49,473 nt of DNA from an uncultured SAR86 cluster bacterium (GTDB lineage: Bacteria; Pseudomonadota; Gammaproteobacteria; Magnimaribacterales; TMED112), in NCBI GenBank assembly GCA_902535365.1, contig CACATF010000005.1:1-49473 (forward strand). Reading direction: 5' to 3'. Every line of letters starts with the position of its first letter. Within the stretch, counting starts at the first letter, position 1. Positions 1-49,473 of this stretch are shown in pieces. The position numbers and the translations under genes are program-made. Below the pieces are notes generated by a model that made no database searches, was not told where the DNA came from, and saw only the letters and a list, made by a program, of their open reading frames with translations.

Positions 1-500
1 TTAAATAGCTTATATCCATTCTTTTCAAACATATATGAACCGCATGAATTAAATGGCTTGTCTTCATCTACATAAGCATGTATTTCCTGATCTGTTAGAT
101 CCTTCATTATCATGGATGTCTTTATTAATTGTGATGAAATTACTTCATCATTTTTTACAAATACATATGAACCTATTAAAAAATGCTCATTTGAGCGTAA
201 TTCTTTAAGATTGTTTATTGCATTATCTCTTGTTCCAGGTTTTTCGAAAATTCTGTCGTTAAGCGAACATATCTGATCACACCCTAAGATAAGGGAGTCA
301 GGGTAATCCTTAGATATGCTTAATGCCTTCTCTTTTGCTAAAAAAGTACTTAACTCTGATGGTGATAGATTTGGATTATCTGTTTTAAGTTTATCTTCAT
401 TGCATGTTGGTGATATGTGTTTAAAAGGGATTGAGTATTTCTCAAGGATTGAAATTCTTATTGCTGATGAAGAAGCAAGTATAAAATCTTCTGATCTCAA
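1..500 (-). CDS. yceF: Maf/YceF-like nucleotide pyrophosphatase (3' end cut by window edge)
   Basis: Predicted Maf-family nucleotide pyrophosphatase, which in the YceF branch hydrolyses 7-methyl-GTP as a house-cleaning step. Reading the minus strand from a TTG at 500 gives about 166 residues open to the window edge. Visible family marks are FILASSSAIR near the N-terminus (Maf ASxSPRR region, with the SPRR part degenerate), LILGCDQIC with the catalytic Asp, a KPGTRDNA segment and HAYVDEDKPFNSCGSY, all in YceF order. The TTG is chosen because folE ends with TAA only 3 bases upstream in the same frame, so no earlier start is possible. It probably forms an operon with folE. There is no ATG, which is why simple ORF callers miss it. 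Confidence 0.8.
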   Translation of the reverse strand, partial: MRSEDFILASSSAIRISILEKYSIPFKHISPTCNEDKLKTDNPNLSPSELSTFLAKEKALSISKDYPDSLILGCDQICSLNDRIFEKPGTRDNAINNLKELRSNEHFLIGSYVFVKNDEVISSQLIKTSMIMKDLTDQEIHAYVDEDKPFNSCGSYMFEKNGYKLF

Positions 501-503
501 TGC

Positions 504-1082
504 TTATTTTTGTGGAAGTTTAATGAATGTTAGGAATTCATTCCTAGTTCTTGGATTTTCTTTAAAAATACCTCTCATACAGCTCGTAACTGTAGAAGAT
601 TCAGGTTTATGTATACCTCTTGTAGTCATACATTGATGAGCAGCATCAACGACAACCGCAACACCCTTGGGCTCAAGGACCTTTTCAATGGTATTTGCTA
701 TTTGAGCTGTCATAGTTTCTTGCGTTTGTAGTCTTTTTCCAAAGGCATCTACAATTCTTGCTAGTTTACTAATTCCAACTACTCGGTTGTTTGGAATATA
801 GGCAATATGAGCTTTCCCAAGAATCGGCACTATATGATGTTCACAATGAGATTCAAGCCTAATGTTTTTAACAAGAACCATTTCATCATAGCCCTCAACT
901 TCTTCAAATGTTTTTCTTAAGATTTCTTCTGGATCATCATCATACCCAGCAAAAAACTCCTCATAAGCCTTAACTACTCTCTTGGGTGTTTCAACTAATC
1001 CCTCTCTATCAGGGTTGTCACCAGCCCATTCAATAAGTGTTCTTACAGCTTTTTGAGCTTCTTCTCTTGTTGGTTTACTCAT
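504..1082 (-). CDS. folE: GTP cyclohydrolase I
   Basis: Converts GTP to 7,8-dihydroneopterin triphosphate, the first step to tetrahydrofolate or other pterins; cytoplasmic homodecamer in the family. The 192-residue protein is full length for short bacterial FolE. The zinc ligands are visible as C80 and H83 in ESHCEHH and C151 in AHQCMTTRG, with the conserved KLARIVDAF and QTQETMTAQIA segments between them. The maf/yceF gene follows 3 bases downstream on the same strand, so the two are probably co-transcribed. A TATAAT lies 9 bases before the ATG with no visible Shine-Dalgarno, so the message may be nearly leaderless. Confidence 0.97.
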   Translation of the reverse strand: MSKPTREEAQKAVRTLIEWAGDNPDREGLVETPKRVVKAYEEFFAGYDDDPEEILRKTFEEVEGYDEMVLVKNIRLESHCEHHIVPILGKAHIAYIPNNRVVGISKLARIVDAFGKRLQTQETMTAQIANTIEKVLEPKGVAVVVDAAHQCMTTRGIHKPESSTVTSCMRGIFKENPRTRNEFLTFIKLPQK

Positions 1083-1097
1083 AATGGCCTCATTATA
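1083..1097 (-). promoter_or_regulatory. Candidate -10 box for folE, near-leaderless
   Basis: On the minus strand a perfect TATAAT (plus positions 1092-1097) is followed by 9 bases and then the folE ATG. No convincing -35 hexamer is seen at 16-18 bases. Transcription from this box would begin within about 3 bases of the start codon. The sequence is AT-rich, so a chance match is possible. Confidence 0.4.
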
Positions 1098-1121
1098 ACG
1101 AGATATCCTTAAAATAACTAA

Positions 1122-2069
1122 TCAGATCTCAAGGATTAATGATTCTAATGTTTTATTATCAACATTAATTACACTAATTTCGACTATATCTTTTTCGATT
1201 GAAATTAGTCCAAAATTATTTTCAGTGTAAGTTTTGCCTAGTAACAAAGAATCAGTCTCTTCGGAATATGTTGGTCTATTTAAGGAAGAAGCAGTTATTT
1301 CAGTTATATCATTATATTGATAAAGACCAGCTCTGTGCCTATCACCGCTAACAACTATCACTCTTGAATCAAGACTTTCAAGTAGTGTGAGAAGTTTATT
1401 GCGTTCGCTAGGAATGTTGCTCCATTTTTCAAATCTATGTTCAGTTGCCAAAACCTGTATGGACGAAGCCATAATCAATAGGTCATGTTCTTGCTTAAGA
1501 GTATCTTTAAGCCATTCCCATTGCTTGTGCCCTAAGAAAGTAGCATCTGGTTCTAAATTGGGCAGATATACGTCATCTTTCTCTTCAATATTTGATCTAA
1601 AATATCTTGTATCAAGACCAACAAATAATACTCTTAAGCCATTTATATTTTGCAGTTGTTGATAGTATATGCCTTCTCTATTCGCTCTGGGATCATTATC
1701 AGGAATATCCCAAAAATCTATGTATAAGTCTTGAGCATATTCTTTGAAACGATAAGAACCGCCACCATCATTTTTCCCATAATCATGATCGTCCCAAATT
1801 ACATGAATTTGTTTTGACATCAACCAACTTGGCAAAACTTTTTTTTGTTTGTCATATGAGCGCTTTAGTTTCCATGGTAAACCAGACGGCACATCGCCAT
1901 AGATATTATCTCCAAGAAAAAAGAAAGAATCGATATTATTGTCGTTTACAGCATCCCAGATGGGTGCAGGGTGATCTTGGTGCAAGCAAGAACCTAAAGC
2001 TATTTTGTATGTTTCTTGAGAATGTATACTGAACGTAGTTAATAAAAGTAATAATGCCCGACTTAACAT
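1122..2069 (-). CDS. Secreted PhoD-like alkaline phosphatase / phosphodiesterase
   Basis: Metallophosphoesterase of the PhoD-like family, predicted to release phosphate from organic phosphate esters or diesters outside the cytoplasm. The 315-residue protein starts with a signal peptide (MLSRALLLLLTTFSIHS). The family order is clear: GSC near residue 27, FLGDNIYGD, then WDDHDYGKNDGG, and near the C-terminus VVSGDRHRAG, which supply Asp, Asn and His metal ligands. It is much shorter than classic Bacillus PhoD because the N-terminal extension is absent. No Tat twin-arginine motif is visible, so Sec export is likely. The true substrate cannot be told from sequence. It fits the phosphate theme of the 15-34 kb region. 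Confidence 0.85.
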   Translation of the reverse strand: MLSRALLLLLTTFSIHSQETYKIALGSCLHQDHPAPIWDAVNDNNIDSFFFLGDNIYGDVPSGLPWKLKRSYDKQKKVLPSWLMSKQIHVIWDDHDYGKNDGGGSYRFKEYAQDLYIDFWDIPDNDPRANREGIYYQQLQNINGLRVLFVGLDTRYFRSNIEEKDDVYLPNLEPDATFLGHKQWEWLKDTLKQEHDLLIMASSIQVLATEHRFEKWSNIPSERNKLLTLLESLDSRVIVVSGDRHRAGLYQYNDITEITASSLNRPTYSEETDSLLLGKTYTENNFGLISIEKDIVEISVINVDNKTLESLILEI

Positions 2070-2121
2070 CTGTATATTTTAAGTATTATTCTTTGCAAAA
2101 CAACTTATTAAAAGTAACAAT

Positions 2122-2433
2122 ATGCATATGAAAAGATTAGTTTTTATTTCTTTCCTAATCATAACTGGCTGTAGCTCAACCCCACCAATACCAGAAGAAC
2201 AAGATTTTCTATTACAATCTGATCAAATTGCCCAAATAGAAAAGAAAGATCAAACAATTATTCACTCATGCGTTGAAACTGTGCGTTCACAAAGCGTTGG
2301 TGTACGAGAGTATTATCGTGATTTAATTGCAAGAAATGGTTGGGATTGTGTTAAATATGCCAAAGAAATAGCTGCTGAACTTAATAATCAGACCACTGAT
2401 GAAGATTTTGACTCTTTAGAAGCCAATTCCTAA
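2122..2433 (+). CDS. Small lipoprotein of unknown function
   Basis: A 103-residue predicted lipoprotein: a short hydrophobic signal ends in the lipobox ITGC followed by SSTPP, so the mature protein would start at that Cys and be anchored in a membrane. Two further Cys lie in the mature part. The rest is polar and probably helical. I do not recognise the family. The second ATG at 2128 (MKRLVF) makes an equally good signal peptide start and may be the real one; no Shine-Dalgarno is seen for either. It is divergent from the PhoD-like gene, 52 bases apart. Confidence 0.7.
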   Translation: MHMKRLVFISFLIITGCSSTPPIPEEQDFLLQSDQIAQIEKKDQTIIHSCVETVRSQSVGVREYYRDLIARNGWDCVKYAKEIAAELNNQTTDEDFDSLEANS

Positions 2434-2548
2434 ACCCTACTTGAATCTTCTTACTATATTGAAGTATCATTACGTGCTAGACCTTCAGTCTTTAATCCGA
2501 CAAGAAGTCTATTTAAAGCGGGTTAAAGAGATTATCTAGTGATAATAG

Positions 2549-2623
2549 GCGACCATAGTATAACGGCTATTACGAGGCCTTGCCAAGGCTTAGATTCGAG
2601 TTCGATTCTCGATGGTCGCTCCA
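2549..2623 (+). tRNA. glyV: tRNA-Gly (anticodon GCC)
   Basis: A 75-base cloverleaf folds: acceptor GCGACCA pairs with TGGTCGC, the anticodon stem AGGCC/GGCTT encloses loop TTGCCAA with anticodon GCC, and the T stem TCGAG/CTCGA encloses TTCGATT. The 3' CCA is encoded (2621-2623). The next gene, a LOG-family protein, starts only 17 bases later, so the two probably share a transcript. Confidence 0.95.
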
Positions 2624-2639
2624 TTTACAAGGGGCAAAA

Positions 2640-3404
2640 ATGGAACGTAAAGAAGATCTAAAGTTTTCCTACCAGGAAGACGACTTTATCCAATCTAAGG
2701 ATGGTCGGCTATTAAGAGTTTTAGCTGAATATCAATATCCTAACCTTCAATTTGAAAAACTAGGAGTTAAAAACTTAATTGTTTTTTTTGGTTCTGCACG
2801 AGCATTAAATCAAGAACAAACACAAAATCTTATTGAAAGCTCACCTAATGATCCACTCTTAAAAATGTCGAAATATTATGATTCTACTGAAAAGTTAGCT
2901 GCCAAAATTGGTTCTTGGACACTTAAAGATTCATCTAGAAATGAGTATGCAATCTGTACAGGGGGTGGCCCAGGAATTATGACTGCTGCTAACAAAGGAG
3001 CCTATGAAGTAGGTGCTAAAAGTGTTGGATTGAATATTGATCTACCATTTGAAAATATAGAAAACCCATACATAACTAAAGGTCTTAATTTTAATTTTAA
3101 ATATTTCTTCTTAAGAAAATTCATGTTTGCTTATCGAAGTGAAGCACTCATTATTATGCCAGGAGGATTTGGTACTTTAGATGAGTTATTCGAAATACTT
3201 ACACTCATTCAAACTGAAAAAATTAACCGTAAATTTCCTATAGTTATGTTTGGAAGTGGGTTTTGGAATTCTTTAATTAATACTGAGGTATTTAAAGAAT
3301 ATGGCGTTATAAGTAATTCAGATCTGGATCATATTCTTGTTACTGACAGTATAGATGAAGCATATGAGCATGTAATTAAGGGATTAACTAAAATCGCCAC
3401 TTAA
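2640..3404 (+). CDS. LOG-family / TIGR00730-type Rossmann protein
   Basis: Predicted nucleoside 5'-monophosphate phosphoribohydrolase (LOG family, formerly annotated lysine decarboxylase), which cleaves a nucleotide N-glycosidic bond to release the base. Family motifs are CTGGGPGIMTAANKGA in the middle and MPGGFGTLDELFE (the PGGxGTxxE signature) near residue 180. The 254-residue length resembles the longer bacterial forms. The open frame continues upstream to an ATG at 2580, but that lies inside the tRNA-Gly; the start at 2640 follows a good AAGGGG Shine-Dalgarno at about -11 to -6. There is no room for a separate promoter after the tRNA. Confidence 0.88.
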   Translation: MERKEDLKFSYQEDDFIQSKDGRLLRVLAEYQYPNLQFEKLGVKNLIVFFGSARALNQEQTQNLIESSPNDPLLKMSKYYDSTEKLAAKIGSWTLKDSSRNEYAICTGGGPGIMTAANKGAYEVGAKSVGLNIDLPFENIENPYITKGLNFNFKYFFLRKFMFAYRSEALIIMPGGFGTLDELFEILTLIQTEKINRKFPIVMFGSGFWNSLINTEVFKEYGVISNSDLDHILVTDSIDEAYEHVIKGLTKIAT

Positions 3405-3414
3405 TTCTATTTTT

Positions 3415-3507
3415 TCTATCTGTTTGTTTTTTTGAGGCACGAATGTTCATTAAAAAATATATGCCAAAGAGACTTAGTAACAAAACTACAATAAGAAGGA
3501 ATTCCAT
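3415..3507 (-). CDS. 30-aa single-TM microprotein
   Basis: A 30-codon frame starts at an ATG whose A is the last base of the TAA of the preceding gene (TAATG), the classical arrangement for coupled translation. It encodes a hydrophobic stretch (about residues 3-20, EFLLIVVLLLSLFGIYFLM) followed by a basic tail RASKKTNR and TAG. This is a predicted single-pass membrane peptide with the basic tail probably cytoplasmic. No family is recognised. The support is the overlap and composition only. It resembles five other tiny membrane proteins in this window in size and placement. Confidence 0.45.
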
Positions 3508-4274
3508 TACCTGCTTCTTAATTTAATTAACAATCTAAGTATTTCTAGATATAGCCAAATAAGCGTTACCATTAATGAAAAAGCACCATACCATTCAAGA
3601 TATTTAGGAGCTCCTGCTTCTGCACCTTGTTCGATATAGTCAAAATCTAAAACAAGATTTAATGCCGCAATACAGACAACCACTAATGAGAAACCTATAC
3701 CAAACAAACCATTATCATGAATAAATCCAATTGAGGTACCAAAAAACATCATGATAATATTCAACATGTATACAGCAAACACCGCAAAAGTAGCTGAGAA
3801 TAACATCAATCTAAAATTTTGGTCTGGTTTAATGATCCCTGTTTTATAGGCAAATAATAGTCCAAACATTGTTGCAAAAGTTAAGGTTACAGCCTGAATT
3901 GTAATCCCTGCAAACTGAGCCTCATACATTGCAGAAATTCCTCCCAGAGCAAATCCTTTGGCCAGTGCATATAGTGGTGCAGTAAAAGGGGCCCATGTTC
4001 GCTTAAAAATGGTGATCAGAGCAAAAACAAAACCAACCAGTGACCCACCTATGGTTAATGTAGCTATAGCATCAGCCCCATAGGAGAAATATTGATTCCA
4101 TGTATATGCTGCAGTTAGGAGGACGAGCAAAAGACTCATTCCTACTTTATTTACAGTTCCTTGGAGTGTCATTTTGGGTAGAGAAACATCAATGATTTTT
4201 TCAGAGAATGTTTGGTCAGAAAACATTGGGTTCCCTGATCGTCCAAATGTTTGTAAGGCTTGTTTTTGATTCAT
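3507..4274 (-). CDS. Bax inhibitor-1 / YccA-like membrane protein
   Basis: Integral membrane protein of the Bax inhibitor-1-like group (the bacterial variant with an N-terminal cytoplasmic stretch, MNQKQALQTFGRSGNPMF). Seven hydrophobic segments follow; the Asp pair near the C-terminal helices (NLVLDFDYIEQG) is typical of the family, which in related proteins acts as a pH-sensitive calcium leak or modulates FtsH. At 255 residues it is full length. It diverges from the PLP dehydratase gene with only 28 bases between the starts, so both promoters must be very compact. Confidence 0.88.
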   Translation of the reverse strand: MNQKQALQTFGRSGNPMFSDQTFSEKIIDVSLPKMTLQGTVNKVGMSLLLVLLTAAYTWNQYFSYGADAIATLTIGGSLVGFVFALITIFKRTWAPFTAPLYALAKGFALGGISAMYEAQFAGITIQAVTLTFATMFGLLFAYKTGIIKPDQNFRLMLFSATFAVFAVYMLNIIMMFFGTSIGFIHDNGLFGIGFSLVVVCIAALNLVLDFDYIEQGAEAGAPKYLEWYGAFSLMVTLIWLYLEILRLLIKLRSR

Positions 4275-4290
4275 AATAAGAAAACTAGTT

Positions 4291-4302
4291 TAAAATATAT
4301 AT
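4291..4302 (+). promoter_or_regulatory. Candidate -10 box giving a leaderless dehydratase message
   Basis: TAAAAT at 4291-4296 is followed by exactly 6 bases and then the GTG start at 4303. No Shine-Dalgarno lies in the gap. The divergent gene starts only 28 bases away, leaving no room for a longer leader. No -35 is obvious. Confidence 0.35.
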
Positions 4303-5265
4303 GTGGTAAATATAAACGACCTTCAAGATAGCTACAACAGAATATCTAAGTATTTGGTTACCACACCAATCCTTCAATCAGAAAACCTTAATAAAGAATT
4401 TAACGCTGATATTTATTTAAAAAATGAAGTTGAGCAACTGACTGGGTCATTTAAAATCAGAGGCGCTTTATCTGCATTAAGTAAGTTAAAGGAGGATGGC
4501 ATCGAAGGGGTGGTTGCTTTTTCATCGGGTAATCATGCTCAGGGTGTATCAAAAGCTGCACAAATATTTGATATGAAGGCAATAATTGTCATGCCAGAAG
4601 ACGCACCCTTAAATAAGATTGAAAAAACTAAATCAAATGGTGCTGAAGTTATTTTATATAAAAGACATATCGAATCACGTGAGAATATTGCAGAACAAAT
4701 CTCGCTTGAGAGAGGGTTTCCACTAGTAAAACCATTTGATAATGAATACATTATCGCAGGGCAGGGTAGTTTTGGTTTAGAGGCTTGCCAATTTTTTATG
4801 GGATCAAACATTAACCCTGATATTGTGTTGTCATGCACATCAGGTGGAGGACTTGTTGCAGGTACTAGTATTGCATTTAAACATTATTTTCCTGATGTTG
4901 AAATCTATCCTGTAGAACCACTTTCTTGCAATGACACCCAAATATCATTGGAAAACAAAACTAGAACCCGATTAAAAAATCACGAAAAAACTATTTGTGA
5001 TGCTCTTGAAGTTGAAATTCCTGGACAGATTACATTTCCAATAAATTTGCAAAACTGTAAGGGTGGTTTGGCTGTAACGGATGCAGAAGTATGTCAGGCT
5101 ATGAAATATCTATTTAATGAGTTTGGTGTGAAGGCTGAGCCAAGTGGGTGCGTCAGCCTTGCTGCTGTATTGTCCGGTAAGATAGATATAGCTAATAAAG
5201 TTGTTCTTGTAACTATTTCAGGCGGAAATGTTGATGACGAAGCTTTCCAAAGGTACATCACCTAA
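4303..5265 (+). CDS. Threonine/serine dehydratase-like PLP enzyme (fold type II)
   Basis: PLP-dependent dehydratase or racemase of the serine/threonine dehydratase family. The cofactor lysine sits in GSFKIRGAL (about residue 51), FSSGNHAQGVS binds the substrate carboxylate, and TSGGGLVAG is the phosphate-binding loop. The 320-residue protein lacks the C-terminal ACT domain of biosynthetic IlvA, which points to the catabolic TdcB / serine racemase / hydroxyaspartate dehydratase subgroup; the exact substrate is open. The start is GTG at 4303. An ATG at 4301 is out of frame and stops after two codons. Confidence 0.9.
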   Translation: MVNINDLQDSYNRISKYLVTTPILQSENLNKEFNADIYLKNEVEQLTGSFKIRGALSALSKLKEDGIEGVVAFSSGNHAQGVSKAAQIFDMKAIIVMPEDAPLNKIEKTKSNGAEVILYKRHIESRENIAEQISLERGFPLVKPFDNEYIIAGQGSFGLEACQFFMGSNINPDIVLSCTSGGGLVAGTSIAFKHYFPDVEIYPVEPLSCNDTQISLENKTRTRLKNHEKTICDALEVEIPGQITFPINLQNCKGGLAVTDAEVCQAMKYLFNEFGVKAEPSGCVSLAAVLSGKIDIANKVVLVTISGGNVDDEAFQRYIT

Positions 5266-5376
5266 TTACAGAAATTTAAACAATATAAAGATAAAACCTA
5301 AAATACACAGAGCTATCACCAATATAGATCCTAACGCATAGGTTATTTGCATAGCTTTATCTTCAACTTTACTCAT
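5266..5376 (-). CDS. 36-aa single-TM microprotein
   Basis: A 36-codon frame whose ATG lies inside the last codons of the photolyase gene (8-base overlap, ATGAGTAA), so it is placed for coupled translation. It begins MSKVEDKAMQ, then has one strong hydrophobic helix (about residues 12-34) and ends KFL. Predicted single-pass membrane peptide with a charged cytoplasmic head. Its stop codon abuts the stop of the convergent dehydratase gene without a spare base, so the frame exactly fills the space available. I do not recognise the family. Confidence 0.55.
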   Translation of the reverse strand: MSKVEDKAMQITYALGSILVIALCILGFIFILFKFL

Positions 5377-6853
5377 ATGTTGTTTGTTTTATAAAATTCT
5401 CTGCAGCTGTATATATTAATTTCTTTCGGTCCGGTGCAATCTTATCTAAACTTCTAGTCATAAGACTGAGTCTTGGATTTTTTGAAAAGAAAGATCTATT
5501 TTTTTCTATAAATTGCCAATATAAACCATCAACAACATCACACCATTCTCCTTTTTTGAAGTTTGACATTCTTAGTATGTAACTAGATCCACATATATAT
5601 GGTTTGGTTGAAAATACACCTCCATCCGCATATGTTCCCATTCCATAGACGTTTGGAACCATAACCCAGTCCGATGAATCAATAAACATTTCCATAAACC
5701 ATTTATAGATTTCATCAGGATGAATGCCTGACATATTCATAATATTTGAAAGTATCATTAGCCTATTGATGTGATGAGTGTATGCAAATTCATTGCAGCC
5801 TTGTATGGCATCATCTACTGGGGGTATGCCAGTCGTAGCATCATACCAGCATGACTTTAATTTTCTTTGATGACCCCAAAAATTTCTAGATATCATTTGA
5901 GAAGAGTAGTTTTGATAGATGCCTCTGATAAATTCACGCCATCCCATTATTTGTCTTATAAAGCCTTCAAGACTATTTAATGGGATATTGTTTTTCTTTG
6001 CATAGCTAATTGCTTTATTTATCACTTTATTAGGAGTCAATAAGCCCATATTCAGTGAAGAGCTTAATGCCGAATGCAACATAACATGTTGATTAGATGT
6101 AATAGCATCTTCATAAGGACCAAAATCTTTAAATCTTTCTTTTAAGAAAACATCAAACCACAATTCGGCTTGTTCATGAGTGTATGGGAACATGTTTGTT
6201 ATTGATCCAGGATGATCCTCAAAATTTTTATTAATAAAGCTACAAATATTCTCTTCATCTTCATGTTCTGCTATTACAGGCAAATCTGGGACGTTATAAT
6301 CTTTAGGGAGTTTTTGACGATTAAGCTCATCATAAGACCATTTGCCACCTTCTGGCTCATTACCATCAACTAAAATATCTAATGTTTTTCTTTGCTTTTT
6401 ATAATAATTAGCCATAAGAACAGTTTTTTTGCCATCTACATATGCACGAAACGATTCTCTAGAATCCATAAACATTTTTGTATTGTGTGTGGTAAGGGAA
6501 TAACCCTTTAATTTGATGAACTGATTAAGGTCATTTTCAAATGCTTTATCTTCTACCTCAAAAATACCAATTTCTGATACTTTGGAGTTAGAAATAGCAA
6601 TGTCCAACTTATCTAAAAAAGGGACTGTAAATTTATCTTCACAATCAAAGTACATCACCTCAAAACCATTCTCACGTAACTTATCACGGTAAGAGCGCAT
6701 AGCTCTATAAAATAATGCTATTTTAGATTTGTGATGTTTGACATCTGTGCATAAGCCCTGATCTTCAGACATGAAAATGATGTCCTCTTTTGAAAATGGG
6801 AGATCTGTTATTGGAAATAATTGGTTTCCAAGAATGATATTTATTCTGCTCAT
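5369..6853 (-). CDS. Photolyase/cryptochrome of the DPRP (CryB/PhrB-like) group
   Basis: FAD protein of the deoxyribodipyrimidine photolyase-related group, which in studied members is a (6-4) photolyase or bacterial cryptochrome. N-terminal RINIILGNQLFP is the family hallmark, and YTHHINRLMILSN and DWVMVPNVYGMGTYADGG lie in the C-terminal FAD domain. The Fe-S members have a CxxC before a third Cys near the C-terminus; here that stretch is shortened to MSNFKKGEWCDVVDGLYW with only one Cys, so a [4Fe-4S] cluster is doubtful. The start at 6853 is preferred over 6904 because MSRINIILG is the family N-terminus. 494 residues. Confidence 0.9.
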   Translation of the reverse strand: MSRINIILGNQLFPITDLPFSKEDIIFMSEDQGLCTDVKHHKSKIALFYRAMRSYRDKLRENGFEVMYFDCEDKFTVPFLDKLDIAISNSKVSEIGIFEVEDKAFENDLNQFIKLKGYSLTTHNTKMFMDSRESFRAYVDGKKTVLMANYYKKQRKTLDILVDGNEPEGGKWSYDELNRQKLPKDYNVPDLPVIAEHEDEENICSFINKNFEDHPGSITNMFPYTHEQAELWFDVFLKERFKDFGPYEDAITSNQHVMLHSALSSSLNMGLLTPNKVINKAISYAKKNNIPLNSLEGFIRQIMGWREFIRGIYQNYSSQMISRNFWGHQRKLKSCWYDATTGIPPVDDAIQGCNEFAYTHHINRLMILSNIMNMSGIHPDEIYKWFMEMFIDSSDWVMVPNVYGMGTYADGGVFSTKPYICGSSYILRMSNFKKGEWCDVVDGLYWQFIEKNRSFFSKNPRLSLMTRSLDKIAPDRKKLIYTAAENFIKQTTYE

Positions 6854-6915
6854 TAAAATTTGGTTATTGTTTATATATAAGGCCTTCCTTAATAACAAAA
6901 ACAACTTTTTGCTTC

Positions 6916-6927
6916 TATAATTAAACC
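6916..6927 (+). promoter_or_regulatory. Perfect -10 box, 6 bases before the next start
   Basis: TATAAT at 6916-6921 is followed by 6 bases (TAAACC) and the ATG of the lipoprotein gene at 6928. There is no Shine-Dalgarno. Transcription would start at or next to the ATG. The best of the candidate leaderless promoters in the window. Confidence 0.5.
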
Positions 6928-7524
6928 ATGATCAAACATATATATCAGTTGTTTTGTCTGTTGATCCTTGCATCATGCACAGACAATGATTTAGAAACTA
7001 CTGAAACACAATTGATTACAGATTCTTATTTCTTTCAGAAACAATCACTTAATTTCAATATTTATGAATGCAACCAATATCAAAATTATGACTTTAAGAA
7101 TTATCGTCAGAGCACTTCAACTCAAACCTTTTTGAAAATATCTGAGATTGCAGAAAAAGATAATGCCGTTGATGGGTGTATTCAAAAATACATGGAAGTA
7201 GATGAGCTAACACCCTCATCAAATTTTTTGATTGAGGATAGTTTTTTCATCGAGATAATGGACTGCAGTAAACTCAACCAAAATGACATTGAAACATCTA
7301 TAAGACCCTTCTTAGTTTCTATTGAAAATAACTCATTAGATCTTTGGGTTGCAGTTACTAAACTGAATAACAACCAATTTAATTGGATTAATATCTGGCC
7401 ATCTGAACAGACAAGAAATGATTTTATGCAAGATTGGGTTAACTCTTCTGCCTCTGGAAAACTAGCAAATGAACTAGGGAAGGATTTATTTTGCAATAAC
7501 CACAAAACGTACTCATTTAATTGA
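6928..7524 (+). CDS. Hypothetical lipoprotein
   Basis: A 198-residue protein with a signal peptide ending in lipobox ILASC followed by TDNDLE; the Asp at +2 could favour inner-membrane retention by the E. coli rule. The mature part is acidic and holds four more Cys (near ECNQY, DGCIQ, MDCSK and LFCNN), which could form disulfides in the periplasm. I do not recognise a family and do not assign a function. The GST gene follows within 5 bases and could be co-transcribed. The TATAAT six bases upstream suggests this gene heads the transcript. Confidence 0.75.
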   Translation: MIKHIYQLFCLLILASCTDNDLETTETQLITDSYFFQKQSLNFNIYECNQYQNYDFKNYRQSTSTQTFLKISEIAEKDNAVDGCIQKYMEVDELTPSSNFLIEDSFFIEIMDCSKLNQNDIETSIRPFLVSIENNSLDLWVAVTKLNNNQFNWINIWPSEQTRNDFMQDWVNSSASGKLANELGKDLFCNNHKTYSFN

Positions 7525-7529
7525 TTCCT

Positions 7530-8198
7530 ATGATTGTCTTATATACTTCTCCAACACCAAATGGTCATAAAATATCTTGTGCTCTGGAGCACCTTGATAT
7601 TCCTTATAGATTCGAGATTATTAATCTTCGTGAAGGCGAGCAATTTTCTGACGAATTCAGCAAAATAAGCCCAAATCATAAAATCCCAGCCATTTACGAT
7701 GAAGATAATGATATCGGTTTATCTGAATCAGGAGCAATACTTATCTATTTAGCTGAATTAAAAGGGCAACTACTGCCTAAGGAAGACAAATATTTAATCT
7801 TGCAATGGCTTATGTTTCAAATGGCACATATAGGCCCAATGATGGGTCAAGCAAATGTTTTTTACAGATATCTTGATGACCAAATAGATGTTGCTATAAA
7901 TCGCTATCATAAAGAATGTCGAAGACTTTTTGAGGTCCTAGATAATCACCTTAAAAATAATCAATTCTTAGTTAATGATTTCTCTATAGCTGACATTGCA
8001 AACTGGTGCTGGATAAGAACATACAAATGGTCAGGCATAAATTTTGAAAATTTACCTCATCTTGAACGTTGGATGAAAGAAATCTATTCAATTAAAGGAA
8101 TGTCAGAGGGTTTGGATGTGCCATTATCTCAAGAAGAATTGAAAAAATACTATCAATCTAAAATTGCCCAATCTGGCAATAACATAGTTATCAAATAA
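7530..8198 (+). CDS. Glutathione S-transferase, YfcG/Ure2p-like
   Basis: Glutathione S-transferase of the nu class (YfcG/Ure2p-like), whose studied members act as glutathione-dependent disulfide reductases or peroxidases. The N-terminal thioredoxin-fold domain shows the subgroup motif TSPTPNGHKISCALEHL, then HKIPAIYD (cis-Pro) and LSESGAILIYLAE (GSH-binding Glu-Ser). The C-terminal helical domain has FSIADIANWCW. I chose the ATG at 7530 rather than the TTG at 7521, because family members start directly with the first beta strand (MIVLYTS). 222 residues, full length. Confidence 0.9.
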   Translation: MIVLYTSPTPNGHKISCALEHLDIPYRFEIINLREGEQFSDEFSKISPNHKIPAIYDEDNDIGLSESGAILIYLAELKGQLLPKEDKYLILQWLMFQMAHIGPMMGQANVFYRYLDDQIDVAINRYHKECRRLFEVLDNHLKNNQFLVNDFSIADIANWCWIRTYKWSGINFENLPHLERWMKEIYSIKGMSEGLDVPLSQEELKKYYQSKIAQSGNNIVIK

Positions 8199-8210
8199 TA
8201 TTTTTAATTG

Positions 8211-8239
8211 TTTACCATGAATAGATCGAACTATATAAT
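8211..8239 (+). promoter_or_regulatory. Promoter of tRNA-Gly(UCC)
   Basis: TTTACC at 8211-8216 and a perfect TATAAT at 8234-8239 are separated by 17 bases. The box ends 10 bases before the mature 5' end of the tRNA at 8250, leaving a precursor leader of a few bases. Confidence 0.7.
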
Positions 8240-8249
8240 GGTCGTTCAA

Positions 8250-8325
8250 GCGACTGTGGTGTTAATGGCTAGCACAAAAGCCTTCCAAGCTTTTGGTACG
8301 AGTTCGAATCTCGTCAGTCGCTCCA
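8250..8325 (+). tRNA. glyT: tRNA-Gly (anticodon UCC)
   Basis: A 76-base cloverleaf folds: acceptor GCGACTG/CAGTCGC, anticodon stem AAAGC/GCTTT with loop CTTCCAA and anticodon UCC, T stem ACGAG/CTCGT with loop TTCGAAT. CCA is encoded at 8323-8325. The convergent SRAP gene ends at 8327, one base after the CCA, so the tRNA transcript must end or be processed inside antisense SRAP sequence. Confidence 0.95.
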
Positions 8326-8326
8326 C

Positions 8327-8869
8327 TTACTCAACTTCACTTAAATATTCACGACTGTTATTTTCAGGGTTATTGATAGATTTAGAAATTTTATGATATC
8401 GAATGAGTTCATTAGTTTTACTCACATCGTAATCACCCATAAACCATAATCCAACATCATATTTATCTAAAAGCACTGGTTGTCTGTTATGTATATGGTA
8501 AATATTGCTGTTAGCTTCTTTTGTAAGGATTATGAAGCCTGAATTATCATAAAGACCTGCAAAATACATTTTATCTGAGTAAAGAAGATATGGTTGTTTT
8601 TGATTGTTCTCAGCAGCCCATTCTATCCATCCAGTGTATGGAACTATGCAACGTTTGCATTTGCTGAATGTTTTTTTCTGCATGTAAGTCTCACTTCGTG
8701 CATTAATTAACAGTTTTGATTCCTGCCATTCTGTTTTTAAGCCCCATTTCATAGACTGACCATCACAATCTACAGTTTTCACAGGCATATCTTGTCCTGG
8801 GGAAACGTTAAAATTGTCTTTAGTTCCTAAACTAAATGGATCTCCACTAAGTACATAACGACCACACAT
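8327..8869 (-). CDS. yedK: SRAP / HMCES-YedK family abasic-site protein
   Basis: SOS response-associated peptidase family. These proteins form a thiazolidine crosslink through Cys2 with abasic sites in single-stranded DNA and shield them. The active-site set is visible: Cys2 right after the initiator Met (MCGRY), N56 in NARSET, E83 in GWIEW and H127 in HIHNRQPVLL. The catalytic Cys must be residue 2, which fixes the start at 8869; the frame runs on upstream to 8908, but that extension is not coding. At 180 residues it is a little shorter than E. coli YedK. It diverges from the Coq4-like gene with 18 bases between starts. Confidence 0.93.
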   Translation of the reverse strand: MCGRYVLSGDPFSLGTKDNFNVSPGQDMPVKTVDCDGQSMKWGLKTEWQESKLLINARSETYMQKKTFSKCKRCIVPYTGWIEWAAENNQKQPYLLYSDKMYFAGLYDNSGFIILTKEANSNIYHIHNRQPVLLDKYDVGLWFMGDYDVSKTNELIRYHKISKSINNPENNSREYLSEVE

Positions 8870-8875
8870 ATTTGC

Positions 8876-8882
8876 TATCATA
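8876..8882. promoter_or_regulatory. Shared bidirectional -10 box between SRAP and Coq4-like genes
   Basis: The 7-mer TATCATA reads TATCAT on the plus strand, 6 bases before the ATG at 8888, and TATGAT on the minus strand, 7 bases before the ATG at 8869. With only 18 bases between the two start codons, one symmetric -10 element could serve both genes, giving two leaderless messages. No Shine-Dalgarno is visible on either side. Confidence 0.4.
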
Positions 8883-8887
8883 ATTGA

Positions 8888-9403
8888 ATGTATGAATTTC
8901 AAAAACAAAATTCTTCACTAACGCTTAAAGAGGGGCTCGATGAGTTCTACTCAATCAATCCAGCTTTTAAAGAAATTTTAAATATCGATTCACCAAATAC
9001 TCGAATATTTAAAGAACATGATTACACTCATGTATTGTTTGGTTTAGGCACTTCAATTGAAGAAGAATCTTTACTTGATACTTATGTTATTTGGGGAATG
9101 AAGTTTGATTGGGGTTCTATTATCGATTTCTACAAAGATCCGGACTACAGTAAATTAATTAAATCAATAACTGATAAACATGGCGGCTATTGGGGCATAT
9201 TTAAAATATATATGTCATTAATGCCATTGAAATTTAAGATCTTTAAATTATGTATGAAAATGACCAAACGTTGGAATTATCACCATATTTCAGATGAATA
9301 CCTAAATAAAAGCCTTAAAGAGATAAGAGAAGAATATAACATTGAATTACTACCGCTGGACCAAATACCTATAGGTCGTTATCAATCTTCTCAAATGAAA
9401 TAG
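8888..9403 (+). CDS. Coq4-like protein
   Basis: A 171-residue protein resembling the ubiquinone biosynthesis protein Coq4. The metal-binding motif HDxxHx11E is complete: H44-D45 in KEHDYTHV, H48, and E60 in the EEE run. Coq4 proteins bind zinc and are implicated in organising the quinone-modifying enzymes and in decarboxylation/hydroxylation of the ring. Low identity elsewhere makes the assignment a family call only. No other ubiquinone gene is near. The hairpin at 9400-9421 overlaps the stop codon. Confidence 0.65.
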   Translation: MYEFQKQNSSLTLKEGLDEFYSINPAFKEILNIDSPNTRIFKEHDYTHVLFGLGTSIEEESLLDTYVIWGMKFDWGSIIDFYKDPDYSKLIKSITDKHGGYWGIFKIYMSLMPLKFKIFKLCMKMTKRWNYHHISDEYLNKSLKEIREEYNIELLPLDQIPIGRYQSSQMK

Positions 9404-9421
9404 GGCACCTAAGTGCCCTAT
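9400..9421. terminator. Hairpin at the end of the Coq4-like gene
   Basis: A perfect 9-bp stem (ATAGGGCAC / GTGCCCTAT) with loop CTAA overlaps the stop codon of the Coq4-like gene. No T-run follows on either strand, so it may be a weak terminator or an mRNA 3'-end stabiliser between two convergent units. Confidence 0.5.
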
Positions 9422-9470
9422 ATGATGTGAGAGGTTATCTTTATATTTGACGAATCACTCAGAGATTAGT

Positions 9471-10517
9471 TCAATCTTTTTCTAAATGAATTGTTTGTGT
9501 TGGATAAGCAAAGTCAGATCCATTGTTTTTAACGATTTTAATGATTTCTAGAATTAAATCTTCCTTAGCTTTTGTGTAGTCATACCATCGAGTTGATTTA
9601 GTAAAACAATAAATTAAGAGATCTATGCTGGAGTCATTAAATTGAGTAACCCTAATAGTGGTAGTCGCTTCATCTGCATTTACTAAGTCATCATTTTTTG
9701 CAACATAATCTTCAATATCTTTTCTAATATTTAAGATAGTTTCTGGTGTTGTTTGGTATATAAGACCAACGTTAAATCTTATTCTTCTAAAAGGCATTTC
9801 TGAGAAATTAATTATTTCTGAATCACTTAAAACAGAGTTAGGTACAAATATTGGTGCCTTATCAAATCTTCTAATTAACGTGGAACGAAAATCTATTTTT
9901 TCTACTTCTCCCTCTGCAACCCCTTCAATATTTATCCAATCGCCTTGTTTAAATCTTTTCTCTCCGATAATTAACAATCCACCGATTAAATTTTTAAAGA
10001 AATTTTGAGCTCCTAATGCTAGAGCTACTGAAAATAAACCAAGTCCTGCAATAATTGAGGCTGCATCAACACCCCATAATTCAAGTACACTAACTACCCC
10101 AACTAAGTAAGCAATAAATTTAAGGGTTCTGAATATCCAATTTCTGAGGGTAGGCGTAAGAAAATCATACTTCTCACCTACAAAATCTCTAACAGGAGTA
10201 ATTGCATCAGCTAAAGACCAAAAAACTGCCAAGTAGAAATAACTTTTAATAAGCAATTCACCATATGATTGATACGTATCATCTAAGTTAATTTCTTGAA
10301 GAATGGCAAATAGTGCTATCCCAATAGGTATTAAAGTTAATGGCTTTTTGAGTGCACCGACCATTGCATCATCATGGACACTATCGGTTTTACCAGCAAT
10401 TTTTAACAATGATCCAACAACAATATTCCTAATGATAAGTATTGTTAGAAGAGTAATACCAACAATCACACCAATGTTAGTCATGGCTTCGATAGTTAAA
10501 AAATCTATATCATTCAT
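9471..10517 (-). CDS. MscS-family mechanosensitive ion channel
   Basis: Small-conductance mechanosensitive channel family, gating ion release under hypoosmotic stress in the inner membrane. The 348-residue protein has an N-terminal hydrophobic helix (MTNIGVIVGITLLTILIIRNI), two or three more, then the pore-lining TM3 signature GLGLFSVALALGAQNFFKNLIGGLLI and the beta-domain with GDWINIEGVAEGEVEKIDFRST. The ATG lies inside the last codons of ggt (8-base overlap), making it the last gene of the yqgE-glycosyltransferase-ggt unit. Confidence 0.93.
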   Translation of the reverse strand: MNDIDFLTIEAMTNIGVIVGITLLTILIIRNIVVGSLLKIAGKTDSVHDDAMVGALKKPLTLIPIGIALFAILQEINLDDTYQSYGELLIKSYFYLAVFWSLADAITPVRDFVGEKYDFLTPTLRNWIFRTLKFIAYLVGVVSVLELWGVDAASIIAGLGLFSVALALGAQNFFKNLIGGLLIIGEKRFKQGDWINIEGVAEGEVEKIDFRSTLIRRFDKAPIFVPNSVLSDSEIINFSEMPFRRIRFNVGLIYQTTPETILNIRKDIEDYVAKNDDLVNADEATTTIRVTQFNDSSIDLLIYCFTKSTRWYDYTKAKEDLILEIIKIVKNNGSDFAYPTQTIHLEKD

Positions 10518-12219
10518 TTGTTACACCTATAGCTAGGAAGTCATCAGATCTAAAATCGCTAACTCCTATTAAAACATCTTCCTCTATCATTATAGAAGAA
10601 GTTATCCCGTTACTATAGTCATATGTAGGTGTGCGCAGAAATAATGAAAACCCTAATGATTCCAACTCAGCTATAAGGTTTTCATCAAAATCTTCATGCA
10701 TTAAATATTCTGGGTTCCATTGATGATGATATCTTGGCAAATAAACAGATTCTTGAGCAGATAATTGATATTCATAATAATTTAGTATTACCTGAAGAAC
10801 TGCGGTAATGATTCTTGAGCCACCTTGTGCACCAGTAATTATTAAGGGTTTATCACCTTTGAAGACTATAGTGGGTGTCATTGAGCTCAAAGGGCGTTTA
10901 TTTGGCTCTATCTGATTAGCTTGGCTACCCAATAATTCAAAGTAATTAGGTTGATTTGGAGCTGCAGCAAAGTCATCCATCTCATTATTCATTAAGACAC
11001 CTGTACCTTCAATTATCACACCTGATCCAAAAGCAGTATTAAGAGTAGTGGTCGTGCTCACAGCGTTACCTTCACTGTCTATCACTGAATAGTGAGTTGT
11101 GTTCTCTTTAAATTTGTATTTATAGGGATCGAAGTCTGCTTTTTGTGAAGATTTATCTCTATTTAACTGAGTTGATAACAAACGTGCATTATCTTTTGAT
11201 AAAAATAAGCTATAAGGAATATCATAAAAATCAGGATCCCCCATATATGCTGTACGTAAGGCATAAGCCTTTTGCATAATTTCTGAGGTAATTAAAATAT
11301 TATTTGGATCATGTGGATTAGTTTTATTTAAATCTTCTTCCTCTAGCATATTGAACATTAATGCCAATAAGAGGCCTCCTGAGGATGGTGGGCCCATAGT
11401 TACTATATTTAAATCTTTGTAGTTAAATGAAACAGGCTTTCTATATTTTGCTTTGTAATTCCTCAGATCTGATGAAGATATTAAGCCATTATTTTTTCTC
11501 ATATCACTGGCAATCAACATAGCTGTTTTTCCTTTATAAAAACCTGCCGCACCAAATCTTGCAATTCTTTCAAGCGTGTTAGCTAAATCTGTTTGTACCA
11601 GTAGGTCGCCAGTGGATTTGATCTGACCATCATTAAAAAATATTTTTTTACCATCTTTTGTTTTGGCTAGTTTATCAGCGTAATCAATAAGAGTGGTTCC
11701 CAATGTTTCTGTAATTACAAATCCTTCTCTAGCGAGCGTAATAGAGGGTTCAATTAATTGTCTCCACGGTAGTTTTCCAAATTTTTGGTGAGCAATAAAT
11801 AAACCATAGACAGTTCCAGGTGTGCCTGAGCTTAGATAGGACTCCAGCGCTAATTCGCGATTTACAATACCTTCTGTAATGAACATATCTCTCGTTGCTC
11901 GTGCTGGAGCTGTTTCACGATAATCAATAGTGAAGTTTTGATTAGTATTGGCCTCATGAATGACCATAAAACCACCACCGCCAATTGGGGCTGCTTGTGG
12001 AAGCACTACCGATAGAGCAAAAGAAATTGCTACCGAGGCATCAATAGCATTACCACCTTTTTGTAGAATTGTATTTCCTACTTCTGTTGCAAGAAAATGT
12101 CGTGTTACAACCATTGAATCACTAGCTTGAACAGTTTTTCCTGAAATAGTTGATTCAGAATTAATATTTTGAAATAACGCAAAAAGCAGTACTAGAAGGA
12201 AACTTTTATTTAAAGACAT
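10510..12219 (-). CDS. ggt: Gamma-glutamyltranspeptidase
   Basis: Periplasmic or secreted N-terminal nucleophile hydrolase that splits the gamma-glutamyl bond of glutathione and related compounds. A signal peptide (MSLNKSFLLVLLFALF) is followed by GGNAIDASVAISFALSVV and PIGGGGFMVIH of the large subunit. The self-cleavage site is N-TTHYSVID near residue 374, with Thr as catalytic nucleophile, and PLSSMTPTIVF lies in the small subunit. The start at 12219 has a good GGGAG Shine-Dalgarno 8 bases before it and overlaps the upstream glycosyltransferase by 14 bases; the longer frame to 12261 has no such support. 569 residues, full length. Confidence 0.95.
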   Translation of the reverse strand: MSLNKSFLLVLLFALFQNINSESTISGKTVQASDSMVVTRHFLATEVGNTILQKGGNAIDASVAISFALSVVLPQAAPIGGGGFMVIHEANTNQNFTIDYRETAPARATRDMFITEGIVNRELALESYLSSGTPGTVYGLFIAHQKFGKLPWRQLIEPSITLAREGFVITETLGTTLIDYADKLAKTKDGKKIFFNDGQIKSTGDLLVQTDLANTLERIARFGAAGFYKGKTAMLIASDMRKNNGLISSSDLRNYKAKYRKPVSFNYKDLNIVTMGPPSSGGLLLALMFNMLEEEDLNKTNPHDPNNILITSEIMQKAYALRTAYMGDPDFYDIPYSLFLSKDNARLLSTQLNRDKSSQKADFDPYKYKFKENTTHYSVIDSEGNAVSTTTTLNTAFGSGVIIEGTGVLMNNEMDDFAAAPNQPNYFELLGSQANQIEPNKRPLSSMTPTIVFKGDKPLIITGAQGGSRIITAVLQVILNYYEYQLSAQESVYLPRYHHQWNPEYLMHEDFDENLIAELESLGFSLFLRTPTYDYSNGITSSIMIEEDVLIGVSDFRSDDFLAIGVTNE

Positions 12220-13216
12220 CAAAAATGCTCCCTTTTTTCTTAGCATTCGTCCAGTTATCATTTAAATGCTTTTTAAAAGTGAATGCAGAATCTTCCTCGA
12301 CTATTTGCTTATTTCTAATATCGATACCACTTATATCTCGGTAGTCCTCAATTGTTCTTTCTGAGCCAAGTCCATAGGCGCCAGAAAGTTTTCCTTCAAT
12401 GATATTGTTGATACGAGACTTGCTTTTTTTATGAAAAACATCCCACTTAAGTTTTCTATCTTTTTCTTCATCAGCATGCCAATGAAGAGGTCTCTTAAAT
12501 TGATCGGTTTCACTAACATAACAATGAAATAAAGGTGTTTTAGGTATATGAAAAATATCATACCCATTTGTAAAGGTTCTTAGCGCAAGAGTAGTTTCCT
12601 CTCCTTCGAAATAAAGATGAGGGTCATAAGGCACTTCTTCAACATAGTTTCTCTCACTAAATATAAAACCAGCAGAAAGTAAAAAACCTTTGTAAATCTC
12701 TTTAGAGCCTGTTGGAATACCTTTTTGCATTGAAAAATAACCATCCTTAAATACTCGATCTTGATCTAAAACCATGACATGTGTTGAGTCGTCATTTTCT
12801 TGTAGTTTTCTGAAATGTCTTTTTTCCATATCCACAACTTCAAAACCACGTGGATATGCTGATATAACTGGCTTATTATGATTTTTCTTTATTATCTTTA
12901 AATAATTAAGCAAATATTCATCCCAATCTTTTTCGAATACAGTATGTGAATCTATTTGTAAAAAGTAGCTCTCATCATTCATTAATGTTTGAGCCATTGC
13001 TCTTGCCCAACAAGGGCCACGTGCATCTGCAGGATCTATATGCAAATAGGAAATTTGATTAGCTATGTTTGATTTAGAAAAATCTAATTTCATTTTAGAC
13101 TGATCAATGACACCAAAAAACACATTGTCTTTGAATTTTGCTTGCGTATAAGCACTATTGATGGTGACTGGAAGTAATGCATCTTGATAGGATGCTATTG
13201 ATATAAATATTTTCAT
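12206..13216 (-). CDS. GlcNAc-transferase-like glycosyltransferase (GT60-type)
   Basis: Resembles the UDP-GlcNAc:polypeptide GlcNAc-transferase family (Pfam Glycosyltransferase GlcNAc; GT60), best known from slime mould and found sporadically in bacteria. Marks are FISIASYQDALLPVTINSAY at the N-terminus, HIDPADARGPCWARAMAQ, and the metal-binding triad DSH in FLQIDSHTVF near residue 118, then LSAGFIFSERN and LYFEGEETTLALR. No signal peptide, so it acts in the cytoplasm on an unknown acceptor. 336 residues. Its ATG shares the last base of the yqgE stop, so the two are translationally coupled. Confidence 0.82.
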   Translation of the reverse strand: MKIFISIASYQDALLPVTINSAYTQAKFKDNVFFGVIDQSKMKLDFSKSNIANQISYLHIDPADARGPCWARAMAQTLMNDESYFLQIDSHTVFEKDWDEYLLNYLKIIKKNHNKPVISAYPRGFEVVDMEKRHFRKLQENDDSTHVMVLDQDRVFKDGYFSMQKGIPTGSKEIYKGFLLSAGFIFSERNYVEEVPYDPHLYFEGEETTLALRTFTNGYDIFHIPKTPLFHCYVSETDQFKRPLHWHADEEKDRKLKWDVFHKKSKSRINNIIEGKLSGAYGLGSERTIEDYRDISGIDIRNKQIVEEDSAFTFKKHLNDNWTNAKKKGSIFDVFK

Positions 13217-13773
13217 TAATGTTTGGTTATTATTTCGCTATTTTGAATTTTATCAATATCGTAACCAACTTGCTTGGAAATTATTGTAATTAGGTCTTTA
13301 GGTTTGTTTTCAAAGATAACTTTTGGATCAGTATTAACCACGAGCCAACTATTTCTTGATATTTCATAATCCAATTGACCAGAACTCCAACCACAGTAAC
13401 CAAGAGCTAATTTGTAGTTGCCTTTAAAAAAACCATTACCAATAGTTTTGATGATATCCATATCGGTAGTGAGATTTAATCCATTCTCAACAGTCAGCGA
13501 TGACTCGATATTATTCTGATCATGTATTACAAAGAGTTTATTTACATCAACTGGACCACCATTTAGAAGATGTTTATTGTTATCGTAAGCAGGTAGATCT
13601 AACGTTTCAAATATTTTAGTTTCTTTAATTGGAATCATTTTATTTACCACAACTCCTAACGCACCATTCTGATCATGTTCAAATATATAAATCAGGGAGT
13701 TATAGAAATAATCTTCTTTGTTTCGTTCCTGAAAAAAAATAAATTTATTTACAAAATAAATTTCTTCTGCCAT
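13216..13773 (-). CDS. yqgE: YqgE/AlgH family protein
   Basis: Member of the UPF0301 (YqgE/AlgH) family, of unknown biochemical role. The 185-residue protein shows the usual order: an N-terminal strand (YFVNKFIFFQERN) replacing the common ML..FxxSVIYI start, IYIFEHDQNGALGVVVNK, LLNGGPVDVNKLFVIH and LALGYCGWSSGQLDYEISRNSWL. It heads a four-gene minus-strand unit with the glycosyltransferase, ggt and MscS. It diverges from the acyl-CoA synthetase gene with 36 bases between starts. A TAAACT hexamer 6 bases before the ATG could be its -10. Confidence 0.93.
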   Translation of the reverse strand: MAEEIYFVNKFIFFQERNKEDYFYNSLIYIFEHDQNGALGVVVNKMIPIKETKIFETLDLPAYDNNKHLLNGGPVDVNKLFVIHDQNNIESSLTVENGLNLTTDMDIIKTIGNGFFKGNYKLALGYCGWSSGQLDYEISRNSWLVVNTDPKVIFENKPKDLITIISKQVGYDIDKIQNSEIITKH

Positions 13774-13809
13774 AAACTTAGTTTAAAGTTTTCATAGGAA
13801 AATTTACAA

Positions 13810-15537
13810 ATGGACCAGACAAAAAACACAACATTATCTGACCTTGAAAATGCTTTCAAAGAGGTAATGGAAACCAACCCACTCTTAGCCCTTCATGATC
13901 GTCAACTAAACGGAGTTAATTACAAGGTCTTTGCCAATGCTCCAAAAACCATGCGAGATTTATTTGATGTTATTGGATTACTCAATGGTGACTTTCCATT
14001 CATTCATGAGAATGGCAATGAGCATACCTATTTAGAAGCCATACAAAAAGCAAAGAATTTAGCTGGATTTCTATCAGAAAAGGGGATTAAACCTGGTGAT
14101 AGCGTCGGTATATGCATGCAGAACTGTACCGAGTGGATAATTGCATATCTAGGCATAGCGGCACATGGAGCAACATGTGTGCCATTAAATAGCTGGTGGC
14201 GAAGTGATGAATTAAAATATGGTGTAGAACATAGCGAATTAAAACTTTTATTTGTGGATGAGAAACGCTATCAATACACCCAAGACTTAGACGTATTGCA
14301 GGTTTTAAAAACAGATTCTGCTTCTGAAGCCATAACTTTCGATGATGTTCTTCAAAATGCTTGCACTGACTGGCCAGAGGAAAATGCATCAGACGAGGAT
14401 GTTTCTGTCCTATTGTATACTTCAGGTTCTACAGGATTGCCTAAAGGCGTAATGTTGACACATTTATCAGTAGCTAATGCAATATTAGGTTTTTATACAC
14501 TTGGTGAATTACGAGGTCTAGTAAAAGGAGAGACACTTCTAGCTGTTGATAATGCAAAAATATTGCTCAACATTCCTCTATTCCATGTAACTGGCTTAAT
14601 TACAATATTCTTGCTCTCAACTTTAGCAAAACGACAAATTGTCATCATGAATAAATGGGATACATCAGATGCGTTAAATATGATTCAAAGCATGAAAATA
14701 ACTAATATAAGCGGTGTGCCAACACAATCCTGGGATCTTCTAAATCACCCAAATGTTGATGAATTTGATCTTTCATCTCTCATAGATATTGGTGCTGGTG
14801 GAGCTGCTAGACCAGAAGATCAAGTTCAAAGTCTACATGATAAATTTAATCTACCCCTTACCTTTGGATGGGGGATGACAGAAACATGTGCACTGGGTGC
14901 AATTAATAGAGGAGATGAGTATCTCGCAAAACCCAATAGCAGTGGTTTAAATGTTCCATATCTAACAGAAGTTGCTGTCACTGATGAGAACTGGAATTTT
15001 CTAAACTCTGGAGAAGTCGGTGAAATTGTATTTAAATCACCAACAAATACGATTGGCTATCTAAAAAATAATGAAGAAACAGAGAAAGCTCTAAAAGATG
15101 GTTGGTTGCTAACTGGAGATCTGGGCTACATAGATGATGAGGGTTATCTGTTTATCGTTGATCGTAAAAAATCATTAATCATTAGAGGTGGTGAAAATAT
15201 ATCAACTCTTGAAGTTGAAAATGCATTAGATCGTCATCCAAGCATCCTAGAATCATGTGTTTGTGGAATAGATGATCCAAAGTTTGGTGAAATTGTTGGA
15301 GCATATATATATTGTAATGCAGACGTTTCTGAAGAAGCCATTAAAGAATTCTTAGTTGAATCTATTGCTGGTTACAAAGTACCGGAAGTATTGCATATTT
15401 CTAAAGATCCTTTACCGAGAATTGCTACAGAAAAAATCGATAGGGTAGGAATTAAAAAAAATACTTTCATCACAATCGTAGATAAGATAAATTACGCTCA
15501 TGGCCAAAAATATTTATATCGTAGAAGACGAACCTGA
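13810..15537 (+). CDS. Acyl-CoA synthetase (AMP-forming)
   Basis: Adenylate-forming enzyme that activates a carboxylic acid, probably a fatty acid, to its CoA thioester. Motifs: LLYTSGSTGLPKGVMLTH (P-loop A3, about residue 200), FGWGMTE (A5), GWLLTGDLGYIDDEG and VDRKKSLIIRGGENIS (A7/A8). The C-terminal catalytic Lys motif reads PRIATEKIDR, with Glu where Gly is usual (TGK). The last 25 or so residues after RVGIK are unlike the family and overlap phoB by 38 bases; an A8 run at 15454-15461 lies just there, and one base less would end the protein at 15481. Substrate unknown. Confidence 0.9.
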   Translation: MDQTKNTTLSDLENAFKEVMETNPLLALHDRQLNGVNYKVFANAPKTMRDLFDVIGLLNGDFPFIHENGNEHTYLEAIQKAKNLAGFLSEKGIKPGDSVGICMQNCTEWIIAYLGIAAHGATCVPLNSWWRSDELKYGVEHSELKLLFVDEKRYQYTQDLDVLQVLKTDSASEAITFDDVLQNACTDWPEENASDEDVSVLLYTSGSTGLPKGVMLTHLSVANAILGFYTLGELRGLVKGETLLAVDNAKILLNIPLFHVTGLITIFLLSTLAKRQIVIMNKWDTSDALNMIQSMKITNISGVPTQSWDLLNHPNVDEFDLSSLIDIGAGGAARPEDQVQSLHDKFNLPLTFGWGMTETCALGAINRGDEYLAKPNSSGLNVPYLTEVAVTDENWNFLNSGEVGEIVFKSPTNTIGYLKNNEETEKALKDGWLLTGDLGYIDDEGYLFIVDRKKSLIIRGGENISTLEVENALDRHPSILESCVCGIDDPKFGEIVGAYIYCNADVSEEAIKEFLVESIAGYKVPEVLHISKDPLPRIATEKIDRVGIKKNTFITIVDKINYAHGQKYLYRRRRT

Positions 15538-16186
15538 TATTCGTGAAGCACTAGCCTATAACTTTAAAAAAGAAGGCTTCAATACGTTTGAATTTTCCAA
15601 TGGTGATGATTGTCTTAAAGCCATATATAAGAAAAAACCTGATGTACTCATTCTAGATATCATGTTGCCTGGCATTTCTGGGCTTGATGTTTGTCGTGAG
15701 ATTAGATCAAATGAAGCTTTATCCAACATAGCAATCATTATGCTCACTGCTAAGGGTGAAGAAATAGATAGAATAGTTGGGTTTGAATTGGGTGCTGATG
15801 ATTATGTTACAAAACCATTTAGTGTTCGAGAGTTAATACTACGAGTAAAAGTTATCTTAAAGAAACAAACAGAATCATCACAAAATGGCGGCATTATTAC
15901 TATTGGACCAATCTCAATTAATCACGATGCTCATGAAGTAATGATTCATGATCAAGAAGTTATTCTTACAGCTCTTGAATTTAAACTGCTAGACCACTTA
16001 TTAAGACGGAAGGGTAGGGTTCAAACCAGAGATCAACTTCTTGGTGATGTGTGGGGGTATAGTTCAGAGGTAACAACCAGAACAGTGGATACCCACATAA
16101 AGAGGTTAAGAGAGAAACTTGGCGAGACAGGTGATCTAATACAGACCATAAGAGGTGTTGGCTACAGATTTAACAACATCAGTTAA
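15500..16186 (+). CDS. phoB: PhoB-like response regulator
   Basis: OmpR/PhoB-type response regulator, the likely phosphate-starvation regulator. Receiver domain with acidic pocket VEDE, phosphorylated D53 in LILDIMLPG, Thr in IIMLTAKG and Lys in ADDYVTKPF; then a winged-helix DNA-binding domain with RTVDTHIKRLREKLG and IRGVGYRF. 228 residues, as for PhoB. The next gene is a PhoR-like kinase whose ATG overlaps this stop (TAATG). The start overlaps the acyl-CoA synthetase by 38 bases and has no clear Shine-Dalgarno. Naming as PhoB rests on family resemblance, pairing and the phosphate genes nearby. Confidence 0.88.
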   Translation: MAKNIYIVEDEPDIREALAYNFKKEGFNTFEFSNGDDCLKAIYKKKPDVLILDIMLPGISGLDVCREIRSNEALSNIAIIMLTAKGEEIDRIVGFELGADDYVTKPFSVRELILRVKVILKKQTESSQNGGIITIGPISINHDAHEVMIHDQEVILTALEFKLLDHLLRRKGRVQTRDQLLGDVWGYSSEVTTRTVDTHIKRLREKLGETGDLIQTIRGVGYRFNNIS

Positions 16187-17961
16187 TGGCTAAAATTATT
16201 CCAACCTTTAAGTTCTCTAGAATTTTTTTATTGTCTCTAACATTTTTAATTTTTATTACTTTTATCGTAGTAACAATCTTCTCATCTTTTATTTTTAATA
16301 ATTCAAGAATACAGCAGATTGAATCCCTCTATATACAAGCCAAAACTATAGACACATTAATTCCACAGATTAATGAAAAAGATATAAATTTCGATGAAAT
16401 AGCAGATTCTCTATCAATAACAGATTCAGATAATAATGAGCTTAGAATTACAATAATTAATGAGGATTGGCAGGTAATTGGTGATTCTTTAGTTGAACAA
16501 CAAGATCTTTCAAACGTAGAGTTACACTCCCCTGAAAATAGAATTGAAATTAGAGGTGCAATTAACAGTGCATATGGATCTGCTACCAGGAACAGCGAGA
16601 CCACTGGAGAAGATTTAATTTATGTTGCTATTCTTAGAGATCAAAATGATTTAAGTAAAGGAATAATTCGAGTTGCTCTTCCATTTGACTTATCTGCCTC
16701 CCTTTTTAATTTTTTTATTATTCCCTTCATCATTTTATTTTTTTTAGTTGTAGCATCATCGAGTTTCTTAAGTTTAAATGTTGAAAATAGTATCCGAAGA
16801 GATCTTTCTATTCTGTTAGATAACACTCAAAGAGCACTTAAGGGCAAACCTATAAAAAAGAAAATAAGGAAAGGAGATGAACAGCTCGAATCAATATCCA
16901 ACACTGTAAATGATATATCTAACCGATTAAATGCAGAAATTGAACAAGCCATTGATCAGAGAACTCAATTTGGATCAGTTTTAGATAGCATTAATCAAGG
17001 CGTAATTATTTTTAATAAAAATTATAAAGTTAGATTTGCGAATGATATTGCATTAGAAATTTTTGGTAAGCATAAGTTTTTTCTTGGTGAAAAGATTGCA
17101 ATTAAGCAATTGCAATCTATTAACAAGCTTTTAAAGAAGACTAAAGAAAATCTATCTGCAGAAGCTGAAATGACTATAAAAGATAAAAGCTCTAATAAAA
17201 ACCTTCTTCTTTCTGCAACAACAATGCCATCTACTAATGAATATATCTTGGTCATAAATGATATTTCGTCCTTAAGAAAATTAGAAAATTTACGTAAAAA
17301 TTTATTAACAGATGTTTCTCATGAAATTAAGACGCCTGTCTCAGTTATTAGAGCAGGATCGGAAACTCTTAATTCGGGTGCATTAGAAGACAAGGAAACT
17401 GCTAAGAAATTTACTCAATCAATTCAATTAAATGCTGAACGTTTGAGTGAAATGATAGATGACTTGCTTGAACTAGAAAAGATTGAATTTAGCGGCCTGG
17501 TTCCAAAGAAAAAGAAAATGAATGTCTTGCAGCAAATAAATATCATTATTGATTCATTGGAATCGCTAATGTTTGAAAAAAATATACAACTTAATAATTC
17601 AATTTCTTCAGAACATGTAATTAAAACCGATAAAGATTCGTTTAGAACTATTCTTTCTAATTTAATTGCAAATGCTATTAAATATTCACCAGATGGATCA
17701 ACAATTTCATTGAAATCTTCTGTTTCAGTGACTGATATAACTATTGAAATAGCAGATGAAGGCTATGGTATAGAGAAACAAAATTTAAAAAGAGTCTTCG
17801 ATCGTTTCTATAGAACCGATAAGGCGCGAGCTCATACAAAAGGCACAGGATTGGGGCTATCATTGGTTAAACAACTTACAAACAGATTGGGTGGCAATGT
17901 AAGTGTAGAATCTAAAATTAATAAAGGTTCTAAATTTTTTGTTAGATTGCCTCAGAAATAG
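16186..17961 (+). CDS. phoR: PhoR-like sensor histidine kinase
   Basis: Membrane sensor kinase partner of the preceding regulator. Order: TM1 (about residues 13-35), an extracytoplasmic domain of about 130 residues, TM2 (about 173-195), a linker, a PAS domain (about 265-350), HisKA with phosphoacceptor H379 in DVSHEIKTPVSVIRAG, and HATPase with N-box ILSNLIANAIKYSP, DEGYGIE and GTGLGLSLVKQL. The extracytoplasmic end (NRIEIRGAINSAYGSATRNS ... YVAI) resembles Bacillus-type PhoR; E. coli PhoR lacks such a large domain. gspC follows 12 bases downstream, so the T2SS may be in the same transcript. Confidence 0.88.
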   Translation: MAKIIPTFKFSRIFLLSLTFLIFITFIVVTIFSSFIFNNSRIQQIESLYIQAKTIDTLIPQINEKDINFDEIADSLSITDSDNNELRITIINEDWQVIGDSLVEQQDLSNVELHSPENRIEIRGAINSAYGSATRNSETTGEDLIYVAILRDQNDLSKGIIRVALPFDLSASLFNFFIIPFIILFFLVVASSSFLSLNVENSIRRDLSILLDNTQRALKGKPIKKKIRKGDEQLESISNTVNDISNRLNAEIEQAIDQRTQFGSVLDSINQGVIIFNKNYKVRFANDIALEIFGKHKFFLGEKIAIKQLQSINKLLKKTKENLSAEAEMTIKDKSSNKNLLLSATTMPSTNEYILVINDISSLRKLENLRKNLLTDVSHEIKTPVSVIRAGSETLNSGALEDKETAKKFTQSIQLNAERLSEMIDDLLELEKIEFSGLVPKKKKMNVLQQINIIIDSLESLMFEKNIQLNNSISSEHVIKTDKDSFRTILSNLIANAIKYSPDGSTISLKSSVSVTDITIEIADEGYGIEKQNLKRVFDRFYRTDKARAHTKGTGLGLSLVKQLTNRLGGNVSVESKINKGSKFFVRLPQK

Positions 17962-17973
17962 TAAAATTCCAGC

Positions 17974-18417
17974 ATGGCAAAAGGTGATTTAATAAGACTA
18001 GGTCTTTTTAGTATTCTTCTAGTAATTGTTATTGGTTTCTACTCTAACTTAGGAGTTCTTTCATTTAATAACGTTAATGTATCTGAGACACTGCCTAAAC
18101 CAGTTAAAACAGAACCTACCATCACTGGCAATAATATTCCTTCTATAACTGCCTCTGTAGACAATGCCAAGAAGTTAAATTTAAATTTCGAACTTGTTGG
18201 TATAAGAGGGAATAGCCCGCAAAGTACCATTATTGTTTTAGAAAACAGTAAATATAAATTGATTGAACAAGGGGAAAATATTACAAATCAGTTAGTTTTT
18301 TCTCATACAGATGGATCAAGAGCATATTTTTTTGATGGGACAAATTACACTTTCCTTGATATCATTGGCTCTGAGACTGCTTTTGATAAAACCAAAATAA
18401 ATCAAACAGACAAATAA
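17974..18417 (+). CDS. gspC: Type II secretion protein C (short form)
   Basis: Inner-membrane link between the T2SS assembly platform and the secretin. A single N-terminal TM helix (about residues 8-28) is followed by a linker rich in Pro and Thr and an HR domain with NFELVGIRGNSPQSTIIVLENSKYKLIEQG, typical of GspC. At 147 residues it lacks the C-terminal PDZ or coiled-coil domain that longer GspC proteins use for substrate selection. The call is helped by its place directly before gspD (2-base gap). Confidence 0.75.
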   Translation: MAKGDLIRLGLFSILLVIVIGFYSNLGVLSFNNVNVSETLPKPVKTEPTITGNNIPSITASVDNAKKLNLNFELVGIRGNSPQSTIIVLENSKYKLIEQGENITNQLVFSHTDGSRAYFFDGTNYTFLDIIGSETAFDKTKINQTDK

Positions 18418-18419
18418 TT

Positions 18420-20243
18420 ATGAATTTTAAGAAGATTATTCTAGCTCTATCTTTGTCCCTAACGTTAGTGGGGCAAGACCAGAATATATTTTATAAAGAT
18501 GCAGATATTAAAACCTTTTCACAGGATATAGCTCTGCTTACAAATAAGACTGTTATTCTTGATCCTAGAGTAAAGGGCGTCATATCGGTCTATTCTGATG
18601 CCGCTTTAGACACAAATTCAATTTGGGAAGTGTATGTGTCTACTATGGAGGTTCAAGGATATAACGTTTTAAAAGATGGCGATGTATACAGAGTCATTCC
18701 ATCACAAGAGGGTGTTAAAAACTTCTCAGAAGACGGTGAATTCTCTGGATCAATATCAACAGAAGTTATCAAATTAAGCTACTCCAGTGCTAAAGAAATT
18801 GTGAATGCTGTTAAACCCATAGTGGGTGTTAGGTCTTATATTGTTGCATTACAGAATGATAGAGAAGTTCTAATTGCAGATGATTCAGAGAATCTTCAGA
18901 GAGTTAAAGACGTAATTAGAAAATTAGATTCGGATTTAGATACAACTATTTCTGAAATTAAGCTTAACAACCTATCTTCAATTGAAGCTTTGAGGCTAAT
19001 CACAGCTTTAAAATCTGATATCAATACAAGGTTTGATAAGTTGGCAGTGGCAACATTCCAAGGCTCAAATAAGTTGATTTTAAGTGGTCCACAAGAGATT
19101 GTTATTAGAGCAAAACGTATGTTGATGCAGCTAGACAATGACAATGACGTTAGCGATAGCAGCAAAGTTATTTATTTAAATTATTCTAAAGCTGAGGATA
19201 TTTTAAAGATATTAAATGATGTATCAGGATCCTTTAATCAGGAGCAAAATGCTGACTACAAAACAGTTATAACCTCACATGAAGAAACTAATTCTATTAT
19301 CATCAGATCCAACCCTCAAACTATCAAAACTCTTGTTTCTATCGTTAAACAATTAGATATTAGACGTCCTCAAGTATATGTTGAGGCAATTATCGTTGAG
19401 ATATCAGAAAATTCAGCAAAAGCACTTGGTGTTGATACGCTTTACTCTGGTGATGCTACTGGTAACAAACCTATAGCGCTAACTAGATTTCCCTCATCTA
19501 CTAGTCCCGATTTATTATCAATAATAACTGCAAATACAGATGAATCAGGTATAGGAGCAGCCTCAAGCGCAGCAAATTCACTTCTCAACACTCAAGGCTT
19601 CGTAGCTGGTCTAGGGAATCTTACTGAAGGTGAAGACAATTTTGCAATGCTGCTGTCACTTTTAAAAGAAGACTTAGATTCAAACATCTTATCTACACCT
19701 TCAACCGTAGTTTTGGATAATGAAGAGGCATCATTATTTGATGGACAAGAAATCCCTATAACCACTGGTGAGTCTTTGGGTGCAAATAATTTAACTCCAT
19801 TCAGGACAACATCGCGACAAGAAATTGGTCTTAAGCTAGATGTAAAACCACAAATTAATGAATCTGATTCAATTGCTTTGTACATCAAACAAGAAGTATC
19901 TGGTATTGCTGGAGCTCAACTTTCAAATACTGGAGATTTAATTACTACTAAAAGTGAGATAGAAACAACAGTTCTTGCTGATGACGGTGAGATTTTAGTG
20001 CTTGGTGGACTCATTAAAGAAGATGTCCAAGAATCAGTTAACAAAGTACCACTACTAGGTGATCTGCCAATTTTAGGCACACTATTTAGATCTTCTTCTA
20101 AGTCAGTAACACGTAGGAACTTAATGGTTTTCTTGAGACCAACAATTTTAAGAGATTCTGTAACAACAAAAGATTTATCAGAGGAAAAGTTCAATCTTGT
20201 TAGAGCTAAGCAGCTATTAAAAGAAGAGCAAGATGATAACTAA
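18420..20243 (+). CDS. gspD: Type II secretion secretin
   Basis: Outer-membrane secretin, the exit channel of the T2SS. Signal peptide at residues 1-19, an N0 domain (FYKDADIKTFSQDIA), N1 to N3 repeats (VIKLSYSSAKEIVNAV; EIKLNNLSSIEALRLI; VIYLNYSKAEDILKIL), and the secretin core with VYVEAIIVEISE, NILSTPSTVVLDNEEA, GQEIPI and the C-terminal VLGGLIKEDVQESVNKVPLLG and RRNLMVFLRPTIL. 607 residues, close to the family. The C-terminus is short, with no clear S-domain for a pilotin. Confidence 0.97.
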   Translation: MNFKKIILALSLSLTLVGQDQNIFYKDADIKTFSQDIALLTNKTVILDPRVKGVISVYSDAALDTNSIWEVYVSTMEVQGYNVLKDGDVYRVIPSQEGVKNFSEDGEFSGSISTEVIKLSYSSAKEIVNAVKPIVGVRSYIVALQNDREVLIADDSENLQRVKDVIRKLDSDLDTTISEIKLNNLSSIEALRLITALKSDINTRFDKLAVATFQGSNKLILSGPQEIVIRAKRMLMQLDNDNDVSDSSKVIYLNYSKAEDILKILNDVSGSFNQEQNADYKTVITSHEETNSIIIRSNPQTIKTLVSIVKQLDIRRPQVYVEAIIVEISENSAKALGVDTLYSGDATGNKPIALTRFPSSTSPDLLSIITANTDESGIGAASSAANSLLNTQGFVAGLGNLTEGEDNFAMLLSLLKEDLDSNILSTPSTVVLDNEEASLFDGQEIPITTGESLGANNLTPFRTTSRQEIGLKLDVKPQINESDSIALYIKQEVSGIAGAQLSNTGDLITTKSEIETTVLADDGEILVLGGLIKEDVQESVNKVPLLGDLPILGTLFRSSSKSVTRRNLMVFLRPTILRDSVTTKDLSEEKFNLVRAKQLLKEEQDDN

Positions 20244-20245
20244 AA

Positions 20246-21694
20246 ATGAATCTTCCGCTACCTTATAGTTTCTGCAAATTAAATAAAGTTACCCTCACGC
20301 AGTCTGATAATATATCTACTTTACATGTATGTGGTTCATTAAATGCGCAAGTTTTATCAAACATAGAGCATTTATTTTTATCTGAAATAGTAAAGGTTGA
20401 CCACACAGAGGATGAATTTGAATCGCTGCTTACAGATCTTTATACCAATAAGTCTGAGGATTTCAGCTTAGATCAAGTAGAAGAACTAGATCTATTAGAT
20501 ATAGCTAACTCTATTTCGCCTTCAGATGATTTGTTGGACGATAAAAATAAAGGCCCAATAATAAAACTTATTAACGCAACCATTACCAAAGCTATAAATG
20601 CAAGGGCCTCCGATATTCATCTTGAACCATTTGAAAATAAATTAAGTATTAGATTTAGGGTTGATGGAGTACTAAGAGAAGTTCTTCAGTATCAAAAAAA
20701 TATTACGCAAATGATTATCTCGAGAATAAAAATAATGTCTAAATTAGATATATCAGAGCGAAGACTTCCACAAGATGGACGAATATCAATCAATATTGGA
20801 AAAAAAGAAGTAGATTTACGTGTTTCAACTTTACCATCATCTTTTGGTGAACGTGTTGTCCTGAGAATACTTGAAAAGGACAAAACACATATAAGTTTAA
20901 ATGATCTTGGTTTTTCTGAAGATATACTTGTTTCATTACGAAAAGCACTATCAAAAAACGAAGGTATTATATTAGTAACAGGACCAACAGGATCAGGAAA
21001 GACAACTTCTCTTTATTCTGGGCTTAAAGAAATATCTGATAGATCTCAAAATATTTTAACCATAGAAGACCCTGTTGAGTATGCATTAGAGGGAATTGGT
21101 CAAACTCAAGTTAACACAAAGACAGGACTCACATTTGCAAAAGGCCTTAGAGCTATTTTAAGGCAAGATCCTGATATAGTGATGGTAGGTGAAATCAGAG
21201 ATAAAGAAACTGCAGAAATAGCTATACAATCAAGCTTAACTGGTCATTTAGTATTGTCTACTGTGCATACAAATAGTGCAGTTAATGCCATCACACGTTT
21301 ACGAGATATGGGTATTGAGCCTTATTTGCTCTCCTCAAGCATTGTTTATGTATTATCACAAAGATTAGTAAGAAAGTTATGCCCTCATTGCAAAACACAT
21401 GATGTTGAATCTCAAAAATCTAAAATTGTTGAAAAATATAATATTTCAAAAAAACTATACAAAGCTGTGGGTTGTGATAAATGTGACAATACAGGATATA
21501 AGGGTAGATTAAGCATTGGGGAATATATTGAAGTTGATGAGACTTTAAGTGAGTTAATCTATAAATCTGCATCAGAAAATGAAATTAGCGATTACGTTTA
21601 TAAGGATTCAAAAAGGATTTTTGAAAATGGTCTTAAGGCTTTAGAAAATGGCGATACATCATTGGCTGAAATATTAAGAATTACTGAAGATTAA
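20246..21694 (+). CDS. gspE: Type II secretion ATPase
   Basis: Cytoplasmic hexameric ATPase that powers pseudopilus assembly. N1E domain at about residues 1-90, then the N2E/ATPase core: ARASDIHLEP, Walker A GPTGSGKTTSLYSGL near residue 246, ILTIEDPVEYALEG, Walker B RQDPDIVMVGEIRD and TGHLVLSTVHTN. The C-terminal zinc site has two Cys pairs (CPHC and CDKC). 482 residues. It sits 2 bases after gspD, and its stop overlaps the gspF start. Confidence 0.97.
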   Translation: MNLPLPYSFCKLNKVTLTQSDNISTLHVCGSLNAQVLSNIEHLFLSEIVKVDHTEDEFESLLTDLYTNKSEDFSLDQVEELDLLDIANSISPSDDLLDDKNKGPIIKLINATITKAINARASDIHLEPFENKLSIRFRVDGVLREVLQYQKNITQMIISRIKIMSKLDISERRLPQDGRISINIGKKEVDLRVSTLPSSFGERVVLRILEKDKTHISLNDLGFSEDILVSLRKALSKNEGIILVTGPTGSGKTTSLYSGLKEISDRSQNILTIEDPVEYALEGIGQTQVNTKTGLTFAKGLRAILRQDPDIVMVGEIRDKETAEIAIQSSLTGHLVLSTVHTNSAVNAITRLRDMGIEPYLLSSSIVYVLSQRLVRKLCPHCKTHDVESQKSKIVEKYNISKKLYKAVGCDKCDNTGYKGRLSIGEYIEVDETLSELIYKSASENEISDYVYKDSKRIFENGLKALENGDTSLAEILRITED

Positions 21695-22887
21695 TGGCGA
21701 CATATAAATATCAAGCGTTTGATAAAGCTGAAAAAAAGGTAAGTGGAATTATTTCTGCATCAGACACCATTGAGGCCAGAAATATCCTAATTAGCAGAGA
21801 ACTTAATCCACTTAAAATTGTTCCAGGAAAGGAGAATAAGTCTAAAACAAAAATTTCCCAAAAAGAGTTATCAATATTTACAAAACAATTATCAGCGTTA
21901 TTAAGCGCAGGGACACCTTTAGAAACATCATTAATGCTATTAAGCCAACAAGCTAAATCAAAATTTACTAATGTCTTGCTAGAAATAAATGATGATATAA
22001 CTGAAGGTAAAGGCTTAAGCGAATCAATGAAGAAGTTTCCACAAATCTTCGATGATATCTATACTTCAACTATTTTTGCAGGGGAAAGTTCTGCTTCACT
22101 ACCAGAAGTTTTTAATGATTTGGCGTCCTATCTTGATAAAGAAGCAAAAGTTAGGTCAGAGGTAGTTGGGGCCCTTGTTTATCCAGCAATATTGTTCTTT
22201 GTATCACTGGCAGTTATTTACGCCTTACTTACCTTTGTTTTACCCCAAGTTATAGAACAATTTGTTACTTCTAACGTTGCATTACCATCCTTAACCTTAA
22301 TCTTATTAAATTTTTCAAATATTTTTCCCTACATAGTTGGGAGTGTTTTATTTATTTCTTTAGGTATGTACTTTTATTTAAATTCACCACTTTCTTCAGA
22401 AACTATCAAATTACAAGCCTCAAAATACTTGCTTAAAATGCCACTATTTGGCGAGGTATTAATATATGACCAAACAGCACGTTTTTGCTCTTCTATGCGC
22501 CTTATGACTAAAGCAGGGCTAAATACCATAGATAGCTTACGTATCGCTAAAGATACCTTTAGAAATAGATATTTAAGGTCTGAAGTTGATATTGTGGTGA
22601 ATAAGGTGACATCTGGTACTTCATTAAGCCAAGCTTTCTCAAAATCAACGATTTTCCCTAATGTATTTCAACAACTATTAAGTTCTGGTGATATTGGTAG
22701 CCAAATAAGTCTAATGTTTGAAAAAATAAAGGATTTTTTAGATCAAGAGGTGCAAACAAGAAGGAATGTACTGCTTACTTTATTACAACCAATAGTTATA
22801 TTAACTATGGGAGTATTTGTTATGCTTATAGTGTTAGCAATAATGTTGCCACTTTTACAAATGAATAATTTAATATTTACATTATGA
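21694..22887 (+). CDS. gspF: Type II secretion platform protein F
   Basis: Polytopic inner-membrane platform protein that works with GspE. The 397-residue protein starts with the typical MATYKYQAFDKAEKKVSG and has two repeated cytoplasmic helical domains (FTKQLSALLSAGTPLETSL; CSSMRLMTKAGLNTIDSL) and three TM segments at about 170-190, 215-240 and 365-390. Its ATG shares a base with the gspE stop, and its end overlaps gspG by 4 bases. Confidence 0.97.
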   Translation: MATYKYQAFDKAEKKVSGIISASDTIEARNILISRELNPLKIVPGKENKSKTKISQKELSIFTKQLSALLSAGTPLETSLMLLSQQAKSKFTNVLLEINDDITEGKGLSESMKKFPQIFDDIYTSTIFAGESSASLPEVFNDLASYLDKEAKVRSEVVGALVYPAILFFVSLAVIYALLTFVLPQVIEQFVTSNVALPSLTLILLNFSNIFPYIVGSVLFISLGMYFYLNSPLSSETIKLQASKYLLKMPLFGEVLIYDQTARFCSSMRLMTKAGLNTIDSLRIAKDTFRNRYLRSEVDIVVNKVTSGTSLSQAFSKSTIFPNVFQQLLSSGDIGSQISLMFEKIKDFLDQEVQTRRNVLLTLLQPIVILTMGVFVMLIVLAIMLPLLQMNNLIFTL

Positions 22888-23312
22888 AAAAATTAATAAG
22901 GAAAGGTTTTACCCTATTAGAATTACTGATTGTGATAGTAATCTTAGGACTACTCGTTTCTTTAGTGTCTGTTAATTTCTTGCCTACATTAAGTAACGCA
23001 TACGTTGAAGTAGCCAAACAAGACATAGCTAGATTACAACAAGCTCTTGTAATGTTTAAAATCAATGAGGGTAGGTACCCAACACAGGATCAAGGACTAA
23101 ACAGTCTGGTAGAAAATCCAGGAGACTTAAGAAACCCTAATAAATACCCATCTGGTGGATATATTAATAAGCTACCAACTGACCCATGGGGAAATGATTA
23201 CGTTTATGTTTTCCCAGGTCAAAACAGTGAGTTCGATATTATTTCTTTAGGGGCTGATGGCGCGTTAGGTGGTGAAGGTGAGAATGCGGACATTGGTAAC
23301 TCAACTGAGTAA
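22884..23312 (+). CDS. gspG: Major pseudopilin GspG
   Basis: Main subunit of the T2SS pseudopilus. The prepilin leader MKKLIRKG is followed by FTLLELLIVIVILGLL with Glu at +5, so a prepilin peptidase would cut after Gly8 and methylate Phe. The C-terminal part has the calcium-site region with GRYPTQDQGLNSLV and the WGNDYVYVFPG segment. 142 residues. No gspO peptidase gene lies in the window, so that step must be encoded elsewhere. Confidence 0.97.
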   Translation: MKKLIRKGFTLLELLIVIVILGLLVSLVSVNFLPTLSNAYVEVAKQDIARLQQALVMFKINEGRYPTQDQGLNSLVENPGDLRNPNKYPSGGYINKLPTDPWGNDYVYVFPGQNSEFDIISLGADGALGGEGENADIGNSTE

Positions 23313-23676
23313 AGGTTTCACTCTTCTTGAAATACTCGTTGTATTGTTTGTTATTTCAATAGCTTCGTCCTCTTTTTATCTATTATTCAGAGACCCGGTG
23401 CAATTCGAATCACTCGAAGCAAAAATAGAACAATACTTAGAATTAAGCATGTATACCGGAAACATCTATGGAATCAGTCAAACAGGAATTTTCCTTAATT
23501 ATGAGGGCGAATGGATATTAACTGAACAATTTGATTCTTCATATGTAAGGTCATATGAAGCTAATGGTTGGGCACAGGTTATTGATAAGAGTGAACTATA
23601 TTTGTTTATCTATCCTGGCCAAGAATTATCAGCAACAGCTTTTGAGTTATCTAATGGAGAGACAGTTGAGTTATAA
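23284..23676 (+). CDS. gspH: Minor pseudopilin GspH
   Basis: Minor pseudopilin. The leader MRTLVTQLSKG precedes FTLLEILVVLFVISIAS, with Glu at +5. The start is set at ATG 23284, which gives a leader of normal length and overlaps gspG by 29 bases; the frame also has an ATG at 23269 that would lengthen the leader. The mature domain is small (about 120 residues) and weakly conserved, as usual for GspH. Identity rests on the leader and the gene order. Confidence 0.85.
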   Translation: MRTLVTQLSKGFTLLEILVVLFVISIASSSFYLLFRDPVQFESLEAKIEQYLELSMYTGNIYGISQTGIFLNYEGEWILTEQFDSSYVRSYEANGWAQVIDKSELYLFIYPGQELSATAFELSNGETVEL

Positions 23677-24001
23677 GCATTTTAAACAGGGTTTTAGTTT
23701 ATTAGAGGTTGTTATTTCACTCTTGATCGTATCTATTACGTTTTTAGCATACAGTCAGCTAATCGATCAAAATCTTAAAGCTCAAGATTTAAAACAAGCC
23801 TTTGTAGAAGAATCAAACTTAAAAGCAAACTTATTGACACTGTATGTTATAGATCCTGATGTAGATGACTATATTGTTCAAGGTATGCTTAATGTTGATG
23901 ATATTGAGCAAACACAATTATCTCGATATCAAAATGTTAGAGAAATAGAGATTAAAATAGAGCATCCTGGTTCTGAAACAACATTGATTATTTACAAATG
24001 A
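23654..24001 (+). CDS. gspI: Minor pseudopilin GspI
   Basis: Minor pseudopilin of the tip complex. Leader MERQLSYKHFKQG, then FSLLEVVISLLIVSITFLAY with Glu at +5. The open frame extends to an ATG at 23555, but that would put over 45 residues before the cleavage site; ATG 23654 is the sensible start and overlaps gspH by 23 bases. 115 residues, normal for GspI. The stop overlaps the gspJ start by 4 bases. Confidence 0.87.
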   Translation: MERQLSYKHFKQGFSLLEVVISLLIVSITFLAYSQLIDQNLKAQDLKQAFVEESNLKANLLTLYVIDPDVDDYIVQGMLNVDDIEQTQLSRYQNVREIEIKIEHPGSETTLIIYK

Positions 24002-24576
24002 TTAAACAGGGATTTACCTTAATTGAAATCTTAATTGCCTTATTGGCTGCTTCCATTATTTCGATTATGTCATTTGATTATTTATCGAATAGTGTTTTTC
24101 TTAAAGAACGCGTTGAACAAAGCATCAATCAAAATAATAAACACTTTAATGCCATAAATATATTAAGGCTTGATTTGATGCAGAGTGTTCCATTTCAAAT
24201 GAAAGATACTACTGGGAGAGATTTAAATGTGTCATTCATTGGCGGGAAAGATGATCAAATTTTGAAATTTATTACATTGAATAGTTCTGACACATCAAAT
24301 TCTAATTCAAAACTTAGACGGGTTACCTACATATACAAAGACAATACGCTTAGTCGCCAAACAACCTTAGTGAATAAAGAAGATAAAATATTATCAAATC
24401 GTCTTCTGTTGAAAGATATCAGTAATTTGGAATTCAAGTATGGTATAGAACCAGAAAATCTAACCAATGAGTGGCCCAATACCAACTTTGCAGAAAATAT
24501 AAATGCTCCTGAATACATTTTGATGGAATACACATTGGGCAACAATAAATATACACAATTATTTAGTACATTCTGA
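23998..24576 (+). CDS. gspJ: Minor pseudopilin GspJ
   Basis: Minor pseudopilin of the tip complex with GspI and GspK. Very short leader MIKQG, then FTLIEILIALLAASIISIMS with Glu at +5. The C-terminal part (LEFKYGIEPENLTNEWP and EYILMEYTLG) fits GspJ. 192 residues, normal size. It overlaps gspI by 4 bases and shares one base with the gspK start. Confidence 0.92.
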   Translation: MIKQGFTLIEILIALLAASIISIMSFDYLSNSVFLKERVEQSINQNNKHFNAINILRLDLMQSVPFQMKDTTGRDLNVSFIGGKDDQILKFITLNSSDTSNSNSKLRRVTYIYKDNTLSRQTTLVNKEDKILSNRLLLKDISNLEFKYGIEPENLTNEWPNTNFAENINAPEYILMEYTLGNNKYTQLFSTF

Positions 24577-25511
24577 TGAGAAAAGGTTTTGTTTTAATCT
24601 CTACATTAGCTCTGATAGTTATTCTAAGCTTTCTCATCCTAGTTATAAGCAGATTAATTTACAATGACACGATTAAATCTACGGTTTATACCAGCTCAAT
24701 AGAAAAAAGAATTGAATTAATTAATTCAGAGAAGTTATTTACCAACACATTGTTAAATAATTCGGAGCTACTTAAAAACTTAACATTTGCTGAATCGCAG
24801 TTGAACATATTTGCTAATACCAAATATGACAATCTTGATATTGAATTATATGACATGACGAATTGTTTTAATCTTAATACTCTGGTGAAACCTTTCAGAA
24901 ATATTTATGTTAAAAACGAAGATAATGGTTTATTTTTTGAAAATTTACTCCTTATTAACAATATAGACAGAACTAAGCATAGAGAACTGATTGATCGGCT
25001 CTATGATGCTTTAGATAGTGATCGTCTACCAGAACCTTTTGGAGCAGAGGATCTCTTTTACACAACACAAGATGAACTATCATTAAATCCAGATCAACTG
25101 TTTCTACATAAAAGCCAAATTAAAAACTTAGCTATGCTTACTACCGCAGAATTAGAAATGATTTACAAGAATATATGTGCTTTACCTGATAATGATGTGG
25201 TTTTTAATATTAATGAATTAAACAATGAAAACTACGAAGTTCTGTTATCAATATATCCGGAACTGACTCTTAAGGATATAGAAACAATTATTCTCTCGAA
25301 GCCAATAGAAGGGTATCAAAACTTTTCTAATCTGCTGGAATTGACCAACATAACAGCATTTAAATTGACAGAAGATTATTTAACGTTTGAACCTAAATAC
25401 ATACAAATTCTATACAAAGTAAAATATGAAGATACGTTTTTTAATCTTTTGAGTATAATCACCCTAGAATCTAGGAATAATAATATTATTAGAAGAAGTA
25501 TTTCAGCATGA
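24576..25511 (+). CDS. gspK: Minor pseudopilin GspK
   Basis: Large minor pseudopilin that caps the pseudopilus. Leader MRKG, then FVLISTLALIVILSFLILVI; the +5 Glu is absent, as is usual for GspK. The large domain includes DMTNCFNLNTLV, the family's D/N-x-NxN-type segment, and a helical insert. 311 residues. Overlaps gspL by 4 bases. Confidence 0.9.
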   Translation: MRKGFVLISTLALIVILSFLILVISRLIYNDTIKSTVYTSSIEKRIELINSEKLFTNTLLNNSELLKNLTFAESQLNIFANTKYDNLDIELYDMTNCFNLNTLVKPFRNIYVKNEDNGLFFENLLLINNIDRTKHRELIDRLYDALDSDRLPEPFGAEDLFYTTQDELSLNPDQLFLHKSQIKNLAMLTTAELEMIYKNICALPDNDVVFNINELNNENYEVLLSIYPELTLKDIETIILSKPIEGYQNFSNLLELTNITAFKLTEDYLTFEPKYIQILYKVKYEDTFFNLLSIITLESRNNNIIRRSISA

Positions 25512-26527
25512 CTTATATATTTTTTACCGACACATCTTTATCCAAATGTGTCTCAATAACAAATAAAAAAGCTAAATATACTGACTTTTCAAATATTAAT
25601 TTTAAAGACAATATCCATGTCATCTTGCCCAATGAAATTCTTTCGCTTTTTAGTAATGATAACGAGATGACAAATAAATCCAATATTGAAGCCTCAATAA
25701 TCAATACAATTGCGACTAACTCACTCAAAGATACAGAAAACTTAAAAATATTAGAGACATCTGATAGCCATATTTACCACGTTATTTCAGCAGAAAATCT
25801 CTTAAAACTAAAGCAAATATTTTCAGCATTTGATAGAAATCTAAAGATTTCATCGGATCTGAGCTATTTTAAAAGCTTAAATACAAATATTGAATTTGAG
25901 GGTGCTTGTTACGTTTATGATGAAGACAAACCTATTAAAATCTTAAACTCATCCTACCAACTTTTAGAAAACAATAAGGAACTTAAAAAACTTCAATTAA
26001 CAGATTTAACTTTTGATCCATCTGATATGGCAACTTCAGAAGTAAACACATTAAACCTAGTTGAAGTAGTCTCACCTAAAAATACAAAAAAATATCTTTA
26101 TGCATTATTTGGAATTGTTGTGATACTGAATATTGCTGGGTTGATTAATATCACATCAAATAATAATCAAATTAATTCTATGAATAACACAATTGAGAAG
26201 ATCTACAATGAGATTTATCCTGATGACAGTTCAACCAATATTCAAGCAAGCATTGCCAATAAGTTGCTTGAATTAAATTCATCTCAGGCATCGACGTTTA
26301 CGCAGATTAAACAATTAATAAGTAATATTCCTGCTTCTGTAAATGTAGTTGATGTCTATATGGATTTAAATGAATCTCAATCTATACAGATTACTTACCT
26401 ATTTGAAAATGAAGTTGATGAATCATTATTTATTAATAATTTACAACGCTCAAATATTAAAAATACGATAGAAAGCAGAGAGGAACTACAAGGCTTCACA
26501 AAAACATCAATAACTTATGAACTATAA
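25508..26527 (+). CDS. gspL: Type II secretion platform protein L
   Basis: Inner-membrane protein that recruits GspE to the platform. An N-terminal cytoplasmic domain of about 190 residues is followed by one TM helix (YLYALFGIVVILNIAGLINI, about 198-217) and a small periplasmic domain with ferredoxin-like character. Sequence similarity is low and the call rests on domain layout and the place between gspK and gspM. 339 residues. Overlaps gspM by 11 bases. Confidence 0.85.
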   Translation: MTYIFFTDTSLSKCVSITNKKAKYTDFSNINFKDNIHVILPNEILSLFSNDNEMTNKSNIEASIINTIATNSLKDTENLKILETSDSHIYHVISAENLLKLKQIFSAFDRNLKISSDLSYFKSLNTNIEFEGACYVYDEDKPIKILNSSYQLLENNKELKKLQLTDLTFDPSDMATSEVNTLNLVEVVSPKNTKKYLYALFGIVVILNIAGLINITSNNNQINSMNNTIEKIYNEIYPDDSSTNIQASIANKLLELNSSQASTFTQIKQLISNIPASVNVVDVYMDLNESQSIQITYLFENEVDESLFINNLQRSNIKNTIESREELQGFTKTSITYEL

Positions 26528-26933
26528 ACTATCAAAAAGGGAACAATTCCTCCTAAAATCATTAGGAATTATTGGATTGGTTGCATTTGTTTTTTTTATG
26601 GAGACTAAACTGATTGATGGCATTAACCAGTCAAGAAATAATCTTTTCCAATCTTTAGATAAATTTAACCAAACCAAACAATCCTTAGCACAACTTAAAG
26701 ATTATGAACAAAATATTAAGAATGCGCCTCAAGCTATTAAATTTGAAACTTTCCTACGTCAGGAGCAATTAAATTTCATTAAAGATGGCAACGAGTATGC
26801 ATTGAAACAGCTTGAAGAATCGGCAGTTATCAAAATTTTAAATTATTGTGAGGAACAAAGGATGTCTCCTGCATCTTTTCAACTATCCTACGAAACAGAT
26901 GGTGTTTCTCTTTCAATTGCATTAGATGATTAA
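26517..26933 (+). CDS. gspM: Type II secretion platform protein M
   Basis: Small inner-membrane platform protein, partner of GspL. MNYKLSKREQFLLKSLG is a typical cytoplasmic start (sKREq), then a TM helix (about residues 16-33), a coiled-coil stretch (about 38-75) and a small C-terminal domain. 138 residues, short for GspM. Overlaps both neighbours. Confidence 0.82.
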   Translation: MNYKLSKREQFLLKSLGIIGLVAFVFFMETKLIDGINQSRNNLFQSLDKFNQTKQSLAQLKDYEQNIKNAPQAIKFETFLRQEQLNFIKDGNEYALKQLEESAVIKILNYCEEQRMSPASFQLSYETDGVSLSIALDD

Positions 26934-27588
26934 ATACCTTCTTATACCGTTAGCTATTGGGGGTTTATTGTTACTTTCAGTTTTATTTGCACCAGTATCT
27001 ATTTATTTAAATCAATTTAAATCACTAATATCACCTTATCAATTTGAATACAGCTATGCTGAGGGAACCATCCTAGAGAGCAAAATTGAAGATGTTTATC
27101 TAAATGAATACGATTTAGGCACATTTCAGCTTAGCAGTTCATTTACATTCACAGATCTGGAGTTATTAATTTCAACTACAGACAAGTTTATTGGTTCTGC
27201 TAAGATTCTGGCTCCATTTGCCTCTATAGCAAAGGCTACATTTAACGTTCAAGATGCTGAAATTGATTATCTATATAAGACATCAGAGTTAGGTGAATTT
27301 ACTATTACAACAACGATAGACAATGCCTCATTTGTCTCAGCACAGTGTGTTGATATTGATGGAGCCATAATCATATCAAATGAGTTATTTAGGGATTCGC
27401 TGCTTGGAATAATAAATTGTAATAGGGATGTTTACTTTGCGGAGCTATTTAATAATAGCAATGACTATATTGGAAAAATAACTCTTATTGATAATGCTTT
27501 TGATATCAATATTTCCACTTCGATATTTAAATCTAGAAGGGCTGGTCTTTTTGGGGACTCTATTGGTTTTAAAATTCCTCTTGAATAA
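26926..27588 (+). CDS. gspN: Type II secretion protein N
   Basis: Last gene of the T2SS operon. One N-terminal TM helix (about residues 4-24) and a periplasmic beta-rich domain (VSIYLNQFKSLISPYQFEYSYAEGTILE), as in GspN. 220 residues. Its role is dispensable in some systems. The stop overlaps the convergent ppx gene by 20 bases, with no room for a terminator between them. Confidence 0.8.
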   Translation: MIKYLLIPLAIGGLLLLSVLFAPVSIYLNQFKSLISPYQFEYSYAEGTILESKIEDVYLNEYDLGTFQLSSSFTFTDLELLISTTDKFIGSAKILAPFASIAKATFNVQDAEIDYLYKTSELGEFTITTTIDNASFVSAQCVDIDGAIIISNELFRDSLLGIINCNRDVYFAELFNNSNDYIGKITLIDNAFDINISTSIFKSRRAGLFGDSIGFKIPLE

Positions 27589-28396
27589 GTTTTTGTGCTA
27601 ATCCGTCAGAAATGCTCCAAAACGAGTTTGATATTACTTTAGCTTTAGTTTCTTTAATTATATAACTGTATATGTTTAATGCGTTTGGAATAATATCTAT
27701 TCTATCTTCAGGTATATTGAATTCATTTATTAATTGATCGTTGGACAGTGAATTATACTTTTGAACATAAGAATCAAATAATTTGGTATCAAATTCACTA
27801 GAAATTTCATTTGCCTGCATTAATGCCCTTAAATTACCACCTAAACCAACTAACGATTCTATTGAGCTAAATTGTCCAAGCCATGCACCAAGGTCTTTAA
27901 ATGCTTCAGTTTGTTCTGCTTGACTGTAACTTAATAATCTAACAGCCCCTAATTGAAATGACTTTGCTATATATGAATCACCTTGTTTTACACATATCTC
28001 TACACTACCGCCACCTATATCTATAATGGCTTCGGTTTCGTGAGTAAAATCATAATTTTTTAATAGCGATGCCTCGATATCACCAGAGATAACCTTTACA
28101 TCTATGCCCTGATCTTTAAGTTCTTCAATAATATTATTATTATTTTTCGCATCTCTTAAGGCTGAAGTAGCAATAAAATGGGTTGTGGTGATTCCCTGTT
28201 CTTCAAATATATCTTTATATCTATTTAAAAGAGAGTAGAGCTTCTCACAATTGTAGTCAGATAAATATCCATTAGTAAAAACGTCTCGTCCTAACCTTAG
28301 TGGTTCCCGATAATAATCTTTAAGTTCCATATTGTTTCTATCAAAAATTTTATATTTGATAGCATTTGAACCAATGTCAACAATCGCAATATTCAT
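27569..28396 (-). CDS. ppx: Exopolyphosphatase / GppA family, short form
   Basis: Phosphatase that removes terminal phosphates from polyphosphate or from pppGpp. ASKHA-fold motifs are visible: IVDIGSNAIKYKIF (phosphate loop 1), HFIATSALRDAKNN, ISGDIEASLL with catalytic Glu, and AIIDIGGGSVEICV (loop 2). At 275 residues it is shorter than Ppx1-type proteins (about 310) and lacks the C-terminal domains of E. coli Ppx, so it is only the catalytic pair of lobes. Downstream of ppk2 with a 3-base gap, which supports a polyphosphate role over pppGpp. Confidence 0.88.
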   Translation of the reverse strand: MNIAIVDIGSNAIKYKIFDRNNMELKDYYREPLRLGRDVFTNGYLSDYNCEKLYSLLNRYKDIFEEQGITTTHFIATSALRDAKNNNNIIEELKDQGIDVKVISGDIEASLLKNYDFTHETEAIIDIGGGSVEICVKQGDSYIAKSFQLGAVRLLSYSQAEQTEAFKDLGAWLGQFSSIESLVGLGGNLRALMQANEISSEFDTKLFDSYVQKYNSLSNDQLINEFNIPEDRIDIIPNALNIYSYIIKETKAKVISNSFWSISDGLAQKLIQEEF

Positions 28397-28399
28397 TAA

Positions 28400-29233
28400 T
28401 TAATCAGAAAAGGGTGCAAGTATTTTATATTGCTCATAAGTTAAATTATCGAATAATACACCTTCAATAAAGCATGAGTAATTTCCTAAATCTTCACCCC
28501 ATTTTGGTGGTTCAAGTGTTACTTTGCCCTCATAATCAAGTGTATTCAAGATGTATCTTAAGGCACTTAAACGAGCAATCATTTTATTATTCGCATTGAT
28601 AATGATCCACGGAGCCACATCGGTAGAAGTAATGTCAAACATTTGATTCTTATAAAGTGTGAATACATCCCATTGATTAACCATTAATTGGTCGGACTCT
28701 GAAAGTTTCCAGTACTTTAGTTTGCTATTTTTTCGTGCACTTATTCTTCTTTTTTGTTGCTCCTTATCTATAGAAAAATAAAATTTAACAATCTCAGTGC
28801 CATTTTTTATAAGTTTTTTCTCCCAGTCATTAACTTTAGTCATAAAATCTTCATATTGTGGCTTTGTGCAGTAGCCAAGTGTTGGTTCAATTAAAGCTCT
28901 GGTGTACCAAGATCTATCAAACAAAACAATTTTTCCTGCTTTTGGCAAATGTTTGGACCATCTTCTGAACCAATTTCTTTTTTCATAAGGTGTTGGAATT
29001 CCCAAATGAACATAATCAAAATTAGAAGGAATTAAATGTTCTGAGAAAAAATTAATAGTTGATGATTTGCCAGCAGTATCTCTGCCTTCAAAACATAAAG
29101 CAATCTGTCTTTTATTCTTAATGACATCTTCTTGCAGCTTTAAAAGCTCAACTTGAAGATTATATTTTTCTTTGCGGTATAAATTTGGCGCAAGAGATTT
29201 GTAATGTTCAAAATTATATTCAATTATGCTCAT
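28400..29233 (-). CDS. ppk2: Polyphosphate kinase 2
   Basis: PPK2 family enzyme that transfers phosphate between polyphosphate and nucleotides. Walker A FEGRDTAGKSSTI at about residues 48-60 (the common form is GRDAAGKGGTI), then PTPYEKRNWFRRWSKHLP, Walker B with the lid FDRSWYTRALIEPTLGY, and WDVFTLYKNQMFDIT. 277 residues, a single-domain PPK2. The direction of reaction cannot be told from sequence. Forms a two-gene unit with ppx and diverges from the PiT transporter with 56 bases between starts. Confidence 0.93.
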   Translation of the reverse strand: MSIIEYNFEHYKSLAPNLYRKEKYNLQVELLKLQEDVIKNKRQIALCFEGRDTAGKSSTINFFSEHLIPSNFDYVHLGIPTPYEKRNWFRRWSKHLPKAGKIVLFDRSWYTRALIEPTLGYCTKPQYEDFMTKVNDWEKKLIKNGTEIVKFYFSIDKEQQKRRISARKNSKLKYWKLSESDQLMVNQWDVFTLYKNQMFDITSTDVAPWIIINANNKMIARLSALRYILNTLDYEGKVTLEPPKWGEDLGNYSCFIEGVLFDNLTYEQYKILAPFSD

Positions 29234-29254
29234 GTAATATTCGAAAAAAGACGG

Positions 29255-29263
29255 TATAGTATA
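29255..29263. promoter_or_regulatory. Symmetric -10-like element between ppk2 and the PiT gene
   Basis: TATAGTATA reads TATAGT on the plus strand (29255-29260, toward the transporter) and TATACT on the minus strand (toward ppk2). Leaders of roughly 15-25 bases would result. No Shine-Dalgarno is clear on either side and no Pho box is visible. Confidence 0.3.
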
Positions 29264-29289
29264 GCAGAGATTACCTATTTATTAGCATA

Positions 29290-30546
29290 ATGATTGAATT
29301 AACAATTTATGGCATCCCTTTAATTCTAATATCTGCTGCCATGCTCGGATTTTTTGCCGCTTATGGAGTTGGAGCTAACGATGTTGCCAACGCTATGGGA
29401 ACTTCTGTTGGCAGCAAAGTACTAACCATTAAACAGGCCGTTTTAATTGCTGCTATATTTGAGTTTCTAGGCGCTTTTTTAGCTGGTGGTGGTGTTACAC
29501 AAACAATCCGTAAAGGTGTTATAGATCCAGCATTATTTGATGCCAATCTAGAAATATTGATCTATGGAATGATTTCAGCTTTATTTGCAGCTGGAACCTG
29601 GTTATTAATTGCAAGTCTACGAGGCTGGCCTGTCTCAACGACACATACTATTGTTGGCGCAATTGTAGGTTTTGGAATATATGCCTTAGGCTTTGATAAA
29701 ATTAATTGGTCTGTTGTCGGTAATATTGGTCTGTCTTGGATCACATCTCCACTATCTTCGGCCATTGTGGCAGCTTTGTTTTATTACATATGTAAAGAGC
29801 TAATTCTTAAAGAGAATACAAAATACAGATTGCTAATCATTAATTTCTTTGTCTTCCTTGCTGGTTTTGCTATTGCTCTTATTACGGTAACTAAAGGGTT
29901 AAAAAATATATTTAAACAACAAGATATGATATTAACTTTTGGAGATAGTGCCTTTTACTCAGCAATTGCTGCACTAGTATTTACTGCAATATTTTATATT
30001 TTTTCAAGAGCAAGATTATCAAATACCGGTGGATCACAAGAATCACAATTTGCCTATTTAATGGTATTTACTTCTTGTGCTGTAGCCTTTGCACATGGCT
30101 CCAATGACGTAGCTAATGCTATTGGTCCATTAGCAGCCATTCATCAAGCAACCAACCAAATTTTAGGTAATGCTGTATCGGCGGAAACACCTCTGTGGAT
30201 TCTTTTCCTTGGTGCTGCTGGTATTGTGATCGGACTTGCAACTCTAGGATATAGGGTAATGAAAACAATTGGTGAAAGAATTGTTAAGTTAACTCCTAGC
30301 AAGGGTTTTGCTGCACAATTAGCTGCTGCCTTAACCGTTGTCCTTGCATCGCAACTTGATATGCCTGTCTCTACAACTCATACACTTGTTGGAGCAGTAA
30401 TTGGCATAGGTTTAGTCGAAGGTATTTCAACAATTAATGTCAGAAGTGTGAATTCAATCTTTCTATCATGGATTATTACACTCCCTGCTGGTGCCTTACT
30501 ATCCATCATATTCTTAGAAATATTTCTAAATTTATTCACATACTAA
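29290..30546 (+). CDS. pitA: PiT-family inorganic phosphate transporter
   Basis: Inner-membrane phosphate symporter of the PiT family. The duplicated signature is clear: GANDVANAMGTSVGSKVLT near residue 29 and HGSNDVANAIGPLAA near residue 271, plus the paired PVSTTHTIVGAIVG and PVSTTHTLVGAVIG segments. About 10-12 TM helices. 418 residues. No phoU-like (DUF47) partner is adjacent, unlike many pit operons; instead ppk2-ppx lie opposite and a receptor/phytase pair follows, so imported Pi could be stored as polyphosphate. Confidence 0.95.
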   Translation: MIELTIYGIPLILISAAMLGFFAAYGVGANDVANAMGTSVGSKVLTIKQAVLIAAIFEFLGAFLAGGGVTQTIRKGVIDPALFDANLEILIYGMISALFAAGTWLLIASLRGWPVSTTHTIVGAIVGFGIYALGFDKINWSVVGNIGLSWITSPLSSAIVAALFYYICKELILKENTKYRLLIINFFVFLAGFAIALITVTKGLKNIFKQQDMILTFGDSAFYSAIAALVFTAIFYIFSRARLSNTGGSQESQFAYLMVFTSCAVAFAHGSNDVANAIGPLAAIHQATNQILGNAVSAETPLWILFLGAAGIVIGLATLGYRVMKTIGERIVKLTPSKGFAAQLAAALTVVLASQLDMPVSTTHTLVGAVIGIGLVEGISTINVRSVNSIFLSWIITLPAGALLSIIFLEIFLNLFTY

Positions 30547-30554
30547 TCTTTAAT

Positions 30555-30588
30555 TTGTCACACAATTGTTTAATACAATAAATAGTAT
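30555..30588 (+). promoter_or_regulatory. Possible Pho box and -10 for the receptor-phytase unit
   Basis: Two half-sites at 11-base spacing, TTGTCAC-ACAA-TTGTTTA (30555-30572), match the E. coli Pho box (CTGTCAT, 4 bases, CTGTCAT) at 11 of 18 positions. A -10-like TAGTAT follows at 30583-30588 after 10 bases, the distance expected for PhoB activation, and no sigma70 -35 stands at the right place. The second half-site is weak. Confidence 0.3.
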
Positions 30589-30607
30589 TTTTTTACGAGG
30601 ATTTTTT

Positions 30608-33229
30608 ATGAAAAAATATATTTTACTTCTATCAATACTTACTTACTCAATTTTTAGCCAAGAGGTTAATGATGATATCGAAGAAGTCGTTTCAATTGGA
30701 CAAAAAGCTGGTTTAAAGTCAGCTCTTAAAAAGCAACAAGACTCTGATAGCATCATATCAGTTGTTGACTCAGATGGTCTGGGACAGTTCCCTGACACAA
30801 CAGCTGCTGAAGCAGTCAGAAGGTTATCAGGAATAAGTGTAGAAAATGATCAAGGGGAGGGTCGTTACATAGTTATCAGAGGGATGAGTCCAGAGTTGAA
30901 TAGCTTTGCTTTTAATGGAGCAATGTTAGCTGCTCCTGAAAATAATAGAGCTGTACTATTAGACGGATTATCAACGGATCTATTATCCTCAATCACAGTT
31001 TCTAAAACCCTAACGCCTGACCAAGATGCAGATTCTATAGGGGGAAGGATAGATTTTAAGACTTTGAATCCACTTGATATAGATGGTTCTTACAATCGAT
31101 TAAAAATTGAATCATCTTGGAATGAACTAACAGAATCTTCAAATAACCCAAGAATGTCATTTACTACTGGTAGGAAAGTGTCTAGTGAGTTTGCTTATTC
31201 AGTTGGCATGAACTACCAATCAAGACAAACAATCGCAAACAATAATGAAACTGGTTTTGGTTGGGAACCAGAAAATAACGTTTGGTTCATGAATGATGAT
31301 TACGAGCAAAGATATTATGATTTAACAAGACAAAGACTTGGTCTTAGTGGAGAAATGAGCTTCTTAATCAATGATTCAACTCAATTATATATACGAGCCC
31401 TTCATAATGATTATCAAGATGATGAACTCAGGTTTAAGGATGAATATGGCAAGTTGGATATGGTGAGTATGGGCGCAACATCAGCACGCTACGATAGAGT
31501 AAGACATGATGTAGAAACAAGACAAAGGATTGAAACCAGAACTCTCCAAGCAATTAGTTTTGGCGGTTCAACAGAATTAGATTTTAGAGGCAATGTATTT
31601 AATGTTGATTTTGACTACTCTTATTCTTTTGCTGAAGAGAATGATACTGATAACGCAGATGCAACATTTAGATGTGAAATCAGAGCAGATAGAGACGAAT
31701 GTATTGACCTTGATGGTGTTTATGATGACTGGGTAGCAGAAATAGACTGGTCCAATCCTCAAACACCGGTATTTATGTGGAATCCAAGCGTACCAGGCAT
31801 AAATGCTGTATATGATCTAAGTAATTATGAATTAGATGAAGTTGAATTTGAAAAAGCAGTCAGCGAAGATACCATTAATGCCTTTAAATTAGATTTTACT
31901 AGAGATCTTGTTAGGTTTGGTTTTGATGCAACAGAAAAGTTTGGATTTAAATCATCTGAAAGAGAAAAAAATGTTCAGATTGATAATTCATTTTGGTCTG
32001 GCGGAGATTATACACTTGCCAATTTAAACCCTACCGGACCTGCTATTTGGAGACTACCAAATCCATTTTTTACTTCTGCTGGCCCATCAGCAGTAAGAAA
32101 TTTAGAGAACCTGCTAGATACTATGGAGATTTCTGAAGATAGCTCAAGATATGCAAGCTTTGCAGAAGATTTCATTACAAATGAAGACGTTACATCTATT
32201 TATTACATGAATACATTTAGAGGCGAAGTAGCAACAATAATTCTAGGCTTTAGATATGAAATTACAGATACAGAAACCTTAGGAAATGATGCCTCATTAA
32301 ATGAAGATGGTGTTGGCGGATATGTCTGTGCTGGATCTTTTGCAGATGATGTGTGTGTGGTGCCACAAATAGCATCTGGTAGACATGAATTTTTTGCTCC
32401 TAATTTTACATACAAGTTACAACTTGATGATAACTTAATATTCCGTGCCGCACGCTGGAGCGCGCTATCAAGACCAAAATTTACTGCCTCAGCCTTTAGA
32501 ACAATGGTTGAGATAGAAGAGGATGATGGTGAGATAGACGAGGCAAAAGCAGAAGTTGGTAACCCAAACTTAAAACCAATGGAAGCAACTAATTATGATT
32601 TTGGGCTTGAATATTATTTTTCAGACTTCTCTTATGTGGGTATAAATTTCTTCACTAAATATATCAAGAATGATGTATATAAAGTTCTTAGAGAAGATGT
32701 TTCTTATCAAGGCATAATGCTAGATGAGTATGTATCTTATGTTAATGCTGATGAGGGCGAACTTAATGGTATGGAAATAAATTTTCAATATGAACTAGAA
32801 AATCTACCAGGATTCTTCGTATCAGCAAATTACACAAGCACAGAAGGAGAAAATGAAAGTCCATTCGATAGAACAGAAAGAATTCCCTTTAGAAAGCTTT
32901 CTGAACAAAATGCAAATTTAAGCTTTGGTTATGATAAGGGCAAATTTGATGTAAGATTGGCTGCAAACTACAGATCTGATTATTTAGACGTATTATCACA
33001 AGATGAAGATGCTTCACTAAATTCATTAGATTATTCAAGATTTACAGATAATTTTATGCAAGTAGATTTTACTGCTAAATACAGATATAGTGATCAACTT
33101 ACATTTAATTTTGAATTAGTTAACATTAATGATGAACCGGAATACTATTACTGGGGAGATAAAACAAGGTTATCTCAGTACGATGAGTATGGTTCCACAG
33201 TTAACTTTGGTGCCAGATACAGTTTTTAG
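30608..33229 (+). CDS. TonB-dependent receptor (possibly phytate/organophosphate-linked)
   Basis: Outer-membrane active transporter. Signal peptide MKKYILLLSILTYSIFSQ, a short N-terminal stretch DIEEVVSIGQ that may include the TonB box, the plug with FPDTTAAEAVRRLSGISVEN, GRYIVIRGM and GGRIDFKTL, and a C-terminal 22-strand barrel ending in GARYSF with terminal Phe. 873 residues, in the Caulobacter-type receptor group. The start at 30608 has an ACGAGG Shine-Dalgarno; the frame to 30566 is an extension. A phytase gene overlaps its end, so the ligand may be inositol phosphates or released products; this is inference. Confidence 0.92.
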   Translation: MKKYILLLSILTYSIFSQEVNDDIEEVVSIGQKAGLKSALKKQQDSDSIISVVDSDGLGQFPDTTAAEAVRRLSGISVENDQGEGRYIVIRGMSPELNSFAFNGAMLAAPENNRAVLLDGLSTDLLSSITVSKTLTPDQDADSIGGRIDFKTLNPLDIDGSYNRLKIESSWNELTESSNNPRMSFTTGRKVSSEFAYSVGMNYQSRQTIANNNETGFGWEPENNVWFMNDDYEQRYYDLTRQRLGLSGEMSFLINDSTQLYIRALHNDYQDDELRFKDEYGKLDMVSMGATSARYDRVRHDVETRQRIETRTLQAISFGGSTELDFRGNVFNVDFDYSYSFAEENDTDNADATFRCEIRADRDECIDLDGVYDDWVAEIDWSNPQTPVFMWNPSVPGINAVYDLSNYELDEVEFEKAVSEDTINAFKLDFTRDLVRFGFDATEKFGFKSSEREKNVQIDNSFWSGGDYTLANLNPTGPAIWRLPNPFFTSAGPSAVRNLENLLDTMEISEDSSRYASFAEDFITNEDVTSIYYMNTFRGEVATIILGFRYEITDTETLGNDASLNEDGVGGYVCAGSFADDVCVVPQIASGRHEFFAPNFTYKLQLDDNLIFRAARWSALSRPKFTASAFRTMVEIEEDDGEIDEAKAEVGNPNLKPMEATNYDFGLEYYFSDFSYVGINFFTKYIKNDVYKVLREDVSYQGIMLDEYVSYVNADEGELNGMEINFQYELENLPGFFVSANYTSTEGENESPFDRTERIPFRKLSEQNANLSFGYDKGKFDVRLAANYRSDYLDVLSQDEDASLNSLDYSRFTDNFMQVDFTAKYRYSDQLTFNFELVNINDEPEYYYWGDKTRLSQYDEYGSTVNFGARYSF

Positions 33230-34271
33230 CTATCCATTTAAGAAATTAACCCTGTTAATAGCAGGGTTAATTCTATTTGGATGTACGGCCTCTAATGATG
33301 ATAACTATCCAACTGTTAGTTATATAGTAGAAACAGAGCCAGTAGTAACCAATGATGATGCTGCTGATGATCCAGCTATATGGATTAATTTGGATAATAC
33401 AGCCAACTCATTAATCTTTGGTACAGACAAAAAATCAGGTATATATGTATATGACCTGAAGGGCAATATCTTAAGCTATCAGAACCTAGGTAGTATCAAT
33501 AACGTTGATTTAAGAGTAATTGACGATGAATTACACCTAGTCTCATCAAACAGATCTGATAGCACACTAGACTACTGGATATTTCCAACAGAGGGTATTT
33601 ATCAATACTTTGAAAATAATCCTGATAATGCTTTTTCAGAAGAGCTAAAACACTTCCACCTTGAAGCAGGGATGGATATATATGGTATTTGCATGGGAAT
33701 CATTAATGGTGCTCCTGTAGCTGCTTTAACAGAAGAAGAAGGCGTAAGAGTTCAATATTGGGATTTAACTCAACTAAAGATAATCAATACCTTCGATATT
33801 ACTGCTGATGAAGATAATGTCCCACTACTGGGTAATGAAGCGGAAGGATGTGTTTTTGATGATGAAAATAAGTACATTCATGTGTCACGTGAAGGCGCAC
33901 GAGGATTCCTTAAAACTTACAATGCTGAAAACCAACAATTGGTTAAAGTTATAGACTCAAGAGATGGCAATGTTGGAGGAGATCCAGAAGGAGTAGCTAT
34001 TTATAAGGTAGATGCTACAACTGGTTATATAATTTTATCCTCTCAAGGCGACAGTAAATTTAATATTTACGATAGAGAATATCCCTTTACATACATTGAT
34101 TCTTTCAGAGTTGATAATGTCTCTGATACCGATGGTATAGATGTAACTAGTGCTTCTCTTGGTGATTATGCACCCAATGGTATTTTAGTAGTCCAGGATG
34201 GCTACAACCAACCTGACAATCAGAATTTTAAGATTGTGAGTATGGAAGAGGTCTTTAAAAAAAAAGAGTAG
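33183..34271 (+). CDS. Beta-propeller phytase, lipoprotein
   Basis: Six-bladed beta-propeller phytase (3-phytase, PF02333), a calcium-dependent enzyme that releases phosphate from phytate. Hallmarks: DDAADDPAIWIN, LIFGTDKKSGIYVYDL, INNVDLR, NEAEGCVFDDENKYIHVSREG and GGDPEGVAIY. A signal peptide with lipobox LFGC (followed by TASND) would tether it to a membrane, perhaps the cell surface. The start is uncertain: ATG 33183 or 33189 lie inside the receptor gene (47-base overlap), and GTG 33210 gives a more usual signal peptide. It ends in an A9 run followed by GAG TAG. Confidence 0.92.
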   Translation: MSMVPQLTLVPDTVFSYPFKKLTLLIAGLILFGCTASNDDNYPTVSYIVETEPVVTNDDAADDPAIWINLDNTANSLIFGTDKKSGIYVYDLKGNILSYQNLGSINNVDLRVIDDELHLVSSNRSDSTLDYWIFPTEGIYQYFENNPDNAFSEELKHFHLEAGMDIYGICMGIINGAPVAALTEEEGVRVQYWDLTQLKIINTFDITADEDNVPLLGNEAEGCVFDDENKYIHVSREGARGFLKTYNAENQQLVKVIDSRDGNVGGDPEGVAIYKVDATTGYIILSSQGDSKFNIYDREYPFTYIDSFRVDNVSDTDGIDVTSASLGDYAPNGILVVQDGYNQPDNQNFKIVSMEEVFKKKE

Positions 34272-34330
34272 ATTGGTTAACGCAACTCCAAATATTTAGC
34301 TTTAAAAACCCCCTAATAGCACCTTTAATA

Positions 34331-34783
34331 TTGACAATTTTAGGCTTCCTAGAGTCTTTTGTTATCAGTGGATTCTTTTTTCCAAGCTTATTGCTGTACC
34401 TAATGGCGGTATTTCTCTATCTGGAAGGCATTTCTAGCATCTATGTTTTAACAGCTTTTGCTTATATTGGGGCATTTGTCGGTGATCAATCTAGTTATCT
34501 AATGGGACGAATTTTTGGATCAAAGATGCTTAAATGGAACATATTTAAAAAACGCACAAAACAAGTTGAGAAAACAAAAACCTGGTTTGATAAATACAAG
34601 TTTGGTGCTATTTTGCTAGGCAGAATGACTCCAAGCATTAGACCTTTTGCACCATTTTTTGTTGGTACATTTCGGTTAAATTACAGGACTTTTTTATTCT
34701 TTGATTTAATAGCATGCACAGTTTGGGCTAGTGGTTTAGTACTCCTTGTCATATTATGGGAATATATAGGAAGTTTATTCTAA
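34331..34783 (+). CDS. DedA-family membrane protein (start unclear)
   Basis: DedA/VTT-domain membrane protein; some relatives are undecaprenyl-phosphate or phospholipid flippases. Conserved parts: GFLESFVISGFFFPSLLLY, YIGAFVGDQSSYLMGRIFGSK and LLGRMTPSIRPFAPFFVGTFRL with the family Arg and Pro residues, then two TM helices. The only usual start codon is TTG at 34331, but the frame is open back to 34259, and the codons before the TTG (VDWLTQLQIFSFKNPLIAPLI) look like the normal DedA N-terminus. So the true start may be upstream at a rare codon, or made by slippage at the A9 run in phytase. Confidence 0.8.
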   Translation: MTILGFLESFVISGFFFPSLLLYLMAVFLYLEGISSIYVLTAFAYIGAFVGDQSSYLMGRIFGSKMLKWNIFKKRTKQVEKTKTWFDKYKFGAILLGRMTPSIRPFAPFFVGTFRLNYRTFLFFDLIACTVWASGLVLLVILWEYIGSLF

Positions 34784-34784
34784 T

Positions 34785-34961
34785 ATGTTAGGTCTTCTAA
34801 GCTTAGTTCTTTTAGTCATACTCGTAGTATTGCTTTTAAGTTACTTTTCAAAAACAAAAGAAAAGAATTTCTTAAAAGACTTAACCATAAAGTTTTTTGC
34901 AGTTGTATTAACAATAGCCTGTGTATATCTGTTTGTTCGTCTGTTAAGGTTCATAATTTAA
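34785..34961 (+). CDS. 58-aa two-TM microprotein
   Basis: A 58-codon frame begins 1 base after the DedA stop and ends in TAATG, sharing a base with the ATG of the HIT gene. It has a hydrophobic helix (residues about 2-20, MLGLLSLVLLVILVVLLLSY), a basic loop with SKTKEKNFLKD, and a second helix (about 35-51) ending with Arg-rich VRLLRFII. Two-pass membrane protein of unknown function. The exact fit between its neighbours is strong support that it is translated. Confidence 0.65.
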   Translation: MLGLLSLVLLVILVVLLLSYFSKTKEKNFLKDLTIKFFAVVLTIACVYLFVRLLRFII

Positions 34962-35302
34962 TGGCTAAATCAATATTTACTAAGATCCTCGATGGTGAAA
35001 TCCCAGGAGATATTCTTTTTGAAGACGAAGTTTGTTTTGCCATAAAAGATATCAACCCACAAGCACCAATACATATATTAATAATTCCAAAGAAACCTGT
35101 TGAGAAGGTATCAGATGCTGAATCCGATGATAAGGAGATGCTAGGTCATTTGCTTCTTGTTTCAAAAGCAATTGCAAATGAACAGGGGCTTGATGATAAC
35201 TACCGTTTAATAATCAATAATGGTGCCAAGGCAGGCCAAAGTGTATTTCACATACATGTGCATTTGCTTGGAGGCAGGAGTCTAAATTGGCCACCAGGTT
35301 AA
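34961..35302 (+). CDS. hinT: HIT-family (HinT-like) nucleotide hydrolase
   Basis: Histidine-triad protein, likely a purine nucleoside phosphoramidase. The triad HxHxH is H97, H99 and H101 in FHIHVHLLGG, and N-terminal IFTKILDGEIPGDILFEDE is the HinT beginning. 113 residues, standard for HinT. The ATG overlaps the stop of the upstream two-TM microprotein, so the genes are probably in one operon with DedA. Confidence 0.95.
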   Translation: MAKSIFTKILDGEIPGDILFEDEVCFAIKDINPQAPIHILIIPKKPVEKVSDAESDDKEMLGHLLLVSKAIANEQGLDDNYRLIINNGAKAGQSVFHIHVHLLGGRSLNWPPG

Positions 35303-35394
35303 TAGAGCATTGCGCCTATCAATAAAACAAAGACCACAATGCCAATTATTCCAAAAAAGATTACGATATTTTTAATTGTTGTTTTATCATCCAT
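35299..35394 (-). CDS. 31-aa single-TM microprotein
   Basis: A 31-codon frame on the minus strand, MDDKTTIKN followed by a hydrophobic helix (about residues 9-30) ending ML-Y. It fills the gap between the convergent HIT gene (4-base overlap of the stops) and the divergent acyltransferase (23 bases). Predicted tail-anchored-like peptide with a charged cytoplasmic head. No family recognised. Support is composition and fit only; there is no overlapping upstream gene to drive translation. Confidence 0.45.
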   Translation of the reverse strand: MDDKTTIKNIVIFFGIIGIVVFVLLIGAMLY

Positions 35395-35417
35395 AGGTAA
35401 ATTTTATAGTTAATACA

Positions 35418-36512
35418 GTGATACGTATAGAGCCATATAAAGATGATGAAGTAAATAAAGTTCTTCTTGAGCTTCTTTCAGATAATGATTTCTTATCTTT
35501 TGTGAAATCCAATCTTAATAAATCAACTTCGAAGTTTTTATCTATTCCCGGATCCAGTTTTCTGGCTATGCAATTATTTAAATCTAAAATCAAAAAACTA
35601 CATACAATTAAAGATTTTCAACAACAGGTTAAAGCAGTATTGGCTTCAGTTGTTAAACAGACAATTACTGATTTCACCACGGAAGGCTTAAATAAGCTTG
35701 ATAAAAACAAACCCTATTTATTCATAGGTAATCACAGAGATATAACGCTCGACTCAGCTTTGTGCAATCATGCTATTGATTCTATAGGCATGGATACTAC
35801 TTACAATGCCATTGGAGATAACCTTGTAAGCATCAAATGGATGGGTGATTTGCTGCGATTAAATAAAAGTTTTGTTATTGCTAGATCTGGAGATTCCAAG
35901 AAAGAGATTTATATGAATCTCTTTAAAGCATCAGATTTTATAGCACAAAGGTTGTCTGCTAATGAGAGTGTATGGATAGCACAAAAACAAGGTCGATCAA
36001 AAGATGGTCTTGATAAAACTGATCCAGCAGTACTAAAAATGCTTCATATCGCCCTTAGAAAAAAATGCGCTTTTGAGGATATTTCAAAACACTACAATAT
36101 TATTCCTTGTTCAATTTCATATGAAATAGATCCTTTGGCTGCTGAGAAAACAAAACAATCACTTAATAACGAGACGAAATCAAAAAACGACGATATATCT
36201 CATATCTTTAAAGGAGTGATGATGCCTAAAGGTAGGGTGCACCTAACTTTTTGCCCACCTGTGCTTGGAACTTTTTCACCAGAAGAATTAGCCAATGAAA
36301 TAGATAAAAGCATAATAAATAATTTTAAAATTTGGGATACAAATATTTATGCCTATCAAACACTATATGAGACGGTAAACGATGATGAATTTCCAAACGC
36401 TAGTAAATATTTCAATGATATGCGTTCTTCAATGACGAACGATGAGTTAGGGGATATAATGTCTCAGTACGCGAACCCTATTATTGCAAAAAAGGAACTA
36501 AACAATGAATGA
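35418..36512 (+). CDS. 1-acyl-glycerol-phosphate acyltransferase-like protein
   Basis: PlsC-like glycerolipid acyltransferase, expected to transfer an acyl chain to lysophospholipid at the inner membrane. Motif I reads FIGNHRDITLDSAL (the NHRD variant), then KSFVIARSG for motif II and VWIAQKQGRSKDGL for motif III, with IIPCSISYEIDP near motif IV. An N-terminal stretch of about 90 residues has no recognisable domain. The start is GTG at 35418. 364 residues. The final bases overlap the next small gene by 8 bases. Confidence 0.85.
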   Translation: MIRIEPYKDDEVNKVLLELLSDNDFLSFVKSNLNKSTSKFLSIPGSSFLAMQLFKSKIKKLHTIKDFQQQVKAVLASVVKQTITDFTTEGLNKLDKNKPYLFIGNHRDITLDSALCNHAIDSIGMDTTYNAIGDNLVSIKWMGDLLRLNKSFVIARSGDSKKEIYMNLFKASDFIAQRLSANESVWIAQKQGRSKDGLDKTDPAVLKMLHIALRKKCAFEDISKHYNIIPCSISYEIDPLAAEKTKQSLNNETKSKNDDISHIFKGVMMPKGRVHLTFCPPVLGTFSPEELANEIDKSIINNFKIWDTNIYAYQTLYETVNDDEFPNASKYFNDMRSSMTNDELGDIMSQYANPIIAKKELNNE

Positions 36513-36630
36513 CGATCCATTTTATAACTCAGAAGAGGAAAAGAACAATTCATCCTCAGACGCTCTTGTAGCTTTTATAGTAATCATTTGTGGTGTTATT
36601 GCCGCAGCTTATTATGTAAGTTCTTTATGA
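36505..36630 (+). CDS. 41-aa single-TM microprotein
   Basis: A 41-codon frame whose ATG lies inside the end of the acyltransferase gene and whose stop overlaps the SDR start (ATGA). The N-terminal half is polar and acidic (DDPFYNSEEEKNNSSSDA), the C-terminal half one hydrophobic helix (residues about 20-40). Predicted single-pass inner-membrane peptide with the charged head in the cytoplasm. No family recognised. Overlap at both ends is good evidence for translation. Confidence 0.65.
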   Translation: MNDDPFYNSEEEKNNSSSDALVAFIVIICGVIAAAYYVSSL

Positions 36631-37418
36631 GTCTAGAGATAAATAATTTATTTAGTGTCAAAGACAAAGTAGCAGTTGTTACAGGTGGCTCAAGGGGTAT
36701 TGGCGAAATGCTTTCCTCTGGTTTCTTAGCAAACGGAGCTAAAGTCTATATAACAGCACGAAAAGAAGAAGCACTTGTTGCAAAAGCTGCAGAACTATCA
36801 GATAAATTTGGAGTGGATTGCATACCCTTTGCAGTAGATCTATCTAACTTAGATGGTGTTATGAAGCTTGTTGATTATCTTACTGAGCATGAACCTAATG
36901 GTATTGATTTTTTAATCAATAATGCTGGTGCAGCATGGGGTGCTCCATATGATCAATTTCCAGAATCAGGCTGGGATAAAGTAGTTGATTTAAATTTAAA
37001 ATCTCCCTTTTTCTTAACCCAGCAACTAACACCTTTACTAGAGACAAAGGGTACCTCTGATAATCCATCTCGTGTGGTTAACATTGCATCCATAGACGGC
37101 TTGCATGTCCCTTTTATGGAGACTTATTCATATACTGCCTCTAAATCAGGAATTATTCATTTAACAAGACATCTTGCTAAAACATTAGTTTCTAAAAATA
37201 TTATTGTTAATGCTATTGCTCCAGGACCTTTTGATAGTCACATGTTAGGCAAAGCCGTAAATTTTGATTACAGCTTAATAGCAGATTCAGTTCCAAGAAA
37301 AAGGATTGGCACACCAGAGGATATTGCAGGTTTATGCATTTATTTGTGTTCCAGGGCTGGTGCTTATACTGTTGGAGAAACCATCACTTGTGATGGCGGC
37401 TCCATTAAAACACTTTAA
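36627..37418 (+). CDS. SDR oxidoreductase, RhlG/FabG-like
   Basis: Short-chain dehydrogenase/reductase, NAD(P)H-dependent. TGGSRGIG at residues 19-26, NNAG near 98, catalytic S155 in NIASIDG and Y169-x3-K173 in YSYTASK; VNAIAPGPF follows. The SIDGL and APGPF details resemble RhlG-type ketoacyl reductases. 263 residues. The start at 36627 fits the Rossmann N-terminus; the frame runs further upstream to 36588 inside the microprotein gene. Substrate unknown. Its stop abuts the stop of convergent trxB with no base between. Confidence 0.9.
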   Translation: MSLEINNLFSVKDKVAVVTGGSRGIGEMLSSGFLANGAKVYITARKEEALVAKAAELSDKFGVDCIPFAVDLSNLDGVMKLVDYLTEHEPNGIDFLINNAGAAWGAPYDQFPESGWDKVVDLNLKSPFFLTQQLTPLLETKGTSDNPSRVVNIASIDGLHVPFMETYSYTASKSGIIHLTRHLAKTLVSKNIIVNAIAPGPFDSHMLGKAVNFDYSLIADSVPRKRIGTPEDIAGLCIYLCSRAGAYTVGETITCDGGSIKTL

Positions 37419-38387
<969 letters not shown>

Positions 38388-38406
38388 TTAGTTACAATAT
38401 CTTAGC

Positions 38407-40509
38407 ATGTCAATTGATAGAATATATAGAGAGTTTTTTGGCTTTAGCCTTATAATTTTTTCACTTTTTCTTCTAGCCAGCGTACTAACATTTTCAGCGC
38501 AAGATAATGTAGTAAATATTTTTAATGAAAATACTACTTATCAAAATAATTTTGGCTACATTGGGGCACTGTTTTCTAATAGCTTGTTTTCTTATATTGG
38601 TTTATCTGCATATTATTTTTGCCTAGTTAATTTTTATTTTGGGATGGTTATGTTTTTTACAGAACCATCAAAAACATTTTCAGAAAGACTTACATCATTC
38701 AATCATTTGCTTTTTAGTTTAATTTCATTATTTCCTCTATCGCTTTTCTTTTCTGCGATGCTTCCGGATACTGCTCTAGAGATATCAAGTGCAGGCATTA
38801 ATACTGGAGGAGTGGCAGGCATGAATTTGCTACTAATCTTTGGGGATACTCTTAATGCCTTGTGGCTGGGGATAATTGGTTTTTTCTTATTTTTAACTTT
38901 TCAATATTTAATTTTTTACAAACTTATCAACAACATTAATTTATTTTTTAAACAAGATAAAAAAGTTGAAAAGAAAGCACCTTCCAAGCCACTTAAAGAA
39001 GTAAAAGTTCCAGATAACATAAAAAAAGAGAAGAAAGAAACACCGGCAAAACAACCAGTTACAACAGAGCCAATCAGTCAAAAACAAGATTTTCTGGATT
39101 TATTGGATCAAAACGTTGATGAATCATCATCAGTGACTAAAGAATATTTAGAAGATCTATCGCTTAATCTTGTTGCTAAACTTCAAGAATTCGGTATTGA
39201 AGGCAAGGTAGAAGGTTCATTTCCCGGACCCGTAATTACTAGATTTGAAATTAATCTTGCCCCTGGCACTAAAGCTAGCCAGGTAACAAATATAGCTAAT
39301 GACCTTGCTCGATCCCTTGCAGTTAAAAGTGTCAGGGTGGTTGAGGTAATAGAAGGTAAATCTTCAATTGGAATTGAAATTCCAAATCCAAAACGTAAGG
39401 TAGTAAACCTTTACTCAGCGTTAAAAGAATTTGATCAAAAAGATCTAAATCCACTTGAATTTAGTATTGGTAAGGATATTGCTGGCAATCCATCAAAGAT
39501 AGATCTTCAACAACTTCCGCACTTGTTAATTGCTGGTACTACTGGCTCAGGTAAATCAGTTGGAGTTAATACTGTTTTACTGAATCTGCTTAGAAACAAT
39601 ACTCATCATGATTTAAAACTCTTACTCATAGATCCAAAGATGTTAGAGCTATCTGTATATGATGACATTCCTCATTTAATTACACCTGTGATCACTGATA
39701 TGCAGAAGGCAGCTAATGGTTTGAATTGGTGTGTTAAAGAAATGGATAAAAGATATAAACTCATGTCAATTTTGGGTGTCAGAAATTTAGAAAGTTACAA
39801 CCAAAAAATTAGTAAACCAAATTCTATCCCACAAGAAACAAAAGAAAAATTAATGATTGAATTTGATGGTGAACTAAAACAACTACCATACATTGTTGTT
39901 GTCATTGATGAATTAGCTGACCTGATGATGGTTACTGGTAAAAAGGTAGAGCAACTGATTGCACGTCTTGCTCAAAAAGCTCGAGCCTCTGGAATACATC
40001 TTGTTATAGCAACTCAGAGACCATCAGTAGATGTCATTACAGGCCTTATAAAGGCAAACATACCATCTAGAATGTCATTTTTAGTATCTTCCAAAGTTGA
40101 TTCAAGAACGATCTTAGATCAAGGCGGTGCTGAACAATTATTAGGCAAGGGTGATATGTTGTTTGTTGAACCTGGAACTTCTATTCCAAAAAGGATCCAT
40201 GGAGCTTTTGTTACTGATGATGAAGTACAAAAAATTGCCAAACTGCTCAGAGAATCTGGTTCCCCAGAGTACATCGAAGAAGTTACTAAATCTATTGAAG
40301 TGCAAGAATTGAACTCAGATTCTGATAACGATGATGATCTTTACAATGAAGCTGTGGAATTTGTTATCGAAACAAGAAGGGCATCTATATCCTCAATCCA
40401 AAGGAAATTTAGAATAGGCTATAACAGAGCAGCAAGACTCATTGAAACAATGGAAGAAAATGGAATTGTTTCTCCAATGAATTCAAATGGTTCCAGAGAA
40501 GTTTTATAG
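38407..40509 (+). CDS. ftsK: DNA translocase FtsK
   Basis: Septal DNA translocase that moves chromosome ends to dif and activates XerCD. About four TM helices in the first 180 residues, a short charged linker (about 185-225, many Lys/Glu), then the motor with Walker A AGTTGSGKSVGVN near 376, VVVIDELADLMM and LAQKARASGIHLVIATQRP. The C-terminal gamma winged helix (about 645-700, RRASISSIQRKFRIGYNRAARLIE) should read polar KOPS motifs. At 700 residues the long linker of E. coli FtsK is missing. TACAAT ends 8 bases before the ATG. Confidence 0.97.
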   Translation: MSIDRIYREFFGFSLIIFSLFLLASVLTFSAQDNVVNIFNENTTYQNNFGYIGALFSNSLFSYIGLSAYYFCLVNFYFGMVMFFTEPSKTFSERLTSFNHLLFSLISLFPLSLFFSAMLPDTALEISSAGINTGGVAGMNLLLIFGDTLNALWLGIIGFFLFLTFQYLIFYKLINNINLFFKQDKKVEKKAPSKPLKEVKVPDNIKKEKKETPAKQPVTTEPISQKQDFLDLLDQNVDESSSVTKEYLEDLSLNLVAKLQEFGIEGKVEGSFPGPVITRFEINLAPGTKASQVTNIANDLARSLAVKSVRVVEVIEGKSSIGIEIPNPKRKVVNLYSALKEFDQKDLNPLEFSIGKDIAGNPSKIDLQQLPHLLIAGTTGSGKSVGVNTVLLNLLRNNTHHDLKLLLIDPKMLELSVYDDIPHLITPVITDMQKAANGLNWCVKEMDKRYKLMSILGVRNLESYNQKISKPNSIPQETKEKLMIEFDGELKQLPYIVVVIDELADLMMVTGKKVEQLIARLAQKARASGIHLVIATQRPSVDVITGLIKANIPSRMSFLVSSKVDSRTILDQGGAEQLLGKGDMLFVEPGTSIPKRIHGAFVTDDEVQKIAKLLRESGSPEYIEEVTKSIEVQELNSDSDNDDDLYNEAVEFVIETRRASISSIQRKFRIGYNRAARLIETMEENGIVSPMNSNGSREVL

Positions 40510-41029
40510 TTTACTTATCCTTTTTCTATCATTTGAAGTGGTAAGTGATATCGTTGAATTATTTGATCCATTTACAGCTGAAATAAATATTGAAAAAAAA
40601 GAATATTATTCAAATCAAACTATTTCACAAGGGTTAATTTCTTTTCAAGACAATAAATTTGTTTATCAGCTCAATGATCCAATGAATCAGACAATTTATG
40701 GTTTGAAAGATCAACTTATTGTTCAAGATAATGATTTTAAACAAGTCATGATTTACAACAATAACTATAATTTTTTACTTTCAAAGGTATTCGATAAAGA
40801 ATTAACTTACACACCTATTAGTTGTCCAGAGATGTGTTTTAAAGCAATCATCAATGATGAATCAATAAAGACTTCAACAGTTACTGCTGTTAACAACAAA
40901 CTTGCTAGTATGCAAATAGTTGATAATCAAAACCAAGTTTTTTTGATTAAATTTAGCAATTTAGTTTATGAATCAACTAATATTAGTTATGTAGCACCAA
41001 ATGATTATCAGGTAATTAGAAATGATTGA
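40487..41029 (+). CDS. lolA: Outer-membrane lipoprotein carrier LolA
   Basis: Periplasmic chaperone that ferries lipoproteins from LolCDE to LolB. The 180-residue protein has an N-terminal hydrophobic signal (about residues 6-20), then a beta-rich body with SQGLISFQDNKFVYQLNDPMNQTIYGLKDQL, which matches the LolA fold region around the membrane-mimicking concave sheet. Sequence is divergent; the place between ftsK and serS is the conserved gammaproteobacterial position of lolA. The start overlaps ftsK by 23 bases. Confidence 0.75.
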   Translation: MVPEKFYSLLILFLSFEVVSDIVELFDPFTAEINIEKKEYYSNQTISQGLISFQDNKFVYQLNDPMNQTIYGLKDQLIVQDNDFKQVMIYNNNYNFLLSKVFDKELTYTPISCPEMCFKAIINDESIKTSTVTAVNNKLASMQIVDNQNQVFLIKFSNLVYESTNISYVAPNDYQVIRND

Positions 41030-42278
41030 TTTAAATAAATTAAAGGACAATCCCAAGCTTGCTGAAAAGCTTACTGCCAAAGGCTCTACAGCTGATATAG
41101 ATCATTTATTTTCTTTGAACGATAGTAAAAATACTATGCAAGTAGAACTTGATGATCTTAAAAACAAAAAAAATGAAATATCTAAACTGATTGGGGAGCT
41201 TGCTAAAAACGGTGAAAATATCGATGAAGATAAAAATAAATCAAATGAAATAAATGAGTCAATCGACGCCTTGCAGGAAAAATTTAATTTAGCAAAAACA
41301 GAGCTTTCTGGTCTCCTATTATCTATTCCCAATATTCCAGATGATGATGTTCCCATTGGGTCTAATGAAGAAGCCAATATTGTTGTTTCTGAAAGTATTT
41401 ATACGCAAAAATCAGATGGATTAGACCATACTCAAATTGGCGAACTAATCGATGGGGTCGATTTCAACAAAGCCACTTTAATAAGTGGTGCTAGATTTGT
41501 GGTCTTAAAAGGAAAGGTGGCAAAACTACAACGCGCATTAATACAGTTTATGCTTGATGAGGCTGAAAATAATGGCTATCAGGAACAATATGTTCCGTAT
41601 ATAGTGAATACAGAATCTCTTATTGGAACTGGTCAGCTACCAAAATTTGAAGAAGATCAATTCAAAGTAGACGACAATAAATATTTAATACCAACAGCAG
41701 AAGTTCCTCTAACTAACTTATTAAGGGATACAACTCTAAATGAATCAGATCTGCCAGTAAAGTTAACAGCACATACACCGTGTTTTAGATCTGAAGCTGG
41801 AAATTATGGCAAAGATACAAAAGGGATGATTCGACAACATCAGTTTGAAAAAGTTGAACTTGTTAAGTTCGTCCACCCAGAAGAGTCTGATAAAGCACTT
41901 GAAGACTTAACTGATAATGCAGCCCAACTCCTAGATAAACTTGAATTATCTTACAGAAAAGTGGTCTTATGTACCGGGGATCTCGGCTTCTCATCAGCAA
42001 AAACCATTGATTTAGAGGTTTGGTTACCAAGCCAAAATTGTTTTAGAGAAATATCTTCATGCTCAAATTTCAGAGACTTTCAAGCACGTAGAATCAATGT
42101 AAAAGTTAAAAATAGTAAAAATAAATACATTCCACACACACTTAATGGTTCTGCACTTGCTGTTGGAAGAACATTAGTGGCAATTCTAGAAAACAATTAT
42201 GTTGAAGGTGAGGGGGTTCATATACCTTCTGTTCTGTCAAAATATTTAGATTTTTCTCTAATTGAAGAAAAAAATTAA
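41022..42278 (+). CDS. serS: Seryl-tRNA synthetase
   Basis: Class II aminoacyl-tRNA synthetase for serine. N-terminal coiled-coil arm (about residues 27-100), then motif 2 TPCFRSEAGNYGKDTKGMIRQHQF and motif 3 NGSALAVGRTLVAILENN, with the serine-binding TAEVPLTNL. 418 residues, normal. It overlaps lolA by 8 bases. rarA, often found between lolA and serS, is absent. Confidence 0.98.
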   Translation: MIDLNKLKDNPKLAEKLTAKGSTADIDHLFSLNDSKNTMQVELDDLKNKKNEISKLIGELAKNGENIDEDKNKSNEINESIDALQEKFNLAKTELSGLLLSIPNIPDDDVPIGSNEEANIVVSESIYTQKSDGLDHTQIGELIDGVDFNKATLISGARFVVLKGKVAKLQRALIQFMLDEAENNGYQEQYVPYIVNTESLIGTGQLPKFEEDQFKVDDNKYLIPTAEVPLTNLLRDTTLNESDLPVKLTAHTPCFRSEAGNYGKDTKGMIRQHQFEKVELVKFVHPEESDKALEDLTDNAAQLLDKLELSYRKVVLCTGDLGFSSAKTIDLEVWLPSQNCFREISSCSNFRDFQARRINVKVKNSKNKYIPHTLNGSALAVGRTLVAILENNYVEGEGVHIPSVLSKYLDFSLIEEKN

Positions 42279-42297
42279 CAAGAATTTCACATAAGTG

Positions 42298-42326
42298 TTA
42301 AAAGTTCTTCAACTTTAGTTATAAAA
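42298..42326 (+). promoter_or_regulatory. Candidate promoter of the Oar-type receptor gene
   Basis: TTAAAA at 42298-42303 and TATAAAA at 42320-42326 are 16 bases apart. Transcription would give a leader of about 25-30 bases with a GAGGG Shine-Dalgarno at about -10. The -35 is weak. Confidence 0.35.
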
Positions 42327-42356
42327 TATATTCATATCAGATTTTGAGGGTATTTT

Positions 42357-45300
42357 ATGAAAAAAATTCTATTGTCGCTTTCCTTAGCGATATTCTCGTT
42401 ATTTGTCGTATCTCAGGTTGATGTTAGGTCATCAATCAAAGGATATGTCAACGACGGTTCAGGGCCAGTAGAAGGTGCTGAAGTTGTCGTAGTTTATATG
42501 CCAACGGGCTCTTCTGATACAGCTGTAACCGGTGCAGGTGGTGACTTTGTTTTCAATAACTTAGCCCCAGGTGGACCATATACAGTTACTGTATCAAAAG
42601 CAGGCTATGCAGAAGCAAACGCAACTGGTGTTTTCACAAAGTTTAGTGAAACATCAAGTGTTGATGTTTTTCTTGCTGCAGAGTTTGAAGAGGTTGTTGT
42701 TAGTGCTCAAGCATTAGATAGCACTATTAGATTTGGTAATGGTACAGTCTTCGGAGAAGGTGTCATTGATGGTATGCCATCAGCTGACAGAGGTATCCAA
42801 GACATTGCTGCATTAGACCCTAGAGTTGCAGTTGCAAGTGCAGAGGACTTTTTCTCACTTTCAGTTATGGGTAGTAACCCAAGAACTAACGACATCACAA
42901 TTGATGGTGTTTCTGTCAACGATGGTTTTGGTCTTAATGATAGTGGTCAACCAACACTAAGAAACTCTTTCTCAATTGAAACTGTTAAACAGATTTCTGT
43001 TGATATTACACCGTTTGATGTATCAAGAGGTGGTTTTGTTTCTGGTAGTGTTAACGCTGTTACAAAATCAGGTACTAATGAATTCGAAGGCGATTTCTAT
43101 GTATTTAGTAGAAATGAAGGAATGGTTGGAACAGACGCATTTGGAAACGATGCAGATGTTTTTGATGAAAACACTACTGGTTTCAGTTTAGGTGGTCCGA
43201 TTATTCAAGATAAAGCGTTTTTCTACTTTAACTATGAAGAATTTGCACAAACATACCCAGCTTTCTATGGACCTGCTGGAAGTGGAGCAACTAGAGAAGC
43301 TTACTTTGTAACACAAGCATTAGTTGACAGAGTTAGAGCTGCTGCTCAAACACTTTATGGATTTGATCCAGGGACATACGATACTGAACAAGAAAATATG
43401 TCTACTAATACATTCTTGAAGCTGAACTATTTAATAAATGATAATCATGAAGCTGAAGTTTCATTTATTGATACAGATTCTAATCTTGTAAAGGTTAGAG
43501 GTAATCCGCCATTTGGCTTTGCATTAGATAGTCAATGGTATGATGATAAGCAAGGCGTTGAGATCATGACTGGAAAGTTATTCAGCGATTGGTCAGATAA
43601 GTTCTCAACACAGCTTGTTTACTCAACAAGAACACAGACAGATAATCAAGATCCTTACAGAGGGGATACATTCCCATCAGTTTCTATCGTAATTGATAGC
43701 CCTGACGGAACATGTTCACTTGAAAACTCAAACTGTACAAACCCATTCAGAACCATTTGGGGTTCAGCTAGAAGTGGACAGTATGAAACACTAAGATTTG
43801 GTCAAGACCAATTTAGATACAACAATGAAATTGTTGTTGACTCAATGTCTTACTCATTCAAAGGTTTCTACGACTTTAATGCTGATCATGACATTACATT
43901 TGGTTATGAGTACAAAGAAGATGACATCTATAACTCATTCAGAGTTTGTGGTGGTGGTTGTTATGGTTTCTCAGGTATCGATCAATTCGAAGCTGGAACA
44001 CCAATTTATTACCTTCTTGAAGGTGGTGTAGGTGGAGTGATTAACGGCGATGCTGTTAATTGGGTTCTATCAACAACAACTATGTTTGTACAAGATGAGT
44101 GGAGAGTTAACGATAAGCTCAACATGCTTATGGGTTTAAGAATGGACATTAATGAGTCTGACTCAGCTCCAAACGCAAACCCAGCTTATACAGCAGCTAC
44201 AGGTTACAGAAACGATGTTCCAATTAAGGATAGAGTTCTTCAACCTAGAGTTGGTTTTGATTACGACGCAACTGATACTCTAGATAACTTCTTTGAGTTC
44301 TTACCAGTTGGCGATGTGGTTGAAAGCCTAACAGTTCGAGGTGGTTGGGGTAAATTTGTAGGTAGATTGCCTGCAGTATGGATCTCAAACTCATGGAGTA
44401 ATGACGGTGGTATTGGTAAAGCTGAATACGAAGCTTTCACATTCAATGGTTCACCAATTGAAGGACTACTGTTCGATCCTAATTCAGATGATCAAAACAG
44501 AACAGGTCTTCTTACTTCATCAGCAGGTGGTGATGTTAACTCACTTGATGAGAACTTTGGTTTACCATCATCATGGAGAACAGCACTTGCATTTGACTTT
44601 GATTTAGTTGATGGCTGGTTTGTTGGTATGGAATTCAACAGAGATAGAGTTAACAAGGCTTTTGCTTATGTTGATCCTTTCCTTGAAGGAAATGCTGTGG
44701 GAACGCTTCCTGATGGAAGAACTTACTACAACAATAGTGAGGGTGACCTTCACACAACAACAACCGACCTTGGATTTACAAACTCTGTTTCATACAAAGT
44801 TTCTAAGTCATTCCTTGATGACAAGCTAAGACTTTACTTCGCATACTCAGATACTGAGTCTGAAGACGTATTCTCAGCTGGTTCATCAACACAAGGTTCC
44901 AACTATGGTAAGTATGCAACATGTAATAACTCTTTCGCACCTAACCTATGTACTAAACCTGCATTATGGGGAGCAAGCGAGAGAATGGTTGCAACACTTG
45001 ACTATACAGCCGATTGGTTTGGAGCAGATAACCCAACAAGGTTCTATCTAATGTGGAAAAGAGAATCTGGTAGAAGATTCAGTTACACATACGATACAAA
45101 CCCTATTGGTGACGGCTATAGAGATGAAAGAGACCTATGGTATGTTCCAACAGGACCAAATGATCCTTTAGTAACATTTAGTGATGACACTGGCGCAGCT
45201 TTCTATGAGTATGTTGATACATACTTAAGTGGCTACAAAGGTCAAATTGCTCCTGCTAATGGTTTCATTGGACCATGGACAACAAGAATGGACCTTAAGG

Positions 45301-45581
45301 TTACTCAGGAAGTTGATCTTCCTGAAAACAAATATCTTGGTGATGCAAAAGCAGAACTATTCCTAGATATTTATAACTTAGGGAACTGGCTTGATGACGA
45401 AGCTGGTCAGATCTATGATGCTGGCTATCTTGGAGTTACTAAGAACCTAGACGCATCATACGATGCTGCTTCAGGTACTTGGACATATTCTAATTTTGAT
45501 CCTGATATCTATTCATATAGAAACGGTTCAAGATTCGTCTCTGTGTATAAGATGCAATTAGGATTTAAATTAAGTTTCTAA
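42357..45581 (+). CDS. Oar-type TonB-dependent outer-membrane receptor
   Basis: Large outer-membrane protein of the Oar/carboxypeptidase-regulatory-like TonB receptor group. Signal peptide (about 1-20), a Cna-B/CarboxypepD_reg beta domain (SIKGYVNDGSGPVEGAEVVVV ... SKAGYAEAN, about 26-105), VVSAQALDSTIRFG, a plug-like domain with DITIDGVSVNDGFG and GSVNAVTKSGTNEFEG, and a long barrel ending in KMQLGFKLSF. 1074 residues. It has a good Shine-Dalgarno and its own strong terminator, so it is a single-gene unit. Base composition is less AT-biased than its neighbours, which fits high expression. Ligand unknown; relatives are linked to protease or polymer uptake. Confidence 0.88.
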   Translation: MKKILLSLSLAIFSLFVVSQVDVRSSIKGYVNDGSGPVEGAEVVVVYMPTGSSDTAVTGAGGDFVFNNLAPGGPYTVTVSKAGYAEANATGVFTKFSETSSVDVFLAAEFEEVVVSAQALDSTIRFGNGTVFGEGVIDGMPSADRGIQDIAALDPRVAVASAEDFFSLSVMGSNPRTNDITIDGVSVNDGFGLNDSGQPTLRNSFSIETVKQISVDITPFDVSRGGFVSGSVNAVTKSGTNEFEGDFYVFSRNEGMVGTDAFGNDADVFDENTTGFSLGGPIIQDKAFFYFNYEEFAQTYPAFYGPAGSGATREAYFVTQALVDRVRAAAQTLYGFDPGTYDTEQENMSTNTFLKLNYLINDNHEAEVSFIDTDSNLVKVRGNPPFGFALDSQWYDDKQGVEIMTGKLFSDWSDKFSTQLVYSTRTQTDNQDPYRGDTFPSVSIVIDSPDGTCSLENSNCTNPFRTIWGSARSGQYETLRFGQDQFRYNNEIVVDSMSYSFKGFYDFNADHDITFGYEYKEDDIYNSFRVCGGGCYGFSGIDQFEAGTPIYYLLEGGVGGVINGDAVNWVLSTTTMFVQDEWRVNDKLNMLMGLRMDINESDSAPNANPAYTAATGYRNDVPIKDRVLQPRVGFDYDATDTLDNFFEFLPVGDVVESLTVRGGWGKFVGRLPAVWISNSWSNDGGIGKAEYEAFTFNGSPIEGLLFDPNSDDQNRTGLLTSSAGGDVNSLDENFGLPSSWRTALAFDFDLVDGWFVGMEFNRDRVNKAFAYVDPFLEGNAVGTLPDGRTYYNNSEGDLHTTTTDLGFTNSVSYKVSKSFLDDKLRLYFAYSDTESEDVFSAGSSTQGSNYGKYATCNNSFAPNLCTKPALWGASERMVATLDYTADWFGADNPTRFYLMWKRESGRRFSYTYDTNPIGDGYRDERDLWYVPTGPNDPLVTFSDDTGAAFYEYVDTYLSGYKGQIAPANGFIGPWTTRMDLKVTQEVDLPENKYLGDAKAELFLDIYNLGNWLDDEAGQIYDAGYLGVTKNLDASYDAASGTWTYSNFDPDIYSYRNGSRFVSVYKMQLGFKLSF

Positions 45582-45598
45582 TACATCAATAATCTGAG

Positions 45599-45626
45599 AA
45601 GGGCAGCTTAGGCTGCCCTTTTTTTT
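45599..45626 (+). terminator. Strong intrinsic terminator after the Oar-type gene
   Basis: A perfect 9-bp stem AAGGGCAGC / GCTGCCCTT with loop TTAG, followed by a run of eight Ts. This is the clearest factor-independent terminator in the window. Confidence 0.92.
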
Positions 45627-45642
45627 ATGATTCCATAACTGC

Positions 45643-45653
45643 TATAATTCGGT
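45643..45653 (+). promoter_or_regulatory. Perfect -10 box just before the 2OG oxygenase start
   Basis: TATAAT at 45643-45648 is followed by 5 bases and the ATG at 45654. It lies 17 bases past the terminator's T-run. No Shine-Dalgarno is visible, so the message is probably leaderless. Confidence 0.5.
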
Positions 45654-46517
45654 ATGCAAAAAATTCCTAAAGTGTCATTTCATGATTTGGTATCAGCTGA
45701 TGAAGCAGTCATTGATTATCTGACTAGCAGCCTAAATAATGTTGGATTTTTTGTAATTAATGAACATCCTATTAATAAAGCTCTTATTAAAGACACTTTT
45801 GCGCTGACTGAAGAGCTATTTAACTTACCCTTTGATGTTAAAAATAAATACCATGTGCCAGGTACTAATGGAGCACGAGGTTATACACCATATGGCATAG
45901 AGACTGCCTTAAATGAAAAGGTAGCAGATCAAAAGGAATTCTGGCACCAAGGATCAACATCTAACAAAGACTTAATGCCTAACCTTTATATAGATGAGCT
46001 GTCTAACTTTAAACTACTAGATGATCTTTATTTGGAGTTTGAAAAGATGGGTAATCAAATATTGCACGCCTTTACTAACTTTAATATCGATTACAATGCC
46101 GATATCAGCGATTGCGCTACCAATGGCAATTCAGTACTTCGTCTTATACATTATCCAGCTATAGAAGAGGTCAATCCTCATAGAGCTAGGGCCCACAACG
46201 ACGTGAATCTTATTACCCTTCTCATTGGTGGAAATGAAGCAGGATTAGAGGCACAGGATAAGGCTGGGAACTGGATTGAATGCAATTGCGATGACGGCGA
46301 AATAATTTGCAATATTGGTGATATGTTGGAAATAATTTCTAATGAAAGACTAACATCAACAACACACAGGGTTGTGACTAAAAATAATAGCAATAGAGCC
46401 AGATATAGTATTCCTTTCTTTCTTCACCCCAGACCAGAGATTATTCTGAATAAAAATACTAAAATAACAGCTAACGAATTCTTAACTAAGAGGCTACAAG
46501 ACATCAAGCTAAACTGA
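45654..46517 (+). CDS. 2-oxoglutarate/Fe(II) oxygenase, isopenicillin N synthase-like
   Basis: Non-haem iron oxygenase of the IPNS-like family. N-terminal DIOX_N region (KIPKVSFHDLV ... GFFVINEHPIN), then the iron triad HxD in RAHNDVNLITLL and the distal His in TSTTHRVV, with the 2-oxoglutarate-binding Arg in RARYSIPFF. 287 residues. The reaction is unknown; such enzymes hydroxylate or desaturate small molecules, and bacterial copies are often in catabolism or ethylene/antibiotic-like chemistry. The transporter gene follows after 1 base. Confidence 0.88.
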   Translation: MQKIPKVSFHDLVSADEAVIDYLTSSLNNVGFFVINEHPINKALIKDTFALTEELFNLPFDVKNKYHVPGTNGARGYTPYGIETALNEKVADQKEFWHQGSTSNKDLMPNLYIDELSNFKLLDDLYLEFEKMGNQILHAFTNFNIDYNADISDCATNGNSVLRLIHYPAIEEVNPHRARAHNDVNLITLLIGGNEAGLEAQDKAGNWIECNCDDGEIICNIGDMLEIISNERLTSTTHRVVTKNNSNRARYSIPFFLHPRPEIILNKNTKITANEFLTKRLQDIKLN

Positions 46518-46518
46518 C

Positions 46519-47730
46519 ATGGGTTATTATTTACAAGTTCTTATAGGAGCGATCTTGCTTGTTGCAGTCGTTGTTCCTTTATCGAATAACATCAAAGAAA
46601 TAAAGATAAAGAACATTTTAGCTGCTATTGCAGTAATGATTGGTTTTGGCTTCCTGCTTTTAAGCGAGTATGTCGCAGGTTTTTTTGCTGCTGTAAGCGC
46701 AGGAGTAGCAAAACTATCATCTGCAACTGCTGAAGGTACATCATTTTTATTTGGAAGTCTTTTTGAAGCTCATCCATACGCATTTGCACTTAACGTCTTG
46801 CCACTTATTATTGTTATGTCTTGTATTAGCGCGTTGTTATGGCATTGGCGCATTCTGCCACTGATAATTAAGGGCCTTTCCTATGTCTGTGAAAAGCTAT
46901 TTAATCTTGGCGGCCCAATATCATTTGGAGCTGCAGCTAATGTCTTCGTTGGTCAAGTTGAAGCACCACTATTTGTTAAGCCTTATCTGTCTAAAATGAG
47001 TAAGAAAGAACTATTAATACTAATGACTGCAGGTATGGCCACTGTATCTGGTTCAGTTATGATTGCTTTAGCTGGAGAGCTTGAGAATCAATTTGTAGGC
47101 ATTAATATTGTTCAACACTTCTTAACAGCATCAATTCTGTCTATACCTGCAGCAATTATGTACGCTGAAATCATGTATCCATCCAATGAAATCACACATC
47201 AAATTAGCGATGCTAAGGAAGAAAACATATACGCAGGTTCTATGGATGCTATTACAAAAGGTACGAAAGATGGTCTAAATATTGCTGTCAATGTTGCTGC
47301 AATCTTAATAGCAATATTAGCTTTGGTTTCTATTGTCGATGGTTTCTTAAGTTTGATAATGTCTGATCTATCGCTGCAAAAGATATTAGGTTGGATCTTT
47401 GCGCCAATAGCGTGGCTTATGGGCATACCATGGGTAGAAGCTGCTTCAGCAGCAGAACTTTTAGGCCTTAAATTAGCAACCAATGAATTTGTTGCATACA
47501 TCCAACTGGGGAGCTTAGATCCAGAATACTTTACTGAAAGAACTAAAGTGATTGTTTTGTATGCTTTGTGTGGTTTTGCAAACTTTTCAAGCATAGGAAT
47601 TTTAATCTCTGGAATTGGAGCGATGGCTCCAGAAAGAATAAAAGACCTTATTCAAGTCTCCGGTAAAGCTTTAGTGGGTGCTACGTTAGCATCTTGCTTT
47701 TCAGGGCTTATTGCTGGTTTATTCGTTTAA
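46519..47730 (+). CDS. nupC: Concentrative nucleoside transporter (NupC/CNT family)
   Basis: Inner-membrane nucleoside symporter. N-terminal helices, then the nucleoside-gate domain (ALNVLPLIIVMSCISALLWHWR) and conserved GPISFGAAANVFVGQVEAPLFVKPYL, MATVSGSVMIAL and ATNEFVAYIQL. 403 residues, normal. It begins 1 base after the 2OG oxygenase stop. The convergent gene is thymidine kinase (stops overlap by 4 bases), so uptake and salvage of thymidine lie side by side. Confidence 0.95.
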   Translation: MGYYLQVLIGAILLVAVVVPLSNNIKEIKIKNILAAIAVMIGFGFLLLSEYVAGFFAAVSAGVAKLSSATAEGTSFLFGSLFEAHPYAFALNVLPLIIVMSCISALLWHWRILPLIIKGLSYVCEKLFNLGGPISFGAAANVFVGQVEAPLFVKPYLSKMSKKELLILMTAGMATVSGSVMIALAGELENQFVGINIVQHFLTASILSIPAAIMYAEIMYPSNEITHQISDAKEENIYAGSMDAITKGTKDGLNIAVNVAAILIAILALVSIVDGFLSLIMSDLSLQKILGWIFAPIAWLMGIPWVEAASAAELLGLKLATNEFVAYIQLGSLDPEYFTERTKVIVLYALCGFANFSSIGILISGIGAMAPERIKDLIQVSGKALVGATLASCFSGLIAGLFV

Positions 47731-48308
47731 ATAAGATCAGTGAGCTTTCTATAGTGTTTTCTGCAAAAAACTTTGTATTTATCGCCACCAATATCAATTT
47801 GCTGTCCTTCTAGAACTAACTTGCCATCTTGATATCTTGCAATCATTGTTGCTTTCCTTGAGCAACCAGGATGTTCGCATATTGTCTTCAGCTCTACCAA
47901 AGTATCAGCATAGGCCAGTAAGTACTTACTACCATCAAATAATTTTCCTTGAAAATCAGTTCTAATGCCGTAACACATAACAGGAATGTTGTTTTCATCA
48001 CAAATATTACAAAGTTGTTTTACCTGCAATTCTGTTAAAAACTGAGCTTCATCAACCAAGATACAGGATATTTTTTGATCATTTTTGTCTGAAAAATACT
48101 CTATAAAATTAAATGCACTGTCAAAAACAATTGCATCCTTTGATATTCCTAACCGGGAGTGTATTTTTCCGTCATGCACTTCTGCATCTACAGCAGGGGT
48201 AAATAGATAGGTTTTAAGATCTCTAACTTCGTAGTTATGATTTGATTGCAATAGGGAAGTTGATTTCCCAGCATTCATGGTTGAGTAATGAAAGTGTACT
48301 TTTGCCAA
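47727..48308 (-). CDS. tdk: Thymidine kinase
   Basis: Type II thymidine kinase that phosphorylates thymidine to dTMP. P-loop STMNAGKSTSLL at the N-terminus, CILVDEAQFL (catalytic Glu and Walker B), and a zinc-binding lasso with four Cys (CEHPGC and the C-terminal KVFC with His). 193 residues. The start is TTG at 48308 (no ATG in reach), giving MAKVHFHYSTMN. A small membrane peptide gene ends 2 bases upstream, so they are probably in one unit. Confidence 0.96.
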   Translation of the reverse strand: MAKVHFHYSTMNAGKSTSLLQSNHNYEVRDLKTYLFTPAVDAEVHDGKIHSRLGISKDAIVFDSAFNFIEYFSDKNDQKISCILVDEAQFLTELQVKQLCNICDENNIPVMCYGIRTDFQGKLFDGSKYLLAYADTLVELKTICEHPGCSRKATMIARYQDGKLVLEGQQIDIGGDKYKVFCRKHYRKLTDLI

Positions 48309-48310
48309 TT

Positions 48311-48427
48311 TTAGTCAGAGTCCTTTTTAAAGAGATTTTTTAGAGAAAAACCTTTAGGTCTAGCCTCTAAAAAAATATAAATCCCAAAAAAGACCAGACT
48401 AATTAATAAAACTTGTAATCCGTCCAT
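48311..48427 (-). CDS. 38-aa single-TM microprotein upstream of tdk
   Basis: A 38-codon frame: MDGLQ, a hydrophobic helix (about residues 4-20), then EARPKGFSLKNLFKKDSD, a basic cytoplasmic tail. It ends 2 bases before the tdk start. TACAAT lies 7 bases before the ATG. Predicted single-pass membrane peptide, similar in layout to the other microproteins here. No family recognised. Confidence 0.55.
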   Translation of the reverse strand: MDGLQVLLISLVFFGIYIFLEARPKGFSLKNLFKKDSD

Positions 48428-48432
48428 GTAAG

Positions 48433-48460
48433 GTATTGTAAATGTTTTAAAAAACAATAC
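48433..48460. promoter_or_regulatory. Inverted repeat between tdk unit and LTD lipoprotein
   Basis: GTATTGT (48433-48439) and ACAATAC (48454-48460) form perfect 7-base arms around 14 AT-rich bases, between divergent genes. The left arm overlaps the -10-like TACAAT of the minus-strand microprotein (plus 48435-48440). It could be an operator or simply a pair of -10 boxes. The plus-strand gene has a TATAGT at 48467-48472. Confidence 0.3.
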
Positions 48461-48508
48461 ATTAGATATAGTCTATTAATTAATTATTTTTGAAGAAGGG
48501 CATTTATT

Positions 48509-49473
48509 ATGAATCTAAAAAGACTCCTAACAATCATTTTTACAGTAACATTTGTTGCCGCATGCGGAGGCGGAGGCGGAGGCGGTGGCTCTGAACCAGC
48601 TCCAGCTCCTACACCAGCTCCAACACCGGCACCTACACCAGCTCCAACACCGGAGCCAACACCGGAGCCAACTCCAGAACCAACTCCAGAGCCAACACCG
48701 GCTCCTTCTGGCGAAGTTTGGGTTAATGAATTCCATTACGACAACCAAGGTACAGATGAAAACGAATTCTTTGAAATTGCTGGTCCAGCAGGTACTAATC
48801 TAACAGGCTATAGTGTTGCTGGTTATAGTGGAGGCACTTCTGGTCACTATGGTACTTTTAACCTCTCAGGCATTCTGCCTGATGATGGTGAGGGATATGG
48901 AGCGTTAGCATTTGATGCTGTTGAAGCCTTTCCTCCATTAGGAAATCATCAAGGTGGTCTACAAAACGGCTCACCAGATGGTTTTGGTTTAATTAATCCA
49001 GACAACGTTTGCATCGAATTTATAGCTTATGAAGGGTCTATGACTGCTACAAGAGCAGACGGCGATGCAGGCGGTAGTGCTTGTGATGGAGTAGAAGGCC
49101 AAGATATTGGCGTATTTGAACAAAATAACACTGCCTCTGAATCTTTACAAAGAACAGGAACAGGTCTCACAGGATCTGACTTTACTTGGGTTGGTCCTGC
49201 GATAGCAAGTGCAGGCTCTATCAATGCTGATCAAAATTTTGGTGATCCAGTACCAACACCTGCACCGACTCCAGCTCCTGAAACATTTTTATTTGGTAAA
49301 GCTGTTATGGTTGGTGCTGTACCAGTAGGTTTCTATGATAGAGATGCTGACTATCCTACATGGGACGATACTGATGAAGATGGTATTTCAAATAGACATG
49401 AAGTTCTTGTCGCACAACATATTGACGATGATCCTAACAATCCGTTAGTAATGTCATCTAGTGGACAAGCTGC
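48509..49473 (+). CDS. Lipoprotein with Pro-rich linker and lamin-tail domain, possible extracellular nuclease (3' cut)
   Basis: Exported lipoprotein, open to the window edge (321 codons seen). Signal with lipobox VAAC, a Gly8 run, a Pro-rich linker (PAPTP/PEPT repeats), then a lamin-tail-like domain (VWVNEFHYDNQGTDENEFFEIAG ... LQNGSPDGFGL ... DIGVFEQNN ... GSDFTWVGP) like that of large secreted nucleases. A second PTPAP linker leads to FYDRDADYPTWDDTDEDGISNRHEVL, a calcium-binding-like stretch that in marine proteins often precedes an HNH/DUF1524-type nuclease; that domain would lie past the edge, so this is inference. Shine-Dalgarno GAAGG precedes the ATG. Confidence 0.85.
   Translation, partial: MNLKRLLTIIFTVTFVAACGGGGGGGGSEPAPAPTPAPTPAPTPAPTPEPTPEPTPEPTPEPTPAPSGEVWVNEFHYDNQGTDENEFFEIAGPAGTNLTGYSVAGYSGGTSGHYGTFNLSGILPDDGEGYGALAFDAVEAFPPLGNHQGGLQNGSPDGFGLINPDNVCIEFIAYEGSMTATRADGDAGGSACDGVEGQDIGVFEQNNTASESLQRTGTGLTGSDFTWVGPAIASAGSINADQNFGDPVPTPAPTPAPETFLFGKAVMVGAVPVGFYDRDADYPTWDDTDEDGISNRHEVLVAQHIDDDPNNPLVMSSSGQA
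48564..48708 (+). repeat. Gly run and tandem Pro-rich linker repeats
   Basis: Within the LTD lipoprotein, GGAGGC-type units encode eight Gly, and then imperfect 12-base units (CCAGCTCCAACA / CCGGAGCCAACA and similar) encode alternating PAPT and PEPT. This is a surface linker and a likely site of length variation between strains. Frames read across it on other strands are artefacts. Confidence 0.85.

Follow-up and report, generated by a model that had tools for sequence, protein, structure and literature searches.

Among insect symbionts with reduced genomes, Blochmannia for example, poly-A runs rescue reading frames and the lesions concerned are tolerated. Ribosomal slippage sites usually carry stimulators, whereas slippage by RNA polymerase needs only the run itself. 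To our knowledge, free-living bacteria have few conserved recoding sites in their ordinary chromosomal genes. For dnaX of Thermus thermophilus, the available text of two reports (PMC1088944, PMC5009743) describes transcription that slips on nine A's, a pure A9 in the coding frame, with stops near in both other frames and two products made from one gene. According to the former, many genomes avoid such runs at a length of nine, and the available part of the latter names A_AAA_AAG as the heptamer on which E. coli ribosomes slip best. In Citrobacter rodentium, according to the available text, slippage on an A11 run ahead of a stop restores full-length tssM1, and both forms are made (PMC4256274). 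The available part of a study of E. coli and Buchnera transcriptomes reports no frame-restoring transcription error (PMC5574713). DedA proteins fused to PAP2 phosphatases are also known, from the accessible text of PMC10127716.

The junction considered here lies in a stretch of 49,473 nucleotides (the window) from an uncultured SAR86 cluster bacterium, contig 5 of a 928 kb genome that is 86.6% complete. Its GTDB family, TMED112, corresponds to the CHAB-I-7 lineage, characterized in the available part of PMC11582366 as free-living, with genomes of about 1 Mb and a fast clock. As in Thermus dnaX, a pure A9 run in the coding frame would allow two products; in dnaX the standard frame is long and the slip truncates it, whereas at the SAR86 junction the standard frame ends and the slip would add a second protein without a start of its own. 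The likeness to tssM1 is that poly-A stands before a stop and both forms would be made, but tssM1 is one interrupted protein, whereas the SAR86 junction would join, across a genus, two genes that in sister families are separate and start normally. PAP2–DedA fusions likewise pair a phosphatase with DedA; PAP2, however, is of another family and is joined by domain fusion, whereas here a phytase would be joined by slippage. Blochmannia is likewise AT-rich and reduced, with A-runs bridging frames, but in the SAR86 case A9 is rare elsewhere and this site is unchanged in 16 genomes. The junction would add to programmed slippage and is not a new principle. By title, none of the literature matches listed concerned a phytase–DedA junction or slippage in SAR86.

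Features of the locus are collected in Table 1. The phytase frame ends TTT AAA AAA AAA GAG TAG. The frame −1 to it is shut by a TAA at 34256–34258 and is then open to the DedA stop at 34781–34783; because of this TAA, the frame switch in the window is confined to the run and one codon. The initial annotation had described the A9 run, the DedA frame in −1 and the absence of a start before the first TTG, and all of this was reproduced on the window sequence. The upstream gene is taken to be TonB-dependent-receptor-like from the look of its translation. Directly after the DedA stop, between DedA and the HIT-family gene, a small hydrophobic open reading frame was noted (34785–34961, + strand), for which Pfam gave no match at E 0.001.

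Table 1. Features at the phytase–DedA junction (window coordinates)
Feature	Position	Strand	Basis
Presumed TonB-dependent-receptor-like outer-membrane protein gene, upstream, same direction	30566..33229	+	ORF only
Beta-propeller phytase gene; start uncertain within about 33129–33237	33129..34271	+	ORF, Pfam, structure match
Phytase lipoprotein-type signal (..LTLLIAGLILFGC)	ends near 33284	+	by eye
ATG inside the phytase frame, 15 nt ahead of the run	34242..34244	+	comparison of genus with other families
A9 run (candidate slippery site), phytase codons AAA AAA AAA	34257..34265	+	sequence and comparison
Phytase stop TAG, one codon past the run	34269..34271	+	sequence
DedA (VTT-domain) frame, −1 to phytase; has no start codon of its own	34259..34783	+	ORF, Pfam
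VTT-domain match inside the DedA frame	34379–34750	+	Pfam
GAT codon opposite the sister-family DedA start Met (MSLD.. vs DWLT../SWLD..)	34271..34273	+	aligned by eye
TTG, first canonical start in the DedA frame; varies among relatives	34331..34333	+	ORF list, comparison
HIT-family protein gene; follows DedA in sister-family loci read too	34961..35302	+	Pfam, comparison

Both frames encode recognizable proteins. The upstream frame matched beta-propeller phytases (PF02333, 143.3 bits against a cut-off of 21) and, across residues 31–349, the solved Bacillus phytases (3amr_A, E 9.9e-37), and is a predicted enzyme; as this alignment ends at most 7 residues before the last Lys of the run, the phytase would be complete before any slip. 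The downstream frame encodes a VTT-domain protein (PF09335, 72.4 bits against 33.9). Its scores fell below the NCBIfam equivalog cut-offs for UptA (DedA, COG0586), at 41.4 against 300 and 23.9 against 250 bits, and it is treated only as a putative lipid-flippase-like DedA, not as UptA. In its re-entrant tips, mapped to the published residues by eye, a Glu and two Arg are invariant, and the position usually held by Asp is Ser in 13 of 13 sequences. A search of the PDB with the DedA protein gave no match at E 1, and an AlphaFold model built with 13 sequences (pLDDT 59, pTM 0.36) was too weak for topology.

To follow the junction across the genus, 21 genomes were searched, the family set being the same 21. 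The phytase–DedA pair was present in 16, the DedA carriers being exactly the phytase carriers. Neither gene was found at E 0.001 in the other five, one of which is 97% complete, so some members of the genus appear to do without the product. The 16 carriers form 7 groups at 90% DedA identity, and in each carrier this DedA was the sole VTT-domain protein found. All 16 have AAA AAA AAA in the phytase frame followed by DedA in −1. The run is A9 in 12 genomes and A10 in four, where the preceding codon ends in A, and the DedA N-terminus follows its end by 8 nt in 12 genomes and by 5 nt in four, so that phase is preserved through the change in length. The phytase stop falls one codon past the run in the window, 7 codons past it in three genomes and 8 in 12. 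Closure of the −1 frame at the run itself was seen in only three genomes (G000, G006 and G019); in the other 13 this frame is open for 10–19 codons before the DedA N-terminus, and there the run is marked by conservation, not by necessity.

Start codons were sought in the DedA frame, with codons counted from the residue aligned with the window Asp. The first canonical start is at +20 in the window (TTG), at +21 in two genomes (ATG) and at +31 to +76 in the remaining 13, where it falls beyond the invariant Glu at +27. One genome, G006, contains no ATG, GTG, TTG, ATA, ATT, ATC or CTG between the upstream stop and DedA codon +39. In the sister families, by contrast, a DedA start codon was read by script in 28 of 28 loci (25 ATG, 2 GTG, 1 TTG), lying 22 to 30 codons upstream of the corresponding ES-type motif; 29 loci had been given, and the one that the script missed begins MSLD... 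One sister-family genus (g10) has the same order, phytase–DedA–HIT, with the DedA ATG overlapping the phytase end in 9 of 9 loci, so in that genus the genes are adjacent and DedA still starts ordinarily. Phytase and DedA are about 1 kb or more apart in the other sister genera inspected. Aligned by eye, the ancestral start Met stands opposite Ser or Asp codons in the window's genus, and among the loci read the start-less junction appears to be particular to this genus. A DedA without a start in every genus genome that carries it is unusual among recoding sites, and a gene caller requiring ATG, GTG or TTG would truncate or miss it.

The run appears to be kept at the level of DNA. Its three Lys columns hold AAG in none of 48 codons from the 16 genomes, whereas AAG appears, in 1–6 genomes, in every one of the 8 further Lys columns that are conserved in 14 or more of the 16; the exact chance of this split, calculated by hand, is 1/165, a value that ignores shared ancestry. 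A comparison of the 7 group representatives showed differences at 65% of four-fold sites and at 35% (85/240) of A/G two-fold sites. In the window, A9 occurs once, against a mean of 7.9 in dinucleotide shuffles, and only one of six KKK motifs in its 39 open reading frames is pure A. With a single A9 in the window and the arrangement recurring in 16 of 16 genomes that have the locus, chance is not the explanation. Variation in DedA by codon position is 0.32/0.08/0.51 from codon 9 onward, a pattern that shows purifying selection on the protein; for the first 8 codons it is 0.31/0.23/0.33, with little frame-specific constraint, which weighs against the reading proposed below.

We propose, with a probability of about 0.7, that the A9 is a conserved slippage site and that DedA is made only by way of a slip, as a phytase–DedA fusion beside free phytase. 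Most translation would stop at the phytase stop soon past the run and yield the free exported enzyme. In a fraction of messages, RNA polymerase slippage would add an extra A or, less likely, ribosomes would slip by −1. Either event would bring the DedA frame in line and produce a signal peptide, a periplasmic phytase and a DedA membrane domain in one chain. Because no start codon of its own is present in the genus, slippage would be the sole route to DedA and would set the ratio of free phytase to phytase–DedA anchored in the inner membrane. The parts of this proposal differ in strength. The genome comparison gives good support to the conserved expression, by way of a slip, of a DedA that lacks a start behind the phytase, and that DedA expression depends on a slip we regard as very probable; that the product is the full fusion, rather than a protein begun at the internal ATG, is probable to a lesser degree. 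Conservation of the run, the relation of the frames, the loss of the start and purifying selection on DedA are demonstrated by the sequences; slippage itself, the machine behind it, its rate and the full-fusion product are what we infer.

Explanations that dispense with slippage fare poorly. A sequencing error or a private frameshift, behind which there would truly be one open reading frame or an ordinary start, might be suspected since A-runs are error-prone, and a private break at an A9 in tolA (below) could be such a case; the phase is nevertheless equal in 16 genomes that span different species; two are assembled as a single contig, 12 are single-amplified-genome-type isolates or MAGs from several projects, and we consider this reading barely credible. 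The initial annotation had proposed alignment of relatives' DedA N-termini, and the A run and absent start proved to be kept in all 16 genomes; the ordinary ATG that would have indicated a local mutation or error occurs at this place in none of them. As a candidate for the genus junction, private error or mutation was discarded on the 16 genomes, the own genome included. Decay of DedA into a pseudogene would account for the lost start and for the absence of both genes from 5 of 21 genomes, but with the frame open in 16 of 16, protein identity of 65–100%, variation biased to third positions and phase to the run maintained, it is highly improbable. Slightly less so, though still very unlikely, is initiation at a non-canonical codon or at the TTG by re-initiation after phytase termination, which would suit a phytase stop only 1, 7 or 8 codons past the run and a TTG that is the first canonical start in the window. 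Against it, the TTG varies among relatives, the near-cognates differ between genomes, and G006 has none to +39. Of the three options that had been offered for the window, the frameshifted fusion therefore gains support from the run, the −1 phase and the missing start in 16 of 16 genomes, whereas the shorter DedA from TTG is contradicted by the late first canonical starts in 13 genomes, and a rare start codon by the lack of any common to the genomes. TTG and near-cognate starts were rejected as candidates, their positions differing across the 16 genomes.

The two more serious alternatives keep the slip and change either what slips or what is made. Programmed −1 frameshifting by ribosomes on the heptamer A AAA AAA, the mechanism of E. 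coli dnaX, would need no slippage by the polymerase. The heptamer lies inside the run in all 16 genomes, and Shine–Dalgarno (SD)-like sites within 15 nt before the run, scored with an anti-SD core that we assumed, are strong in two (−9.3) and moderate in three (−5.6 to −6.5); in the other 11 they are weak (−3.1 to −3.3). The heptamer A_AAA_AAG occurs in none of the 16. RNAalifold, which considers nested pairs only, predicted 0 pairs downstream of the run in 15 of the 16 sequences, one with Ns having been left out and MAFFT having misaligned four rows by 3 nt at the run; single folds of six of the 16 junctions were ordinary (z −1.64 to 0.91). No SD-like or RNA-structure stimulator sought at the run was conserved. 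Judged against −1 ribosomal frameshifting of the E. coli dnaX or IS type, the junction thus has the heptamer and lacks a predicted 3' stem-loop; compared with transcriptional slippage of the Thermus dnaX type, it has both the uninterrupted run of about nine and conservation among relatives. Gene starts in the window also show no SD use, which tells against ribosomal slippage. The pure run, the lack of conserved downstream structure and the mostly weak SD-like sites favour RNA polymerase as what probably slips, by about two to one, and ribosomal frameshifting in its place is possible but unlikely. The lack of frame-restoring transcription errors in the E. coli and Buchnera study (PMC5574713) weighs against the polymerase. 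As separate observations, SD at −4 or better was found at 15% of window starts (first ATG of 39 open reading frames of at least 150 aa) against 17% in the background, and the usual sequence at the 16S 3' end is present in the own genome, having been found in 5 of 21 genomes.

A slipped message or ribosome might instead serve a DedA that begins at the internal ATG, giving MEEV(L/F)KKK–DedA in most genomes and no fusion. All 16 genus genomes have this Met 15 nt upstream of the run, whereas the position is Phe in 30 of 30 phytase loci read from other families; the Met has no role in the fusion model and could suit internal initiation. The absence of an SD before it says little, as window starts lack SD. 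On the other side, a slip would still be required, and KKK would be placed on a tail that in sister DedA proteins is acidic and probably outside, an arrangement that would be easier with an exported preceding domain. In sister families, net charge averaged −2.4 over the DedA tail that precedes the first re-entrant segment and +5.5 over the loop preceding the second, each from 17 loci (of 29 loci given, 20 matched the pattern and 17 of these had a tail; none of the nine g10 loci is among them). By the positive-inside rule these charges place the DedA N-terminus outside, so that a Sec-exported phytase followed by DedA in one chain is possible. An export signal was recognized by eye in all 14 phytases whose N-terminal part was read, those of G006 and G007 being cut. 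Overall, initiation at the internal ATG is slightly less likely still than ribosomal frameshifting, and we retain the phytase–DedA fusion as the preferred product. Within the genus, phytase signals are lipobox-like in six cases and signal-peptidase-I-like in eight, by eye.

Slippage on such runs in SAR86 was also approached through dnaX. In the genus, 18 of 21 genomes were matched, one locus beginning past the site, and an A9 or A10 run was found at codons 349–359 in all 17 loci that cover it, with a −1-frame stop 1–4 codons further on and a +1-frame stop, G006 excepted, 2–9 codons further on. The own-genome coordinates are C1:435029–435037 and 435142–435150. In one sister family (29 of 41 genomes matched, 25 loci fetched), 25 of 25 have A9–A11, and both other frames reach a stop within 8 codons. 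By analogy with Thermus, these dnaX runs make slippage on such runs in SAR86 likely. A search for SAR86 dnaX found no paper in the literature library used. More tentatively, and with somewhat less than even confidence, polymerase slippage on A9/A10 may be a standing two-protein device in SAR86, old in dnaX (tau/gamma, in at least two families) and reused in the window's genus to weld phytase and DedA, once separate genes; the lipid-flippase-like DedA would then exist only as the tail of an exported phytase, and slippage by the polymerase would govern how much phytase is free and how much membrane-anchored.

In G006, the standard dnaX frame ends 4 codons past the run and the long frame is +1. 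The standard frame likewise ends soon after the A-run in one sister-family genome, G094; in both it looks as if run length had drifted, with slippage or assembly error behind the long form.

The own genome contains 30 overlapping A9 matches. Among its other A9 sites, for which 24 stretches were scanned for open reading frames and five were read closely, one further frame change was found by eye. It breaks the frame of a gene on the minus strand (C2:135384–135392) that we take to be tolA from its position between tolR- and tolB-like genes, recognized by eye. As tolA is open in all 15 relatives with a match, the break is private to the own genome, and it may be a mutation, an error or a case of slippage rescue. 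It shows, by contrast with the phytase–DedA junction, the appearance of an error or fresh mutation at an A9.
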